Positions 1 to 64,000 of a DNA stretch of 64,000 nucleotides are shown piece after piece. The stretch is from NCBI RefSeq assembly GCF_017357105.1, contig NZ_CP071596.1:1860001-1924000 (forward strand), read 5' to 3'. Source of the DNA: Natronosalvus caseinilyticus (GTDB lineage Archaea > Halobacteriota > Halobacteria > Halobacteriales > Natrialbaceae). The position numbers and the translations under genes were made by a program. The notes below the pieces were generated by a model that worked only from the letters and a program-made list of their open reading frames with translations, did no database searches and had not been told where the DNA came from. Each line of letters begins with the position of its first letter. Position 1 is the first letter of the stretch.

Positions 1-2939
1 TAGATGATCGTCAGCCCGGTGATGATCCCGAACTGGCGAAGGACTGGCAGGATGGCGAACGCGAGGACGCCGAACCCGCCGACGGTCGTCGCGGCGCTGC
101 CCAGGAGCGCGCCGCCGGTGCCGGTGACGGTCGTCTCCATGGCCGTCCAGACGTTCCCCTGGCGCTCGAGCTCGAGCATGTACCGGGAGCTGACGTGGAT
201 GCTGTAGGCGATGCCCAGTCCAATCGTGAGGCTGGTGATCATCCCCGTGAGGACGTTGAACGACATCCCCAGCAGATACATCGAGCCGAGGATCCAGCTC
301 ACCGCGAGCGCGACCGGCAACAGTGTCACGACCCCCAGCGTCGCGCCCTTCCCCGTCAACCAGTAGGCCAGCGAGAGGAAGACCACGACCGCGACGAGCG
401 TGATCAGCAGGCTTTCAAGGACGGTCTGCATCAGGTCGTTCTCGACGACGTGGTTGACGATCGGGTCGCCGGTAGCGGTCGCCTCCCAGCGCGGGTCGGT
501 GCCGCCGTCGTCGATGCCGTCCGCGATGGCGCGCATCTCCGCGGTGACGTCCGCGAGGTCGGCATTACCCTGGACCGCGATCGATAGCTGGACCGCCTCG
601 TACTCGCCGTCGTCGGTCCGGTAGACGTACTGGGCGGCCGACGGTTCGACCTCGAGCAGGTGGTCGTAGACGCCCTCGAGGTTCTCGGTCGGCACCGAGT
701 CGGGCCCGCCGCCGGCGGCGGTGAAGGTCTCGTTGAACGACTCGTTCTCGGCGGCCACGTCGCGCATGGTCGACAGCGGCCCGGAGACGTCGGCCTCACC
801 GTTCGGCAGGACGTAGACGACGTCCTCGTTCGCGGCGGCGGCCGATTCGGCCGCGTCCAGGCGCTCGAGCGTCTCCGGATCGGTGACGTCGCCTGTCACC
901 AGAACCTGGGCGCGGACGTCCTGGCGCTGGAAGTGGTCGTTGACGTAGTTCAGGTTGGACTTGGCGTTGTATTCGCCCGGACTCAGCGGCCCCAAGTTGT
1001 CGGTCCAGGCTGGCGGACTCTCCGCGAGGAAGTCCTCCTCGCTGAAGGAGGTGTCGACCTGGCTCGCGCCGTAGACCCCACCTGCGGTCAACAGGAGTGC
1101 CACGACGAGGACCACGAGGGGCACCTTGCGTGCGGCCGTGGATCCGAGGGTGAGAGCGTCGCTGAACCGGCCGCTCCCCGTTCCGAACGCTCGTTTTCGC
1201 CGGTCGAACCCGCGGGACTCGAGCAGGTCGTCGAGTTCGACCTTCGCGGCGGGGACGAGCACGCCGAAGATTGCCAGCGCCGCGACGATGCCGAACGAAC
1301 TGACGATGCCGAAGTCGCGGATGGGGGCGATAGGACTGATGAGGTTCGAGAGGAACCCGATGACCGTCGTCGCGGTCACCCAGACGAGGGCGATGCCGAC
1401 GCCGGCGAGCGCTACTTTCATCGACCCGCGAACGTCGTCGGTCGTCCGCTCGTCCTCGCGTTGCTCCCGGTGACGCATGAAGACGTGAATCGCGTAGTCG
1501 ATCGAGAGGCCGATCAATAAGACGGGTACGGCGACGAACATCTGGTTGAACGCGATGTCGGCCCAGCCCATGAAGCCGAACGTCCAGACCAGCACCAGCA
1601 GGATGCCGAGGACGCCCAGCGCGATGTCGATCAGGTCGCGGTAGGCGATGGCGAGCGCCGCGACGACGAACAGCAGCGCCAGCGGGCCGACGATGGCCAG
1701 GCTGTCGCCCATCGACCGATCGATCTCGTCCGTGATGACGCCCGCACCGAAGATGAGGTACTCCTCGACCCCGTCGTGCTCGCTCGCGAGCGTCTGCATG
1801 TCGAGCTGGGCGTCGAGTGCGGGTCCGCCGCCACCGCCCATCTCGGCCATGCCGCCACCCTCGGAGGTCTGGGTGACGAACAGCATTCGCGCCTCGGCAG
1901 ACGTCTCGCCCGGCTCGTAATCCGCGGGCATGAACGCGAGTGCGGTGGTGTCCTCGCCGTCGTCGGATAGGACGTCTGCGATGAGCTCCTCGTACTCGTC
2001 GTCGTCGAGCCCCTCGAGGGCCTCGATCTGTTCCTCGAGCGACGGCTGGTCGGCAGTCTGGAGGGCCTCCTGGTCCGCCTGAAGCGTCTCGCTATCTTCC
2101 TCGAGTTGCGCCCACTCGTCGGCGAGCACGCCGGCGGTGCCCTGCTCGAACAGTCCCTCGCGTTGCTCGGCGAGTTCGGCGGACTGGGTCTCGTACTCGT
2201 CGTCGCTCACCTCGCCAGCCTCGTACTGGCGCTCGAGCTGGGCCTCTTGGTTGACGACAGCACGGAGGTCGTTGACCGTTGTCTCGAAGGTCGCCGCCTG
2301 CTCGGACTCGAGATCCGCAGTCGCTTCGTCGGTGGTTTCCTCGAGTTGGGTTTCGATTGCGGCCGATTCCTCCTCGTACGTTCCCTCGTCGATCTCGCCG
2401 TTTTCGTAGGAGGCGTTGAGCGCGGCGTACTCTCGCTCGAGGCCGACGACGGTCACCAGCGACTCGTTGAGTCGTTCGCTCGTCTCGTTGAGCCGTTCGG
2501 TCCGATTCTCGAGTTCGGCGCCGCGTTCGGCGAGTTCGGCGGTTTCCTGGCCTCGAATGTGGGTGATCGCGGCGATGTTCTCGACGCCGGTGATGGCGTT
2601 TTCGCCGACGAGGGTCGCGTTGATCGACTCGTTCTCGCGAAGCGCCTGCTGGAAGCGAAGCGAGTCGATTAGCGACTCCTGGGAGAGGACGTTCTCGCCG
2701 TTGCCGCGGACGATCACCTGGACGGTCGTCGTATTCTCCGCGCCTTCGACAGTGAAGTTCTCGGCGATGTACTCGGAAGCCGCGACTTCCGGCGATTCGC
2801 TCTCGAACTGCCCGAGCGAGGAGTCGTCGTCGACCATCGGTGCGCCGGCGCCCACCACGAGCGTGAGCACGAGCATGACCGCGAGCGCCGCCTTGCTGTG
2901 GCTCGTGATCGTTCCGGCGATGCGATCGGCGAGGCTCAT
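1..2939 (-). CDS. RND/MMPL-family exporter, C-terminus cut by window edge
   Basis: About 980 residues are visible and the C-terminus lies beyond base 1. The order is a first membrane helix near the N-terminus, an external domain with a long Glu/Gln/Ala-rich coiled-coil insertion (roughly residues 120-270), a block of helices containing GLSIDYAIHV, a second external domain, and a second helix block with GLGIAYSIHVSSRY. This two-fold layout is that of RND/MMPL transporters, which export lipids or hydrophobic compounds using the proton gradient; the substrate cannot be read from sequence. The ATG at 2939 is the first in-frame start before a hydrophobic helix. The downstream neighbour on the same strand order (3096-6221) is a clear paralogue, so the pair looks like a tandem duplication. 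Confidence 0.9.
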   Translation of the reverse strand, partial: MSLADRIAGTITSHSKAALAVMLVLTLVVGAGAPMVDDDSSLGQFESESPEVAASEYIAENFTVEGAENTTTVQVIVRGNGENVLSQESLIDSLRFQQALRENESINATLVGENAITGVENIAAITHIRGQETAELAERGAELENRTERLNETSERLNESLVTVVGLEREYAALNASYENGEIDEGTYEEESAAIETQLEETTDEATADLESEQAATFETTVNDLRAVVNQEAQLERQYEAGEVSDDEYETQSAELAEQREGLFEQGTAGVLADEWAQLEEDSETLQADQEALQTADQPSLEEQIEALEGLDDDEYEELIADVLSDDGEDTTALAFMPADYEPGETSAEARMLFVTQTSEGGGMAEMGGGGGPALDAQLDMQTLASEHDGVEEYLIFGAGVITDEIDRSMGDSLAIVGPLALLFVVAALAIAYRDLIDIALGVLGILLVLVWTFGFMGWADIAFNQMFVAVPVLLIGLSIDYAIHVFMRHREQREDERTTDDVRGSMKVALAGVGIALVWVTATTVIGFLSNLISPIAPIRDFGIVSSFGIVAALAIFGVLVPAAKVELDDLLESRGFDRRKRAFGTGSGRFSDALTLGSTAARKVPLVVLVVALLLTAGGVYGASQVDTSFSEEDFLAESPPAWTDNLGPLSPGEYNAKSNLNYVNDHFQRQDVRAQVLVTGDVTDPETLERLDAAESAAAANEDVVYVLPNGEADVSGPLSTMRDVAAENESFNETFTAAGGGPDSVPTENLEGVYDHLLEVEPSAAQYVYRTDDGEYEAVQLSIAVQGNADLADVTAEMRAIADGIDDGGTDPRWEATATGDPIVNHVVENDLMQTVLESLLITLVAVVVFLSLAYWLTGKGATLGVVTLLPVALAVSWILGSMYLLGMSFNVLTGMITSLTIGLGIAYSIHVSSRYMLELERQGNVWTAMETTVTGTGGALLGSAATTVGGFGVLAFAILPVLRQFGIITGLTII

Positions 2940-2983
2940 CTCGAGCCTCCGTTCTCGTCTCGAACTGCTGAGGGCACCATTCT

Positions 2984-3039
2984 GTTGTTACGATCCTACT
3001 AAATCAGCGCATAAATACTCGTTGTTACGATTATACTAA
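2984..3039 (-). promoter_or_regulatory. Promoter with two operator-like direct repeats before the first RND gene
   Basis: Two 19-base copies differing at two positions lie at 3039-3021 and 3002-2984 when read on the minus strand (TTAGTATAATCGTAACAAC and TTAGTAGGATCGTAACAAC). Between them sits a TATA-like TATTTAT at 3017-3011. A start site about 25 bases downstream would fall in or beside the second copy, so a protein bound there could block both TATA access and initiation. The leader to the ATG at 2939 would be about 45-50 bases. The regulator is not identifiable. The repeat is seen; its role is inferred. Confidence 0.55.
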
Positions 3040-3095
3040 CAGAATCAGTGGCTGACAGGCCATTGGAGGTCAGGTGACTCGCGTGGCGACGCAGC

Positions 3096-6000
3096 TCACT
3101 CGCGATCGTCGTCTCGAGTCGGCCGCGACCACAGCGACTTCCTCGAGGGGGCGACCGCGAGCGACGGAACGCGATACGGTTCCGGGGCCAGATACCGCGT
3201 CCAGCAGGCGAGTAGCGTCGGCAGGACGAGAACGCTCGCGAGGAAGGCGTACCCGATCGTCAGCGCCGTCACCAGGCCGAACTGCCGGAGCAACGGGACG
3301 AGGGCGACGACGAGGACGCCGAAGCCACAGCCGGTCGTCACGACGCTCCCGGCCAGCGCGCCGCCGGTCGTCGACAGCGTCCGTTCGAGGGCGTCCCACG
3401 CGGTTTCGCCGGCCTCGAGCGCCCCGAGCTCGTGCGTGTACCGGGTCGTGACGTGGACGCTGTAGTCGATCCCGAGGCCGATCGTCAGGCTCGCCACCAT
3501 CCCGGTCAGGACGTTGAACGGGAGGCCGAGGATGGCCATCGTCCCAAGCGTGGCGCCGAGGGCGACGACAACGGGAACCGCGGCCACCGCGCCCAGCGTC
3601 GCCCCGCGGCCCGTGACCCGGTAGCCGACGGCGAGCAGCGCGACGATCGCCCCGAGTGCGACCGCGAGCGCGCCGACGACGCTCTCGAAGAGGGTGCGCT
3701 CGAGTGCGTAGGTGGTGAGCGGCCCGCCGGTTGCGACGGCGTCGACGGCGTCGCCGTCGCCCTCGAGCACTGCGGCGACCGACCGCATCTCCGCAGCCGT
3801 CTCGTCGCTCTCGGCGCTGGTCTGCACCCCGACGACCAGTCGAATCGCCTCGTACTCGCCCGTCTCGCTGCGGTAGACGAGATTACTCGCCGAGTCGGGG
3901 TTGTACTCGAAGAGGCCGTCGTAGAGGCCCAGGTGGTTCTGGTCGGGCACGCCGTTTCCGGTCCGATCGGCCAGCGAGAACGTCGCATTGAAGGACTCGC
4001 TCTCGTCGGCCGTCGCCCGCATCACCGACAGAGGCGACCGAACGTCGGATTCGCCGTCGGGGAGCACGTACACCACCTCGCTCGCCTCTGCGCGCGCCGA
4101 CGCATCCTCGACTCGCTGGAGGGTATTGCCTGCCGTGACGTCGCCACGTAACAGGATCTGCACCTGTCCGCCCTCGCGCTGGTAGCGCTCCTCGAGCACG
4201 TCGAGGGTCGACTGCATCCGGTACTCGCCGGGGGCGAGCGGGCCGAGGTGTGCCGTCCACGACGGGGGATCGTCCGCCAGGAACGAAGTTTCGTCGAACG
4301 TGGTGTCGACGTGTGTCGCCCCGTAGGCGCCGCCGGCGGTCACCAGCAGGGCGCAGACGAGGACGACGAGCAGCGCTTTCCGGGCAGCCATCGCGCCCAC
4401 GGAGAGCGTTCGGGCGACCCGGTCGCTCCCACCGATCGCTCGTCGACGACGGTCGACGCCCCGCGCCTCGAGGGCGGCGTCGAGTTCGACCTTCGCGGCC
4501 GGGACTGCGGTCCCGAAGACGACGAGTGCGGAGACGATGCCGAAGGCGCTCACGACCCCGAACTCCCTGATGGGGTCGATTGGGCTGACGACGTTGGCGA
4601 GGAAGCCGATGGCCGTCGTCGCGGTGACCAGTACGAACGCCGTTGCGAGCCCTGCGAGTGCGCCGGCCATCGAGGTTCGAACGTCGTCGGTCGTTCGGAC
4701 GTCCTCGTCCTCGCCTTTGCCATCGTCCTTGCTCTCGCCTTTGCCCCCGCCCTCGCGTTCCTCGCGGTGGCGCATCACCACGTGGATCGCGTAGTCGATC
4801 GAGAGCCCGATCAGCAGGACGGGAACGGCCACGAACACCTGCGTGAACGCGACGTCGGCCCACCCGGCCATCCCGAGCGTCCAGACGAGTACCATCACCG
4901 TACCCGTGACGCCCAGCGCGATGTCGAGAACGTCGCGGTAGGCGATGGCGAGTGCCACGATCACGAAGAGTAGCGCGAGTGGGCCGACGATCACGAGGCT
5001 ATCGGCCACCGCGCGGTCTACCTCGTCGGCCACCAGTCCCATCCCGAAGACCAGGTTCTCCTCGCCGCGCTCGAGCACGCGCTCCTCGAGGGCGAGTTGG
5101 CTCTCGACGATGTCGGGACCAACCTCGCCGGGCGGCCCTGCCCCGCGGTCGAGCGACTGGGTCACGAGCAGCAGTCGCTCGTCGGATTCCAGCGATCCCG
5201 GTTCGTACGACGACGGGAGGAGGCGAAGCGCTGCCGCACTTCCCGGGCCGCCCTCGGCCAGCACCAGGGTGATCGCCCGGTCGAACCGGTCGTCGTCGGC
5301 ACGTTCGAGGGCCGAAATCTGCTCTTCGAGCGGCGGTCGGTCGAGGCGCTCGACCCCGTCGCGTTCGGCCTCGAGTTCCCGCGCTTCCTGCTGGAGGGAC
5401 TGGAGGTCGTCGCCGAAGAGCCAGCGCGAGCCGTCGACGATAGCCTGTTCACGGTCGTCCTCGAGGGTCTCCATTCGAGCCTCGTACTCCCGGTCCGTGA
5501 CGGAACCCGCGGCTCGCCGGCGCTCGAGGTCGGCCATCTCACTTTCGATCGCTCGGACGGTCGCGGCCGCCCGCTCGAACTGCGTGGTTCGCTCCTGATC
5601 GAGGTCGGCCGTCGCGTTCGAAACCGTCGCGTTCAGGTCGGCCTCGATGGCGGCCGCCCGCCGGTCGTACTCCTCGTCGCTCACCTCGCCGGCCGCGTAG
5701 GAGTCGTTCAGGGCCTCGTAGTCGGCCTGGAGCGAGCCGACGCTCTCGAGCGCCGACGCGAGGCCGTCGATCCGTTCTTCGAGGTCGCTCACCCGGGTCT
5801 CGAGTTCAGTGGCGCGTACCTCGAGGGCGTCCGCCTGTTCCAGCCGGATAATTGCCGTAGCGACGACGTTCTCGATTCCGAGCGTCGAGTCGTTCTCGAC
5901 TAGCGTCGGCCCGATCGCCTCGTCATCGCGGAGCGACTGCTGGAATCGGAGCCCCTCGAGCAACGACTCGCGCTCGAGGGCCTTCTCGTCGGTGACGACG

Positions 6001-6221
6001 ACGTGCGCGGTCGTCGTGTTCTCGCCCCGTTCCTCGAAGTGGCGGTCGGCGTACGCGAGCGCCTCGCTTTCGGGGGTGTCGGTCCGGAACTGCTCGAGGG
6101 TAGTGTCCGTCTCGAGGGCAGGAATCCCCGCGCCGAAGAGTAGCGTTGCGAGGAGACAACCGACCAGCACGAACCGTGCGTGGGTCGTGATCGCCTCGAC
6201 CAGTCGGGAGCGTCGCCTCAC
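3096..6221 (-). CDS. RND/MMPL-family exporter (second tandem copy)
   Basis: A complete 1041-residue paralogue of the neighbouring exporter. It has an N-terminal helix (about 16-33), an external domain with an extended coiled-coil insertion (about 120-300, rich in ELE/RRAA repeats), a helix block with GLSIDYAIHVVMRH, a basic-acidic cytoplasmic loop (EGGGKGESKDDGKGEDED), a second external domain, and a helix block with GLGIDYSVHVTTRY. The family exports hydrophobic molecules or lipids by proton antiport. A TATA box at 6286-6293 gives it its own promoter. The gap to the first copy is only about 150 bases and carries that copy's promoter, so the two can be regulated separately. The substrate is unknown. 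Confidence 0.92.
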   Translation of the reverse strand: MRRRSRLVEAITTHARFVLVGCLLATLLFGAGIPALETDTTLEQFRTDTPESEALAYADRHFEERGENTTTAHVVVTDEKALERESLLEGLRFQQSLRDDEAIGPTLVENDSTLGIENVVATAIIRLEQADALEVRATELETRVSDLEERIDGLASALESVGSLQADYEALNDSYAAGEVSDEEYDRRAAAIEADLNATVSNATADLDQERTTQFERAAATVRAIESEMADLERRRAAGSVTDREYEARMETLEDDREQAIVDGSRWLFGDDLQSLQQEARELEAERDGVERLDRPPLEEQISALERADDDRFDRAITLVLAEGGPGSAAALRLLPSSYEPGSLESDERLLLVTQSLDRGAGPPGEVGPDIVESQLALEERVLERGEENLVFGMGLVADEVDRAVADSLVIVGPLALLFVIVALAIAYRDVLDIALGVTGTVMVLVWTLGMAGWADVAFTQVFVAVPVLLIGLSIDYAIHVVMRHREEREGGGKGESKDDGKGEDEDVRTTDDVRTSMAGALAGLATAFVLVTATTAIGFLANVVSPIDPIREFGVVSAFGIVSALVVFGTAVPAAKVELDAALEARGVDRRRRAIGGSDRVARTLSVGAMAARKALLVVLVCALLVTAGGAYGATHVDTTFDETSFLADDPPSWTAHLGPLAPGEYRMQSTLDVLEERYQREGGQVQILLRGDVTAGNTLQRVEDASARAEASEVVYVLPDGESDVRSPLSVMRATADESESFNATFSLADRTGNGVPDQNHLGLYDGLFEYNPDSASNLVYRSETGEYEAIRLVVGVQTSAESDETAAEMRSVAAVLEGDGDAVDAVATGGPLTTYALERTLFESVVGALAVALGAIVALLAVGYRVTGRGATLGAVAAVPVVVALGATLGTMAILGLPFNVLTGMVASLTIGLGIDYSVHVTTRYTHELGALEAGETAWDALERTLSTTGGALAGSVVTTGCGFGVLVVALVPLLRQFGLVTALTIGYAFLASVLVLPTLLACWTRYLAPEPYRVPSLAVAPSRKSLWSRPTRDDDRE

Positions 6222-6285
6222 GCGACCACCTGCTGACCGTGCGACCCGTCTCCCTGCATTCGATGAGCCGTTGACAGGCCGCGAG

Positions 6286-6293
6286 TATATAAC
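6286..6293 (-). promoter_or_regulatory. TATA box for second RND gene
   Basis: The minus strand reads GTTATATACTC here, a good haloarchaeal TATA element about 65 bases before the ATG at 6221, predicting a leader of roughly 35-40 bases. Confidence 0.5.
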
Positions 6294-6329
6294 TTGATGA
6301 CGGTGCGTCTCGAGTCGGTGTGCCCGAAG

Positions 6330-7064
6330 CTACTCGACCGAAATCGTCTGGAGGTCCTCGGCGAATCGGACGTCGCCGTCGTAGTGACGAGCGATCGACT
6401 CGCGCATCTCCGTGTGGCGGCCGTCCGTGTGAGGGTAGAGGTGGCTCAGGTAGACGCGACCGATTTCGTGGCCCTCGAGGACCTTCCCGAGTTCGCTCGG
6501 CGTCGGGTGGTTCGAGACGTCGACGTCGTCGGGGAACGAACAGTCGTGGATCAAGATTGCCGAGCCGTCGGCGAAGTTCGCCAGCCCCGCGAACGCCTCC
6601 GTGTCGCCGCTGAAGGTGACGTAGTCACCGAAGCGGTAGGCCAGACACGGCAGCGAGTGACGCGTCTCGTAGGCCTCGACGTCGAAGTCAGCCACCGTGA
6701 ACGAGCCAGCCACGACCTCCCTGACCCGCAACTCGAGTCTGTCCTGCATGTACTCGTGGACATCGAGCAACCCGTCGACGAGCGACTTCGTTCCCTGCGG
6801 GCCGACGACCTCGAGGTGTTCTTCGCCGGCGAGCCACCGGGCTTTCATCAGCGGAAGCAGATCGGAGACGTGATCCAGGTGGTGGTGGGTCAGGAGGACG
6901 CTCGAGATTGCCTCGAAGCCGACGCCCGACTGCTGCAGCCGTTGGAGGACGCCTGCACCGCAGTCGACGAGGACGGTCCGTCCCTCGTTCTGGACGAGCA
7001 ACCCGGTCTGGAACCGTTCACCGGTCGGGATTGCGCTGCCGGTGCCGAGAAACGTGACGCGCAT
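6330..7064 (-). CDS. MBL-fold metallo-hydrolase (RNase Z-like fold)
   Basis: A 244-residue metallo-beta-lactamase-fold protein. It has the two-metal motif THHHLDH (H60, H62, D64, H65), further likely ligands in ETRHSLP and SGDTE, and SHLYPH near the end. The opening MRVTFLGTGSAIPT is typical of RNase Z/ElaC-like hydrolases, but the true tRNase Z exosite is not obvious, so the substrate (tRNA precursor, phosphodiester or thioester) is open. It is probably cytoplasmic. A TATA element at 7088-7095 lies about 25 bases before the ATG, implying a leaderless transcript that diverges from the regulator at 7226. Confidence 0.88.
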   Translation of the reverse strand: MRVTFLGTGSAIPTGERFQTGLLVQNEGRTVLVDCGAGVLQRLQQSGVGFEAISSVLLTHHHLDHVSDLLPLMKARWLAGEEHLEVVGPQGTKSLVDGLLDVHEYMQDRLELRVREVVAGSFTVADFDVEAYETRHSLPCLAYRFGDYVTFSGDTEAFAGLANFADGSAILIHDCSFPDDVDVSNHPTPSELGKVLEGHEIGRVYLSHLYPHTDGRHTEMRESIARHYDGDVRFAEDLQTISVE

Positions 7065-7158
7065 ACTCGTAGATGTGGCCGGATCACGGATATATGTTCG
7101 TGGCTGACTCGGCGGTGAGCCGTCGTTCGGTCGATCGGTTCGAACCGATGTTCACCGT

Positions 7159-7196
7159 CCTATCAAAAGTGATAGGTGAATCCATCAATTTATATG
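7159..7196 (+). promoter_or_regulatory. Inverted repeat and TATA box before winged-helix gene
   Basis: A perfect dyad CCTATCA-aaag-TGATAGG spans 7159-7176. A TATA element (TTTATATG, about 7189-7196) follows 12 bases later and would start transcription close to the ATG at 7226, giving a nearly leaderless mRNA. The dyad overlaps the expected TFB recognition region, where an archaeal repressor or activator would act. Autoregulation by the winged-helix product is a reasonable guess. Confidence 0.5.
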
Positions 7197-7225
7197 ATGT
7201 GGTTTACGTATCGGGTAACGTACAA

Positions 7226-7882
7226 ATGAGCCCCGGGGAGTCCACCCCGCCGGATCCGGCGTTAGCGGTCGGGGAAGCGTCAGCGACCGACGGGCGTCGT
7301 TTGGGTGACTCCCCGTCGTCGCTTCCTCCTGATGACCGGTATCACATTTTACAGACGCGTCGTCGTCGCGATACGCTCCGGTACCTCCGCCGCCGCGACG
7401 AACCTGTCGACGTCCGGGATCTCGCCGAGTGGGTCGCCGCGCGCGAACACGAGACGACGACGGAGCAGTTGACCTCCCGCCAGCGCCAGCGCGTCTACAT
7501 CTCGCTCTACCAGACGCACCTGCCCAAACTCGACGAGTACGGGGTCGTGCGCTATCACAAAGACCGCGGGGCCGTCACCCCGCTGGCGCTCGTCGAACAC
7601 TTCGACGAGTACCTCGCCCCCTCCGAGGCCAGGGATGGAGTCGAGGGCAATGACGAATCCGAGGGCGCTCGAGCGTGGTGGCGACCGTACCTCGCCCTCT
7701 CCGGTCTCGGCGTCGCCCTGGTCGGTCTGGCGGCGGGCGGCGTTCTCCCGCTCCCCGCGCTCGCCGCCGCAGGCCTCGTCATTTCCTCGTTCGCGATACT
7801 GTCGATTTTTCACGCGCTGGTGGCGACGGGGCGGACGAACGGACTCGACCTCGAGGCGATAGCAACCAGGATTGGTCGGTGA
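7226..7882 (+). CDS. Winged-helix (DUF7344-like) protein with membrane tail
   Basis: A 218-residue protein. After an unstructured acidic start it has the haloarchaeal winged-helix pattern RRRDTLRYLRRRDEPVDVRDL and SLYQTHLPKLDEYGVVRY (about residues 35-120), then a hydrophobic C-terminal pair of helices (about 155-205). DUF7344-type proteins are thought to be transcription regulators; the membrane anchor suggests a membrane-tethered or stress-sensing one. The ATG at 7226 is preferred over an upstream in-frame start at 7073 because a TATA box sits at 7189 and the extra 51 residues do not resemble the family. A second, soluble relative lies at 63401-63811. Confidence 0.8.
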   Translation: MSPGESTPPDPALAVGEASATDGRRLGDSPSSLPPDDRYHILQTRRRRDTLRYLRRRDEPVDVRDLAEWVAAREHETTTEQLTSRQRQRVYISLYQTHLPKLDEYGVVRYHKDRGAVTPLALVEHFDEYLAPSEARDGVEGNDESEGARAWWRPYLALSGLGVALVGLAAGGVLPLPALAAAGLVISSFAILSIFHALVATGRTNGLDLEAIATRIGR

Positions 7883-8071
7883 CCGCAGCAAAAAGGACCG
7901 GTCGGCGACCATAATTGCACTGCAGCGCGGGCGACTCGGCTTCGTTAAACCCCTCGAGCGGTGATAGGTTTCGGTAAGACTGCTGAATACAGGGCGCGAA
8001 TCGGTCACTCCTCGTTCAGTGAGAAGCGGCGATACAGATTGGTTGATACAACCTGTGGAGAGTATAGCCGC

Positions 8072-8590
8072 TCAGTCGTCAAGATATGGTTTCTCAACAT
8101 GTGGGTCGCCCCCAATAAGCGTCGTCAGCCACCGAGTGACGGTATCGAACAACGCAACGAGTGGACCCAGTGCGCGTTCGACGTACGAAATCGGGCGGGC
8201 GACGCGGAGACTCCAGGACTCTGCATGGCCGAGCCCGTACGATTTCGGCACGATTTCTCCGAAGACGAGGATTAGAACGCTGACGCTGAGTGTTGCTATT
8301 ACGACGGCGAACCCAGGGGGAACGAACCGTGCAACAAGAAGTGTGATGATGCTGGTGATGGCGATGTTAACGAGGTTGTTCCCGACCAGCAGTGTGACGA
8401 GGAGTCGATGCGGGTTCGCACGGAGTTGTTGGAGCATACGACTATCTCGTGTACTGTCTTCGGGAGTAGTCTCCACCCATTCATCCGGGAGTGAAAAGAT
8501 CGCTGACTCACTGCTGGAAAAGAACGCACTCAATGACAATAGAATCATGACTGCGATAAGGGACGGAACCAAGAACAAGTATGTACTCAT
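8072..8590 (-). CDS. Stand-alone CNNM (DUF21) membrane domain protein
   Basis: A 172-residue integral membrane protein. It starts MSTYLFLVPSLIAVMILLSL and contains SAFFSSSESAIFSL and LVGNNLVNIAITSI, both hallmarks of the CNNM/DUF21 domain of Mg/Co efflux proteins and hemolysin-like proteins, and EIVPKSYG, another family motif. Full-length members continue into a CBS pair and a CorC domain; this one stops after about 170 residues at PHVEKPYLDD with no continuation in any frame nearby. It is either a natural single-domain form or a truncated gene. The start is the ATG at 8590; an in-frame extension to 8755 has no family similarity. Local GC is lower than in the surroundings. Confidence 0.78.
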   Translation of the reverse strand: MSTYLFLVPSLIAVMILLSLSAFFSSSESAIFSLPDEWVETTPEDSTRDSRMLQQLRANPHRLLVTLLVGNNLVNIAITSIITLLVARFVPPGFAVVIATLSVSVLILVFGEIVPKSYGLGHAESWSLRVARPISYVERALGPLVALFDTVTRWLTTLIGGDPHVEKPYLDD

Positions 8591-8858
8591 GTTTGACTCA
8601 TATAAAGGTAGCTGTATGAATACCGGTGGTTGATTCGCAAGCGTAGTGAGCGGGTGGTCCAACTTTCTCAACGTGAAACAAACACAGCAATCGTGCTGAA
8701 TATATCCTCTGAGTCGGTCACGCCGCTCCTGACAGAAACTCAGTAGTTCGAACAACCCGTGCTGAACTCAGAGGGCGAGTGTCGTATGAGGCTTGACTCA
8801 CTTCGTGTGAAGAAGATCCTCAGCATAATCCACCGATGAATCATCCAAGAAGGAGGTT

Positions 8859-9059
8859 TTAGTGACTATCTTCTGTCGGTTCGGATATGAGAAGTGATCC
8901 GAGTGTTATGAGAAGTCCACCATAAAGCAAAACAAGGGGAAGGGATGCTCTTCCCCCACCGGTCAATTGCCAAGTGAGATAGTCATCGATGCGGAGGAAC
9001 CCTCCGAGAACCGTTATATGAAGACCAATAAGAGTTACATGAGTTTTGTTTATTCTCAT
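8859..9059 (-). CDS. Small two-helix membrane protein, unknown function
   Basis: A 66-residue product with two hydrophobic helices (about 8-25 and 38-58) separated by a loop containing DDYLTWQLTGGGR, ending in an acidic tail. I do not recognise the family. The ATG at 9059 is chosen because a TATA-like TTATGA lies about 25 bases upstream on the minus strand; a start 16 codons earlier is possible. The gene sits in the same lower-GC stretch as the DUF21 gene, on the same strand, but 268 bases apart, so an operon is uncertain. Confidence 0.5.
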   Translation of the reverse strand: MRINKTHVTLIGLHITVLGGFLRIDDYLTWQLTGGGRASLPLVLLYGGLLITLGSLLISEPTEDSH

Positions 9060-9170
9060 TGGAATTATTTGGTGATTGAATGTCATAACAGTTCTGATTC
9101 GCTGCATCCACCCTCTGTATGCAGCACGCGATTCCTATCAATTACGAAGGAACTCAACAGAGCCGGCGAC

Positions 9171-9842
9171 TCAGTAGATGAGTTCGTCGTCGTTCTCGAC
9201 CATGTACAGCGTCCGGGCAGCGATGTTGACCGCGTGGTCGCCCACCCGTTCGAGGTCTCGAATCGTCAACAGGAGTCGAGAGACGTCCTGGAGGAGGCTT
9301 TCGACCTCGTCGGGGGCGTCGAGTTCCCGCTCGATGAGATCCCGAACGACGATCTCGCTCGCTCGTTCGGCGAAGTGGTCGAGGTCGTCGTCCCGAACCG
9401 CGAGTTCTCGGCAGGCGTCGACGTCCTCCTCGTCGTAGGCTCGCAATGCGTCGTCGATCATCTCGAGAGTCAAATCGCCCATCGCCTGCACGTCGACGTC
9501 GGGAAAGAGGTCCTGTTCCGCGTCGATGGTGTACTCTCCGAGGTTGACCGCCAGGTCGCCGATCCGCTCGAGGTCGGTGATGACCTTGAACGACGAGGCG
9601 ATGAACCGCAGATCGCTGGCGACTGGCTGCTGGAGCGCCAGGAGGTCGATACACTGTTGCTCGAGGTCGAGGTACATTCGGTTGATCTCGCCATCACCCG
9701 TGATGACCTCCTGGGCAAGGTCCTCGTCTTTTTGCTCGAGCGCATCGAGGCCCATCCGGAGGCGTTCCATGACGACCTCACCCATGTAACAGATGTCCGA
9801 TCGAAGCTCCAGAAGCTGTTCCTGGTAGGAGGTTCTGGCCAT
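9171..9842 (-). CDS. phoU: PhoU-family phosphate signalling regulator
   Basis: A 223-residue PhoU protein made of two three-helix repeats. Each repeat carries the metal-binding type motif: DLERIGDLAVNLGEY in the first and DLERVGDHAVNIAARTLY in the second. PhoU proteins bridge the Pst phosphate importer and the phosphate response. No pst genes are next to it here, so this is a solitary copy. The ATG at 9842 is supported by a TATTT box at 9873-9868 on the minus strand, giving a leaderless mRNA; the in-frame extension to 10052 is rejected. The next gene on the other side of the promoter is a winged helix (10154). Confidence 0.9.
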   Translation of the reverse strand: MARTSYQEQLLELRSDICYMGEVVMERLRMGLDALEQKDEDLAQEVITGDGEINRMYLDLEQQCIDLLALQQPVASDLRFIASSFKVITDLERIGDLAVNLGEYTIDAEQDLFPDVDVQAMGDLTLEMIDDALRAYDEEDVDACRELAVRDDDLDHFAERASEIVVRDLIERELDAPDEVESLLQDVSRLLLTIRDLERVGDHAVNIAARTLYMVENDDELIY

Positions 9843-10153
9843 GCACGAATCACCACGGCCGGCGTCCAAATACCTTACGTACGGGTGCATCATCTCCGCG
9901 TCGGCGTTCCGGACTCGAGCGCGTCGAACACGCCCGACCGGACCCTCGTTTGCTACGGCAGAAACGATTATACACCCTATATGAGATCGTTGTACTGGCG
10001 GAAAATCGCCGCTACGACCCATTTTACGGGTTTCAGTCTCGAGGCGAGTCAATCACAGTGTATCGACGTATAGTGACCGCATAGTTCCGTGAACGATGGG
10101 CGCCGTTGATAGTGCGGTCCGTGGTCGAATCACGTACCGACCCGCCTCGACCA
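9843..10153. other. Divergent intergenic region (phoU / winged helix)
   Basis: This 311-base stretch holds the phoU promoter (TATA-like element at 9873-9868, minus strand) and presumably the promoter of the winged-helix gene at 10154. A second minus-strand TATA-like site (CATATAGGG, near 9972-9982) is too far upstream for phoU unless a long leader exists. No other gene is supported. Confidence 0.4.
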
Positions 10154-10420
10154 ATGAGCGTCACAGATACCGAACACACTAGCGACGAATCGACGCAGAG
10201 TACACTGGTAAGCGACCTCCCGCCGAGTGCCAAACTGGTTTACAAGGTGCTCGAGTACGAGGGCGCGATGACCCAGGAAGAGATTGCGACGGAGTCTCGG
10301 TTGTGCGCGCGGACCGTCCGCTACGCGCTCACGAAACTCGAGAACGTCGACTGTGTCGACAGCCGCCCGTCGCTGCGAGACGCGCGCCGGTCGATCTACA
10401 CGGTCGACGGCGAGTTGTAA
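10154..10420 (+). CDS. Small winged-helix transcription regulator (MarR/TrmB-like)
   Basis: An 88-residue protein that is essentially a single winged-helix domain: LPPSAKLVYKVLEYEGAMTQ, then EEIATESRLCARTVRYALTK as helix-turn-helix, and a wing with SRPSLRDARRSIYTVDGEL. This is the common haloarchaeal MarR/TrmB-type short regulator. No effector domain is present. It is divergent from phoU, which makes phosphate-linked control a possibility but nothing more. The ATG at 10154 follows an in-frame stretch without family similarity. Confidence 0.8.
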   Translation: MSVTDTEHTSDESTQSTLVSDLPPSAKLVYKVLEYEGAMTQEEIATESRLCARTVRYALTKLENVDCVDSRPSLRDARRSIYTVDGEL

Positions 10421-10652
10421 CGGCTGATTCGGCCGTTCTTCGGTCGGGGGTGGCCCGCCCCGTACCCCTGTCACACCATCGCACCACCACTATCGGGCCA
10501 CCCATTCTTCGATCGCTCACCTGGTGAGCCGTCGGTTCGTCCCTCGAGCCGTGACCTGCCGGAAACCTCCCGGACATGACCTGCCATCGTCTCTCGCTCG
10601 TCGGCCGCTTCATCGCTCGTCCACCACTTCCCCACACCTCCCCTCCCTCGTC

Positions 10653-11669
10653 TCACTTTCGCTTCCGATACCTGTCGATCAGCACGTCGAGTCCGAACGC
10701 CCCAGACGTGACCGTGTAGTGGGTCTCGAGACGCGGATTGAACTTTGCTTTGTAGCGGTTGATGCTCGGCACGCCCGCTCCGACCAGGTCGTAGCGCTCG
10801 AGGCCGGCCTCGAGGCCGTCGCGCATGACGTGCCAGTCGAGCAGATCGTTGACCGGCAGGTCGACGTCCGCGTCCGGTTTCACCCCACCCTGCCAGCGAA
10901 ACCGCGTCGAGTCCGACTCGAGCACCAGGATGCCTCCCTGGACGTCACCGTTCACGCGACAGACGTACGGCCGGACCGACCCTCGGGGGAGGTCCTCGTA
11001 GAGCGACCGAACGAACGACGCGGAGAGGTGAAACGACCGACCCTGACTCGCGTAGCGCGACCGGACCTGCTCGATGATCCGGTCGATGTCGTCGATCGAC
11101 CCCTCTTCGACGACGTACACGCCCTCGAAATCCTCGGCGTTTCGCACGTTGGACCTGGCGTCGCCGCTGAAGGTGTCGAGCAAGCGGTCGGGGTCGTCCC
11201 CGAGGTCGACGACGTAGGTGTAGGTCGGGTCGACCTCGTAGCCGTTCCAGACGAAGGGGCGAACGTCGCCGATGCGAACCGACTCGAATTTGGCGTACAT
11301 TGGCGAGAGATGCTCGTCGATCCACTCGAGGCTCTCCTCCAGAAACGTCTTCATCCGCCGGTCGGCCTTGCGCCGTTTCAGCTTCTCGAAATTGCACGTG
11401 ACCGGTCCGAGATAGCAGCTCCAGGAGTACGGCGCCGGCGAGAACGCGCTCGTGATCGGCCCCTTCCTGAACTCGAACACGGGAAAGAGGCCGACGACCT
11501 CCTGTCCCTTGAACCCGACCAGCGGGTGGACCGCCGTGCTCGTGTCCTCCGCCTGCAGCGCGAGCGACTCGGCCCGGTAGAACGGGTGCGTCCGGTCTGC
11601 GCGCTCGACGTACCGGTTCCACTCGTCGGCGTCCTCGCGGACGTCCAGCCGTTCGATTTCGATGCCCAT
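10653..11669 (-). CDS. FemAB/GNAT-like acyl- or aminoacyl-transferase
   Basis: A 338-residue protein of the FemAB/BioF2-like (CelD) fold, two GNAT-type domains. Visible marks are GDARSNVRNAEDFEGVYVVE, VNGDVQGGILVLESDSTRFRW and LLDWHVMRDGLEAGLERYDL with VGAGVPSINRYKAKF at the end, the usual C-terminal pattern. Bacterial relatives add amino acids or acyl groups to cell-wall precursors or exopolysaccharide; haloarchaea have no murein, so the acceptor is probably a glycan or lipid. It starts 2 bases after the stop of the AlkP-superfamily gene, so the two are one transcription and probably one functional unit. Confidence 0.82.
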   Translation of the reverse strand: MGIEIERLDVREDADEWNRYVERADRTHPFYRAESLALQAEDTSTAVHPLVGFKGQEVVGLFPVFEFRKGPITSAFSPAPYSWSCYLGPVTCNFEKLKRRKADRRMKTFLEESLEWIDEHLSPMYAKFESVRIGDVRPFVWNGYEVDPTYTYVVDLGDDPDRLLDTFSGDARSNVRNAEDFEGVYVVEEGSIDDIDRIIEQVRSRYASQGRSFHLSASFVRSLYEDLPRGSVRPYVCRVNGDVQGGILVLESDSTRFRWQGGVKPDADVDLPVNDLLDWHVMRDGLEAGLERYDLVGAGVPSINRYKAKFNPRLETHYTVTSGAFGLDVLIDRYRKRK

Positions 11670-11671
11670 GA

Positions 11672-13285
11672 TCAGAGGTACCCCAGGTCGGTCAGTCGCT
11701 CCTCGACGGTCGCGTCGTCGGTGGCCGTAATCGCGTCCGGTTCGTAGCTCGGGTACGCGACGCGTTCGTTCGCCTCGACCACCGGGAGGACCTCGCCGTC
11801 CATCGCCGCGTCGACGTTTACGTCGAAGAACGAGCAGATCGTCGGCGCGACGTCGAAGATCGTCGCGTCCGAGAGCGAGGCGTCCTCGTCGAAGGCCGTC
11901 CCGGCCGCGGCGATCACGCCCGTTCGCTTGTGGTTCCAGGTCTCCCAGGGCTCGGCGAAGTGTTCGCCCTCGAGTCCCTCGACGACCGCGTTGTCGAAGC
12001 CCGCCGGAACCGTCACGATGTCGGGTGCGCGCTCGAGTTCGGGCCCGTCGAAGACCGCCTCTCGCGGCTCGACGGCCTCGAACATCGGTTCGCCGTCGGG
12101 CGTCTCGACGGCACGGAGGTCCTCGATGAGGGCCTGCCGGTAGGCGTCGTACTCCCCGGTCGACACCTGGCCGTTGGGCTCTCGTCCCTCGAGGTTGATC
12201 CTGACGCCGAGTTCGCTCTTCGAGCGGAGGTACGCCCTCGAGTTCGGGAAGTCGACCTGCTCGCTCGCCGACCGGATCACGTCGTTCGGCACTCGTTTTC
12301 CCACGGCCTCCTTCACCCCGACGCGATCGAGCAGGTTTGCGACGCGCTGGGTGGTGATACCGGCCCGGGCAGCCAGGTTCATCGCTCGCTCGAGCGTGTT
12401 CCGGTCGTGAGCGCCCGCCGATTCTCCCTCGAGCAGGTCGTTCTGCCAGGCTCGCGACCAGGTGGGCATCCCCTCGCCGCCGCTCCTGGTGACCACGTCC
12501 CCGCGGTCGCGGAGGAATTCGTTGATACGGAACTCCCAGCCCTCGACTCGACCCATGCCGTGGTCGCTGACGACGAGGACGTTGTCCGGTTCGAACTCGA
12601 GGATGATCCGGGTGAGCTGGTCGTCGACGGCCCGGTAGACCGCCTCGACGGCTCGTTTCTCGCCTGGACGTTCGTGAAACACGGAGTCGGTCTGCTGGAA
12701 CTGGAGGAAGGCGAACGCGGGGTCGAATCGTTCGAGGAGGTATCGAAAGGCCCGTCCTCGCCCTTCGATCGTCCGCTCGTAGCTCTCGATCGACGTCTCG
12801 GGTTCGGGACCGCTCCGGGGATAGACCCAGTACTCGCCGCACTCGGCTGTAATCTCCTCGAGAATCCCTTCGGGATGGCACGGCGGATCCTCCGGCGCGG
12901 TCATTCCAGGAATCAGCGCGCCGTCGAACTCTCGCGTCGGGTGGGTCACGGGCACGTTGACGACGACGCTCGAGAGGCCGTGGTCGCTCAGCAGTTCCCA
13001 GATCGGGCGGGCGCGAACGTGCGAAGCGTTGACCACGTCCCAGTCGTACCCCTCGAACCGGAGGAAGTCGTAGACGCCGTGTTTGCCCGGGTTCTGTCCC
13101 GTGTAGAGGCTGGGCCAGGCGCTCGCCGTCCACGGTGGCAACTGTGACTCGAGCGGGCCGGAGGCTCCGACCTCGAACAGGCGACGAAGCGTCGGCGTCG
13201 TTCCCGCCTCGAACAGTGGCTCGAGCACCGGAAAACAGGCGGCGTCGAGCCCTACGACGAGCAGTTGTGGTCCGTCGTCATCCAT
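11672..13285 (-). CDS. Alkaline-phosphatase-superfamily phosphodiesterase/transferase
   Basis: A 537-residue soluble protein of the type I phosphodiesterase/nucleotide pyrophosphatase branch. D14 in VVGLDAACFPVLEP and T53 in PPWTASAWPS fit the first metal ligand and the nucleophile; NVLVVSDHGMGRVEGW supplies the Asp-His of the second metal site. There is no signal peptide or membrane helix, so it acts in the cytoplasm. Relatives hydrolyse or transfer phosphodiesters of nucleotides, lipids or polymers. The ATG at 13285 is the natural start before MDDDGPQLLVVGLD. It is paired with the FemAB-like gene and divergent from a DegT-type aminotransferase, suggesting a surface-glycan role. The exact substrate is unknown. 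Confidence 0.85.
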   Translation of the reverse strand: MDDDGPQLLVVGLDAACFPVLEPLFEAGTTPTLRRLFEVGASGPLESQLPPWTASAWPSLYTGQNPGKHGVYDFLRFEGYDWDVVNASHVRARPIWELLSDHGLSSVVVNVPVTHPTREFDGALIPGMTAPEDPPCHPEGILEEITAECGEYWVYPRSGPEPETSIESYERTIEGRGRAFRYLLERFDPAFAFLQFQQTDSVFHERPGEKRAVEAVYRAVDDQLTRIILEFEPDNVLVVSDHGMGRVEGWEFRINEFLRDRGDVVTRSGGEGMPTWSRAWQNDLLEGESAGAHDRNTLERAMNLAARAGITTQRVANLLDRVGVKEAVGKRVPNDVIRSASEQVDFPNSRAYLRSKSELGVRINLEGREPNGQVSTGEYDAYRQALIEDLRAVETPDGEPMFEAVEPREAVFDGPELERAPDIVTVPAGFDNAVVEGLEGEHFAEPWETWNHKRTGVIAAAGTAFDEDASLSDATIFDVAPTICSFFDVNVDAAMDGEVLPVVEANERVAYPSYEPDAITATDDATVEERLTDLGYL

Positions 13286-13514
13286 ACTCGAGTGTTGGCT
13301 GTCGGCGCCATTGTTATGCGACTGTATTGACCGTGTACGTCGAGATTTCCCCCAGTCGGCGGACGATACAGCGGGGTTCCGGGGGGCTGTAAGTCGACGT
13401 TGAACGGTCGAACCGATTCGTATCGTCCGCATCACTAAGCCGGTGGCTGTCCGTGGTTTCGCCGACGATGGCAGGACGGAAATCGACCGACTGTAGGCAG
13501 ACGTGGGCGAATCG

Positions 13515-14750
13515 ATGATCGGGGGAACGCCATCGGTGCTCGCGTCGATCCGCGACGGTGGACGTCCTCTCCTCGAGCAGGCAATCGTTGGACCGACTCG
13601 ATTCCGAGCCACGGGTGCGCTCGCGGACGACACTCCTTCAGCGTCTCGCCCGAAACGCCCGACCGTCGCCTCCTACCTCGAGCGGCGTGCCGATGAAATG
13701 GCGTACTACGGCTCGAGCAAGGCTGCGCTCCGCGACGGCCTCGCGACGCTCCTGGCGATGGACGGAGACGGGGCAACGAACGTCGCCCTCCCCGCGTACC
13801 TCCCCGACGCCGTCGTCGAGCCGATTCGCGAACTCGGCCTCGAACCCCGGCACTACGCCATCACCGAGTCGCTCGCGCCGGACCGCCGGGACCTCGAGTC
13901 CCGCATCGACGACCGGACGCTCGCCGTCGTCTCCGTGAACTACTTCGGATTTCCCCAGCCGGAATTCGACGTGATCGAGACGCTGGTCGACGAGTACGAC
14001 TGCTCCCACGTCGAGGACAACGCCCATGGCCCGCTCAGCCTCGAGCGTGGTCGATTGCTCGGAACGCGAGGCGACGTCGGCGTGACCAGCCTGTGGAAAC
14101 TGCTGGCGATCCCGAACGGGGCGGTGCTCTACCTCTCGGATCCGGACGTCTCGGCCCGGTTCGAGCCATCCACCCTCGCCGGCGTCGACGGTCGCGTTCG
14201 ACGGTCGGACCTCGAGTTCGTCTGTAAATCGCTCGCGTCCGACGCCTTCGCTCGGTGTCCGTCGCTCGAGGACGCCGTCACTGGGTTCTCGAGGACCAAT
14301 CGCGGCGGCGAGGTGATTCCCGATCCGAATCGACGATACGAGGCGTCGAAACGGCGGCTGTCGCGACTGTCGGCGTTGGTAATCGCGGGATCGAACCCCG
14401 ACGAAATCCGTTCGCGCCGACGGGAGAACTACCGCGCCTGGACCTCGTTGCTCACGAATCGCCCCGACGTCGACCCCCTCTTCGAGACGCTCCCACCGGG
14501 GGCCTGCCCCCAGGTCTTCCCCGTCCGGACCGACCGACCCGAACGGCTTCGTCGCCTGCTCGAGTCCCACGGCGTCGGCGGCGTGCACACCTGGCCGCGG
14601 CTCTCGCGGCCGGTGCTCGAGGACTACGCCTACGAGACGGCCCACCGGCTCTCGGAGACGGTCGTCCTCCTGCCGGTTCACCAGCACGTCGATCCGGACG
14701 CGATCCGAGCGGTCGAACGGGCTATCGAGCGCCGCCTCGAGCCCGAATGA
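13515..14750 (+). CDS. DegT/DnrJ/EryC1-type PLP aminotransferase-like protein
   Basis: A 411-residue fold-type I PLP protein. VEDNAHGPLSL matches the Asp motif that holds the PLP ring nitrogen, and TSLWKLLAIPNGAVLYL supplies the Schiff-base lysine (K195), although the family's usual glycine-rich ending after the lysine is changed. NYFGFPQ and the C-terminal VLLPVHQHVDPDAIRAVERA also fit the family, whose members make amino sugars for surface glycans. GTG 13503 is an alternative start four codons earlier. It is transcribed away from the AlkP/FemAB pair with 229 bases between, consistent with a shared surface-polymer pathway. Confidence 0.8.
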   Translation: MIGGTPSVLASIRDGGRPLLEQAIVGPTRFRATGALADDTPSASRPKRPTVASYLERRADEMAYYGSSKAALRDGLATLLAMDGDGATNVALPAYLPDAVVEPIRELGLEPRHYAITESLAPDRRDLESRIDDRTLAVVSVNYFGFPQPEFDVIETLVDEYDCSHVEDNAHGPLSLERGRLLGTRGDVGVTSLWKLLAIPNGAVLYLSDPDVSARFEPSTLAGVDGRVRRSDLEFVCKSLASDAFARCPSLEDAVTGFSRTNRGGEVIPDPNRRYEASKRRLSRLSALVIAGSNPDEIRSRRRENYRAWTSLLTNRPDVDPLFETLPPGACPQVFPVRTDRPERLRRLLESHGVGGVHTWPRLSRPVLEDYAYETAHRLSETVVLLPVHQHVDPDAIRAVERAIERRLEPE

Positions 14751-14933
14751 CGAGCGTTCAATTCTCGCCTCACGACGCACCAGGACGAATATCCCGGTAG
14801 CCGGACTGCGCCGAGAACTATAGAATTTGTAGTATTGGATTCTGGCTCGAGGTACGAATTGTCCCGGAGAGCGCCTCGAGTCGCGAGCGGTCGTCCGACA
14901 CAGTCAATACCGTCTCGCCCGTGGCCACTCGTA

Positions 14934-15587
14934 GTGAGTCGATTCCAGACGCTCGTCGTGGACCCCTTCCTCGTGATGAACGCGATCGGACTGGTCGCGT
15001 TCGCCCTGGTCGGATCCGTCAAAGCGATTCGGGCGGAGTTCGACCTCTTCGGCGTCACCGTCGTCGGCCTCGTGACCGCGTTCGCCGGCGGCGCGACGCG
15101 CGACGTGCTCGTCGGCCGTGTCCCGCTCGCCCTGCAGAACGTGGGGGAGATTGCCCTCGGACTCCTCGGCGTCTGCCTGGCGGTCCTCCTCTACGCCTGG
15201 CTCGAGGCGCCCGACGACCGACCGATCACGCTGTACGCCGACGCGGTCGGCCTCGCGGCGTTCGCCACGGCGGGAGCGATCGTCGCCATCGAAATCGGTT
15301 TGCCGGCGTTCGGCGTCGTCGCCATCGCCACGATCAACGCCGTGGGTGGCGGTGCGTTCGCCGATCTGTTGCTGGATCGGTCCCCGTTCATCCTCTTCGA
15401 GGACTTCTACGCCAGTTGCGCCGTCCTCGGCGGGAGCGCCTACTGGCTCTTCACGGTACTCGCCGCCGACGCGACCCTCGCGGCCGCGGCCTGTGCGATC
15501 GTCACCGTCGGAACGCGAGTGCTCGCCCTCTCGCGGGGCTGGACCGTGCCGACGGCCCAGCGACTCGAGGTCGTCGCCGGCGAGTAA
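14934..15587 (+). CDS. TRIC-like cation channel / UPF0126 membrane protein
   Basis: About 217 residues with seven predicted helices in two repeats. The first repeat ends in AFAGGATRDVLVGRVPLALQ, the second in NAVGGGAFADLLLDRSPFIL, the paired GGG-x-x-RD signature of UPF0126/TRIC proteins, which conduct monovalent cations in characterised archaeal members. In the second repeat the Arg before Asp is Ala. The start is uncertain: GTG 14934 fits the family length, while an upstream TTG at 14835 would add 33 polar residues; a TATA-like TATAGAATT at about 14819 would fit either with a leader. It stands alone between the aminotransferase and the convergent uS2 operon. Confidence 0.82.
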   Translation: MSRFQTLVVDPFLVMNAIGLVAFALVGSVKAIRAEFDLFGVTVVGLVTAFAGGATRDVLVGRVPLALQNVGEIALGLLGVCLAVLLYAWLEAPDDRPITLYADAVGLAAFATAGAIVAIEIGLPAFGVVAIATINAVGGGAFADLLLDRSPFILFEDFYASCAVLGGSAYWLFTVLAADATLAAAACAIVTVGTRVLALSRGWTVPTAQRLEVVAGE

Positions 15588-15722
15588 GTCTCTCCTCGAA
15601 CTCGAGAGCCAGTTTTCGCTCGCTAGCCGCTCTGATATCGCCGAGAGCGCTGGTGCTGTTGCTCACGCTCACTGGCTCGAACTCGCAGTCGCGCAAAACA
15701 CGATCTGAATCGAAACGTGACC

Positions 15723-16520
15723 TTACACCAGGCTCTCGAAGTCCTCGAGCGCGTAGCTGGGCTCCGCCCCACGGCGATCGAGGGTTTCGTTAGCCAGCAG
15801 CCAGTAGACGACCGACAGCGCCTTGCGCCCCTTGTTGTTCGTCGGGACGACGAGGTCGACGTTGCTCGTCTGGTTGTTCGAGTCACACATCGCGATGACC
15901 GGAATGCCCACCGTGATGGCCTCCTTGACGGCCTGGGCGTCACCGATGGGGTCGGTGACGACCACGACGTCCGGCTCGATGTAGCCGTCGTACTTCGGAT
16001 TCGTGAGCGTGCCCGGAATGAACCGCCCGGTGCGAGCGCGTGCACCCACGGCCTCGGCGAACTTCTCGGCGGGGAAGCGACCGTACTGGCGACTCGAGGT
16101 CACCAGAATTTGTTCGGGCGCGTAGTTCGCGAGGAAGTCCGTGGCCGTGCGGATGCGGCCGTCGGTCTTCGAGACGTCCAGCACGTAGAGCCCGTCGGTC
16201 CGGACGCGGTGGATGAACCGCTCCATGTCCTGGGTCTTCTGCTGGGTCCCGATGTGGACCCCGGCGCCGAGGTAGTCCTCGACGGGGATGAGGAGGTCGG
16301 CCTCCTCGTCGCTCATGACGTCGTCGTCGAGCGTGGGTCCGGCTGATTCTGCTTCTTCCTGTTCGTCCGCGGCCTCCGCGGCCTCGGCGTTCTGTTCGTC
16401 TACTGACTCGACGTCCTCGTCGGCGGATTCGGCGGCGGGGCCGGCCCCTTCGGCTGGCTCCTCGTCGATCTCCGCCTCGGCGGCGTCGAGTCCGTCCTGT
16501 TGTGCGTTGTCCTCAGTCAT
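15723..16520 (-). CDS. rps2: 30S ribosomal protein uS2
   Basis: A 265-residue uS2 at the end of the eL18-uL13-uS9-rpoN-rpoK-eno operon. The conserved core begins about residue 77 ([18 protein letters not shown]) and includes [11 protein letters not shown] and [13 protein letters not shown]. The first 75 residues are an Asp/Glu/Ala-rich tail absent from most archaeal uS2, a halophilic surface extension. Its ATG overlaps the enolase stop (ATGA), a sign of translational coupling. It is the last gene of the operon; the convergent TRIC-like gene ends 135 bases away. Confidence 0.97.
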
Positions 16521-17722
16521 GTCGCATCGTCTGCAATTCGGATGAGTTCGTTGAGTTTGGCGGTTCGCTCGCCGCCGACGGCGCCCGTCTTGATGAACGG
16601 GACGTCCGTCGCCACGGCGAGGTGTGCGATCGTGGTATCCTCGGTCTCGCCCGAGCGGTGAGAGACGATCGACTCGTAGCCGTTCGCGCGAGCGAGTTCG
16701 ATCGCGTCGAAGGCGTCGGTGAGCGTCCCGATCTGGTTGGGCTTGATCAGGATGCTGTTTGCCGCACCCTGTTCGATGCCCGCAGCGAGGCGCTCGGTGT
16801 TGGTGACGAACAGGTCGTCGCCACAGACGAGCGTCCGGTCACCCACCTCCTCGGTGAGTTTCGCGAAGCCCTCGTAGTCGTTCTCGTCGAGGGGGTCCTC
16901 GACGTAGACCAGGTCGTACTCTTCGACGAGGTCGGCGACGTAGGCGATCTGTTCGTCGGTGTCTCGAGTCGTGTCGCTGTACTCGTAGACACCCGACTCC
17001 TCGTCGTACATCTCGGCGGCAGCGACGTCGAGACCGAACCGGATCTCGAAGCCGACCTCGTCCTCGATGGTCGAGACCGCCTCGTCGACGATGTCGAAGG
17101 CCTCGGCGTCGTCGATCGACGGCGCCCAGGCGCCCTCGTCACCCTTGCCGGCGGGGACGTCGCGCTCGTGGAGCAGTTCCGAAACTTCGGCGTGGACCGC
17201 CGCGTTCGCGAAGACGGCCTCGGCGACGCTCGGGGCGCCGACCGGTGCCGAGAGGAACTCCTGGATGTCCGTCGCGTCGGCGGCGTGTTCGCCACCGCCG
17301 ACGACGTTTCCGAGCGGAACCGGGAAGTTCTCGCCGCGGAAGGTGCCTCCCAGATGCTGGAACAGCGGTGCGCCGAGCACGTCGGCGCCGGCCTTGGCGG
17401 CGGCCATCGAGATGGCGACCGCGCTGTTGGCGCCGATTTCCGAGAAGTCGTCGGTGCCGTCGGCCGCTCGAATGATGCCGTCGACCTCGCGCTGATTGCC
17501 GGCGAAGGCCTCACCGACGAGACGCGGGACGACGGTTTCGCGGGCGGCGGCGATGGCCTCGCCGGCCGGCCGCTCGATCGCTTCGTACTCGCCCGTGCTG
17601 GCACCCGAGGGGGCCGCGGCGCGGCCGAATCCGCCGCTCTCGGTGAGGACGTCGGCCTCGACCGTCGGGTTCCCTCGCGAGTCCAGCACTTCCCGGAGCC
17701 GAACGTCGGTGATGCGCGTCAT
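16517..17722 (-). CDS. eno: Enolase (phosphopyruvate hydratase)
   Basis: A 401-residue enolase, which interconverts 2-phosphoglycerate and phosphoenolpyruvate in glycolysis and gluconeogenesis. It shows the N-terminal [13 protein letters not shown] and [12 protein letters not shown] loops, [12 protein letters not shown], and the signature [15 protein letters not shown] followed by [17 protein letters not shown] with the catalytic lysine and the His-Arg-Ser loop. Length and motifs are normal. It is embedded in an operon of ribosomal and polymerase genes, overlapping both rpoK and uS2 by 4 bases; this placement of eno is common in archaea. Confidence 0.98.
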
Positions 17723-17898
17723 TTCCCTCCTCGATGGACGGTGAAGGGCAACACGCCCTCGTCGTACTCTTCGGCTGCGATCAGGATCGGTTCGGACTGA
17801 TCCGTGTCGATCAACACTGGTGCCCCGTAGGACACCTGCAGCGCTCGAGCGCCGAGGATGCGAGCCTTCTCGTATCGGTTGTGGCGTTGTTGCATCAT
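17719..17898 (-). CDS. rpoK: RNA polymerase subunit K (Rpo6)
   Basis: A 59-residue homologue of eukaryotic RPB6 and bacterial omega. The core [24 protein letters not shown] is diagnostic and the C-terminus [11 protein letters not shown] is typical. It helps assemble the largest polymerase subunit. The start is the first of two adjacent ATGs (17898 and 17895); the upstream in-frame extension is a shadow of rpoN. Both ends overlap their neighbours by 4 bases. Confidence 0.96.
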
Positions 17899-18089
17899 TG
17901 GTAGGGTGAGACGACGTCGACGAGGTCGGTGTGACTGACGAGCATGCGTCGGCAACAGAAGCGATCGACGCCGAGGTCGTCGAGGACCTCCTGTGGGTCC
18001 TCGTCGCCCTCGTTCGCTCGCTCGTCGAACGCCTCCCAGTGTTCGCCGACGACGTTACCGCACGTGAAACACCGGACCGGTACCATCAT
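17895..18089 (-). CDS. rpoN: RNA polymerase subunit N (Rpo10)
   Basis: A 64-residue zinc-binding subunit, homologue of RPB10. [15 protein letters not shown] and [13 protein letters not shown] supply the four cysteines of its zinc knot. It anchors the RpoD-RpoL platform of the archaeal polymerase. Two adjacent ATGs exist; the second (18086) leaves MVPVRCFTC, the usual family start. It follows uS9 by 12 bases and overlaps rpoK. Confidence 0.96.
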
Positions 18090-18101
18090 ATCTTGATCAC
18101 C

Positions 18102-18500
18102 TTAGCGGTAGGACTTCTGGTAGCGAGCCCGTGCGCCGGGGCCGCCCCACTTCTTGGGTTCGGACTGTCGAACGTCGTTGACCAGCAGCGAGCGGTCGAA
18201 CTCCATGTACGCGTCGCGGAGTTCGGCGTCGTTCGTGTGCTGGACGATGCCGCGAGCGATGGCGGTGCGGACGGCGTTGGCCTGGCCGCTGACGCCGCCA
18301 CCTTCGACGTGAACCTCGACGTCGATGCCGTCGCGGAGGTCGTCGCCCGCGATGCGGAACGGCTCGAGCATCTTCAGTCGGGACATCTCGGGTTCGACCA
18401 GCTCGACCGGCTGGGAGTTGATTCGGACGCGACCCTCGCCCTCGCGCACCGTGGCGCGGGCGACGGCCGTCTTCTTCTTTCCACTCGTGTTCGTTACCAT
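18102..18500 (-). CDS. rps9: 30S ribosomal protein uS9
   Basis: A 132-residue uS9 with the conserved [19 protein letters not shown] start and the Arg/Lys tail [15 protein letters not shown] that reaches the P-site tRNA. Its start overlaps the end of uL13 by 7 bases, an arrangement conserved across archaea. Normal length for haloarchaea. Confidence 0.97.
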
Positions 18501-18943
18501 GTGACGTTAGCACCTAGCTGTTCGGAGACTTCGTGCAGGTGGACGAAGCGGATGTTCGAGAGTCGGTCCAGCGACGTGCCCTCCAGGACCTCGGCCTCGT
18601 AGTCGTCGTCGCCCTCGTAGGGGTTGCCGACGTAGACGCGGACGTTCGAGAGTGCCTCGCGGCCGCGGGGCTTCTTCGCGGGAAGCATGCCGCGAACGGC
18701 GCGCTTCAGGATGGCGTCCGGACGACGCGGGTAGTACGGGCCGCTGTCGGAGCCCAGTTGCTGGCGCGTCTGGTAGGTCTCGAACACGTCGTTCTTGTCG
18801 CCGGTGATCACGGCATCTTCGGCGTTGACGATGGCGACGCGGTCGCCGTCGAGGGCGCGCTGGGCGACCTCGCTGGCCACGCGGCCGAGGATGCAGTCGC
18901 GGGCGTCGACGACGACGTCGGCGTCGTATTCGGCGACGCTCAT
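18494..18943 (-). CDS. rpl13: 50S ribosomal protein uL13
   Basis: A 149-residue uL13 recognised by [20 protein letters not shown], the [20 protein letters not shown] stretch and [13 protein letters not shown]. The ATG at 18943 shares its last base with the eL18 stop codon, so the genes are coupled. A longer in-frame reading upstream is only a shadow of eL18. Confidence 0.97.
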
Positions 18944-19296
18944 CAGGCGATCACCCGGACGTTCGACCCGTCGGGGTTCTCCTCGAGCAACTGCTCGAGC
19001 GAGACCGACTGGCCGACCTGTTCGATTTTCGTCTCGGCCGACGACGAGAAGTCGACGGCGGCGACGGTGACGTTCTTTTGCAGTGCGCCAGACCCCAGCA
19101 CCTTGCCGGGGACGACGACGGTCTCTTCCTCGCGTGCGTACCGCTCGATCCGCCCCAGGTTGACTTCCGCGTGGTTGCGGCGGGGCTTCTCGAGACGGTC
19201 CGCGATATCTCGCCAGACGGCCGCGTCCCGCTGTCGGGACGTCGACTTCAACTCGGCGATGAGATCGGTGAGTCGCGGATTGGTCTTTGTACTCAT
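18943..19296 (-). CDS. rpl18e: 50S ribosomal protein eL18
   Basis: A 117-residue eL18, first protein gene of the operon that runs through uS2. [19 protein letters not shown] and [20 protein letters not shown] are family hallmarks. Upstream lie a short repeat-rich leader (19319-19400) and tRNA-Leu on the same strand. Confidence 0.97.
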
Positions 19297-19318
19297 TGGT
19301 TTCCTCCAGATTCGGTCT

Positions 19319-19400
19319 GCGTCGCGATTGCAGGTGCAGTCGAAGTCGCAGCCGCAATCGCGGTCGTAGTCGCAATCGTAGTCGTAGTCGTCGAGACGCC
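19319..19400. repeat. Imperfect hexamer-type simple repeat
   Basis: About 80 bases of degenerate repeat built on units like GTCGTA and GTCGCAATCG, in the leader between tRNA-Leu and eL18. It is not a CRISPR (no spacers, units of 6 bases) and no convincing protein is encoded. It may be slippage-derived. Its place in the 5' region of a ribosomal operon is notable. Confidence 0.7.
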
Positions 19401-19470
19401 AACGAACGCTCGAGACCCGGCCGAAGCCGTCACTCGAGCAGTCGACGTCTGATTTCGATCGGAGAAGTGA

Positions 19471-19555
19471 TGCAGGGAGCAGGATTTGAACCTGCGGACT
19501 CCTACGAGACAGCGCCCTGAACGCTGCGCCGTTGGCCTGACTTGGCTATCCCTGC
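19471..19555 (-). tRNA. tRNA-Leu (CAG anticodon)
   Basis: On the minus strand the 85-base cloverleaf has the acceptor pair GCAGGGA/TCCCTGC with discriminator A, a D arm GCCAAGTCAGGCC, the anticodon stem CAGCG/CGCTG enclosing TTCAGGG (anticodon CAG), a long variable arm typical of class II tRNA, and the T arm GCAGGTTCAAATCCTGC. It lies between rpoD and eL18, the usual order in haloarchaea. CCA is not encoded. Confidence 0.97.
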
Positions 19556-19739
19556 TCGCACTCCTCCGTACCCGTCGCCCCGTAAAACCCCTTTCGATTT
19601 GGGAGTCCGATCGGCTGCCAGTTTCGCCGCTCGCGGCCTCGACGGCCGTCGATGGCGACCCAGCGTGTGTGTCAACGGGGGTGGGACGTCGGATCATTGG
19701 TGTTCGTGTGTTGTTCGTAATTCGTTGTTCGGTACGTCG

Positions 19740-20489
19740 CTACAGCTGAACGGCTTCCTCGAGTTCGGCAGCGCGCCGATCGATCGAATCGACCGCGCGG
19801 GTGACGAGCTCTTCGACGCTGAACGAGCCGTCGGTCTCGACGTGGAAGACGAACGCGCCGGGCACGTCCTCGACGCGCACTTGCTTGCCGGGGTAGCGCT
19901 CGGAGAGGTCGTGGCCGAACTCGCTCGTGGGAACGAGTTCGCCGTCCTCTTCGATCACGCCGCGGACGATCTGTGGTTCCTCGTCTTCGAACTCGGAGAG
20001 GTCGTCCTCGACGGTCACGCGCTGTAAGTGGCGATAGCCGACGGCCACGCCGCCCTGGTGTTTGGCGTGGTCCTTGCCGCGGTCGATCACGGCGTCGGCC
20101 TCGGCCTCGAGGCGCTGCCCGTCCTTGAGGTCGATGATCGGGACGTTCTCGTCGGCGGGTCGAACGAGGTCGTCGCTCGTGACCAGGTCGCCCGAGTAGG
20201 CGGTCGCCGGTCCTTCGACGTCGATCGAGAGGGTGACGGTGTCGTCCTCGACGAACTCGCCTTCCGGGGGCGTCGTCAGCGGGACGAGTCCCAGCCGAAG
20301 CGCGAGTTGCTCGTCGAACATCACCGACGAGTTCTCGATGAAGCGAACCTCGTCGATCGCCATCGTGGGCACGTCCGCGACCATCGCCCGGCGGATGCCG
20401 TTGGCAAACGCGGGCGTCAGGCCGCGGACGAGAAAGCGGGCGCTCCGGTCGTCGCGTTCGACGAACTCGACGTCGTACGCTTCAGTCAT
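19740..20489 (-). CDS. rpoD: RNA polymerase subunit D (Rpo3)
   Basis: A 249-residue alpha-like subunit. [22 protein letters not shown] is the dimerisation motif shared with bacterial alpha and eukaryotic RPB3, and [11 protein letters not shown] is also conserved. It pairs with RpoL to nucleate polymerase assembly. The sequence contains no cysteine at all, so the iron-sulphur domain seen in some archaeal RpoD is absent, as usual in haloarchaea. It is the last gene of the uS13-uS4-uS11 operon. Confidence 0.97.
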
Positions 20490-20492
20490 GAT

Positions 20493-20879
20493 CTAGTAGC
20501 CGCCCTTGCCTTTGGGTGCGCGCGATCCGTCGTGGGGGATCGGCGTGACGTCTTCGATGCGGCCAATCTCGAGACCCGCACGGGCGAGCGCGCGAATCGT
20601 CGCCTGCGCGCCAGGTCCGGGGGACTTCTGTAGGTTGCCACCGGGACCGCGAACGCGGACGTGAAGGCCGGTGATGCCGGCCGCCTTGATCTCGTCGGCG
20701 ATGGACTCGGCCATCTGCATGGCCGCATACGGCGATGCCTCGTCGCGGTTCTGCTTGACCGCCGTCCCGCCGGAGGACTTCGCGATCGTCTCCGCACCCG
20801 TGAGGTCGGTCACGGTCATGACGGTGTTGTTGAACGATGCGTGTACGTGGGCAATGCCCCATTTGTCGTCGTCTGCCAT
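20493..20879 (-). CDS. rps11: 30S ribosomal protein uS11
   Basis: A 128-residue uS11 with [35 protein letters not shown] and the C-terminal [16 protein letters not shown]. It starts 1 base after the uS4 stop and ends 3 bases before rpoD. Normal length. Confidence 0.98.
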
Positions 20880-20880
20880 G

Positions 20881-21402
20881 TTATTGACCCTCCGCTCGTG
20901 CCGGGTGGAGTTCGTCCGCGATCGGACTGTTCTCGTCGAAGTCGACCAGGTCCTCCTCGTCGACGTCGACGACGTACGACGGGACTCGCTGGCGCTGGCC
21001 GTCCAGAACGATGTGGCCGTGCGTGATGAACTGGCGCGCCTGCTGTGGCGTCTGGGCCAGTCCCTTGCGGTAGGCGACCGTCTGGAGACGGCGCTCGAGG
21101 ACGTCCTCGATCTCGAGGCTCAGGACGGCGCCGAGTTCGTCGCCTTCGTTGAGGATCCCGACGCGCTTGAGGCGTCCGAGGAACTCCTCGGTCCGGTTGA
21201 TGACGGTCGCTTCGTCCTGTGGCTGGGCGAGCAGGTCACGAGCCTCGCGTCGGTACGAGCGAAGTTCGGACTGGGCTCGCCAGAGCTCTTCTTTGTTCTT
21301 CAGGCCGTAGCGGTCGAGCAGCGCGTGCTCGTTCGAGATGCGCTCGCCCTGGTAGGGGTGATTCGGCGTCTCGTACTGCTTGGTGTTGGATCCCAGCGGC
21401 AT
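20881..21402 (-). CDS. rps4: 30S ribosomal protein uS4
   Basis: A 173-residue uS4, one of the first proteins to bind 16S rRNA. It contains the S4 RNA-binding domain ([35 protein letters not shown]). It overlaps the uS13 stop by one base. A short acidic tail follows the S4 domain. Confidence 0.98.
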
Positions 21403-21923
21403 TATTCGTCATCCTCCGCTTCCGCTGCGGCTTCCTCGGCCTGTTCTTCGCGGATCTCCTCGACGTTGACGCCGATGGTCCCTTCCGTTCGGCCGGTGGA
21501 CTTCGTCCGCTGGCCGCGGACCTTCTGGCCGCGCTTGTGACGGACTCCCCGATAGGAGTCGATCATCTTCATGCGGTTGATGTCGTGTTGACGGGTCAAC
21601 TGGAGATCGTTGCCGATCTCGTGGGTCGTTTCGCCGGTGTAGAAGTCCTTCTGGCGGTTGGTGAGCCACTCTGGGACCTCGTCGGCGTAGTTCTCTACGA
21701 GTGTGACGACTTCGTCGATCGTCTCTTGCTCGAGGGCACCGAACGTCGCCGTACGGTCGACGCCGGCTTCCTCCGCGATGATCCGGGCGGCACGTCGGCC
21801 GATTCCGTTCATCTCGGCGAGCGAGCGTTCGACGGACTTCGTCCCGTCGAGGTCGGTCTTCCCGATCCGGACGAAGTACTGAAGCTCGTCTTCCTCCTGT
21901 TCTTGCGGTTCTTCCTCACTCAT
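21402..21923 (-). CDS. rps13: 30S ribosomal protein uS13
   Basis: A 173-residue uS13 with the helix-hairpin motif [39 protein letters not shown] near the end and acidic tails at both ends. The ATG at 21923 (MSEEEPQEQ) is preferred over an upstream in-frame start because the extra segment is not conserved. It is the first protein gene of its operon; tRNA-Ser lies 121 bases upstream. Confidence 0.97.
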
Positions 21924-22044
21924 GTGTTGTAGGTCGTCTGTGGTTCGTTGATCGGCTCTCGCCGGCGACGGGTCACGGGGTTCCATGCTGCGGGTTGCGG
22001 TTGTGGGTCCCGTGACTCGTGGCCGGGTGCGAGTGGGTGATCGA

Positions 22045-22127
22045 CGTCGTGGCGGGGATTTGAACCCCGGAGGCTTGACGCCACATGGTTAGCAACCATG
22101 CGCCTTGGGCCGCTTGGCTACCACGAC
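22045..22127 (-). tRNA. tRNA-Ser (GCT anticodon)
   Basis: On the minus strand the cloverleaf has acceptor GTCGTGG/CCACGAC with discriminator G, the anticodon stem CATGG/CCATG enclosing TTGCTAA (anticodon GCT), a long variable arm and the T arm CGGGGTTCAAATCCCCG. It reads serine AGC/AGU codons. It heads the uS13 operon and is divergent from the DUF4129 operon. CCA is not encoded. Confidence 0.97.
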
Positions 22128-22310
22128 ACCGTGGTCATTGTCGCCCTCGCGGACTCGGGGCCGACCCCCTACATTCGTATTGCACCCGTCACTTCCCGTG
22201 GCCAGTACTTAAGGGCAACGAAAGGCCGTGATTCGTCGCTCTCGAGTCGCGTGCTACCACATCGAAATGCTACGACTTATTAGGAACTAGGAACAACGAA
22301 CTGACAATCG

Positions 22311-23270
22311 GTGCCTTCCACAGAAACGCTCCTCCGTCTCGCGGTTGCCCTCCTCGTGATCGTCGCGATCGGCCTCGTCGCCGCGACCATCACCACGCCC
22401 ACCGATCCCGGGAGCGACGGCGTCGGCTCCGGCGAAGGCGTCGGCGAAGGGCCGGGCGAAGGAGAAGGTGAGCCGTACGCCGATTCAGGTGCGGACGTAT
22501 GGGGCTCGACACCGGTATTTCTCCAGTACCTCGTGTACGCGTTACTAATTATCACGGCACTCGTGGTAGTCTGGTACCTGATCAACTACCGGCGTGAACT
22601 CGTCAAGATAGGAGCCGCCGCCGTTCTGGCGGCGCTCGTCATCCTCGCGCTCGTCTATCTCATCCTCGAAGTCGGCGCGCCGCCGGAGTTCCCGAACGAG
22701 AGCGGCCGGGTCGAACCGCCAAACAACAGCTCCGGCGGTGGCGGGAGTCCCGGTAGCGACGCCCAGAGCACGGACACCTCGTTCGATCTCGGCCCGCTCT
22801 TCGGTGCGCTCGCCGTCATCGCGACGATTTTCGTCGGCGGCCTCGTCGCGAGCAAGCGGTCCACGTCCACGGATGACGCCACGGCACTCGAGGACGCGGC
22901 GGACGCGCAAAACACCGAACAGGCGGCGGTCGCTGCTGCCGCCGGTCGCGCTGCGGATCGAATCGCCGACGATTCCTCGACGGGCGTCGACAACGAGATC
23001 TACCGCGCCTGGCTCGAGATGACCGACCTCCTCGAGGTCGACCGTCCCGAGTCGACGACGCCCCGCGAGTTCGCGGCCGTCGCGGTCGATGCGGGCCTCG
23101 AGCGCGACCACGTCGAGGAACTCACAGGCCTGTTCGAGGCCGTTCGCTACGGTCACGAGGACACGACCGACGAACGCGAAGAACGGGCGGTCTCGATCCT
23201 GCGAGCGATCGAGTCGACCTACGGCGAAACGGACGCTGCCAGCCGAAACGATCGAGGTGACGACAGATGA
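22311..23270 (+). CDS. DUF4129-domain membrane protein
   Basis: A 319-residue protein. It has an N-terminal helix (about 7-26), a Gly/Glu-rich linker, helices at about 70-90, 98-118 and 160-180, then a cytoplasmic C-terminal domain with NEIYRAWLEMTDLLEVDRPE and TPREFAAVAVDAG, the DUF4129 pattern. DUF4129 proteins sit with DUF58 and MoxR-like genes in widespread operons of unproven function, perhaps envelope maturation. The GTG at 22311 is chosen because a TTATTA box about 30 bases upstream would give a leaderless mRNA. It overlaps the next gene by 4 bases. Confidence 0.82.
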   Translation: MPSTETLLRLAVALLVIVAIGLVAATITTPTDPGSDGVGSGEGVGEGPGEGEGEPYADSGADVWGSTPVFLQYLVYALLIITALVVVWYLINYRRELVKIGAAAVLAALVILALVYLILEVGAPPEFPNESGRVEPPNNSSGGGGSPGSDAQSTDTSFDLGPLFGALAVIATIFVGGLVASKRSTSTDDATALEDAADAQNTEQAAVAAAAGRAADRIADDSSTGVDNEIYRAWLEMTDLLEVDRPESTTPREFAAVAVDAGLERDHVEELTGLFEAVRYGHEDTTDEREERAVSILRAIESTYGETDAASRNDRGDDR

Positions 23271-25240
23271 CCCGCCGTTTGCCGCTCGCCGTTGGCGTAT
23301 TCGTGTTTCTCGCCGGCGTACTCGTTCTCGTCGGCGCGACCGATTTCAACGTCAGCCAGAGCCTGATTGGTCTGATAGGCGTGCTGGCAATCCTGGTCGC
23401 GGTGAGTGGATTCAGCCGTCGCCGCACCGAGCGCGACCTGACGACGACGACCGACCCCGAACACCGGACGACCGTCCCTGTGCCCGGGCGGACGCTCTCG
23501 AGCGCCATCGCCCAGTTTCGAACCGACTCCTACGGATTCGTCTCCGGCTCGAGACGCATCGTCGACGGGCTCCGGGAGGCGGCGATGGCGGTCCTCACGC
23601 GGTTCGATGGGGTCTCGACGGAAGACGCGCGGGACCGCATCGAATCGGGCACCTGGACGGCCGACGAACGCGTCGCCGCGTTTCTCTCGCCGGACCTCGA
23701 GCCCCCGAAGACGTCCCTCCGAAATCGGCTCGTGGCCGGACTCGACCGCGAGACGACCTTCCGGCAGAACGTCCGGCGAACGGCGGCCTCGATCGCGGTG
23801 ATCGGGTACGGCGGCCTCGGCGATCAGGTACTGCCCGACTCGATCCCGCAGTACGACCCGGAAGAACTGGAGGACGTCACCCCACGGACGACCCAGGACT
23901 CGTTCACCGGCCGGGTCGAACGGTCGGTTCGCGAAACCGGGTACTGGACGGGCGTCGGCGGCCTCGCGCTCTTCGCCGTCGGCGTCGGTGCCGTCGCCCA
24001 GTCGCCGGGCGCCGTTCTCGCCGGCGTCGTCGGGGTCGGCTACGCCGGCTTCGCCCACCTTCGGGACGCCCCGGCCCCCGACCTCACCCTCAAGCGCACG
24101 CTCAGCGACGACCGCCCGGATCCAGGCGAGGAGGTGACGGTGACGGTGACGATCACCAACGACTCGGGCGGATTCGTCCCGGACCTTCGCTTCGTTGACG
24201 GGATTCCCGCGGGGCTCGCACTCGAGTCGGGTTCGGCCCGACTCGGGACGTCGCTTCGCCCCCACGACTCGGTAACCCTCGAGTACACCGTCACGGCTCG
24301 TCGTGGTAGACACACGTTCGACCCGGCGCTCGCGCTCACGCGCGACCTCTCCCGTTCGAGCGAACGCGAATCGTATCTCACGGCCGAGTCCGAGACGGAG
24401 ACGGCTATCGTCGCCGAGCCGACGCTCCAGCCGCTCACGACCGCGGTCCCGCTCAGGCCCGCCGCCGCGGCGTTTTCGGGTCAGTTGACGACCGCCGACT
24501 CGGGGGAGGGGATGCAGTTTCACTCGGTTCGCGAGTACCGGCGCAACGACCCGCTCAACCGGATCGACTGGAATCGACACGCCCGGTCGGGCGAACTCGC
24601 GACCCTCGAGTTCCACGAGGAACGGGCCGCTCGTGTCCTCGTGTTGATCGACGCGCGGAAGGCCTCCTACCTCGCACACCAGCCCGACGCGGCCCACGCC
24701 ATCGATCGGTCCGTCGAAGCGGCCGGTCGGATCGCCGCGTCGTTGCTCGACGCCGGGGATACAGTCGGGCTGGCCGCGCTCGGCCCCGTCAACCGGGAAG
24801 CCAATCGGCGGCTCAACTTGCGCGAGACGTGCTGGATCGCCCCCTCGTCGGGACAGCACCACCGAATTCGGCTCAGCGAGGCGCTCGCGTCCCACGTGCA
24901 GTTCTCGACGGACCCGCCCCGCGAGGAGACCCAGTGGCGACCACAGCTGCGGATGATCCGTCGCCGACTCGCCGCCGAGACCCAGATCGTCTTTCTCAGT
25001 CCGCTGTGCGACGCTGCCGCGGCCCGGATCGTTCGCCGCCTGGACGCCAGGGGCCACGCGCTCACCGTCATCAGTCCGAACCCGACGGCCGAACGGACGA
25101 CCAGTCAGCAACTGGCCCGCGTCGCCCGCCGAATCAGGCGATTCGACCTCCAGCGCGCCGGTATCCCCGTGATCGACTGGGAACCTTCGGAGACGATCGA
25201 CGAGGCGGTCGCTCGAGCGAACGCGGGTGGTCGTCGATGA
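23267..25240 (+). CDS. DUF58 protein with N-terminal membrane region (apparent fusion)
   Basis: A 657-residue protein. The first 210 residues hold two helices and a soluble segment resembling the separate small protein (DUF7269-like) usually coded before DUF58 genes in haloarchaea; then a helix pair (about 228-265), a beta-sandwich region (PDPGEEVTVTVTITNDSGGF) and the DUF58 signature RRNDPLNRIDWNRHARSGEL, followed by a von Willebrand-like fold (ARVLVLIDARKASYLA). DUF58 proteins work with MoxR ATPases; no MoxR gene lies in this window. It is coupled by ATGA overlaps to both neighbours. Confidence 0.85.
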   Translation: MTRRLPLAVGVFVFLAGVLVLVGATDFNVSQSLIGLIGVLAILVAVSGFSRRRTERDLTTTTDPEHRTTVPVPGRTLSSAIAQFRTDSYGFVSGSRRIVDGLREAAMAVLTRFDGVSTEDARDRIESGTWTADERVAAFLSPDLEPPKTSLRNRLVAGLDRETTFRQNVRRTAASIAVIGYGGLGDQVLPDSIPQYDPEELEDVTPRTTQDSFTGRVERSVRETGYWTGVGGLALFAVGVGAVAQSPGAVLAGVVGVGYAGFAHLRDAPAPDLTLKRTLSDDRPDPGEEVTVTVTITNDSGGFVPDLRFVDGIPAGLALESGSARLGTSLRPHDSVTLEYTVTARRGRHTFDPALALTRDLSRSSERESYLTAESETETAIVAEPTLQPLTTAVPLRPAAAAFSGQLTTADSGEGMQFHSVREYRRNDPLNRIDWNRHARSGELATLEFHEERAARVLVLIDARKASYLAHQPDAAHAIDRSVEAAGRIAASLLDAGDTVGLAALGPVNREANRRLNLRETCWIAPSSGQHHRIRLSEALASHVQFSTDPPREETQWRPQLRMIRRRLAAETQIVFLSPLCDAAAARIVRRLDARGHALTVISPNPTAERTTSQQLARVARRIRRFDLQRAGIPVIDWEPSETIDEAVARANAGGRR

Positions 25241-25731
25241 AGGAGTTGACCAGACGACCGACGCGGATCGCGAGCCTCGGGGCGGCTCTCGCTGCAGTGA
25301 TTGTCGTCGGAGCGACCGCCGTCGGGTCGCCAGCCGGCGCGGTCCTCGCTGTCGTCGGAACCGCCTCGCTCGCCGCAGGTCTGGTGTGGGGAATCACCGA
25401 CGCGACCGACGCCGGCGCCGGGTTGCTGTTCGTCGCCGTCGTTCTCAGCGGGTTGCAGGGAATGCCCCCCGAAGTGACGGTCGTCGGTGCCATCGCCGCC
25501 CTCGTCGCCCTGGACCTCGGCCGAAGCGCCGTCGAACTCGGTGAGCAACTCGGGCGAGAGACCGATACTCGCCGCCTCGAGGCCGTCCACGTCGTCTCGA
25601 GTGTCTCGGTCGGATTGGCCGCGGCGACTCTCGGGTACGGCGTGTACGTCTTCGGCGGCGGCGGACAACCCGCCGGCGGCGTCGTGTTGCTGTTGCTCGC
25701 GGTCGTCTTCCTCGTGGCTGCGCTCAAGTAG
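25237..25731 (+). CDS. Small membrane protein of the DUF58 operon (DUF7519-like)
   Basis: A 164-residue protein with about five hydrophobic helices and one polar loop (GREQLGRETDTRRLE is within it). A protein of this size and shape normally follows DUF58 in haloarchaeal operons (DUF7519-like); assignment is from context more than motif. Its ATG overlaps the DUF58 stop. It is the last gene of the operon and converges on moaA. Confidence 0.72.
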   Translation: MKELTRRPTRIASLGAALAAVIVVGATAVGSPAGAVLAVVGTASLAAGLVWGITDATDAGAGLLFVAVVLSGLQGMPPEVTVVGAIAALVALDLGRSAVELGEQLGRETDTRRLEAVHVVSSVSVGLAAATLGYGVYVFGGGGQPAGGVVLLLLAVVFLVAALK

Positions 25732-25787
25732 CGTTCGTCCTCGTGGCTGCGCCAGGGCACCTATTCCGTTCTTCCGTGAGTCGCGAA

Positions 25788-26771
25788 TCAGGCGCCGACG
25801 TCGATGTACTCGTCGTTGAGTTCCCACTCCCCACTCTCGTTCCGGACCATGTACTCGCCGTAGTAGGGCACGCGATTGGCGACGACCTCGCGGAACGCCT
25901 CGCGAATCTCGGCCCTGGTCATCTCGCCCATCGGGCGCAGGTCGTCGTTGCGGTTGAGACAGCCCTTGAGGTAGCCCTCGTGGGTGACGCGGACGCGGTG
26001 ACAGTTCGCACAGAACGTCGAATTCTCGACGGGGTCGACGATCTCGACCATCCCGCGGCCGTCCCCGTCCTCCTGGCCGATCCAGTAGCGCTTCCGGTCG
26101 TGCATCTCGCGGTGTTCGATCTCCTCGGCCTGGTCGGCCAGCCAGTCGTGGACGCGCTCGATCTCGACGTGCCACTCGGGCTTGCCGGTCAACTCGGGCA
26201 TGTACTCGATCAACTGCAACTGGAGGCCGTCGTTTTCGGCCACGTGCTCGACCATCTGTGGGACGTACCCCGCGGTGTGCTCGAACACGACCATGTTGAG
26301 TTTGACCGGGTCGAGTCCGGCCTCGAGTGCCGCTTCGACGCCCTCGATCACCCGGTCGTAGGCCCCGCTCTTCGTCACCGCGGCGAACGCCTCCGGATCG
26401 AGGGCGTCCTGGGAGACGTTCACCCGCTCGAGTCCGGCGTCGACGAGCGCTTCGGCGCGGTCGGGCAGGAAAGTCCCGTTGGTCGTCAGCGAGACGGCCA
26501 TCGAGTCGGGCGTTCGCTCGATGATTTCCTCGAGGTCGTCACGCAACATCGGTTCGCCACCGGTGAACTTGACGGCCTCGACGTCGAACTCGGCGGCGAC
26601 CTCGAGAAAGCGGACGACGTCGTCGGTTCCCATCTCGTTTTCTCGCGGGTCCATTGGCCCCCGCGTGTCCCCCAGTCCCTCGTTGTGACAGTAGACACAG
26701 TCGAAGTTACACCGATCGGTGAGCGAGATACGTACCCCGGAAACCTCGCGCCCGAAGTCGTCGGTGAGCAT
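25788..26771 (-). CDS. moaA: GTP 3',8-cyclase MoaA (molybdenum cofactor)
   Basis: A 327-residue radical SAM enzyme that starts molybdopterin synthesis from GTP. C21-C25-C28 in RCNFDCVYC bind the SAM cluster; [19 protein letters not shown] binds the second iron-sulphur cluster; [12 protein letters not shown] and SLTTNGTFL are also conserved. Length and motifs are normal. A TTTAAG box at 26802-26796 (minus strand) lies 25 bases before the ATG, so the mRNA is leaderless. No other moa genes are nearby. Confidence 0.96.
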
Positions 26772-26986
26772 GCGACTGACTTACGCACGAAACCGCTTAA
26801 ACTCGAGGGTGCATTCGGACGAGAGGTAACCGGTTGTGGTTACGTTGCACGTGCGTGCGTCTTCAGGGCATCAGGCAACCATCATCGACGAACCCGCCAA
26901 TTCCTCGGAGGTCGGTGTGTTAATATTACCCCGTCCTGGGCTGTCACGGCCGGGCGCTTTATTACGAGGACCGACGAGGGGTTCCT

Positions 26987-27634
26987 ATGGGACGTTCTCC
27001 TCCGGCAGCGCTCGATCAGTACGACCCGGGCTCGAGCGTGCTGGTCGTCAGCCCCTCTATGGACGCCTCCGACATCGTCACCACCGTCGAGGGCATCCGT
27101 ACTCCCGATCCGACCGGCGAGACCGACGACGAGCGGCCGACGGTCGTCGTCTCGCGCGCCCACACGGCCGAGGCGATCCTGGACGCCTGGCGGTCGCGTA
27201 TCGGCGACTTCCCGAGCAAGTTCGGCATCGTCTCGATCGGTGAGGTCACCCGCTCGATCGCTGCCGGCACCAGTTCCGTGGAACTCCCTCAAGCGCACAT
27301 ACTCACCGTCGGTACCGAGGACGTCACCGGCATCGGCATCGCGATTGGCGACGCGCTCTCGCGGTGGGACGAGAGCGAGGGTGCACTCGAGGACTCGAAC
27401 TCGAACACAATCTCGAGCCGCCACCAGCACCCCATCCTCTGGTTCGAATCACTCACACCGCTGCTCGAGCGTAAGGGTCTCGAGATGACCTTCCGATTCC
27501 TGCACGTGACCCTCGAGGAGATTCGCCGGGCCGACGCCGTCGCGTACGTCCACGTCGACTCGTCGGTCCACGACAGGGAGACGATCGCGACGCTCACGCA
27601 TCTCTTCGACGACGTCGTCGAACTCGAGCCGTGA
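26987..27634 (+). CDS. DUF7504-like (RecA/KaiC-related) haloarchaeal protein
   Basis: A 215-residue soluble protein. GSSVLVVSPSMDASDIV, RPTVVVSRAHTAEAIL and PILWFESLTPLLERKGLEM followed by ADAVAYVHVDSSVHDRETIA give the alternating beta-alpha pattern of a degenerate RecA/KaiC-like fold without a clear P-loop; this matches the haloarchaeal DUF7504 group by shape. Such proteins are often near sensors and are suspected signalling partners. The TATA box CTTTATTA (about 26958) gives a leaderless start. Function unknown. Confidence 0.68.
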   Translation: MGRSPPAALDQYDPGSSVLVVSPSMDASDIVTTVEGIRTPDPTGETDDERPTVVVSRAHTAEAILDAWRSRIGDFPSKFGIVSIGEVTRSIAAGTSSVELPQAHILTVGTEDVTGIGIAIGDALSRWDESEGALEDSNSNTISSRHQHPILWFESLTPLLERKGLEMTFRFLHVTLEEIRRADAVAYVHVDSSVHDRETIATLTHLFDDVVELEP

Positions 27635-27815
27635 GTGTGACTCTCGCTTTACTGTGAACACTGCTCGAGTGTAACCCTGTGTACCACGGCGCAGAACCTG
27701 TTACTCCGAAGTGTCTCTTCTGAGGTGAATCAGAAGCGTCTATCGACGATCGGTTAGCGCCGGCAGCGAGTCGGAGGCACCGGGACGCGACGATCCTCGG
27801 CGACGGCTCTCCGCC

Positions 27816-28268
27816 TCAGGACTCGATCGGCGGGTGCTGTACCGACTCGATCCAGAAATCCTCGACTGCTCGCACCATCGTATCGAACTCGTCGGGCGAG
27901 TCGGGCTTGGTCAGATAGGCGTTGGCCGCCCGTTCGTACGATTTGACGATGTCCTCTCTGGCTGTCGAACTCGAGAGGACGAGCACCGGTGGAGACGGGT
28001 GGTCGAAGTCGTCTTTGAGCATCTCGAGAATCGCGAATCCGTCGAGTCGGGGGAGATTCAGGTCCAGCAAGATCAGATCGGGAAAGGATCGTTCGTCGTC
28101 CTGTTGACACTCGTGTAAGAATCGAACGGCTTCTTCGCCGTCCGTCGCAATCTCAAAGCGCACCTCGCTCAGAGCCGATTTGAACGCCTCCTCGGTGAGC
28201 CGAATGTCACCTGGGTTGTCCTCGATGAGGAGAATGTCGACGGGCTCCGTTGGTCTGAACGTCTGCAC
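27816..28268 (-). CDS. Response regulator receiver (Rcp1-like)
   Basis: A 150-residue single-domain receiver. E16-D17 form the acidic pocket, D69 in LILLDLNLPRLDG is the phosphoacceptor, LVLSSSTARED the switch threonine/serine region and AYLTKPDS the lysine. There is no output domain, so it works by protein contacts, as in Rcp1/CheY-type regulators that pair with hybrid or phytochrome-like kinases. No kinase is adjacent. A TATA-like CTTTAGG about 25 bases upstream gives a leaderless mRNA. Confidence 0.92.
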   Translation of the reverse strand: MQTFRPTEPVDILLIEDNPGDIRLTEEAFKSALSEVRFEIATDGEEAVRFLHECQQDDERSFPDLILLDLNLPRLDGFAILEMLKDDFDHPSPPVLVLSSSTAREDIVKSYERAANAYLTKPDSPDEFDTMVRAVEDFWIESVQHPPIES

Positions 28269-28384
28269 ACACGTCCTTTCTTCCAGACCTGCCTAAAGGT
28301 GGTCCCTAAGCATGTGGGGTAAGCACCGATACGTGCCGATTTCGTGTGGAAGAACCGCAAGCAAAGACGTATTCTCGTGACGGT

Positions 28385-29224
28385 TCACGCGATTCCGATG
28401 CGAACCGTGATCCCGTCTGGATCGGTAGTCTCGAATCCGTTCTCACGCTCCGTTACGGAGACGTCGGTGGTGACCAGCCGGTCGCGGATCGTCTCGAGGG
28501 CCGCCGCGCTCGGAACGAGGAGTTCGAACCACGCCAGCCCGCGACCGTCCGCCAGTCGTGGCTGCGATCGACCGGCCCACGCGTTCACGCCCAGGTGGTG
28601 GTGATAGCCGTCTGCCGAGACGAACAGGGCTCTGTCGAGTTCGGTCTGAACCTCGAACCCCAGTGTATCGACGTAGAACTCGCGAGCGGCCTCGAGCGAG
28701 GTCGTTTCGAGGTGGACGTGACCGACCGTCGTCCCGTCGGGAACGGTCGTCGCTCCGTCAGATTCGGCGGGGAGGGTCTCGAGATCCAGCGGAATCGTAC
28801 CGATCCGGACCGTTCCGTCGTCACGGCGCGGCCACGCCGACCGTGGCCGGTCGCGATAGATCTCGACGCCGTTTCCGTCGGGATCGTCGAGGTACAGCGC
28901 CTCGCTGACGTAGTGGTCGGAGGCGCCGTTCAGTGTCCACCGGTCGCGAATCCGTTCGAGGGCAGCCCCGAGCGCGGCTCTCGAGGTGACCTCGAAGGCG
29001 TTGTGGAACAGCCCCGCCTGGTTCCGATTTCGTGGCGGGGCATCGGCGTCTCGGTGAAGCTCGAGCAACGGTTCCGTCTCGGTGCCGAGCGTGGCCGCCG
29101 TCTCGCTGTTCGCTCGGACGACGAGCCCGACGACGTCTCGATAGAACTCGACCGACTCCTCGAGGTTCGCGACGGTCAGCGCGGTGCGACCGATGCGCGC
29201 CGAATCCGGGAGGTGGTCAGTCAT
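28385..29224 (-). CDS. VOC-superfamily protein (CatE-like two-domain dioxygenase fold)
   Basis: A 279-residue protein made of two vicinal-oxygen-chelate repeats, each opening with a matching segment: GRTALTVANLEESVEFYRDV and VGHVHLETTSLEAAREFYVD. The second repeat carries the likely metal ligands in GHVHLET, YHHHLGVNAW and near the end. The layout matches CatE-type catechol 2,3-dioxygenases and hydroxyquinol-like ring cleavers of Bacillus and haloarchaea, but substrate specificity cannot be fixed. It stands alone between the response regulator and the MetE-like gene. Confidence 0.85.
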   Translation of the reverse strand: MTDHLPDSARIGRTALTVANLEESVEFYRDVVGLVVRANSETAATLGTETEPLLELHRDADAPPRNRNQAGLFHNAFEVTSRAALGAALERIRDRWTLNGASDHYVSEALYLDDPDGNGVEIYRDRPRSAWPRRDDGTVRIGTIPLDLETLPAESDGATTVPDGTTVGHVHLETTSLEAAREFYVDTLGFEVQTELDRALFVSADGYHHHLGVNAWAGRSQPRLADGRGLAWFELLVPSAAALETIRDRLVTTDVSVTERENGFETTDPDGITVRIGIA

Positions 29225-29472
29225 GCGATTCGGAATCCTCGTCGGCGGCGAGCGATGTTCGTCGGTCGTCGATCCGGCTGGTGGCTGTCACGATGTTCTG
29301 TTAGATATTCGGGCGTGAATCCGATATACTTTCGCGAACACCGGTTTCACCTGGTTACGTCGATGTCATCCGGCGGTTGCTCGAGGGAGTGCGTTCGTCT
29401 GGTTCTTTCGACGCATCCGTTTCGTTCGGGAGTCGGCAATTGTCCGGAGACGTCTCCAATGGCCCAGGCCGT

Positions 29473-30609
29473 TCACGCGAGCCGATTCGAGGCGAGTTCC
29501 GCACCCTGGACCAGCGACTCGAGCTTCTTCCAGACGAGCGCCGGATAAACGAGGTTCGCGGTCATCACCGTCTCGAAGCCACAGTCGCATCCGGCGACTA
29601 TACGCGACGGATCGCCGACGCTCTCGGCGAACCGCTCGAGCCGGTCCGCGACGACCTCGGGGTGCTCGACGACGTTCGTCTTCACGTCGATTACGCCGGG
29701 AACGAGCGTCCAGTCGTCGGGGAGCGGATGTTCCGCGATGGTTCGATACTCGTGGTTGTGTCGAGGGTTCGCGCCTTCGACGACCAGTCCCGAAACGTCG
29801 GCCTCGTAGAATTTGTCGATAACGTCGCCAAGCGCCACGTCGTGGTGGTGGGGACCCGGGTAGTTCCCCCAGCAGGCGTGGAGTCGAACGCGGTCGGACG
29901 GGACGTCGCCGAGCGCGACGTTGATCGCCTCCACGTAGGTTTCGACCTGGTCGCGGAACTCCTCGGTCGAGGCGTCCTTGTAGGTGATCGTGAACCCGGC
30001 GAGCAGTTCCGGCGCGTCGATCTGCAACTGTGCGCCGCTGTCGACGATAATCTCGTACTCGGTCCGGAGCGACTCCGCGAGGTCGAAGATGTACTCCTCA
30101 TTCGAGTCGTGGTACGTCGAGTCGGTGAACCTAAGCACGGCCCCTGGCGACGGCGCGGTGTGGAATCGATCGCTGAAGGAGACGCCCGTCTCCTCGACTG
30201 CCTCGTCGAAACGAGCCAGGTCACGCTCGAGGGCCTCCTCGCCGACGTACTCGATGGGACCCGTCGCGATCGGTCCGCCGATGTTATCGATGTCTCCCAG
30301 CGCGTGTTCGGCGAATTCGGGATACTCCTCCAGGTCGGCCGGCAGGTCGCGCTCGGCGAACCGATCCGAGTACCCGGAGAGGCGGTTCGTCACGTCGACC
30401 GAGTACGCGAGCCGACTCTGTTCGCCGTCGTTCGCGACGTCGATTCCTACTTCGGCCTGTTTGCGAACCACGTCGCGGATCGCCTCGCCGACGGCGGTCT
30501 CGAACGTCTCCGAACGCGAATCGTCGTCGCGTCGCAACACTTCGCGGAGGGCGTCCGACCGGGGAAGACTTCCGACGTGCGTCGTCTGGATGGAGAGATC
30601 ACTGGACAT
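29473..30609 (-). CDS. Cobalamin-independent methionine synthase II-like (UROD/MetE barrel)
   Basis: A 378-residue protein of the MetE C-terminal barrel. TTHVGSLPRS near the start, HACWGNYPGPHH as the His-x-Cys zinc ligands and VAGCDCGFETVM with the last Cys are all in place. MetE-like proteins of this short type transfer methyl groups to or from thiols (homocysteine or coenzyme M-like). The true substrate is uncertain because the long N-terminal half of plant/bacterial MetE is missing, as in archaeal forms. A TATA box at 30649-30656 precedes the ATG by about 40 bases. Confidence 0.86.
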   Translation of the reverse strand: MSSDLSIQTTHVGSLPRSDALREVLRRDDDSRSETFETAVGEAIRDVVRKQAEVGIDVANDGEQSRLAYSVDVTNRLSGYSDRFAERDLPADLEEYPEFAEHALGDIDNIGGPIATGPIEYVGEEALERDLARFDEAVEETGVSFSDRFHTAPSPGAVLRFTDSTYHDSNEEYIFDLAESLRTEYEIIVDSGAQLQIDAPELLAGFTITYKDASTEEFRDQVETYVEAINVALGDVPSDRVRLHACWGNYPGPHHHDVALGDVIDKFYEADVSGLVVEGANPRHNHEYRTIAEHPLPDDWTLVPGVIDVKTNVVEHPEVVADRLERFAESVGDPSRIVAGCDCGFETVMTANLVYPALVWKKLESLVQGAELASNRLA

Positions 30610-31004
30610 CTACGTTCACTCGTGTGACGTCAACGTGCTCGAGCCACGTTTATATTCTCTTCTCCGCTGCTTCGCCCGTCACGCGGGGAGTGCGGGCGGC
30701 CACCGACCGTGACCCCAGTCACGGCGATGGCTCTCCAGCGTCGATGGTCTACTCGATGTACTTCGGTAAACGCGCTGTTTCGCTCGTTCTGGAGGCGAGA
30801 AGTGGTGCAATACGATCGGCAGAAGGATCGATCGAGAGGTCGGTCGCGACGGAGCGGATTCGACGACGGCATCGAGTAACTCGACGTTACGTCTGCATCC
30901 GCCTGTGCGAGGAGCACAGTACAGGAACAACAGCCGATTGAGCGAGAAAAGTACGGGAACGATTGGTGGCGTTTATCCATTCGTCCCTTGCCGTCTCGAG
31001 CGTT
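30610..31004. other. Divergent promoter region, no gene seen
   Basis: This 395-base stretch carries the TATA box of the MetE-like gene (30649-30656, minus strand) and a TTTATCC element at about 30972 that would give the sugar dehydrogenase a leaderless or near-leaderless start. An open frame on the plus strand from 30624 shows no family features and is not called. Confidence 0.45.
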
Positions 31005-33158
31005 ATGAGCGAACAGCCAGGCGACGAGCGACCGACCCGTCCGTACGATTCCGCGGGAACCGAGAGCTCCCGTTGGTGGCCGACCACGCGGCGACGACTG
31101 CTGCAAGCGACCGCCGCCGCGGGCAGCCTCGCCGTAGTCGGCAACTCGGTGCTCGCCCAGGAGAGCGAGACGATCGAACTCGGGGGCGAGACCAGCGGCT
31201 GGCAAGGAATCGCCCCAGACGAAATCGAAGGCGAAACCAACCCGACGCTGGAACTCGAGGAGGGGACGACGTACGAACTCACGTGGGAGAACCTCGACGG
31301 CCAGGCGCACAACATCGTCATCGTCGATGGCGAGGGTGAGGAACTCGAGCGCACGGAACTCCTCGCTGAAGAGGGGGAGACCCAGACGCTCGAGTTCGAG
31401 GCGACGAGCGAGATGGCGGAGTACTACTGCGAACCGCACGCGGGGACGATGCGTGGGGAGGTCTCGGTCGGCGGTGAAACCGACGACGAAACCGGCGACG
31501 AGTCGGAAGACGGCGAGGTGCCAGCGTTCTTCGATTCGGGGGCCGAAATCGGGCTCCAGTCGGTTGCAGAGGGGATGACGGCGCCGACGGATTTTGCCGT
31601 GATCGGTGGGGGCCAAGAACAGGACCAGGACCAGGACCAGTACCTCGTCGCCGATCAAACGGGCGAACTCTGGCTCGTCGACGGCGACGGACGCCGGGAA
31701 GAACCGTTCCTCGACGTGAGCGACCGGCTGGTCGAACTCGGAACGTTCGAAGGATCGTACGCCGATCCGAACCAGGACTACGACGAACGGGGCCTCCTCG
31801 GCGTGGAAGTCCACCCGAATTTCGCCGAGAACTGTCGCTTCTTCGTTCACTACAGCGCGCCGCCGAACGACGAGACGCCCGATGGCTGGAGTCACGTCGA
31901 AGTCATCTCTGAGTTCCACGCGTCGAGCGACCGGAGCGAAGCCGACCCGGACTCGGAGACCGTCCTCCTGGAGTTCCAGAAACCACAGTACAACCACGAC
32001 GCAGGCCCGATGGCCTTCGGACCCGACGGCTACCTGTACGTCCCGATGGGCGACGGCGGCGGTGCGAACGACGACATGGAGGGCCACCTCGAGGACTGGT
32101 ACGACGAGAACGCGGGCGGAAACGGCCAGAACGTCACCGACACCCTCCTCGGCGGCATCCATAGAATCGACGTCGATGCGGAAGGCGACGAGCCCTACGC
32201 CGTCCCGGACGACAACCCCCTGGTCGACGTGGACGATGCCATCGACGAGTACTACGCGTGGGGGTTCCGGAACCCGTTCGGCATCTCGTTCGACAGCGAC
32301 GGGCGACTGTTCGTCTCCGACGCCGGGCAGGACCTCTACGAGGAGGCGAACCTCGTCGAAGCCGGCGGCAACTACGGCTGGAACGTCAAGGAGGGGACCC
32401 ACTGCTTCAGTACGGATAGCCCGAGCGATCCGCCCGCAGACTGTCCGGACGCCGCTCCCGACGAACCGCCGTACAACGGCCAGGAACTGCAGGATCCGAT
32501 CGTCGAGTACCCCCACGTGTACGAGGGCGATACGGTCGGAATCACGATCATCGGCGGCCACGTGTACGAGGCCGACCAGGTCGAGGAGTTGCAGGGGAAG
32601 TACGTCTTCGGCGACTGGACGGCCGATCCGGCGCGCCAGGCGCCGGCGGGTCGACTCCTCGCGGCGTCAGAGCCTACCGGCGACGATTCGGACGACGACG
32701 GGGGTTCGGACGACGACGAAACGGCGGATACCAACTCGAGCGACGATGCTGACGGCGGGGAGGAGGACGTCGAGGCCATACCCCGCGACGAACTCTGGGA
32801 GATGGAAGAACTCCAGGTCTCGGGGACAGACGACGGCTCGTTCCCCTACTTCGTTCGGCAGTTCGGCCAGGACGGCGACGGCAACGTCTACGTCCTCGCG
32901 AACCGGGAGGGGGTCCCGTCGGGCGACACGGGGGTCGTCATGAGGATCGTGTCACCGGGCGAGGGAGACGACATCTCGGTACCCGAGGACGGGGCTGACG
33001 AACAGGAGGCGGACGAGGAGGCGACCGAGGACACCCAGGACGAACCTATCGACGAGGACGAGGACGAAGACGAGGGCGACGGAGATGGCGGTAACGAAAC
33101 TGACGACGGAACCGATAGCAACGAAACCAACGGCAACGAATCCGACGGCGAAACGTAG
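31005..33158 (+). CDS. Secreted cupredoxin-PQQ/sorbosone-type sugar dehydrogenase fusion
   Basis: A 717-residue exported protein. TRRRLLQATAAAGSLAVVG (from T28) is a twin-arginine signal. A cupredoxin domain follows (about 50-155) with blue-copper ligands H102, C142, H145 and M149. The large domain (about 185-640) is a six-bladed Glucose/Sorbosone dehydrogenase: GLLGVEVHPNFAENCRFF, DAGPMAFGPDGYLYVPMGDG, WGFRNPFGISFD and EANLVEAGGNYGW. The family oxidises sugars with PQQ, and the copper domain probably takes the electrons. An inserted acidic Ser/Asp linker (about 565-590) and a C-terminal acidic tail are halophilic. A QEQDQDQDQ tract comes from a short DNA repeat. The start ATG follows a TATA box at about 30972. 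Confidence 0.88.
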   Translation: MSEQPGDERPTRPYDSAGTESSRWWPTTRRRLLQATAAAGSLAVVGNSVLAQESETIELGGETSGWQGIAPDEIEGETNPTLELEEGTTYELTWENLDGQAHNIVIVDGEGEELERTELLAEEGETQTLEFEATSEMAEYYCEPHAGTMRGEVSVGGETDDETGDESEDGEVPAFFDSGAEIGLQSVAEGMTAPTDFAVIGGGQEQDQDQDQYLVADQTGELWLVDGDGRREEPFLDVSDRLVELGTFEGSYADPNQDYDERGLLGVEVHPNFAENCRFFVHYSAPPNDETPDGWSHVEVISEFHASSDRSEADPDSETVLLEFQKPQYNHDAGPMAFGPDGYLYVPMGDGGGANDDMEGHLEDWYDENAGGNGQNVTDTLLGGIHRIDVDAEGDEPYAVPDDNPLVDVDDAIDEYYAWGFRNPFGISFDSDGRLFVSDAGQDLYEEANLVEAGGNYGWNVKEGTHCFSTDSPSDPPADCPDAAPDEPPYNGQELQDPIVEYPHVYEGDTVGITIIGGHVYEADQVEELQGKYVFGDWTADPARQAPAGRLLAASEPTGDDSDDDGGSDDDETADTNSSDDADGGEEDVEAIPRDELWEMEELQVSGTDDGSFPYFVRQFGQDGDGNVYVLANREGVPSGDTGVVMRIVSPGEGDDISVPEDGADEQEADEEATEDTQDEPIDEDEDEDEGDGDGGNETDDGTDSNETNGNESDGET

Positions 33159-33167
33159 TCCGGATGC

Positions 33168-34343
33168 TCAGGGGGTGAAGACCGGTCGCACGCACCCGTC
33201 TTTCTTGTGCTTGAACAGTTCGTACCCGCGAGGTGCGTCCTCGAGGGAGAGTTCGTGTGTCGCCAAATACGACGGGTCCATCTCGCCCTCGGCAGCGTGT
33301 TCGAGCAGCCGCGGGACGTAGCGTTGGCCGTGTTGCTGGGCGGTTCGGACGGTGAGCCCCTTGTTCATGACGATTCCCAGGGGGAACTTGTCCATCAGTC
33401 CGTAGACCCCGAGGATCGAGAGGGTTCCGCCCTTGCGACAGGCGACGATGGCCTGTCGGAGCGCCTCCCCCCGGTCGGTGTGGAGTTTGAGTCGTTGTTT
33501 GAGCCGGTCGTAGGCGTGAGCGACGCCCGTACCGTGAGCCTCCATCCCGACGGCGTCGATACACGCGTCGGGGCCGCGACCACCGGTTCGAGCGTCGAGT
33601 TCGTCGACGACGCTGTCGACGTCGGTGTAGTCGACGGTCTCGGCGCCGGCCTCAGTTCGCGCGAGCCGTAGCCGTTCGGGAAACCGATCGATCGCGATCA
33701 CGCGTTCGGCGCCCATGAGTTTCGCGCTCTGCTGGGCCATCAGCCCGACGCCGCCGCAGCCCCACACGGCGACCGTGTCCCCGTCTTCGATGTCACAGAA
33801 GTCGGCGCCCATGTAGCCGGTCGCCCACGCGTCGGAGGCGAACAGCGCCTGCTCGTCGTCCAGTTCGTCGGGTACGTGAAAGCAGTTCTCGTCGGCGTGC
33901 GGGACGCGAACGAACTCGGCGTGGGAGCCGGCGTATCCGCCGAAGGCGTGCGTGTATCCGTAGATGCCGGCGGTCACGTCACCCAGGATCGGTTCCTGCA
34001 GTTCCGGGTTCGGGTTCGTGTTGTCACAGAGCGACCAGAGATCGTCCGCGCAGTACCCGCAGTTCCCGCAGCCGATGAACGACGGGACGACGACCCGGTC
34101 GCCTCGCTCGAAACTCGACACGCTCGACCCGACCTCCGCCACCTCGCCCATGAATTCGTGGCCGATGACGTCGCCTTCGCGCATGGTCGGCAGGTAGCCG
34201 TCGATGAAGTGGAGGTCCGAGCCACAGGCCGTCGTCTTCGTCACCCGGAGCACGACGTCCCGCGGGTTGACGATCTCGGGCTCCGGAACGTCGTTCACCC
34301 GCAGGTCGTTCACGTCGTGCCAACAGAGTGCTCTCATACTCAT
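33168..34343 (-). CDS. Zinc alcohol dehydrogenase (formaldehyde dehydrogenase-like)
   Basis: A 391-residue medium-chain dehydrogenase. Catalytic zinc ligands C40, H62 and E63 (ACGSDLH, GHEF), structural-zinc cysteines C92, C95, C98 and C106, and the NAD-binding WGCGGVGLMAQQ are all present. The overall sequence resembles glutathione-independent formaldehyde dehydrogenases and related alcohol dehydrogenases. Its ATG at 34343 overlaps the stop of the SRPBCC gene (ATGA), so it is the second gene of a two-gene operon; a second ATG (34337) is an alternative. Convergent with the sugar dehydrogenase 9 bases away. Confidence 0.9.
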   Translation of the reverse strand: MSMRALCWHDVNDLRVNDVPEPEIVNPRDVVLRVTKTTACGSDLHFIDGYLPTMREGDVIGHEFMGEVAEVGSSVSSFERGDRVVVPSFIGCGNCGYCADDLWSLCDNTNPNPELQEPILGDVTAGIYGYTHAFGGYAGSHAEFVRVPHADENCFHVPDELDDEQALFASDAWATGYMGADFCDIEDGDTVAVWGCGGVGLMAQQSAKLMGAERVIAIDRFPERLRLARTEAGAETVDYTDVDSVVDELDARTGGRGPDACIDAVGMEAHGTGVAHAYDRLKQRLKLHTDRGEALRQAIVACRKGGTLSILGVYGLMDKFPLGIVMNKGLTVRTAQQHGQRYVPRLLEHAAEGEMDPSYLATHELSLEDAPRGYELFKHKKDGCVRPVFTP

Positions 34344-35113
34344 ACCAGATCACCGTAGCCGCGCGCGGAGGGATTTCGCTCGAGCGTGGGAATCTCGCCC
34401 GTCTCGACGAGGGCCTTGAATCGCCGAAGGGCCTTCGTCACGAGCGTGGCGGGAACGATCCCGACGCGGTTCAACGCCGCGTCACCGAGCGCCCCGCCGG
34501 CCGGGTCGAAGTTCAGATCGAGCGTGACGACCGTTCCGCGGTCCGTGGGCTCGGACCGGAACCGAACGGTTCCCCAGCTCGGGATCGCCGCGTCGTCGTG
34601 TGACTCCCAGCCGATAAACGTACCGGGCTCCGATTCGACGACCTCCGTCTTCCAGGTCCACTGCCGATCGAACGGCCCGACGATTCGCCACGTCCAGACG
34701 CCCGGATCGTCCGCGGTGACGTCGACGACCGGCCCGAGAACCCTCGTTACGGTGTCGGGGTCGCGCCACCGCTCGAAAAGTTCTTCCGGCGATCGGTCGA
34801 TCGTGATCGAACGCTCCACCGCCGGGGCCGCGCCGGAGAACCGCGCATCGGGTCTCCGATCGCCGTCCGGTTCCGACTCGAGCGGTTCCGATTCGAGAGT
34901 GGCTCCCCTCCTGTCGCGCGCCGCGAGACCCCGATAACAGAGCAGGGCGCCGACGCCCGCGGCTATCGCTCCGCCGAGCGAACGTTTCCTCAGCCCGATC
35001 GCCAGGAGCGCGCCGCCGGCGACGATGCTCGCGAGGCGCGTCCAGAAGGGTCGATCGATTGCGGTCGAACCGGTCTTCGCGGATCGGTGTTCGACGGTTC
35101 CAGATTGCGTCAT
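34340..35113 (-). CDS. SRPBCC (START-like) protein with membrane hairpin
   Basis: A 257-residue protein. Residues about 25-65 form two hydrophobic helices (ASIVAGGALLAIGLRKRSLG and onward), then a linker and an SRPBCC domain (about 95-245): SITIDRSPEELFERWRDPDT, WTWKTEVVESEPGTFIGWES and GTVVTLDLNFDPAGG. SRPBCC domains bind hydrophobic ligands. The pair SRPBCC plus zinc alcohol dehydrogenase is a recurring gene neighbourhood in actinobacteria and haloarchaea, suggesting the two act on the same small molecule at the membrane. The ATG at 35113 is chosen over one 13 codons upstream. Confidence 0.84.
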   Translation of the reverse strand: MTQSGTVEHRSAKTGSTAIDRPFWTRLASIVAGGALLAIGLRKRSLGGAIAAGVGALLCYRGLAARDRRGATLESEPLESEPDGDRRPDARFSGAAPAVERSITIDRSPEELFERWRDPDTVTRVLGPVVDVTADDPGVWTWRIVGPFDRQWTWKTEVVESEPGTFIGWESHDDAAIPSWGTVRFRSEPTDRGTVVTLDLNFDPAGGALGDAALNRVGIVPATLVTKALRRFKALVETGEIPTLERNPSARGYGDLV

Positions 35114-35210
35114 CGAAATCCCTCTACCTGTACTCGCGACGATTGTCCCCATCGATCAACGGGTTGAAAGTGCAGCCACCGCGCCCGCGGCATCGTTTCT
35201 CGTGGACCCG

Positions 35211-36896
35211 TCACCTGTCGACGCTCCCGAGCACGATGTCGAGGCTGCCCAGCGTGGCGATCATGTCCGCGACGTACTCCCCTTCGGCCATCTCCGGTAA
35301 CGCGGAGAGGTTGTGGAAACACGGGCTCCGGATCTTGAACCGGGCCGGCGAGTTCGAGCCGTCCGACCGGACGTAGACGCCGAGTTCGCCCGTGGCGCTC
35401 TCGACCGCCCGGTAGGTCTCCGTGTCCGCCGGCGGTTTGAGCGTCCGAGGGACGTTGCTCTGTACAGTTCGCTCGTCCTTGGGCCAGTCCTCGATCAGGT
35501 CCAGACACTGTTCGACGATCTTGGCGCTCTCCTCGACCTCGTCCAAGCGTACGAGCACGCGCGAAAAGTTGTCACAGCCGTCCTCGGTGACGACGTCCCA
35601 CTCCAGTTCCGGGTAGTAGCCGTACGGGTCGTCCCGCCGGAGGTCGTAGTCGACGCCCGACCCCCTCGCGACGGGTCCGGTGCAGCCGTAGTCCTTCGCC
35701 ACCTCCGGCTCGAGGATGCCGGTGTCGACGGTCCGGATCTGGTAGACCTCGTTGCTCGTGAGGAGGGCGCCGTACTCGTTCATCTTCCGCGGGAGTCCGT
35801 CGAGGAAGGTCCGCGTCTTCTCGATGAAATCCTCGCGGGGTTCGGGCAGATCCCAGGCGACTCCACCCAGGCGGAAGTAGTAGAACATCATCCGCTGGCC
35901 GGTGAGGTCCTCTAAGATGTCCTGAACGACCTCGCGGTCGCGGAAGGCGTACTGGAAGATGGCCGTGAAATCGCCGTACACGTCGAGGGCGAACGTGCCG
36001 ACGGCGAGGAAGTGACCCAGCATCCGACCGAGTTCGGTCGTCATCGTCCGCAACACCTGCGCATACTCGGGGACCTCGAGGTCCGCGAGATCCTCGATGG
36101 CGCGGGCGACGGCCCACTCGTTGGGGAGGTTCGACGTGTAGTGCCACCGGTTCGAGTACGGGATGATCTGGTAGCGGTAGGTGCCCTGCTGGCACATCTG
36201 CTCCTCGCAGCGGTGGAGGTAGCCGATGTCGGGATCGACGCCGACGACTGACTCCCCGTCGAGGACGGTTTCCAGGTGGAGGACGCCGTGGGTGGCCGGG
36301 TGATGGGGCCCGACGTTCAGGAACATCGTGTCAGTGTCCGCGTCGTGGTGGTCGGGCTGGAGCGGGTTGGCATGCGCCGCCAGGTCGACGACCTGGGGCT
36401 TGTCCTGGTCGTAGTCCAGCGAGAGCGGGTGGCCTTGCCACGTCTCGGGCAGGAGTATTCGACGAAGGTCGGGGTGGTCGTCGTACCGGATGCCGACCAG
36501 GTCGAACGCCTCGCGCTCGTGCCAGTCCGCGGTGCGGAAGACGGGTTCGGCGCTCTGACAGACCGGATCGTCTTTCGGAAGGGGAACCACCAGCGTCACC
36601 TCGTGCGTCCGCCGGTCGTACTTCGTCAGGTGGATGTTCGACTCGTAGCGGTCCTCGTACTCCTGGGGCGTGATCAGCGAGAGGTGATCGAACCCCGCCT
36701 CCTCGCGTAAGGTCGTGAGCGCCTCCTGGACCTGATCGGGGCGAATCACGAACGCGGGCGCGTTCATGTGGTCGTCTCGGCCGATGGTGTACTCCTCGAG
36801 TAACTCGGCGACCCGGTTCTCGTCGACGAAGTCTCTTCTGACGTGGTCGAAATCGGGCGGAATTCGCTCCCGCTGGTGTGTCGATTGGTCGTTCAT
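35211..36896 (-). CDS. nuoCD: NADH dehydrogenase-like subunit NuoCD, isolated
   Basis: A 561-residue fusion of NuoC (about 1-190: EREAFDLVGIRYDDHPDLRR) and NuoD (about 200-561: MFLNVGPHHPATHGVLHLET, DPDIGYLHRCEEQMCQQGTY, GPVARGSGVDYDLRRDDPYG, ARFKIRSPCFHNL). NuoD helps form the quinone site of complex I. At that site the stretch reads SNRWHYTSNLPNEWA; the usual Arg-x-Asp-Tyr is Arg-Trp-His-Tyr, so the Asp is lost. No other nuo gene is in the window, so this is either a stray paralogue or part of a split complex; haloarchaea normally have a full nuo operon elsewhere. Confidence 0.9.
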   Translation of the reverse strand: MNDQSTHQRERIPPDFDHVRRDFVDENRVAELLEEYTIGRDDHMNAPAFVIRPDQVQEALTTLREEAGFDHLSLITPQEYEDRYESNIHLTKYDRRTHEVTLVVPLPKDDPVCQSAEPVFRTADWHEREAFDLVGIRYDDHPDLRRILLPETWQGHPLSLDYDQDKPQVVDLAAHANPLQPDHHDADTDTMFLNVGPHHPATHGVLHLETVLDGESVVGVDPDIGYLHRCEEQMCQQGTYRYQIIPYSNRWHYTSNLPNEWAVARAIEDLADLEVPEYAQVLRTMTTELGRMLGHFLAVGTFALDVYGDFTAIFQYAFRDREVVQDILEDLTGQRMMFYYFRLGGVAWDLPEPREDFIEKTRTFLDGLPRKMNEYGALLTSNEVYQIRTVDTGILEPEVAKDYGCTGPVARGSGVDYDLRRDDPYGYYPELEWDVVTEDGCDNFSRVLVRLDEVEESAKIVEQCLDLIEDWPKDERTVQSNVPRTLKPPADTETYRAVESATGELGVYVRSDGSNSPARFKIRSPCFHNLSALPEMAEGEYVADMIATLGSLDIVLGSVDR

Positions 36897-37146
36897 GGAA
36901 TCCCTCGCTGGGCACGTCTCGGCGCTCGACGGCGCGCGTACACGTCGCACCCCTGCTACGCAAAAGAAGCTTTTCGGCGACGGAGACGACCGTCACGACG
37001 AGCCGAGAGACCGTCGATGGAGACTGTTTCCTACGGTGGCTCGAGGCTCGGCCATCGGTGACGGGTCGACAGGTAACGGCGAACCTCGTCCCTGGAGCGC
37101 GAGGTGGTTCTGGTCGCTGCTGTTGCCACTCGAGCCGATGGAAGAT

Positions 37147-37326
37147 CTACGACTGCTGACTTTCCGGCCAGCCGGCATCCATGCCCGCACCGAGGACGAT
37201 CCCGAGCGCAATACCGATAGCCAACTCGTTCATCGCGACGCCAATGGCGACGCCGAGTACGAGTCCGATCGACATCCCCATTCCGGGAGCTCGTCCGGAC
37301 CCATTCTCTTCGTCTCTCGAAGTCAT
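37147..37326 (-). CDS. Glycine-zipper membrane microprotein
   Basis: A 59-residue product. After a polar start (MTSRDEENGSGRAPG) it is a continuous small-residue hydrophobic stretch with a repeating Gly-x3-Gly pattern: GMSIGLVLGVAIGVAMNELA and IGIALGIVLGAGMDAGW. Haloarchaea code many such tiny membrane proteins; none is functionally known. ATG 37326 is the only start; the stop is TAG at 37147. The reading frame is biased to GC-rich third positions like real genes here. It lies upstream of nuoCD on the same strand (about 250 bases), probably as an independent gene. Confidence 0.68.
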   Translation of the reverse strand: MTSRDEENGSGRAPGMGMSIGLVLGVAIGVAMNELAIGIALGIVLGAGMDAGWPESQQS

Positions 37327-37572
37327 AGGGACATACTCGCTGCATCCGGAGATAATACTATCGCTGAACGTACCGAAGGCGGTCGTGCGAGTTTGACCTC
37401 TCGAACTGACCGATCCCTCGAGAGGAGTACGCGTCTCGAGCTCATCGACGAGCCCGCCATCTTCAGTCGTAGCCGAAGGGTTCGGGTAACCACGGCGGTA
37501 CCCGTCACGCCGGCGAGAATCAGGAACCGGCGGCGCGCCGAAGCACGCGCGAGCGGCCCGTTTCCGTCACGA

Positions 37573-40500
37573 TCAGACGTCCTCTGCGACGACAGTTACG
37601 TCGCGGTCGGTACCACCGAGCAGAATCCACTCGCGGTCGGTGAGCGTCCCGTCGTCGCCGGTGTCACGCGAGACAGCGATCGGTCCGAACGTGTACTCAC
37701 CAGTGTCGAGCAGGTCGTCGGGGGCCTCTACGAAGTGCGTGAGGTTCTCGTAGGCCGATTGGGCGTCCTCGAGGCCGAAGTAGACGTGCGTGCCACCGTT
37801 CAACGCCGGCGTCGTCGCCTCGACGTCGCCGTACCCCTCGTCGACTGTCCAGTCTTCCGGCACCGTGTCACGGACCAGAACCGGTTCGGTGGCCTCGACG
37901 TCCAGTTCGGTGCGATTCGTTTGCCCGCCGGTGAACACCGAGCCCGAATCCTCGCGCTCGCCGTCGACCGCGAACCGCGGGCCCTGCTCGCGGTCGCCGA
38001 CCGTCCGGACGATCTCGCCGTCCACGAACCGTCGCTGCTCCATGCCGAGCGCGTTGACGAGGACGGTGAACCCGAAGTACGAGAGGACGTAGTTCTTCAG
38101 CCCGAAGGGGTGCAGTTCCTGCTGGCTGGCCGGGGGAAAGAGTCCACCGATCGCGTGGATACCACGCCACCCGTCGCTGTCGGTGAAGATCGAACCGCAA
38201 CTCACTAGGTCGTCGGTCGTCCCGGCGACGGTTCCGCCGGACGTCTCGAAGGCGTCCGCGTCGATCAGCGTCATCGGCGCGTCGTTCGCGTACGGGTAGC
38301 CGAGCGGTGCTACCTTCCACGTCATCCGCTGGATCGGACGGGTGTCGGTGAGCAGCGGGTGTTCCTCGTCTTTCTCCTCGAGGTGACTGACGCCGAACGT
38401 CTCGTCGACGACGTCGCCCTCGGCGATGCCGGGTGCGGTCTCCAGGTCTGCGAGCAGGTGGAGGCCCGTGTCGGTTACCACGAGGTTACCGCCGGACTCG
38501 ACGAAGTCGTCGATCGCTGCGGCGTAGCCCTCGGGGTCGTCGCCGCGGTCGTCGTGGACGACGACGAGGTGGTCAGCGTCGACCCCCGATTCGGCCACCT
38601 CTTCGGGCGTGAGCGCGACCGTAGTGAGCAGTTCGTTCTCCGCCTCGAAGTCGTCGAAGAACGCCAGCGGCGTCACCTCGTACTCCTGTTGCTCGAAGCC
38701 GAGCGCGTCTCGAGGGTCCGGGTTGTCGGCCTCCGACTGCAGCGTCCCGACGTGAGCGTGGAGTTCCGTCGCTTCCTCGGCCATCAGGCTCTCGACGTCG
38801 AGCGTCCACTCGCCGGCCGCCGGCTCTTTCACGACCATCGGCGGGATGTGGTGATGTCGATCGCCGTTGAACGTCGAGGGACGATACGAGCGGACCTCGT
38901 TCCCGTTCGGACCGCGGAGCACGACGTCGACGAGGCCGTACGGTGCGTGTGCGTGTACCGATAGCGTGTGTAGACCGTCGGCGACGTCGAACGTCAGCGT
39001 CTCGGTGGATTCGGCGTCGACGATGAGATCGTGCTCGGTGCTGGCGAGTTCGGTTCCGCCGCTATCAGTATCGTCATCCTGCAGGAACGAGAGGTCGTCC
39101 GACGAACGCGTGAGTTCGTCGGTCGTCACGTAGGCGATCTCCGTGGGTTCGCCGTCCCGGGTGACGACCTCGGAGTCGACGTCGCGGAGCGCGTAGTCGG
39201 TCATCGTCTTCATTGCCGCAATGTAGCCCGTCACCCACTTGTCGGCTAACTCGGGATTGTACACGTTCCCCCCGATCATGTGGCTGTAGGCCATCTCGAA
39301 CGCCATCGTCGTCACGTCGAGGCCGCCCAGGTCCTCACTGGCGCCCATGAAGCCGATGAGTCCGCCGGTGATCGTGTAGCCGATCGTGTCCCAGATGGTC
39401 GAGTAGTCGTACGCCGTCTCCGGCAGCGTGGGCATGAGGACCTCGGGGTTGAACTTACCGGTGGCTTCCTCCTGGACCTCGGCGAGCGTCTCCCAGTCGT
39501 CCATCGCCTCCTCGAGGTTCGTCTCGAGGGTCCGGTTCATCTCGTAGAGGTCGTGGAACTCGTCCTGGGTGTACTCGATCTGGTTGATGAGTCCCAGAAT
39601 GAAGTCCGAGTTCCAGAACATCGCGTGGAGGTCGGCGCCGTGAGTGAGGTTTTCGTACCCACGGAAGTGCTCGACGACGCCCATCGCGTCGGGAACCTTG
39701 TCGATGATATCGTGTGGATTGTCCTCCGCCCAGCGGCTCTCGTCCGGTTCGCCAGGGTGGTGAGACGGATCGATCCACCCGACGGTGGGGTACTGCCGGT
39801 TCGTGTCGTACACTTCGGCGTTCCCTCGCTCGTGGAGTGGCGCCGCGGGTAGCCGTGGATGGGTCGCACCTGGTCCCCCGGTCTGCCAGCCGCTATCGTA
39901 CTGCGGGCTGCGGGCCACCCAGCCGTCGGGATTACACGAGAGGATGATCAACACGCAGTCGTCCAGCAGTCGCTCGAACTCCTGCTCGCGTCCGGTGAGT
40001 ACTCGCTCGATGAACCGATAACACGCCTCGGGGCCAGCGCGCTCGAGGCCGTGCATCGAGGCCTCGAACATCACCTTTTGACGGTTCTCGAACTCCTTAG
40101 TCCCGCGAATCTCGTCGATGTCGTTCGTGATTTCGGCGACGTGGAGGTCCTTCGGATCGTACCGGTCGGTGAGTCGGTTGTGGTGGCCGGGACTCGTCCC
40201 GAACTCGACGTCGTGCGGGTTCTCCGCGTCCGCGAGGGCGTAGAAGTTGAGCCGCTCTGCGTGCTCGGACTCGAGGTACTCCATCCCGCTGATCATCTGC
40301 TCGTAGTCGATGAAGTCGACGGCGCGGTGCGGGGCCGGGAAGACGCCGAGAGGATAGTACCCCAGTCGCCAGAACGGGTTCGATCCGGGCGTGTAACTCA
40401 ATTCTTCAGCGGTTGGAATCTCGAGTACCTCCTCGACCTCCGCCGTCGTGAGTTGCGCGTAGGCTGCGGGCGGCTCCTCGAGAATCCAGTCTTCGTCGAT

Positions 40501-40782
40501 TTCGACCTCGAGGTCGAGCCCGAGCAGGTCGTCGATCCCCGACTCGTCCTCGAACTGGATGAGCGTCGCGACGGCGTAGTCGTCAGGCGTGTGATTGACG
40601 ACGTACTCGTACTCGTCGGTCATCGCCGAGTCTTCGAGGTCAGCGATAGCGTTGCCTGGCAAGGCCAGAACGCCACCCAGTGCAGCAGAGAGTCGTACGA
40701 AGTCGCGTCGGTTGATTGGTACGGTATCGAAGGTTGCCTCGGCTTCGTGCGTGTCGTCCGCGCCGTGTTCGTGTTCCATCAT
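37573..40782 (-). CDS. Very large secreted M14 zinc carboxypeptidase
   Basis: A 1069-residue exported protein. NRRDFVRLSAALGGVLALP is a twin-arginine signal, uncharged after the arginines, with cleavage near ALPGNAIA. The M14 domain (about 130-520) has zinc ligands H244 and E247 (MHGLERAGPEACYRF) and H386 (HGADLHAMF). After it come a beta-rich pre-protein-convertase-like module (about 590-690: LTFDVADGLHTLSVHAHAPY) and a C-terminal region with a ThuA/GATase-like stretch (DDFVESGGNLVVTDTGLHLL). M14 enzymes remove C-terminal residues. The size is well above the usual 400-500. Two adjacent ATGs (40782, 40779) fit; a TTTTTATC box lies about 55 bases upstream. A dual winged-helix regulator is upstream on the same strand. 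Confidence 0.84.
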   Translation of the reverse strand: MMEHEHGADDTHEAEATFDTVPINRRDFVRLSAALGGVLALPGNAIADLEDSAMTDEYEYVVNHTPDDYAVATLIQFEDESGIDDLLGLDLEVEIDEDWILEEPPAAYAQLTTAEVEEVLEIPTAEELSYTPGSNPFWRLGYYPLGVFPAPHRAVDFIDYEQMISGMEYLESEHAERLNFYALADAENPHDVEFGTSPGHHNRLTDRYDPKDLHVAEITNDIDEIRGTKEFENRQKVMFEASMHGLERAGPEACYRFIERVLTGREQEFERLLDDCVLIILSCNPDGWVARSPQYDSGWQTGGPGATHPRLPAAPLHERGNAEVYDTNRQYPTVGWIDPSHHPGEPDESRWAEDNPHDIIDKVPDAMGVVEHFRGYENLTHGADLHAMFWNSDFILGLINQIEYTQDEFHDLYEMNRTLETNLEEAMDDWETLAEVQEEATGKFNPEVLMPTLPETAYDYSTIWDTIGYTITGGLIGFMGASEDLGGLDVTTMAFEMAYSHMIGGNVYNPELADKWVTGYIAAMKTMTDYALRDVDSEVVTRDGEPTEIAYVTTDELTRSSDDLSFLQDDDTDSGGTELASTEHDLIVDAESTETLTFDVADGLHTLSVHAHAPYGLVDVVLRGPNGNEVRSYRPSTFNGDRHHHIPPMVVKEPAAGEWTLDVESLMAEEATELHAHVGTLQSEADNPDPRDALGFEQQEYEVTPLAFFDDFEAENELLTTVALTPEEVAESGVDADHLVVVHDDRGDDPEGYAAAIDDFVESGGNLVVTDTGLHLLADLETAPGIAEGDVVDETFGVSHLEEKDEEHPLLTDTRPIQRMTWKVAPLGYPYANDAPMTLIDADAFETSGGTVAGTTDDLVSCGSIFTDSDGWRGIHAIGGLFPPASQQELHPFGLKNYVLSYFGFTVLVNALGMEQRRFVDGEIVRTVGDREQGPRFAVDGEREDSGSVFTGGQTNRTELDVEATEPVLVRDTVPEDWTVDEGYGDVEATTPALNGGTHVYFGLEDAQSAYENLTHFVEAPDDLLDTGEYTFGPIAVSRDTGDDGTLTDREWILLGGTDRDVTVVAEDV

Positions 40783-40927
40783 AGTTCGTGTGCAGGGTGG
40801 TCCAGCGGACCTATCGCGGTCAACAATAATCATGATAAAAATGGTATTGACAAACGCATCCAGGAGTCTTCTCGGAGTCCGGATACCGATCGAATCAGCC
40901 GTCGAGACGGCTACGCTTCGCAGACGG

Positions 40928-41458
40928 TTACGCGGCTTCAGTCTCGAGTCGCGACTCGGACTCGTCCGACCCGTGATTCGCCCCGTCCTCGAATATTACG
41001 GACTCGACGGTAGGAGCGAGTTCGTTGACGACCGTCCGGCCGTCACGCTCGCGAACGACGAACCCGGCGTCTTCGAGCATCGAGAGATGATGTGAAACCG
41101 TACTCGAGTCGCACTCGAGTGCGGTAGCGAGGCGAGCGTTGTGCGTCGGACCCAGCGTCGCCAGCGCCTCGAGCACCCGTCGCTTTGCCGGTTCGAAGAG
41201 GACGCTTCGCAACTCGAGGTCGTCCTGACTGAACGGAAAATATCGTCGTTTCCCACAGACTGTGACCGATTGGATCACGTTCTCGTCTTCGAGAACGCGG
41301 ACGTGATAGCGAACGGTCGAGAGTGCGACGCCGCTTTGCTCGCTCACGGCGGAGAGACAGAGACCGGGCTCGGCCTCGACGGTCTCGTAAATCATCCGCC
41401 GTCGATCGTTTTCGAGCGGACACGAATCGCTAGACGACTCACGCTTGGAAACTGCCAT
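40928..41458 (-). CDS. Two-domain winged-helix regulator (ArsR/MarR-like)
   Basis: A 176-residue protein with two winged helices: residues about 20-85 (MIYETVEAEPGLCLSAVSEQ, VALSTVRYHVRVLEDENVIQ) and about 95-160 (RRVLEALATLGPTHNARLAT, ECDSSTVSHHLSMLEDAGFV). This duplicated ArsR-like layout is common in haloarchaea. It lacks a cysteine-rich metal site, so the signal is unknown. It is immediately upstream of the M14 peptidase on the same strand (about 145 bases), a plausible target. The ATG at 41458 fits the family length; a start ten codons upstream exists. Confidence 0.84.
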   Translation of the reverse strand: MAVSKRESSSDSCPLENDRRRMIYETVEAEPGLCLSAVSEQSGVALSTVRYHVRVLEDENVIQSVTVCGKRRYFPFSQDDLELRSVLFEPAKRRVLEALATLGPTHNARLATALECDSSTVSHHLSMLEDAGFVVRERDGRTVVNELAPTVESVIFEDGANHGSDESESRLETEAA

Positions 41459-41710
41459 CGTCACACTCGTCGTTGAAAGAACCGGCATCTCGACGGACAG
41501 TCCACGACCAATCTCCTCCTCTCATCGACGGCGTTACCCGCGCTCGAGCGAATCCGCCACGATCGGGTATCGGCTTCGTTCTACGAGCCGGTTCCCACCA
41601 CTGCCGTTGTCCCAGTTCAAATGTATCATCCAGTCCGTGATATCGACCTGCTCTGGTTTCGCGTGCCATTCGATCCCATGAATATCACGACCTGGTATAA
41701 ACTAATGTTG

Positions 41711-41742
41711 CCGATATATTTTGGATTGGGCATATATATCGG
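41711..41742. repeat. AT-rich inverted repeat
   Basis: CCGATATAT at 41711-41719 is exactly complementary to ATATATCGG at 41734-41742, with 14 bases between. It lies in the AT-rich part of the gap upstream of the regulator at 40928-41458 but more than 250 bases from its start, so it is unlikely to be its core promoter. It could be a protein site or a leftover of an inserted element. Confidence 0.5.
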
Positions 41743-41880
41743 ACGTAAGTGCAAAATATATGTAAAAAATACTCAATATGTATGGGAATTTGCCAAGAAA
41801 ACGCCGATTCGGGAGTGCGTAAACTCCAATGCCTGGCTCGATGGCGTCACACCGACCCCGTGCTCGAGTTGACTCGAGGC

Positions 41881-41940
41881 GCGACTCGCTTCGCTCGTCG
41901 ATGTTGGGCGGTGAAAACGCGCTGGCTGGGATTTGAACCA
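41881..41940. repeat. Direct repeat copy 1 (tRNA-Gly end unit)
   Basis: A 60-base unit: GCGACTCGCTTCGCTCGTCG, 18 diverged bases, then the 3' end of tRNA-Gly (GCGCTGGCTGGGATTTGAAC and two more bases). The second copy is at 42015-42074 with the same internal spacing, 134 bases away. In copy 1 the tRNA part stops after 22 bases. Confidence 0.75.
41919..41940 (-). pseudogene. Truncated tRNA-Gly 3' end
   Basis: Twenty-two bases identical, except at the last position, to the acceptor-T-arm end of the intact tRNA-Gly at 42052-42122 and in the same orientation. No anticodon arm follows. This is a remnant of duplication or an attachment-site scar. Confidence 0.7.
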
Positions 41941-42014
41941 CGCCCGAGAACCTGTTCGCTACGCTCACAGAACCTCGGTCTGATTCAAATCCAGGGACGA
42001 TTTTCACTGAATAC

Positions 42015-42074
42015 GCGACTCGCTCCGCTCGTCGGTTTGATTCAGTGTAAATGCGCTGGCTGGGATTTGAACCC
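42015..42074. repeat. Direct repeat copy 2 (overlaps tRNA-Gly)
   Basis: Second copy of the 60-base unit: the first 20 bases differ from copy 1 at one position, the middle 18 have diverged, and the last 22 are the 3' end of the functional tRNA-Gly gene. Confidence 0.75.
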
Positions 42075-42122
42075 AGGTTGTGACCATGGCAAGGTCACGT
42101 GATACCACTACACTACCAGCGC
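42052..42122 (-). tRNA. tRNA-Gly (GCC anticodon)
   Basis: A 71-base cloverleaf on the minus strand: acceptor GCGCTGG/CCAGCGC with discriminator A, anticodon stem TGACC/GGTCA enclosing TTGCCAT (anticodon GCC), and T arm CTGGGTTCAAATCCCAG. It decodes glycine GGC/GGU. Its 3' end is repeated 112 bases downstream (41919-41940). CCA is not encoded. Confidence 0.97.
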
Positions 42123-42272
42123 CCTGTTGCACTCTCACCTACACCGGCAAGGGTGTATAAGGGTTGCGAATCGGGAGGGGTATGGGCTACGACTGCACGA
42201 CTCACACCGCGGGCCCGGCCGGCGGTTTATCGACTCGATAAGTGTCTCGAGGCCGGTGGCCACGGCGTCGGC

Positions 42273-44177
42273 TCACTCGATCTCGAGCGACCAGTCGCCG
42301 TCGGCCTCGACGTCGATCCAGCAGACGTTGGCGGCGGCGTACGACCGGGATCCGTCGAACTCCCCGCTCTGTTTGACCAGCTGTTCCCAGCTACCGTCGG
42401 CTCCCCAGCCGTCCACGATGAACATCCCGTCCCCGCCGTGAGTGACCTGGAGGCTGAGATCGTTTTCGGTCCACAGCGGGCCAACGAACGACGGCCCCGA
42501 TCCGGACGCCGAGTTCGGGACGTCCGTCAGGTCATCGGCGTGAACTTCGGGCTGGTCGAGACTGATCTCCCACTCGCCGTCGGCTTCGACATCGAGTTCG
42601 TAAGAGCCCCCGCCGACGACCATCATCGATTCGCCGTCCGCGCCGCCGGCGGTCTGTACCAGCAGGTCGTCGGCCAGGTTGTCGTCGCTCGACTGGAGTC
42701 TGGCGACGAACTCGCCGTCGGCCGAGACGTCTCCCACGAGGATTCCCTCGGAGAGGTCGAACGAGTCCGACGTCGTCGAGCCGTCGCCGTCGAACGAGAG
42801 CGACCGGCCGCTATCGAAGATCGTTCCCTCCGGTCGTTCGGTGGCTTCGTCTTCTTCGCCATCGTTGCCGTCGCCATCGCCACCCAAGTTGCCGTCGACC
42901 ACGTCCGACAGCGTCACGACGTCGACCCCGCGCTGTTCGATGTGGTTGAGCAGGTGCTCGAGGTCGTCGACCGACATGCTGCTCGACGTCGACTCACCCT
43001 CGACGATGCGCGGAATGCGAAGGATGGAGAGCTGGTTCCACTGGTCGACGTTGTTGATGTGACGGCGGACCCCCTCGTGAAGAGCCGGCCCCCAGATCTG
43101 AGGGAGGGTGTGAATGGAGGTCGGATTGCCGCTGGTTGGTCCGCCGCCAAACAGTAGCCCTGACTCGTAGTGCTCGCGGAGGGCCTCGTGGGTCTCCTGG
43201 GTCATCCGATCGTCCGGGACGACGAAGTGCCGGGCGCCCTTTTCGAAGCCCCGCTCTTCGAGTGCGGTTCGGGTGACTTCGAGGACGCGCTTCTGGCGGT
43301 CGATGGGCATCTCCGGAAGCGCACCCTGACTCACGGGATACGCACAGACGTCCCAGCCCTGGTCCTGCAGTTCCTCGAGTTGCTCGAGCGTCATCTGGCT
43401 GCGCCCACCGATCTGTTCGGGGTCGACGGCGACCGCTGCCGACCAGCCGCGCTCCTCGAGCATCGGCGCGGCGCGCTCGTACTGGGTACGGTGGCCGCCG
43501 TAGAACGCCAGGATGGCCTTGCCGTTGTCGACGCCCTGTGTCCTCCGGAGGTCGTCGATCACGAGTCGTGTGGGTCCGTCCTCGGGTCCGTACCCGATGA
43601 TGTTTAGCCGGGTGACGTTCGGGAGGTCGAGTTCACCGTACTTCTGGCCGTACCCGAAGTCGATGCGAAGCCAGCCTTCGTACCCGCCAGGGACCACGCG
43701 GATGCTCTTCAGTCGGTTGTCGCGGTTGCCGGTTTCAACTTCGAGGGCGACTCGATTGGCTGACTCAACTTTGACTGCTAGCGAGACATCGTACCCGTCG
43801 AGATCGAGTCGATCCGGGAAGGCCGTCGTGGCGACGACCTGACTCGAGTCGCCCTCGAGGACCGCCGCCTGTGATCCGGTTCTGGCCTCGTCGGGTGCGG
43901 CCTCGATCGTCCCTTCCGTCGTCCGCCAGTGCTCGAGGTTCTCGAAGGTGTCGATGGCTTCGCCGGTGTCGATTGCAGGCCACTCGATGCTGCCCTCGTC
44001 GTCGCCGTTCCCGGTTCGATCGCTGTCGCCGTTTCCGTTGCCGTTGCCTGAGGTTCCGTTTCCGTTTCCGTTCCCGTCTCTCGGATCGCCGCCGGGGATC
44101 ATGTCCAGACAGCCAGCGAACGATGCCGAGCCTGCGCCCAGTGCAGCCAACAGCTTGCGTCGAGATGACGGTTGCAT
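42273..44177 (-). CDS. Exported lipoprotein related to polysaccharide deacetylases, active-site motifs replaced
   Basis: A 634-residue lipoprotein: RRKLLAALGAGSASFAGC carries a twin-arginine motif and a lipobox with C23. A Gly/Asn-rich linker (about 33-60) follows, then a beta-sandwich, carbohydrate-binding-like domain (about 75-215), then a NodB-like barrel (about 220-420) and a C-terminal beta-rich module with four or more Trp/Asp-containing repeats (about 450-634). In the NodB region the usual Phe-Asp-Asp-Gly is F225-Y-G-G228 and the usual Ser-His-Thr-x2-His segment is C278-A-Y-P-V-S-Q, so the metal-binding Asp and His residues are missing and deacetylase activity is unlikely. A TATA-like CATTATAG lies about 45 bases upstream. 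Role may be glycan binding. Confidence 0.8.
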   Translation of the reverse strand: MQPSSRRKLLAALGAGSASFAGCLDMIPGGDPRDGNGNGNGTSGNGNGNGDSDRTGNGDDEGSIEWPAIDTGEAIDTFENLEHWRTTEGTIEAAPDEARTGSQAAVLEGDSSQVVATTAFPDRLDLDGYDVSLAVKVESANRVALEVETGNRDNRLKSIRVVPGGYEGWLRIDFGYGQKYGELDLPNVTRLNIIGYGPEDGPTRLVIDDLRRTQGVDNGKAILAFYGGHRTQYERAAPMLEERGWSAAVAVDPEQIGGRSQMTLEQLEELQDQGWDVCAYPVSQGALPEMPIDRQKRVLEVTRTALEERGFEKGARHFVVPDDRMTQETHEALREHYESGLLFGGGPTSGNPTSIHTLPQIWGPALHEGVRRHINNVDQWNQLSILRIPRIVEGESTSSSMSVDDLEHLLNHIEQRGVDVVTLSDVVDGNLGGDGDGNDGEEDEATERPEGTIFDSGRSLSFDGDGSTTSDSFDLSEGILVGDVSADGEFVARLQSSDDNLADDLLVQTAGGADGESMMVVGGGSYELDVEADGEWEISLDQPEVHADDLTDVPNSASGSGPSFVGPLWTENDLSLQVTHGGDGMFIVDGWGADGSWEQLVKQSGEFDGSRSYAAANVCWIDVEADGDWSLEIE

Positions 44178-44387
44178 TGGGTCACCGTCTGCCGCCGGGT
44201 ACCTTCTTAATGGAGGCTATAATGAAAAAAATCCAACCGTTTCACGGAAAAGGACCATCCTTTCCCTTTCGCTAAGCCCGCCGAACCCGGTAGCGATTGC
44301 CGCGTTATCGCGACCATTTTGTGTGCCCGAGTGTCACGAATTTGGCCCTGCGAACCCCTCACAGCCCGGAATCGAATCCGCTACCCT

Positions 44388-44394
44388 TTTAAGA
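44388..44394 (+). promoter_or_regulatory. TATA box of the SPOUT/S10 ribosomal operon
   Basis: CCCTTTTAAGAC lies about 55 bases before the ATG at 44448; a start site near 44418 gives a leader of about 30 bases. It is the best promoter candidate for the long plus-strand transcript that continues to secY. Confidence 0.5.
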
Positions 44395-44447
44395 CACTGT
44401 CCGTAACACATCGCTACAGTCTAGTGACGAGGCGCCGAAGTCGCGGT

Positions 44448-45329
44448 ATGACCGTCAGCGTGCTCGTGCCGTCGTCACTCAGCCGGGAAGCCGAGGACAA
44501 ACGCGAGGCCACTCGCAAACTCGGGTACGTCGCCCGTGCGGCGACCATCTTCCGGGCCGATCGCCTGATCGTCTACCCCGATCCAGGGGGCGACGACGGG
44601 CGATTTGGCGACGGGTTCGTCGAAACCGTCTTGCGGTACGCCGCGACGCCCCCCTACCTTCGAAAGGAGGCCTGGGGCAAGCGGGACGAACTGGAGGCCG
44701 TGGGCGTCTTACCGCCGCTCCGTGCCCCGTCACAGACCGGCTCCGAATCGAACGGTTCGGGGTCGACAAGACAAGGAATCGTGACCGAGGTCGGACCTGA
44801 AGGGCGCGTCCGGGTCAATTGCGGACTGCAACACCCGATCTCCCTCAACACACCTCCCGGAATGGAGGTCGACGAGGGGGAGCGCGTGACCGTCAGGATC
44901 TCTTCGCGACGACCGGTCCGGGCGAAACTCGTCGACGAATCCCCACCGGGATTCGCCGTCGAGCGGACGGACCTCCCGGCAGCACTCGGCCGTGAGGACG
45001 CCGGCGTTCGCATCGCGGCCTCCCGATACGGTGAACCGCTCACCGTGGGACGCCTCGAGACGCTGGCCGGACGCGTCGAACGGGACGGGATGACCGTCGC
45101 CTTCGGCGCACCCGAGAGAGGGTTGCCGGACATCCTCGGTATCGACCAGGGGGCCGTCGAGGCCGCTTACGCCGATACCGAGGACGACGCAAACGTCGAA
45201 CCCAGCGATCTGCGCACGGAAACGGGGTTCGACCTCTGGCTCAATACGGTTCCGAACCAGGGGAGCGCGGTCGTGCGAACGGAGGAGGCTCTGTTCGCCA
45301 CCCTCGCTCCCCTCTCACTGAGAGCGTGA
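44448..45329 (+). CDS. Putative SPOUT RNA methyltransferase (uridine-N3 type)
   Basis: A 293-residue protein of the SPOUT knot family that stands before uL3 in nearly all haloarchaea. Visible parts are VSVLVPSSLSREAEDKREAT, IFRADRLIVYPDPGGDDGRF, LRYAATPPYLRKEAWGKRDE, an inserted OB-like beta domain (about 105-175: VTEVGPEGRVRVNCGLQ) and the knot segment at the end with LNTVPNQGSAVVRTEEALFA. Relatives methylate uridine in rRNA; the target here is inferred. The ATG at 44448 is chosen because the upstream extension is not conserved. It ends 4 bases before uL3. Confidence 0.85.
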   Translation: MTVSVLVPSSLSREAEDKREATRKLGYVARAATIFRADRLIVYPDPGGDDGRFGDGFVETVLRYAATPPYLRKEAWGKRDELEAVGVLPPLRAPSQTGSESNGSGSTRQGIVTEVGPEGRVRVNCGLQHPISLNTPPGMEVDEGERVTVRISSRRPVRAKLVDESPPGFAVERTDLPAALGREDAGVRIAASRYGEPLTVGRLETLAGRVERDGMTVAFGAPERGLPDILGIDQGAVEAAYADTEDDANVEPSDLRTETGFDLWLNTVPNQGSAVVRTEEALFATLAPLSLRA

Positions 45330-45333
45330 TAGA

Positions 45334-46353
45334 ATGCCACAACCAAACGCACCACGCAAAGGCTCACTCGGGTTCGGCCCACGAAAGCGGGCGACCAGCG
45401 AGGTCCCACGCTTTTCCTCGTGGCCGGACGACGACGGACAGCCAACGCTCCAGGGCTTCGCGGGCTACAAGGCCGGCATGACCCACGTGGTTATGGTCGA
45501 CGACACCGCTAACTCGCCGACCGAGGGAATGGAACAGACCGTTCCCGTGACCATCGTGGAGACGCCGCCGATGCGCGCCGTCGCCCTGCGTGCGTACGAG
45601 AACACACCGTATGGACAGCAACCGATCACCGAGGTCTGGACCACCGAGTTCGTCGACGAACTCGAGCGCGTCCTCGACGTCCCCGGCGACGAGTACGACG
45701 CCGAGGCCGCCGAAGACGAGTTCCGCGAGGAACTCGAGGCCGGTCGGGTCGACGACGTTCGCGTCATCACCCACACCGTCCCTGGTTCGATCCCCTCGGT
45801 TCCCAAGAAGAAACCCGACGTCATGGAGACGCGCGTCGGCGGCGGCTCCGTCGAGGAGCGCGTCGACTTCGCGCTCGAGACGATCGCCGAGGGCGGCGAG
45901 CACGTCATGAACGACGTGTTCCGCGCCGGCGAGTACGTCGACGCCAGCGGCGTCACCAAGGGGAAAGGTACCCAGGGTCCCGTCAAGCGATGGGGCGTCC
46001 AGAAGCGCAAGGGCAAGCACGCCCGGCAGGGATGGCGCCGCCGCATCGGGAACCTCGGTCCCTGGAACCCGAGCCGCGTCCGCTCGACGGTCCCCCAGCA
46101 GGGTCAGACCGGGTACCACCAGCGGACCGAGCTCAACAAGCGCCTCGTCGACATCGGCGACGGCGACGACGCGACGGTCGACGGCGGCTTCGTCAACTAC
46201 GGCGAGGTCGACGGCCCGCACGCGTTGATCAAGGGCTCGCTCCCCGGGCCGAACAAGCGCCTCGTGCGCTTTCGCCCGGCGATTCGACCCGGAGACCAGC
46301 CGCGTCTCGATCCCGAGGTGCGCTACGTCTCCACCGCATCCAACCAGGGGTGA
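45334..46353 (+). CDS. rpl3: 50S ribosomal protein uL3
   Basis: A 339-residue archaeal-type uL3. MPQPNAPRKGSLGFGPRKRA opens it, GFAGYKAGMTHVVMVDD follows, and the central GKGTQGPVKRWGVQKRKGKH loop reaches the peptidyl-transferase centre. Acidic insertions give it haloarchaeal length. First ribosomal gene of the S10-like cluster here; uS10 itself is not adjacent, as usual in archaea. Confidence 0.98.
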   Translation: MPQPNAPRKGSLGFGPRKRATSEVPRFSSWPDDDGQPTLQGFAGYKAGMTHVVMVDDTANSPTEGMEQTVPVTIVETPPMRAVALRAYENTPYGQQPITEVWTTEFVDELERVLDVPGDEYDAEAAEDEFREELEAGRVDDVRVITHTVPGSIPSVPKKKPDVMETRVGGGSVEERVDFALETIAEGGEHVMNDVFRAGEYVDASGVTKGKGTQGPVKRWGVQKRKGKHARQGWRRRIGNLGPWNPSRVRSTVPQQGQTGYHQRTELNKRLVDIGDGDDATVDGGFVNYGEVDGPHALIKGSLPGPNKRLVRFRPAIRPGDQPRLDPEVRYVSTASNQG

Positions 46354-46364
46354 ACTAGCAACAC

Positions 46365-47117
46365 ATGAACGCAACAGTACGAGACCTGGACGGCGCAGAC
46401 GCGGGGGAGGTCGAGCTCCCGGCGGTCTTCGAGACGGAGTACCGCCCGGACCTGATCGCCCGCGCGGTCCGCGTCGCACAGGCAAACCGAAAACAGGCCT
46501 ACGGTGCCGACGAGTTCGCCGGCATGCGAACCCCCGCCGAATCGTTCGGTAGCGGTCGCGGGATGGCCCACGTACCCCGGCAGAACGGACGCGCCCGCCG
46601 CGTTCCCCAGGCCGTCAAGGGACGACGGGCCCACCCGCCGAAGGCCGAGAAGGACCAGGGCGAATCGATCAACAAGAAAGAGCGCAAACTCGCGATCCGG
46701 AGCGCCATCGCCGCGACGGCCGACGCCGAGCTCGTCGCCGAACGCGGACACGCCTTCGACGACGACGCCGACCTGCCGCTGGTCGTCGGCGACGACTTCG
46801 AGGACCTCGTGAAGACGAAGGAGGTCGTCTCCTTTCTCGGGGCCGCCGGGGTCGACGCGGACATCCAGCGCGCCGACGACGGACGCAGCGTCCGCTCAGG
46901 GCAGGGTAAACTCCGCGGTCGCAAGCACAAAGAGCCCAAGTCGATCCTCTTCGTGACCTCGAGCGAGACCGGTCCCTCGCGTGCCGCCCGCAACCTCGCG
47001 GGCGCGGACGTGGCGACCGCCGCCGAGGTCAACGCCGAGGACCTCGCACCGGGCACCCAGGCCGGTCGACTGACCGTCTGGACCGAGAGCGCCCTCGAGG
47101 AGGTGGCAGACCGATGA
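46365..47117 (+). CDS. rpl4: 50S ribosomal protein uL4
   Basis: A 250-residue uL4 (older name L4e/L1e). The exit-tunnel loop is around GSGRGMAHVPRQNGRARRVP and VKGRRAHPPKAEK; GKLRGRKHKEPKSILFV is also conserved. Ends with ATGA overlap on uL23. Confidence 0.98.
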   Translation: MNATVRDLDGADAGEVELPAVFETEYRPDLIARAVRVAQANRKQAYGADEFAGMRTPAESFGSGRGMAHVPRQNGRARRVPQAVKGRRAHPPKAEKDQGESINKKERKLAIRSAIAATADAELVAERGHAFDDDADLPLVVGDDFEDLVKTKEVVSFLGAAGVDADIQRADDGRSVRSGQGKLRGRKHKEPKSILFVTSSETGPSRAARNLAGADVATAAEVNAEDLAPGTQAGRLTVWTESALEEVADR

Positions 47118-47368
47118 GTTCGATCATCGAGTACCCGCTCGTCACCGAGAAGGCCATGAACGACATGGACTTCGAGAACAAGCTCCAGTTCCTCGTGCAC
47201 GTCGACGCCTCGAAACCCGAGATTCGGGACGCCATCGAGGAGCGCTTCGACGTCGAGGTCGCGAACGTGAACACACAGATCACCATGGACGGCACGAAGA
47301 AGGCAACGGTGACGCTGGGCGAGGACGACGACGCCCAGGAAGTCGCCTCACGAATCGGGGTGTTCTGA
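47114..47368 (+). CDS. rpl23: 50S ribosomal protein uL23
   Basis: An 84-residue uL23 with IIEYPLVTEKAMNDMDFENK and VANVNTQITMDGTKKATVTL. It sits at the tunnel exit where SRP and SecY dock. Short archaeal form. Coupled to uL4 by ATGA overlap. Confidence 0.98.
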   Translation: MSSIIEYPLVTEKAMNDMDFENKLQFLVHVDASKPEIRDAIEERFDVEVANVNTQITMDGTKKATVTLGEDDDAQEVASRIGVF

Positions 47369-47370
47369 GC

Positions 47371-48093
47371 ATGGGACGACGAATCTTCGGCCAGCGTCGA
47401 GGACGCGGGTCGCCGACGTTCCGTGCCCCGTCGCACCGATACAAGGCGAATCTCGAGCACAAGAAGCTCGAGGACACCGACGTGGTCTCGGGCGAGGTCG
47501 TCAGCATCGAGCACGACCCGGCCCGCTCGGCGCCGATCGCGGCCGTCGAGTTCGACGACGGCGAACAGCGCCTGATCCTCGTTCCCGAGGGCGTCGCCGT
47601 CGGCGAGGAGATCCAGGTTGGCGTCAGCGCCGAGATCAAGCCCGGGAACACGCTCCCACTCGCGGAGATTCCCGAGGGGGTCCCGGTCTGTAACGTCGAG
47701 GCCAAGCCGGGCGACGGCGGCAAGTTCGCCCGCGCCTCCGGCGTCAACGCGGACCTCATCACCCACGACCGCAAGGCTGCGGTCGTTCAGCTGCCAAGTG
47801 GCGAAGTCAAGCGGCTCGATCCACAGTGTCGCGCCACCATCGGCGTCGTCGCCGGTGGCGGCCGCACGGAGAAGCCGTTCGTCAAGGCAGGAAAGAAGTA
47901 CCACAAGATGCGCGCCCGCGGGATCAAGTGGCCGCGCGTCCGCGGGGTCGCCATGAACGCCGTCGACCACCCCTTCGGTGGCGGTGGCCGTCAGCACCCC
48001 GGTCGCCCCAAATCCGTCTCGAAGAACGCACCGCCGGGACGGAAAGTCGGTGACATCGCCTCCCGGCGAACCGGTCGAGGTGGAAACAAATGA
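47371..48093 (+). CDS. rpl2: 50S ribosomal protein uL2
   Basis: A 240-residue uL2, needed for subunit association and peptidyl transfer. Conserved parts are [38 protein letters not shown] and the C-terminal [20 protein letters not shown] containing the essential histidine. Overlaps uS19 by 4 bases. Confidence 0.98.
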
Positions 48094-48515
48094 GTCAGGA
48101 GTACCGAACCGGCCGCGAAGGTGAAGAGTTTACCTACCGCGGTCACACGCTCGAGGAGCTCCAGGAGATGGAGCTCGAGGAGGTCGCTGACGTGCTTCCG
48201 GCACGACAGCGACGGAGTATCGTGCGCGGGCTCTCGGTCGAGCAGGAGAAGCTGCTCGAGAAGGCCCGTGAGAAAGACGAACAGGAGACGGCCAACTCGC
48301 CGATCCGGACGCACCTGCGCAACATGCCGGTGCTGCCGGAGTTCGTCGGGCTGACCTTCGCCGTCTACACCGGACAGAGCTTCGAGCGCGTTCGGATCGA
48401 GCCCGAGATGATCGGCCACTACCTCGGTGAGTTCCAGCTCACCCGATCGTCCGTCACGCACGGACAGGCCGGTATCGGCGCGACCCGATCGTCGAAGTTC
48501 GTCCCACTGAAGTGA
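48090..48515 (+). CDS. rps19: 30S ribosomal protein uS19
   Basis: A 141-residue uS19 with [20 protein letters not shown] and the C-terminal [20 protein letters not shown] and [18 protein letters not shown]. The N-terminal helical addition is normal for archaea. Confidence 0.98.
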
Positions 48516-48522
48516 TCATCGC

Positions 48523-48996
48523 ATGGGAATCAACTACTCAGTCGACGCCGACCCGGACACCACCGCGAAAGCGATGCTCCGGGAGCGTCACATGAGCCAC
48601 AAGCACAGCAAGGAGATCGCCCGCGAGATCAAGGGTCGAACGGTCGACGATGCCGTCGAGTACCTCGAGGCGGTCGTCGAGGGCGAGCGCTCGGTTCCGT
48701 TCCGGTCGCACAACTCCGGCGTCGGCCACCGATCGGACATCGACGGCTGGGACGCCGGTCGCTACCCCGAGAAGGCCAGCAAGGCGTTCCTCGAACTGCT
48801 CGAGAACGTGGCGGCCAACGCCGACCACCAGGGCTTCGACGGCGGGTCGATGGAGATCGCCCACTGCGCCGCCCACAAGGTCGGCGAGTCCGTTGGGCGC
48901 AAACCGCGTGCGATGGGCCGGGCCTCCGCCTGGAATACCCCGCAGGTCGACGTCGAAATCGTCGTCGCGGACGCGGACGCAGAAGGTGACGACTAA
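48523..48996 (+). CDS. rpl22: 50S ribosomal protein uL22
   Basis: A 157-residue uL22 with AMLRERHMSHKHSKEIAREI and the tunnel loop near AHKVGESVGRKPRAMGRAS. Its last base pair region overlaps the uS3 ATG by one base. Acidic tail. Confidence 0.98.
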   Translation: MGINYSVDADPDTTAKAMLRERHMSHKHSKEIAREIKGRTVDDAVEYLEAVVEGERSVPFRSHNSGVGHRSDIDGWDAGRYPEKASKAFLELLENVAANADHQGFDGGSMEIAHCAAHKVGESVGRKPRAMGRASAWNTPQVDVEIVVADADAEGDD

Positions 48997-50003
48997 TGGC
49001 AGACGAACACGAATTCATCGAGAACGGCCTGCAGCGGTCCCAGATCGACGAGTTCTTCGAGGAAGAACTCGGCCGCGCGGGCTACGGTGGCATGGACGTC
49101 GCCAAGACGCCGATGGGCACCCAGATCGTCCTCAAGGCCGAGAAGCCGGGGATGGTCATCGGCAAAGGCGGCGAGAACATCCGGAAGGTCACGACGGCTC
49201 TCGAGGAGAAGTTCAACCTCGATGACCCCCAGATCGACGTCCAGGAGGTCGACGAACCCGACCTCAACGCGCGGATCGTCGCGGACCGACTGGCCAACGC
49301 CCTCGAGCGTGGCTGGTACTTCCGGAAGGCCGGTCACACGACGATCGACCGGATCATGGACGCGGGCGCTCTCGGTGCCGAGATCGTCCTCGCCGGAAAG
49401 GTCACGGGTGCGCGCTCGCGCGTCGAGAAGTTCAACCGCGGCTACATCAAGCACAACGGCGAACCCGCCGAGGAGATCGTCGACACCGGCCAGGGCGTCG
49501 CGGTCATGAAGCTCGGCACGATCGGCGTGACGGTCAAGATCATCCCGCCGGGAGCCGAGCTCCCCGACGACTTCCGCATCCACGACGACCTCGATCCAGC
49601 GGAAGTCGTCCCCGATGCCGTCGAGGCCAACGAGGCCGAGGGCGTCGAGGAATTGCTCGAGGGTGAACCCGAGGAAGATGAGACCGAGGCCGAGGCCGAC
49701 GAAGGCGAAACGGACGCTGAAGGCGGCGAACCGGCACCCGCCGACGAGGCCGAGATCGACGAAGAGGTCGTCGAGGAGGTTCTCGAGGAAGAAGTCGCCG
49801 AAGAAGAGACCGACGCCGGCGAATCGGAGGCGGCGGTCGGTTCCGAAGACGCCGAGGACGTCGAGGAGGAACTCGACGAGCTCGACGAGGATATCGAGGC
49901 GGAAGCCGAGGATCTCGTCGCGGAGATGGAGGCCGAGGACGAGGGCGACGAAGCCGAAGCCGAAGCCGAAGACGACGAAACAGACGAGGGAGGTGACGCC
50001 TGA
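48996..50003 (+). CDS. rps3: 30S ribosomal protein uS3 with long acidic tail
   Basis: A 335-residue uS3. The KH domain ([20 protein letters not shown]) and the C-terminal domain ([19 protein letters not shown]) end near residue 200. The last 125 residues are almost entirely Glu, Asp, Ala and Gly with no predicted fold; haloarchaeal uS3 normally carries such a tail, and this one is long. One-base overlaps join it to uL22 and uL29. Confidence 0.98.
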
Positions 50004-50224
50004 TGGCGATCCTCCACAACGAGGAAATCCGCGACATGACGCCCGCCGAACGGCAGTCCGAACTCGAGGACCTCGAGACGGAACTGCTGAACGCCAACGC
50101 GGTCCTCGCCGCCGGTGGCGCTCCGGAGAACCCGGGCGAAATCGGCGAACTCAAGCGGACCATCGCGCGGGTCAAGACGATCCAGCGTGAAGAGGGCGAC
50201 TTCGACGACACCGACGAGGAATAA
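50003..50224 (+). CDS. rpl29: 50S ribosomal protein uL29
   Basis: A 73-residue two-helix protein: [20 protein letters not shown], then [20 protein letters not shown] and [20 protein letters not shown]. It lies at the tunnel exit with uL23. Normal size. Confidence 0.97.
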
Positions 50225-50234
50225 TCGATACACG

Positions 50235-50669
50235 ATGGCACTGACACCCGAAACGCTCCCGCGACACGAACTCAACGGCCTGCCGGTCCGGGTCGTCGAT
50301 AGCGACGACGCCGGCCGCGTGGGTATCGAGGGACGAGTCGTCCTCGAGACGACGAAGACCCTCTCGATAGAAGTTCGCGAGAACGGGACGTCCCGGGTGC
50401 TCACCGTGCCGAAATCGGGCTCGGTATTCGAATTCGCGATCACAGATGAAGCCGCCGGAGACGAGAAGTCTCCGGGGACTACGTCCAAACTGGCCGATAC
50501 ACAACCTGCCGATTCTCCGGCAGACTGCGCCGACGGTGACAGCGTCGGCGACCGTGCCAGCGGGCACGCTGCTGGCGAGGACGTAGCCTACGTTACGGTC
50601 GATGGATCGCGACTGCTCTCACGACCTGCCCGACGCACCGAAACGAAAGGTGACTCACCATGGCAATAG
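50235..50669 (+). CDS. rnp1: RNase P protein component 1 (Rpp29/POP4) with insertion
   Basis: A 144-residue homologue of Rpp29, a protein partner of RNase P RNA in tRNA 5' maturation. [40 protein letters not shown] and the C-terminal [19 protein letters not shown] form the small beta-barrel core. Between them, about residues 73-118, lies a Ser/Asp/Ala-rich insertion (starting [15 protein letters not shown]) with no expected fold. Its DNA holds three perfect hairpins. The gene overlaps uS17 by 10 bases; the position between uL29 and uS17 is the archaeal standard. Confidence 0.92.
50456..50568. repeat. Three consecutive perfect hairpins inside rnp1
   Basis: Three palindromes lie in 113 bases: CGGAGAC-gagaa-GTCTCCG (50456-50474), GCCGACG-gtgacag-CGTCGGC (50529-50549) and CGTGCC-agcg-GGCACG (50553-50568). 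All fall in the codons of the low-complexity insertion of Rpp29, not in its conserved core. Confidence 0.7.
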
Positions 50670-51115
50670 GACTAGATGTTGAAAGGCCTCCGGAACCCGA
50701 AAACCCGGAGGAGTACGACTACGAGACGTGTCCGTTCTACGGCGACCTGCCGGTCCGAGGTCAGATCCTCGTCGGCACCGTCGTCTCGACGGACATGGAC
50801 AAGACCGTAGTCGTCGAGCGAGAGTACGACGTGACGGTTCCGAAGTACGACCGTCAAATGAAACGTCGCTCGCGCATTCCGGCACACGTGCCGGGCGTGC
50901 TCGAGCCGCTCTCGGTCGGCGATACGGTCAAGATCGCAGAGACCCGACCACTGTCGAAGACGAAATCGCACGTGGTCGTCGAAGTAACCCAGGAAGCGAC
51001 CGCCGTCGACGTCGCCGAGTTGACGCTGGAGGAGGAACACGACCCGCAGCTGTCGGCCGAAGATTTAGCTGGCGGTTCCGGCGACGAGGACGAAGCCAAC
51101 GAGGGTGATGCCTGA
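50660..51115 (+). CDS. rps17: 30S ribosomal protein uS17
   Basis: A 151-residue uS17. [20 protein letters not shown] and the [35 protein letters not shown] segments form the OB fold. The last 40 residues are an acidic extension beyond the usual archaeal length of about 110. The ATG at 50660 overlaps the rnp1 stop by 10 bases. Confidence 0.97.
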
Positions 51116-51513
51116 TGGAGGCAATGAAAGCCGACGTCACGCAGGGCCTGAAGAAGGGCTCGCTCGTGACCTGTGCCGACAACTCCGGCGCGCGCGAGTT
51201 GAAGATCATCAGCGTCGCGGGCTACCACGGAACCAAGAACCGCCAGCCGAAGGCGGGTCTCGGTGACAAAGTCACGGTCTCCGTGACGAAGGGTACCCCC
51301 GAGATGCGACGCCAGGTCCTCGAGGCCGTCGTCGTTCGCCAGCGGAAGTCGATCCGCCGGCCGGACGGGACGCGCCTGAAGTTCGAGGACAACGCCGCCG
51401 TCATCGTCGACGAGAACGAGGAGCCGCGAGGCACCGAGATCAAGGGACCCATCGCCCGCGAGGTCGCGGAGCGCTTCGGTGCAATCGCCAGCACGGCGAC
51501 GATGATCGTATAG
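51115..51513 (+). CDS. rpl14: 50S ribosomal protein uL14
   Basis: A 132-residue uL14 with [40 protein letters not shown] and [20 protein letters not shown]. It contacts 16S rRNA in a bridge and binds initiation factor 6 in archaea. Overlaps uS17 by one base. Confidence 0.98.
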
Positions 51514-51521
51514 GATAGACT

Positions 51522-51878
51522 ATGAGTAAACAACCACGCAAACAACGAACCCAGACTGAGCAGGCGCCGCTTCACCAGAAGCACAAGCAGGTTCACGCCA
51601 CGCTCTCCGACGATCTTCGCGAGGAGTACGACGTGCGTCGCACCCGCGTCAACGCGGGCGACCGCGTCGAGGTCATGCGCGGTGACTTCGCCGGCGACGA
51701 AGGCGAGGTCCTGCGCGTCGACCTCGACGAGGCCGTGATCCACGTCGAGGACGTGACGGTCGAGACGGCAGACGGCGAGGAAGTCGCCCGACCGCTCGAC
51801 ACGTCGAACGTCCGGATCGTGGACCTCGACCTCTCGGACGAGCGTCGCGAGGCGCGCCTGGAAGGTGATAGCGAATGA
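51522..51878 (+). CDS. rpl24: 50S ribosomal protein uL24
   Basis: A 118-residue uL24 with a KOW motif ([20 protein letters not shown]) and the start [20 protein letters not shown]. Overlaps eS4 by 4 bases. Confidence 0.98.
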
Positions 51879-52600
51879 GCAACCATCAGAAACGACTCTC
51901 GGTACCGAAATCGTGGCCGGTCGAGCGCAAGACCGACGTCTTCACCGTCAAAGCGCGCGCCGGCCCCCACGGCGAAGCCGGCGTCCCGCTGGTCATCGTC
52001 CTACGGGACGTCCTCGGCTACGTCGACTCGAAGAAGGAAGCCCGCTACGCCCTCTCCCAGGACGCGATCCTGGTCAACGGCGAGCCGATCAACGACGAGA
52101 AGCGTCCCATCGGGATGTTCGACATCGTCGGCTTCCCCGGACGCGAGGAGTACTACCGCGTCTTCCCCGACGAGGGCGGCCGCCTCTCGCTGACCGAAAT
52201 CGACGCCGATGCCGCAGACAGCCGTCTCGGCAAGGTCGTCGGCAAACAGCAGGTCAAAGGCGGCGAGACGCAGCTCTCGCTCCACGACGGTACGAACGTC
52301 GTCGTCGACGAGGAGTACAGCACGAACGACTCGGTCGTCGTCGACAATGAGGACAAGTCGGTCGTTGCACACTTCCCCTACGAAGAGGGTGCGCTGGTCA
52401 CCGCCGTCAGCGGCAACCACGGCGGGAAGATCGGCGAACTCGTCGACATCGACGTGACCCTCGGAAGCGGCTCGAACATCGTCACGGTCGAAACCGACGA
52501 CGGCGAGTTCGAGACCGTCGAGGAGTACGTGTTCGTCATCGACGAGAACTTCGTCGACGACGACTCCTCGGAGACGGCGAGCGGAGGTGACGACGAATGA
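51875..52600 (+). CDS. rps4e: 30S ribosomal protein eS4
   Basis: A 241-residue archaeal/eukaryal protein with an S4-like domain ([20 protein letters not shown]), a central domain and a KOW segment ([18 protein letters not shown]). Acidic C-terminus. Overlaps uL24 and uL5 by 4 bases each. Confidence 0.98.
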
Positions 52601-53142
52601 GCGAAAGTGAAGCCGGCGAGGCCGACTTCCACGAGATGCGCGAACCCCGCGTCGAGAAAGTCGTCGTCCACATGGGCGTCGGCCGCGGCGGACGCGACCT
52701 CGGACGCGCCGAGGACATCATCGAGGAGATCACCAGCCAGCAGAGCGTCCGAACCCTGGCAAAGGCGACCGAACCCGAGTTCGGCATCCGCCAGGGCGAC
52801 CCGATCGGCACGAAGGTCACCCTTCGCGGTGACGACGCCGAGGACTTCCTCGAGACGGCGCTGCCTCTCGCGGATCTTTCGGCGTCGCAGTTCGACCAGA
52901 CCGGAAACTTCAGCTTTGGCGTCGCTGAACACACCGAGTTCCCGAGCCAGGAGTACGACCCGAACGTCGGGATCTACGGCCTGGACGTGACGGTCAACCT
53001 GGTCCGACCGGGCTATCGCGTCACGAAGCGAGCCAAAGCGACCCAGGCGATCCCGTCGCGACACCGGCTGACACCCGAGGACGCCATCGCGTACCTCGAG
53101 TCGAGTTACGACGTGGACGTGGAGGTGCCAGACGATGAGTGA
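52597..53142 (+). CDS. rpl5: 50S ribosomal protein uL5
   Basis: A 181-residue uL5, the 5S rRNA binder. [37 protein letters not shown] and [20 protein letters not shown] are conserved. Overlaps uS14 by 8 bases. Confidence 0.98.
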
Positions 53143-53323
53143 AAGCGAAACCGAGACTGAAAACGAAGAGACGGGCGAGCACGCCGCCAAGCGCACGGGA
53201 CAGGAAGCGGCCTGTCAGCGCTGTGGTCGCAAGCAGGGACTGGTCGGCAAGTACGACATCAACCTGTGCCGGCAGTGTTTCCGCGAGATCGCCCGCGACA
53301 TGGGATTCAAGAAGTACAAATGA
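53135..53323 (+). CDS. rps14: 30S ribosomal protein uS14
   Basis: A 62-residue zinc-binding uS14 with four cysteines in [10 protein letters not shown] and [10 protein letters not shown], then the conserved ending DMGFKKYK. The first 20 residues are an acidic haloarchaeal addition. ATGA overlap to uS8. Confidence 0.98.
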
Positions 53324-53712
53324 CCGGGAACGATCCACTCAGTAACGCGCTGTCGGGCATCGACAATGCCGAGAGCGTCGGACACCTGAGCCACGAGGTA
53401 GAACCCGCCTCCAACGTCATCGGCAGCGTCCTCGAGGTCTTCTACGACCGCGGGTACATCGACGGCTTCGAGTTCGTCGACGACGGCAAAGCCGGCACGT
53501 TCGAGGTCGAATTGAAAGGAGCGATCAACAAGTGCGGCCCCGTCAAGCCCCGATATTCCGTCAAGGCCGACGAATTCGAGAAGTGGGAGAAGCGATTCCT
53601 CCCGGCTCGAGACTTCGGCGCGCTCGTCGTGACGACGAGTGAAGGAATCATGAGCCACTACGAGGCTCGAGAGCAGGGCATCGGTGGCCAGGTGATCGCG
53701 TACGTCTACTAA
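53320..53712 (+). CDS. rps8: 30S ribosomal protein uS8
   Basis: A 130-residue uS8 with [40 protein letters not shown] and the C-terminal [19 protein letters not shown]. The ATG at 53320 overlaps the uS14 stop; an in-frame extension upstream is a shadow of uS14. Confidence 0.98.
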
Positions 53713-53714
53713 CA

Positions 53715-54248
53715 ATGCGAACCGAACTGGACATCCCAGACGACGTAACCGCCGAGGTCGATCACCTCGACGTGACGATCGAGGGCCCGGAAGGCAGCGT
53801 TACCCGCCGCCTCTGGTACCCCGACGTCACCGTCGACGTCGACGACGACCGCGTGGTCATCGAGAGCGAGACGGAGAACGCGAAAACGAACGCGACCGTC
53901 GGTACCTTCGAGAGCCACGTTCGAAACGCCTTCCACGGTGTGACCGAGGGATGGGAGTACGAGATGGAAGTCTTCTACTCTCACTTCCCGATGCAGGTCC
54001 GCGTCGAAGGCGACGAGGTCGTCATCGAGAACTTCCTCGGCGAGAAAGCACCGCGACGAACGACCATCCACGGCGACACCAAAGTGAACGTCGACGGCGA
54101 AGCGCTGACGCTCTCCGGCCCGAACAAGGAGCACGTCGGCCAGACCGCCGCCGACATCGAACAGTTGACCAAGGTGAAAGGCAAGGACACCCGCGTCTTT
54201 CAGGACGGGGTCTACATCACCCAGAAGCCACAGAAAGGAGGTGCCTGA
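53715..54248 (+). CDS. rpl6: 50S ribosomal protein uL6
   Basis: A 177-residue two-domain uL6. VEHLD-like opening (DHLDVTIEGPEGSVTRRLWY) and VYITQKPQKGGA at the end; the second domain carries ALTLSGPNKEHVGQTAADIE. Normal length. Confidence 0.98.
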   Translation: MRTELDIPDDVTAEVDHLDVTIEGPEGSVTRRLWYPDVTVDVDDDRVVIESETENAKTNATVGTFESHVRNAFHGVTEGWEYEMEVFYSHFPMQVRVEGDEVVIENFLGEKAPRRTTIHGDTKVNVDGEALTLSGPNKEHVGQTAADIEQLTKVKGKDTRVFQDGVYITQKPQKGGA

Positions 54249-54251
54249 TAG

Positions 54252-54962
54252 ATGGCTGACGACGACCAACCACAGGAACTCGAAGACATCAGCGGCGTCG
54301 GCGAGAGCAAGGCCGACGCACTCCGCGAGGCCGGGTTCGAGTCCATCGAGGACGTCAAAGAGGCCGACCAGGACGAACTGGCCGAGGCCGAAGGCATCGG
54401 TAACGCGCTCGCTGCGCGTATCAAAGCCGACGTCGGCGACCTCGAGGTCTCCGAGGAAACGGAGGCCGAGATCGAAGACGAAGCCGCCGAGGAAGAAGAC
54501 GAGACCGAAGACGTCGAAACCGAACTGCAGCCCCGAGGGCTGACCGAGAAGACGCCCGACCTCGACGACGAGGAGGCGCGCCTGCTCGGCCGGCGCCACG
54601 CCGAGGGCAAACCGCAGTTCAAGCGACAGGACTACCACAAGAAAAAGCGCACGCCGGAATCCTGGCGGCGCCCCCGTGGTGGCCTCTCCAAGCAGCGTCG
54701 CGGCTTCAAAGGCAAGGGCGCGAAGGTCCAGGCCGGCTACCGCACGCCCGAGGCTATTCGGGGCAAACACCCGAGCGGCTTCGAGGAAGTCTACGTCGAG
54801 AACACGGACGACCTCGAGGGTGTCGACGGCGACACCCAGGCCGTTCGTATCGCCAGCTCCGTCGGCGCTCGCAAGCGCGAGCGAATCGAGGAGCAGGCCG
54901 AGGACGCGGAAATCCGCGTTCTGAACCCGACCTACGTCGAAGTCGAGGTGGAAGACGAATGA
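54252..54962 (+). CDS. rpl32e: 50S ribosomal protein eL32 with helix-hairpin-helix domain
   Basis: A 236-residue eL32. The first 60 residues form a helix-hairpin-helix domain ([36 protein letters not shown]) that is an addition found in haloarchaeal eL32. The core ([40 protein letters not shown]) is normal. It starts 3 bases after uL6. Confidence 0.97.
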
Positions 54963-55408
54963 CCGACCTGAGTTCACAGAAGCGACTCGCAGCGGACGTC
55001 CTCGACGTCGGGCAGAACCGCGTCTGGTTCGACCCCGAGGCCCAGGGCGACATCGCGTCGGCGATCACGCGCGAGGAGATTCGCGAACTGATCGACGACG
55101 GAACGATCCGGGCGAAAGACGCCCGCGGGAACTCCCGCGGCCGTGCCCGCAAACGCAACGAGAAGCGCTCCTACGGCCACAAGAAGGGGCCTGGCAAGCG
55201 CCGCGGCAAGAAGGGCGCCCGCCAGAACCAGAAAGAAGAGTGGACCAACAAGATTCGCGCACAGCGCCGGAAGCTTCGCGAACTCCGCGACCAGGGCGAG
55301 ATTACGCCCACGCAGTACCGCCAGCTCTATCGCAAGGCAGCCGGCGGGGAGTTCCGCAGCGTCCGGTACCTGTTGAACTACATCGACAACGAATACGGTG
55401 ACCAATAA
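54959..55408 (+). CDS. rpl19e: 50S ribosomal protein eL19
   Basis: A 149-residue eL19: [20 protein letters not shown], a basic helix ([20 protein letters not shown] region) and [20 protein letters not shown]. Coupled to both neighbours by overlaps. Confidence 0.98.
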
Positions 55409-55956
55409 TGGCGACAGGACCACGATACAAGGTACCGATGCGACGTCGCCGTGAGGTCCGGACGGACTACCATCAGAGGTTGCGCCTGCTGAAATCGGGG
55501 AAACCCCGCCTCGTTGCTCGCCTGAGCAACAAGCACGCCACGGCGCAGCTGATCACCCCCGGCCCTGACGGTGACGACACGCTCGCCAGTGCTCATTCGA
55601 GCGACCTCGAGGAGTACGGCTGGGACGCGCCGACGAGTAACCTCTCGGCTGCGTACCTGACCGGCCTGCTGGCCGGGAAGCGAGCGGTAGACGCCGGCGT
55701 CGACGAGGCCGTCCTCGATATCGGCCTCAACAAGGCGACGCCCGGAAACAAAGTGTTCGCGATCCAGGAGGGCGCGATCGACGCGGGGCTCGAGATTCCC
55801 CACAACGACAGCGTCCTCGCCGACTGGTCGCGTACTCGCGGTGAGCACATCGCCGAGTACGCCGAACAGCTCGACGAGCCGCTTTACAGCGGCGACTTCG
55901 ACGCGACTGACCTTCCCGAACACTTCGACGACGTACGAGAGGCGATCTTAGAATGA
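55408..55956 (+). CDS. rpl18: 50S ribosomal protein uL18
   Basis: A 182-residue uL18, the 5S rRNA partner of uL5. [36 protein letters not shown] and [20 protein letters not shown] are conserved. Overlaps uS5 by 4 bases. Confidence 0.98.
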
Positions 55957-56585
55957 GCGCAAACGACTACGACGACGGGTGGCAGCCCGTAACCCGACTC
56001 GGGAAGCTCGTTCAGGAGGGCGAAATCGACACGATGGAGGACGCCCTCAACTCCGGACTTCCCCTCAAAGAGCCCGAACTCGTCGACCAGCTCCTCCCCG
56101 GACTGGACGACGAGGTGCTGGACATCAACATGGTCCAGCGGATGACCGACTCCGGCCGCCGGGTGAAGTTCCGGTGTGTCGTCGCCGTCGGCAACCGCGA
56201 CGGCTTCGTCGGCTACGCCGAGGGTCGCGAGGACCAGGTCGGCGCCGCCATCCAGAAGGCAATTGGTATCGCGAAGCTGAACCTCATCCAGGTGCCCCGC
56301 GGCTCCGGGTCGTGGGAGGACCGATCGGATCGGCCCCACTCGCTGACTCGTCGGACGACTGGCAAGGCCGGCTCCGTTGAGGTCGAACTCATCCCGGCCC
56401 CCGAAGGGCTGGGCCTGGCCGCGAGCGACACCGTGCGCGCGGTGCTCGAGCTCGCCGGCATCGAGAACGCCTGGACGAAGAGCCACGGCAACACCCGAAC
56501 GACGGTGAACCTGGCGAAAGCGACCTACAACGCGCTCGAGAACGCCTCGCAGTCGCGTGTCCCCCGTGAGGTGGCTGAACGATGA
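55953..56585 (+). CDS. rps5: 30S ribosomal protein uS5
   Basis: A 210-residue uS5 with the double-stranded RNA-binding signature [20 protein letters not shown] and [19 protein letters not shown]. Normal archaeal length. Overlaps uL30 by 4 bases. Confidence 0.98.
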
Positions 56586-57055
56586 CGGCGAAGGCTATCG
56601 TCCAGATTCGCGGCGAGGTCAACCGCCAGCAGGCCGTCGACGACACGCTGTCGATGCTGAACCTGCACAAGGTCAACCACCTCACCATCGTCCCCGACAC
56701 GGACACCTACCGCGGGATGATTACCAAGGTCCACGACTTCGTGGCCTACGGTGAACCCGACGTCGACGTGCTCGAGACGGTGCTCGCGAAGCGAGCGGAA
56801 CCGCTCGAGGGCCGCCAGTCCGACGTCGACGCAGACTGGATCGCCGATCACACCGAGTACGACGACTTCGCCGCCCTCGCCGAGGCCCTCCTCGCAGAGG
56901 AGACGACGCTTCGCGAGCAGGGGCTGTCGCCGACGCTGCGACTGCACCCGCCACGGGGTGGCCACGATGGCGTCAAACACCCGACCGGTAACGGCGGGCA
57001 ACTCGGAAAGCATACAACCGAGGAGATTAACGCCCTGCTAACGGCGATGCGATAA
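56582..57055 (+). CDS. rpl30: 50S ribosomal protein uL30
   Basis: A 157-residue archaeal uL30: [40 protein letters not shown] and [20 protein letters not shown]. About 100 residues longer than bacterial L30, as expected. Confidence 0.98.
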
Positions 57056-57057
57056 CC

Positions 57058-57564
57058 ATGACGAGCAAGAAACGACGTCAGCGCGGCTCGCGAACCCACG
57101 GCGGCGGCACGCACAAGAACCGCCGCGGGGCCGGCCACCGAGGTGGCCGCGGCAAAGCCGGGCGTGACAAACACGAGTTCCACAACTACGAATCGAGAGA
57201 GAAACACGGCTTCAAGCGACCACAGGGCGCCCAGCCCACCGTCGCCGAGATCGACGTCCAGACACTCGACGAGGACGCGATCCTCTACGTCGCCGACGGC
57301 GACGCCGAAGAGACCGACGACGGCTACGCCATCGACGCCCGCGACGTCGTCGAGGACGGCTACGAGGCCGACGTCGTCAAGGTCCTCGGCAGCGGCCAGG
57401 TCCGGAACACGCTCGAGATCACGGCGGACGCCTTCACCGAGACGGCCCGCGAGAAACTCGAGGACGCCGGTGGCGAAGCGGTCGTCTCCGAGCGCGCACA
57501 GGCAGCAGAGGAAAACGACGAAGCCGAGGCGGAAGCCGAAGCCGACAAGGCCACTGAGGACTAA
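57058..57564 (+). CDS. rpl15: 50S ribosomal protein uL15
   Basis: A 168-residue uL15 with KKRRQRGSRTHGGGTHKNRR and GHRGGRGKAGRDKHEFHNYE. The final 30 residues are Glu/Ala-rich. Two bases separate it from secY. Confidence 0.97.
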   Translation: MTSKKRRQRGSRTHGGGTHKNRRGAGHRGGRGKAGRDKHEFHNYESREKHGFKRPQGAQPTVAEIDVQTLDEDAILYVADGDAEETDDGYAIDARDVVEDGYEADVVKVLGSGQVRNTLEITADAFTETAREKLEDAGGEAVVSERAQAAEENDEAEAEAEADKATED

Positions 57565-57566
57565 CC

Positions 57567-59036
57567 ATGGGATGGAAGGAAGCCGCTGAACCGGTCTTGA
57601 CGCGAATGCCCACCGTTCGCCGCCCGGAAGGGCACGTTCCCTTCAAGCGAAAGCTGGGGTGGACGGCGGGGATTCTCGTACTGTACTTCTTCCTGACGAA
57701 CATCGCGGTCCTGGGCGTCGCTCAGGGCGGCGAGGACCTGTTCGGCCAGTTCCGCGCGATCTTAGCCGGTGAGCACGGCTCACTCCTGCAGGTCGGTATT
57801 GGCCCAATCGTCACCGCCAGCATCGTGTTGCAGTTGCTCGGTGGGGCGAATCTGCTCGGACTCGACACCAACGACCCGCGCGATCAGGTCCTCTACCAGG
57901 GTCTGCAGAAGCTGCTCGTCGTCGTGATGACGGCGCTGACGGCCCTGCCGATGGTGTTCGCCGGCAGCTTCCTTCCGTCAGTGAACGTCCTCCAGCTCGG
58001 CGGCCTCACCCTTACGGGGGCTGAGGTGCAGACGCTGATGTTCGTACAGATCTTCATCGGCGGGATCCTCATCCTCTACATGGACGAGGTCGTCAGCAAG
58101 TGGGGCGTCGGCAGCGGTGTCGGCCTGTTCATCATCGCCGGAGTCAGCCAGCGACTCGTCTCGGGATTCCTCTCGCTTTCCGACCAGGGATTCTTCTACA
58201 GCTGGTACCAGATCCTGTTCACCGATGAGATTGCGGTCAATTCCTGGCTCAGTAGCGAGGGCTTCAATACGCTGTTCATCGCCAATAACGGCGGCCAGCT
58301 GCTGGCGCTCGCGACGACACTGTTGATCTTCGGGATCGTCGTCTACGCGGAGTCCGTCCGCGTCGAGATCCCGCTGAGCCACGCCCGCGTAAAGGGTGCT
58401 CGCGGACGCTTCCCCGTAAAGCTCATCTACGCGAGCGTCCTGCCGATGATCCTCGTTCGCGCCGTGCAGGCGAACATCCAGTTCCTGGGCCAGATCCTCC
58501 AGAGTCAGTGGTCGATGCCCGGGTGGCTCGGCGTCTACTCCAACGGACAGCCGGTCGGCGGGTTCTTCTACTACTTCGCGCCGATCTACTCGCCGGGCGA
58601 CTGGATGTGGTGGACGGGACAGACCCCCGCGGGAATTGACCCCTGGCAGATCATGGTGCGGATCGGCATCGACCTGACGTTCATGGTCGTTGGTGGTGCC
58701 ATCTTCGCCATCTTCTGGGTCGAAACGACGGACATGGGGCCGAAAGCGACGGCTCGACAGATCCAGAACTCCGGGATGCAGATCCCCGGCTTCCGCCAGA
58801 ACGCGGGTGTCGTCGAGAAGGTCATGGAGCGGTACATTCCGCAGGTGACCGTCATCGGCGGCGCGCTCGTCGGGTTGCTCGCCGTCTGGGCGAATATGCT
58901 CGGTACCATCGGTGCCGTCTCCGGAACCGGCCTGCTGCTCGCGGTCTCGATCACGTACAAACTGTACGAGGAGATCGCCGAGGAGCAGTTGATGGAGATG
59001 CATCCGATGATGCGCCAGATGTTCGGCGGCGAGTAG
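57567..59036 (+). CDS. secY: Preprotein translocase subunit SecY
   Basis: A 489-residue SecY, the pore of the Sec translocon, with ten membrane helices. Helix 1 is FKRKLGWTAGILVLYFFLTN; the plug and helix 2 region follow (LQVGIGPIVTASIVLQLLGG); YMDEVVSKWGVGSGVGLFI and SVRVEIPLSHARVKGARGRF are conserved cytoplasmic segments that contact the ribosome. It ends the ribosomal superoperon; adk is not directly after it. Confidence 0.98.
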   Translation: MGWKEAAEPVLTRMPTVRRPEGHVPFKRKLGWTAGILVLYFFLTNIAVLGVAQGGEDLFGQFRAILAGEHGSLLQVGIGPIVTASIVLQLLGGANLLGLDTNDPRDQVLYQGLQKLLVVVMTALTALPMVFAGSFLPSVNVLQLGGLTLTGAEVQTLMFVQIFIGGILILYMDEVVSKWGVGSGVGLFIIAGVSQRLVSGFLSLSDQGFFYSWYQILFTDEIAVNSWLSSEGFNTLFIANNGGQLLALATTLLIFGIVVYAESVRVEIPLSHARVKGARGRFPVKLIYASVLPMILVRAVQANIQFLGQILQSQWSMPGWLGVYSNGQPVGGFFYYFAPIYSPGDWMWWTGQTPAGIDPWQIMVRIGIDLTFMVVGGAIFAIFWVETTDMGPKATARQIQNSGMQIPGFRQNAGVVEKVMERYIPQVTVIGGALVGLLAVWANMLGTIGAVSGTGLLLAVSITYKLYEEIAEEQLMEMHPMMRQMFGGE

Positions 59037-59198
59037 CCACGCCTTTCACTTTTCCTGCCGTTCTCCTCGTTCTCGAGCGACGCATCTGTCGGGGCCGCGG
59101 CGCCTGACGCGTATTTTCGAGTCTCGAGCGAACCGGCCGAAGCACAACTGCAGGATATATATGGGCGAAGGGACAAGCCTCTGCTAAGAGCTGGTTCG

Positions 59199-59660
59199 AT
59201 GTCAGAGATATACCTGGTAAGCACACTCCTGATGGGATTAATCGTGCTCGGTGCGGCAGCGATCATCACCCGAATGGGTCAGCGGGCGACGCCGAGTGGG
59301 CACGCGGGAACGCGCAGCGGGTACGCCGAGTGGTCGCCGCGAACGGCTACCGAGGAAAGTCGCGTCGTCGCCATCGCGAAGACACCCGTGGTCTGGGCGC
59401 TCGGCTTCGTCGGCACTGCCGTCGCCCTCCTGGCCGGCGCCGTGCTGGTCGTCAGCGAAGGGGAGTACGTCGACTCGGCGCTTGTCGAACCGATCGTCTT
59501 CGCCGTCGGCGGCGCCGCCCTGATCGGTTACGTCTTCTTCGGTGCGTACTTCGCCGCTCGAGACCGGTTCGGAAACACGGCCATGGGCGTCGCCTTCGCG
59601 GCGCTCACCCTGGGCGTCCTGGGACTGCTCGCGGTCGCCGTCCTTCTCGTGATGGGGTAG
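59199..59660 (+). CDS. Four-helix membrane protein, unknown function
   Basis: A 153-residue protein with helices at about 4-25 (IYLVSTLLMGLIVLGAAAII), 64-86, 97-117 and 124-150, and a polar loop at 27-62 (RMGQRATPSGHAGTRSGYAE). I do not recognise a named family. TATATATG at about 59156 is 40 bases before the ATG. Its neighbours downstream are a cytochrome-oxidase subunit and other membrane proteins, so a link to respiration is possible. Confidence 0.7.
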   Translation: MSEIYLVSTLLMGLIVLGAAAIITRMGQRATPSGHAGTRSGYAEWSPRTATEESRVVAIAKTPVVWALGFVGTAVALLAGAVLVVSEGEYVDSALVEPIVFAVGGAALIGYVFFGAYFAARDRFGNTAMGVAFAALTLGVLGLLAVAVLLVMG

Positions 59661-60071
59661 GCCTGACCCATTTTCCGTATTTCCCTCGACTAGCCGTATC
59701 GACCGCCCGAGAGAGTGAACGCTCTTCCATCGCTCTCCAGCACACCGCTTTTCCCTCGAGTGGGGTTGAACCGAACCCCGGTTGTCGGTCTCGAGTGCTA
59801 TCCAGTTTCAGCAGGCGAGTCTCAGTCTGATAGGACGCGCGTCCGTGCGGTGACTACCCTGTGATTCATCGGACGGCTATACATCGGGTCGTGGATTCGC
59901 CCCATACGTCTGTAGTCTGGCCTCCGGTGTAGCCTCGACGTGATGCGGTCCTCGTGGTCGACTCGAGTGAAGTGACGTCTGGAGACCGAGAGTGGAAGGG
60001 ACGAGGGGGATGAGAGAAAGCGACCGTACAGACGAGAAAGCAGAGAGGCGAACAGCCGCGGCCGTCGACCG
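59661..60071. other. Convergent intergenic region, nothing recognised
   Basis: This 411-base gap lies between two genes that point at each other. It starts with a T-rich run (ATTTTCCGTATTTCCC, 59668-59683) that could end transcription of the upstream gene. No reading frame, tRNA or strong repeat was found. Confidence 0.5.
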
Positions 60072-60335
60072 TTACTGGATCGAGAAGCCGGCGGCGACCG
60101 CCAGCAGGAAGACCATGAAGACGGCGCTGAGCATCACGTAGGTGATTGAGCGCGGTTCGTCCACGAGATGCTGGTACCAGCCGGCGATGAGCAGGGACTT
60201 GATGACGGCGAGGAAGAGCGTCGCCCCCACGGCGAACTCGTAGGTAAACCAGGGGAGTTCGAAGAACACGAACTTTGCCGTCCCTAACGACAGCAACAGG
60301 ACGTAGATGAGGGTGTAGGTTCGTACACTCGACAT
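60072..60335 (-). CDS. Cytochrome c oxidase subunit IV-type membrane protein
   Basis: An 87-residue protein with three helices and the family core YTLIYVLLLSLGTAKFVFF and LAVIKSLLIAGWYQHLVDEP, matching the prokaryotic subunit IV (COX4-pro) pattern of terminal oxidases. It probably stabilises a haem-copper oxidase. The catalytic subunits are not in this window. GGTATAAG at about 60360-60366 (minus strand) precedes the ATG by 25 bases, so the mRNA is leaderless. A start 8 codons upstream is rejected. Confidence 0.82.
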   Translation of the reverse strand: MSSVRTYTLIYVLLLSLGTAKFVFFELPWFTYEFAVGATLFLAVIKSLLIAGWYQHLVDEPRSITYVMLSAVFMVFLLAVAAGFSIQ

Positions 60336-60613
60336 TGGTGAGAGTTCGGAGAGACGCACACTTATACCTTCCTCATGCCGCTTCCGCGGGTGACTGTTCG
60401 CCTTTGGGACCGGTCGCGCTTCGCGTTCACAACTGGTCGTGTTGCACGGTCAGAACTGGCCGGACTGTACGACCGGCGAAGGTCGCTCGCATGGTCGACA
60501 CTGGTCACTCGAGCCGACGACTGCAATATCGGCGACGAGCATCCGGACTGTCGAGGGTCGAACCCGGCCCGACAACGACACCATCATGCTCGTCCGGGCC
60601 TTCGAGTCGACCA

Positions 60614-62020
60614 ATGACTGGGCGATCGGTCGCCGCTCGCCGAACGGGAATCGTCGCGGGGCTGGCCCTGCTCGCCGTCGCGCTCGTAACGGGCGTCGTC
60701 TCCGCGAGCAACATCGCCTCTGGCTTGACCCAGAGCCGTGGCGACGTGAGCGTGCCGACGTGGCTCTATCTCGCGACTGGGGCGGGTGTCGTCGGCGTCT
60801 CCGCGCTGTTGACGATGCTGGTCACCGATCGGGAGTTCCTCGCACACGCCCACGATCAGCACGTGGGCCTCTCGAACCGGACGCTCGCTCGCGCCGCCTC
60901 GATCATCGGCGGGACGGTCGGCGTCGGCGTCCTTCTCGGAATGATCGTCGTGGGGATCGTCGGCCCGCAGGGGATCGGCCTGACCAGCGCCACGGTGCTC
61001 CTCTCGTTCGTCGTCGTTCGTGCCATCCTGACGACGGTCGCCTACACGGTGGGCGATCCGTGGCCCACCCTCAATCCCTGGCGACGGATCGCGAGCGTCC
61101 TCCCGACGCTCGACCGCACGTACCCGTCCTCGCTCGGTTCCTGGCCGGCCGTCGGCGCCCTCCTGGTGTTCGTCTGGCTCGAAGTCGTCGCCCCCGTCAT
61201 CTCGAGTCCGCGGCTGCTGACGACGATCATCCTCGTCTACTCGGTGCTGACGGTGGCCGGCGCGGTCGCGTTCGGGTCGTCGACCTGGTTCGAGCGAGGC
61301 GATCCGCTGTCGGTCTGGTTTCGCCTCTACGGCTCGGTCGCACCAATCCAGCGAACCGACGACGGCCTCTCGCTTCGCTGGCCGGGCGCGAGATTGAGCG
61401 ACGACGACGTGGTAACGGACCTCTCGGTGGTCGGGTTCGTGCTCGTGTTGGTCTGGGAACTGACGTTCAGCGGCTTCATCGTCACCCCGCCGGGCGTCAC
61501 GGTGATCGAAGTGCTGGTCGGAATCGGCCTGCCGCCGCAACTGGTCTATCTCCTGTTGCTGGTCGGAGGGTACGCCCTCTGCTGGTGGGTCTACTGGACC
61601 GCGGCCGGACTGACTCGCTCGAGAGCGGAGACGTATCTCTCCCGGCGATACCTCGCGATCAGGTACGCGCCGCCGCTGCTGGCCATCGCCGCCGGCTACC
61701 ACTTCGCTCACTACATCGGCTTTTCCATCTCGCTGTGGCCGGCCCTGCTCGAGGCACTGAGTGCGCCGCTGAACCCGAGTGCGAATCCGACCCAGCTGGC
61801 GCTCACCTCCTGGTTCGGCTACGTCGAGATCGCCGGCATCCTGATCGGGCACGTGCTCGCCGTGTGGATCGCCCACGCGGTCTCGATCGAGTTGTTCCCC
61901 GGGAAGCTCCAGGCGATCCGGAGCCAGTATCCGTTCATCGTCGTCATGATCGTCTTCACGATGATCAGCTTGTACCTCGTCTCGCTGCCGACGACGAGTG
62001 CGCCGTTCGTTCCCGCCTGA
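60614..62020 (+). CDS. Polytopic membrane protein of unknown function
   Basis: A 468-residue protein with about eleven hydrophobic helices. Notable features are GDPWPTLNPWRRIASVLPTL, WSTW-like loops, LSRRYLAIRYAPPLLAIAAG followed by YHFAHYIGFSISLWPALLEA (a possible metal- or haem-related His pair) and the ending SLYLVSLPTTSAPFVPA. I do not recognise a characterised family. The ATG at 60614 is used because the long upstream open frame is rich in shadow-like composition. Neighbouring cox and zinc-ribbon membrane genes hint at respiratory-chain assembly. Confidence 0.72.
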   Translation: MTGRSVAARRTGIVAGLALLAVALVTGVVSASNIASGLTQSRGDVSVPTWLYLATGAGVVGVSALLTMLVTDREFLAHAHDQHVGLSNRTLARAASIIGGTVGVGVLLGMIVVGIVGPQGIGLTSATVLLSFVVVRAILTTVAYTVGDPWPTLNPWRRIASVLPTLDRTYPSSLGSWPAVGALLVFVWLEVVAPVISSPRLLTTIILVYSVLTVAGAVAFGSSTWFERGDPLSVWFRLYGSVAPIQRTDDGLSLRWPGARLSDDDVVTDLSVVGFVLVLVWELTFSGFIVTPPGVTVIEVLVGIGLPPQLVYLLLLVGGYALCWWVYWTAAGLTRSRAETYLSRRYLAIRYAPPLLAIAAGYHFAHYIGFSISLWPALLEALSAPLNPSANPTQLALTSWFGYVEIAGILIGHVLAVWIAHAVSIELFPGKLQAIRSQYPFIVVMIVFTMISLYLVSLPTTSAPFVPA

Positions 62021-62129
62021 GCTTCCACGATACTCATTCGGCCGTCGAGGTACAGTGCGGTTACTCGAGCAGTCTCCTGTTCTGGAGAACCGGCAGACAC
62101 TTTTTCGACCGCACCCTACGCAAGCGTAG

Positions 62130-62414
62130 ATGCACGCGGAGCCCGTCACCGAACCCGAGTACGACGTGCCCGAGGAGGGACCGGCACTGAGCTGTCCCTA
62201 CTGCGCTCGCCCGCTCCAGACCGAGGAACTCCTCACGTATCACGTGGGTCTCGCTCACGACGACGTTTGCAGCGACGCTGAGCGCGAGGCGTTCGAGGAG
62301 GCCCGCGAGGACGAGGAGTTCGACCTGTTCACCTTCCACGCGAAGGCGGCCGTCTCGGTGTTTCTGATCTACTTCATGTTCGTGTTCCTCTACGGACTCG
62401 TCTGGTCGGGCTGA
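62130..62414 (+). CDS. Small zinc-finger membrane protein (DUF7410-like)
   Basis: A 94-residue protein with a likely zinc site C22-x2-C25 and H38, H43 (LSCPYCARPLQTEELLTYH, VGLAHDDVC) in an acidic soluble part, followed by one helix (about 72-92: AAVSVFLIYFMFVFLYGLVW). This shape is common near cytochrome-oxidase genes in haloarchaea. The function is unknown; a role in copper or haem insertion is speculation. It starts 109 bases after the polytopic gene, same strand. Confidence 0.75.
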   Translation: MHAEPVTEPEYDVPEEGPALSCPYCARPLQTEELLTYHVGLAHDDVCSDAEREAFEEAREDEEFDLFTFHAKAAVSVFLIYFMFVFLYGLVWSG

Positions 62415-62520
62415 CGCGATAGGCTTCGAGTCCGCCCCGTTCCGAGCCCAGCCTCCGAGCCCGCCAAGACCGGCACGCGCCGCCCGGACCTATTTTGGGC
62501 TCAGCGTGGTGCAGCCGTCT

Positions 62521-63312
62521 ATGGCGGACCACCACGGATCGACCGATCGGACAGTGGCCATTACCGGCGCCTCCGGACGGGTTGGTCGAGAGGCAATCGA
62601 GGCCCTGTCGGCGTACGACTGTCGCCTCTTCAGCCACAGCGAACACGAGGACATCGACAGCGAGACGCTCGAGATCGCCGACCGCGACGCCTTCTCGAAC
62701 GCGCTCGAGGGCGCGAACGTGCTGATCCACCTCGCCGCGAACCCCTCCCCCAGGGCCGAGTGGGACGACCTGGAGGGGCCGAATATCGACGGCGTGTACA
62801 ACGCGTTTGAGGCTGCCCTCGAGAACGACCTCGAGCGAGTGATCTTCGCGAGTTCGAACCACGCCGTCAACGGCGAGAACGTCGTGGACCCGACGAGGGT
62901 CGAGACCACCGGAGGCGATCCGCGCGTCGTCCGCCCCGACGACCCGCCCAGCCCCGACAGTTACTACGGCGTGACGAAGGTCTTCGGGGAGGCGATGGGC
63001 GAGTACTACGCCCGCAGACACGGCCTCGAGGTCGTGAACTTGCGAATCGGCTGGCTCCTGGACGAGGAGGAATTACGCGAAATCTGCGACGAACGCGACG
63101 GCTCCGGCGAGCGTTACGCCCGTGCGATGTGGCTCAGCCCCGCCGATTGCTGGCGCCTTCTCGAAGCGACGGTCTCGGCCTCGCTCTCGACCCACGCTAT
63201 CACCGCCCACGGCGTCTCGAACAACGCGGACCGCTTCCTGTCGCTGGCCGAGACGATGCACGAACTCGAGTATCGGCCCCGCGACGACTCGAGCGTCGTG
63301 CTCGACGAGTAA
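62521..63312 (+). CDS. azf: NAD-dependent sugar dehydrogenase/epimerase (Azf-like extended SDR)
   Basis: A 263-residue extended SDR. VAITGASGRVGREAIEAL is the NAD-binding loop, IFASSNHAVNGENV carries the active-site Ser, and SYYGVTKVFGEAMGEYYAR contains the Tyr-x3-Lys pair. Size and the Ser-Ser-Asn-His-Ala motif fit the haloarchaeal NAD-dependent glucose-6-phosphate dehydrogenase Azf and the related uronate dehydrogenases; the choice of sugar is not proven. CTATTTTGG about 28 bases upstream gives a leaderless start at ATG 62521; a GTG five codons earlier is the alternative. Confidence 0.84.
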   Translation: MADHHGSTDRTVAITGASGRVGREAIEALSAYDCRLFSHSEHEDIDSETLEIADRDAFSNALEGANVLIHLAANPSPRAEWDDLEGPNIDGVYNAFEAALENDLERVIFASSNHAVNGENVVDPTRVETTGGDPRVVRPDDPPSPDSYYGVTKVFGEAMGEYYARRHGLEVVNLRIGWLLDEEELREICDERDGSGERYARAMWLSPADCWRLLEATVSASLSTHAITAHGVSNNADRFLSLAETMHELEYRPRDDSSVVLDE

Positions 63313-63400
63313 TCGCTCAGCAGATCGATACCGAAAATCGGTTAGATCGTTGGACCGAGACGGATCGAACCGTCGAACGGTTCGATCGTCGTAGGCGGCG

Positions 63401-63811
63401 TTACCCTTGTGTCTCGTAGGACTCGAGCATCGTCAGCAGTTCCTGACCCAGGTCGCCGGTGGCGTTCCGAATCCGATTCGTTTCGGTGTCGCGGACGACC
63501 AGCCTGCACGCTTCCAGTTTCGGGAGGTGGACGTGATGGAGCGCCGTTCGGACGCGTTGTCTGTGCTCGCTGTCTGCTCGATCTGTATTCCGTAGCGCTT
63601 CGGCAACCCGGTCCGCAAGTACGTCCATCTCCATCGCTTCTTCGTCGGCGAGCTCCAACGTTCGAAGAATAACTCGACGTTGCTCGCTGGCAATTGCCAG
63701 GAGAACCTCGTCGAGAGGATTCGGTTCGCTGCCCACCGGTGAACTGGTTCTCGTCGCCTCTCCCCCGATACCCAATCCTTCCGCGCTCGACTTGCTCGAC
63801 TGGCGATCCAT
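63401..63811 (-). CDS. Soluble winged-helix protein (DUF7344-like)
   Basis: A 136-residue regulator-like protein. After a disordered start it has NPLDEVLLAIASEQRRVILR and RQRVRTALHHVHLPKLEACR, the pattern of the DUF7344-type winged helix also seen at 7226-7882 but without a membrane tail. ATG 63811 is taken; a GTG two codons upstream is possible. Its target is unknown. Confidence 0.78.
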   Translation of the reverse strand: MDRQSSKSSAEGLGIGGEATRTSSPVGSEPNPLDEVLLAIASEQRRVILRTLELADEEAMEMDVLADRVAEALRNTDRADSEHRQRVRTALHHVHLPKLEACRLVVRDTETNRIRNATGDLGQELLTMLESYETQG

Positions 63812-63872
63812 ATTCACACATTACCGGGTGAGAAGTGTGAGGATTCGCCATGATGCACGAGGGAACCCGAGC

Positions 63873-64000
63873 TTACGTGTCTCCCTCGGAGGGGAGGAGC
63901 GTGTACGTGACGAGCGCCCCGATCGCTCGGCGGAGTCGTTCCGTGACGGCCTGATCGGAAATCTCGAGTTCGTCGGCGAGTTCCTTGGTCGTACAGCCTC
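63873..64000 (-). CDS. Bat-type HTH regulator, C-terminal end only
   Basis: The last 42 residues of a protein whose start lies beyond base 64000. KELADELEISDQAVTERLRR followed by AIGALVTYTLLPSEGDT is the C-terminal end of the bat/bacterio-opsin-activator HTH (HTH_10), a haloarchaeal regulator family often fused to PAS or GAF sensors. Whether a sensor domain is present cannot be seen. Confidence 0.8.
   Translation of the reverse strand, partial: GCTTKELADELEISDQAVTERLRRAIGALVTYTLLPSEGDT

Follow-up and report, generated by a model that had tools for sequence, protein, structure and literature searches.

The duplicated tRNA-Gly end of Natronosalvus caseinilyticus is probably one copy of a widespread haloarchaeal repeat rather than a virus-left scar

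Behind the tRNA-Gly(GCC) gene of Natronosalvus caseinilyticus, the 3' end of the tRNA is repeated at a spacing of 134 bp, and the question raised by this locus is whether the duplication records the passage of an integrative element or belongs to something else. The original prediction, made from the letters of the window (the whole 64,000-nucleotide stretch of DNA analyzed here), saw in it either the scar of a lost element or a hot spot for insertion. Our results indicate that it is probably one copy of a widespread haloarchaeal repeat and not the mark of a past viral insertion.

The host tRNA gene, source of the copied 3' end, occupies positions 42052..42122 on the minus strand (ARAGORN; Rfam RF00005) and is followed, in minus-strand order, by a 134-bp unit of four parts. 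The first, palindrome H1 (42001..42051), begins with a T-run and continues with ATTCAGT-type arms around the hairpin GACGAGCGGAGCGAGTC; it reads TTTACACTGAATC..GAGCGGAGCGAG..ATTCAGTGAAAA from 42051 to 42001 and was delimited from its sequence and from the H1 class over related loci. Next comes an inverted T-arm (41984..41992; GGATTTGAA on the minus strand), recognized from its sequence and from compensatory changes across tRNA loci, which pairs with the T-loop and T-stem of the distal tRNA-Gly copy. It is succeeded by a second palindrome, H2 (41940..41983), whose type, CAGACCGAGGTTCTG..AGGTTCTCGGGCGTG, recurs at other tRNA loci, and finally by the copy of the tRNA-Gly 3' end, running from the T-loop to the discriminator position (41918..41939). 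Beyond this copy, and likewise on the minus strand, lies half of a further H1-like palindrome (41869..41917), which belongs to the distal arm of a direct repeat.

The duplication itself is real, with 21 of 22 positions identical between tRNA and copy, while the best 22-mer match in simulated controls (50 first-order Markov windows of 64 kb) reached at most 18 of 22. The direct repeat extends further than the 60 bases first noted, spanning 71 nt (41869-41939 and 42003-42073) at 79% identity and the same spacing of 134. The smaller motifs that had been reported could all be located: plus-strand GATTCAAATCCAGG at 41982, GTGAAAA at 41911, TTTTCAC at 42001. The inverted T-arm, taken alone, matches at ~10 of 14 letters and is unremarkable in the window; it becomes significant only across tRNA loci, where its changes track those of the host T-arm. 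The 134-bp spacing, over which open frames are listed, leaves no room for an integrase or an element body between the copies. The core of the unit (41918..41996, minus strand) is matched by our covariance model R1 at 64.1 bits (E 1.2e-14), as one of the 19 sequences from which that model was built.

Elsewhere in the window, the other two tRNAs, Leu(CAG) and Ser(GCT), lack such a 3'-end copy. A weak R1 match at 34408-34489 (+), with 18.8 bits, an E of 0.008 in the window and no tRNA nearby, may be chance or a decayed unit. Separately, positions 44797-44896 (+) match the Rfam family RF03135 ("L4-Archaeoglobi leader") well above its gathering score; this match lies within a long open frame (44319-45329) situated immediately upstream of the uL3/uL4 genes, and an RF03135 match also adjoins tRNA-Gly at two further loci (L101 and L163).

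Within the same genome, a region search returned two more tRNA loci with equal spacing, Leu(TAA) and Ser(TGA). We inspected the 3' flanks of all 44 tRNA genes in a set combining RF00005 and ARAGORN predictions, from which two of 46 ARAGORN genes (L044:1222-1351 and L020:19-144) had been dropped as spurious, and found a copy of the gene's own 3' end, at 17 or more of 22 letters and within 500 nt, behind 20 of them. In nearly all cases an inverted T-arm agreeing with that of the host stands before the copy, for example CGGATTTGAA at Phe, GTAGATTTGAA at Met and GCGCGATTTGAA at Lys. The 19-unit alignment, consisting of these 20 tRNAs plus Leu-TAG (14/22) minus Lys-TTT and Leu-GAG (at the latter no inverted arm was found), showed compensatory change in 9 of 15 predicted pairs. 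R1 recovered 21 separate units in this genome (E at most 2.4e-5), most of which built the model and so match by construction; 20 of them adjoin a tRNA, and the 21st (at 985,181) stands 21 kb behind tRNA-Pro(TGG).

Two side observations concern other sequences next to tRNA genes. Behind tRNA-Leu(GAG), ~45 bp (tgcaggtgatctcccttcgcggacatcacccacgcataatcc) unrelated to the units are kept in three congeneric species (L089, L264 and L291), perhaps as another small RNA or signal. At a different locus (L284; G005:C1:2400-4600), an ARAGORN tRNA-Lys(CTT) ends directly before a 5S rRNA-like sequence recognized by eye, and it probably corresponds to the tRNA-like element that has been described ahead of 5S rRNA in Haloferax.

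Beyond this genome, R1 at E of at most 0.01 matched 240 of 242 Halobacteria genomes, the exceptions being G072 and G165, in a survey that scored the best 18 candidates per genome and in which many genomes reached 18. In a phylum-wide draw, matches occurred in 32 of 33 genomes of the same order versus 7 of 163 others, with 137 non-matching genomes given as a total rather than individually; the seven matches outside Halobacteria are weak (E 0.006-0.009) and come one per genome. The exact pattern of one H2 type was found in 33 named contigs, all Halobacteria by title and from genera including Haloarcula, Halorubrum, Halobellus, Natrinema, Halogranum and Halorientalis, and a tRNA lies within the locus in 32 of the 33. 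Units and their hosts were compared in 91 of 208 loci, a set in which strong units are over-represented because its members had been selected as best matches, for similarity to tRNA-Gly or by pattern; there, 129 of 134 R1 matches have a same-strand tRNA upstream, in 119 cases within 250 nt, and the other five comprise two near a locus edge and three reverse-strand readings of a palindrome. With one more match not comparable, the copied end fits its own host tRNA best, or tied best, in 122 of 128 cases, scoring on average 10.35 of 11 letters against the host versus 5.77 against other tRNAs. The 15-pair structure retains 89.3% standard pairs, with 202 double-changed cells versus 70 in shuffled controls and at most 98 in slid ones.

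These results establish that the class-wide repeat family is real, with a close architectural precedent in Escherichia coli. Carriage by phages or viruses was considered and rejected, as phage records contained no unit and viral contigs none by four exact patterns; one plasmid record matched, an 827-kb replicon of Natronorubrum bangense. Rfam holds no family for haloarchaeal tRNA-trailing units, and a literature search with the hairpin letters returned no relevant paper. Further, we saw no description in the consulted parts of the open literature on haloarchaeal tRNA, RtT and integrases (including PMC3119063, PMC8371274 and PMC7714728), which leaves subscription journals mostly uncovered. The haloarchaeal family is thus apparently undescribed so far.

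The ends of the units are specific to the tRNA and their interior is modular; they stand in tandem and are both gained and lost. Often two to five units of 93-173 bp follow one another, and near-identical units recur within arrays in orders such as A-B-A or A-B-C-B-C. Modules move from one tRNA species to another, also across genera, and one H2 start type, CAGGGAG, is found behind 16 tRNA species. Identity of the host-end copy is 0.960, 0.950 and 0.967 at array positions 1, 2 and 3, and we therefore rejected a decay of identity along the array, which would mean insertion next to the tRNA only; the undecayed copies could also reflect selection or detection bias.

Turnover is evident within the genus: H1 and H2 are gained, lost and swapped among related species, and the breaks fall at the T-arm repeats. 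The congeneric genome G053 carries no unit at its orthologous tRNA-Gly(GCC) locus, where the join in the flank lies within the shared H1 repeat. Across 41 comparisons between the two genomes, made for tRNA genes with identical 3' ends, a unit is present in both in 13, in one in 10 and in neither in 18. H2 has been swapped with H1 kept at Arg-CCT (identities for H1 and H2, respectively, of 0.95 and 0.58), Val-TAC (0.93 and 0.57), Leu-TAA (0.90 and 0.67) and Ser-TGA (0.88 and 0.56, an ortholog pair that is less sure, with an upstream identity of 0.57), and the reverse, H1 swapped with H2 kept, is seen at Gly-TCC (0.63 and 0.95) and Met (0.50 and 0.93). Read by eye, the four H2 swaps diverge 0-1 nt past the inverted TYGAA. 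At Pro in G053 a unit appears between the tRNA and the old H1, and at Leu-TAA one appears inside an array, at the inverted T-arm. Because the layout varies among species, a fixed arrangement free of insertions is not what we found, and the idea of a hot spot survives in an altered sense: units come and go within the genus, and an integrase-bearing insert of ~21 kb lies between tRNA-Pro(TGG) and its unit.

How might such units arise and change? Our preferred reading, held with moderate confidence and built from sequence comparison, is that these are palindrome-rich non-coding units (H1, inverted T-arm, H2 and a copy of the host from T-loop to acceptor) shaped by recombination and template switching at tRNA-derived repeats. 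Specifically, short shared homologies would be provided by the 3' end of the tRNA and by the inverted T-arm, while hairpin-assisted strand slippage, together with recombination between direct repeats of 20-70 bp, would lengthen and shorten the arrays. H1 and H2 would be swapped, within and between tRNA loci, by ectopic template switching at the T-arm, which would also re-copy the host end; such switching is assumed for exchanges between loci because the homology shared there is short, ~7-13 bp. A new unit, with its leading T-run, would spare the tRNA and its likely termination signal, and we propose that units are tolerated because this T-run start keeps both intact.

The main rival holds that the units are non-autonomous mobile elements, for which a dedicated recombinase would recognize the T-loop core in both orientations and insert or exchange H1 and H2 cassettes, the candidate enzymes being a tyrosine integrase that, like IntI, works on folded sites and a single-strand transposase of the HUH type that targets the hairpins. 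We regard this as possible, if well short of likely. That the four H2 swaps begin to diverge 0-1 nt past the inverted TYGAA would fit it, as would the movement of modules across tRNA species and genera and the appearance of units at the two positions seen at Pro and Leu-TAA. However, the junctions fall just where the shared sequence stops and so offer no proof of site-specific cutting, and units were absent from phage records and, by four exact patterns, from viral contigs. The junctions leave the recombination and recombinase readings inseparable, because in both they fall where homology ends. More speculative again, and only tentatively advanced, is the extension of the recombinase idea to a tRNA-anchored, integron-like cassette system in all Halobacteria, in which a site-specific recombinase would insert and swap non-coding hairpin cassettes at the T-arm core of tRNA genes, working in either orientation and in trans between tRNA loci; the tyrT repeats of E. 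coli would then be a bacterial case of this process.

A second alternative, that the units are functional trailer RNAs kept by selection, with roles in maturation, termination or regulation as proposed for E. coli RtT, appears improbable. Consistent with it are the stable predicted fold of the whole trailer (z -5.0), the compensatory changes in 9 of 15 pairs and the occurrence of units in nearly all Halobacteria sampled. The trailer fold, however, says little, because any palindrome folds, the compensatory changes stem mostly from copying the host T-arm, and 18 of 41 comparisons with G053 have no unit in either genome. Selection on the helices as RNA should leave more G-U than A-C mismatches. 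In 116 distinct units, however, arm mismatches of the two kinds (G-U/A-C) numbered 26/27 in the T-arm helix, 8/9 in H2 and 5/5 in H1, or 39 and 41 combined, whereas 93 tRNAs, scored alike, gave 36 and 0 in their acceptor and T stems. Because A-C is as frequent as G-U in the arms while tRNA stems show G-U only, the palindromes look as though they were made and kept at the DNA level rather than selected as RNA, although the transcript may still have a role. RNA-level function as the main cause was rejected on this comparison, a verdict tempered by the count over all 15 model pairs, where G-U exceeds A-C at 115 versus 70; a single column, the innermost T-G pair, contributes 65 of the 115, and the outermost contributes 40 of the 70.

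The reading from which the inquiry began, that attL and attR of a lost integrative element remain after deletion of its body, is very unlikely. In its favor, a 22-bp repeat of a tRNA 3' end is what the classic att duplication looks like, and a true integrase-bearing insert does exist at a tRNA of this genome. Against this, the layout recurs at nearly half of the tRNA genes here (20 of 44, where a scar would be expected at one or few per genome) and in 240 of 242 genomes with the same internal anatomy, and its modules are common to different tRNA species; the scar is thus left unsupported. The insert itself is instructive. At tRNA-Pro(TGG), a genuine integrative element of ~21 kb (L292 and L293; G000:C1:963000-986700) entered between the tRNA and its unit, and the displaced unit at 985,181 is now immediately preceded by a boundary copy of the end of tRNA-Pro and by an integrase gene. 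The encoded protein is a tyrosine integrase (Pfam PF02899, E 1.9e-10, with PF00589 below the curated cut-off), and the element also carries a Prim-Pol protein. What is repeated at the boundary is the tRNA end itself, and H1 and H2 are missing from the tRNA-proximal end of the insert, from which we conclude that integrases do not leave units behind. A similar arrangement is seen at tRNA-Asp (L148), with an insertion of ~840 bp, a longer boundary copy and then tandem units. That the copies are decoy attachment sites, kept because they divert integrating elements from the tRNA, is hardly credible: copies at array positions 1-3 are 95-97% identical to the host and integrases use such ends, but the tRNA-Pro element used the tRNA itself and not the distal copy. 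As a separate observation, an 879-aa open frame in L292 (6995-9634, +) consists almost wholly of repeats like NEQEAEQEVEQENEAEQEVEDGDD and has no Pfam match.

Taken as products of recombination and template switching, the units would offer a natural assay for template switching in polyploid archaea. As a repeat class they occur at many tRNA genes in almost all sampled genomes of haloarchaea, and they can pass for provirus attachment sites in surveys of genomic islands. REP, BIME and REPIN sequences are short non-coding palindromes in arrays; the haloarchaeal units share the arrayed palindromes and are instead bound to tRNA 3' ends, with host-specific tRNA sequence. Archaeal integrases (SNJ2, pNOB8 and others) use tRNA 3' ends as att sites, according to the parts consulted of PMC8371274, and such sites also repeat the tRNA 3' end, whereas the window locus has no integrase or element body between the copies and the tRNA-Pro insert is separate from its unit. 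In Haloquadratum walsbyi, provirus insertions come with partial tRNA duplications, including 22- and 43-nt copies of tRNA ends, but those copies flank insertions of 6.7 to ~53 kb, and short tandem units go unmentioned in the sections consulted (PMC3119063).

The closest known system is the E. coli tyrT/RtT repeat. At tyrTV, 178-bp units, annotated rttR and tpr, each end in 19 nt of tRNA-Tyr; the locus yields four RtT (RF00391) matches, and the one unit examined contains, at L294:1164-1185, an inverted copy of the tRNA-Tyr T-arm (22 nt, 86% complementary). The tyrT repeats of E. coli have long been known, and RtT RNA has been proposed to act in the stringent response. Membership of our units in RtT by sequence was rejected, with no RF00391 match in the N. 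caseinilyticus genome at E up to 1 while the E. coli control matched. The two systems are alike in standing in tandem behind a tRNA, with the host 3' end at the unit end and an inverted T-arm inside, and they differ in that the E. coli case is one tRNA locus with one unit type examined, whereas the haloarchaeal units lie behind many tRNA species and have exchangeable H1 and H2. This common architecture makes the role of tRNA 3' ends as nuclei of tandem repeats testable in two domains of life.
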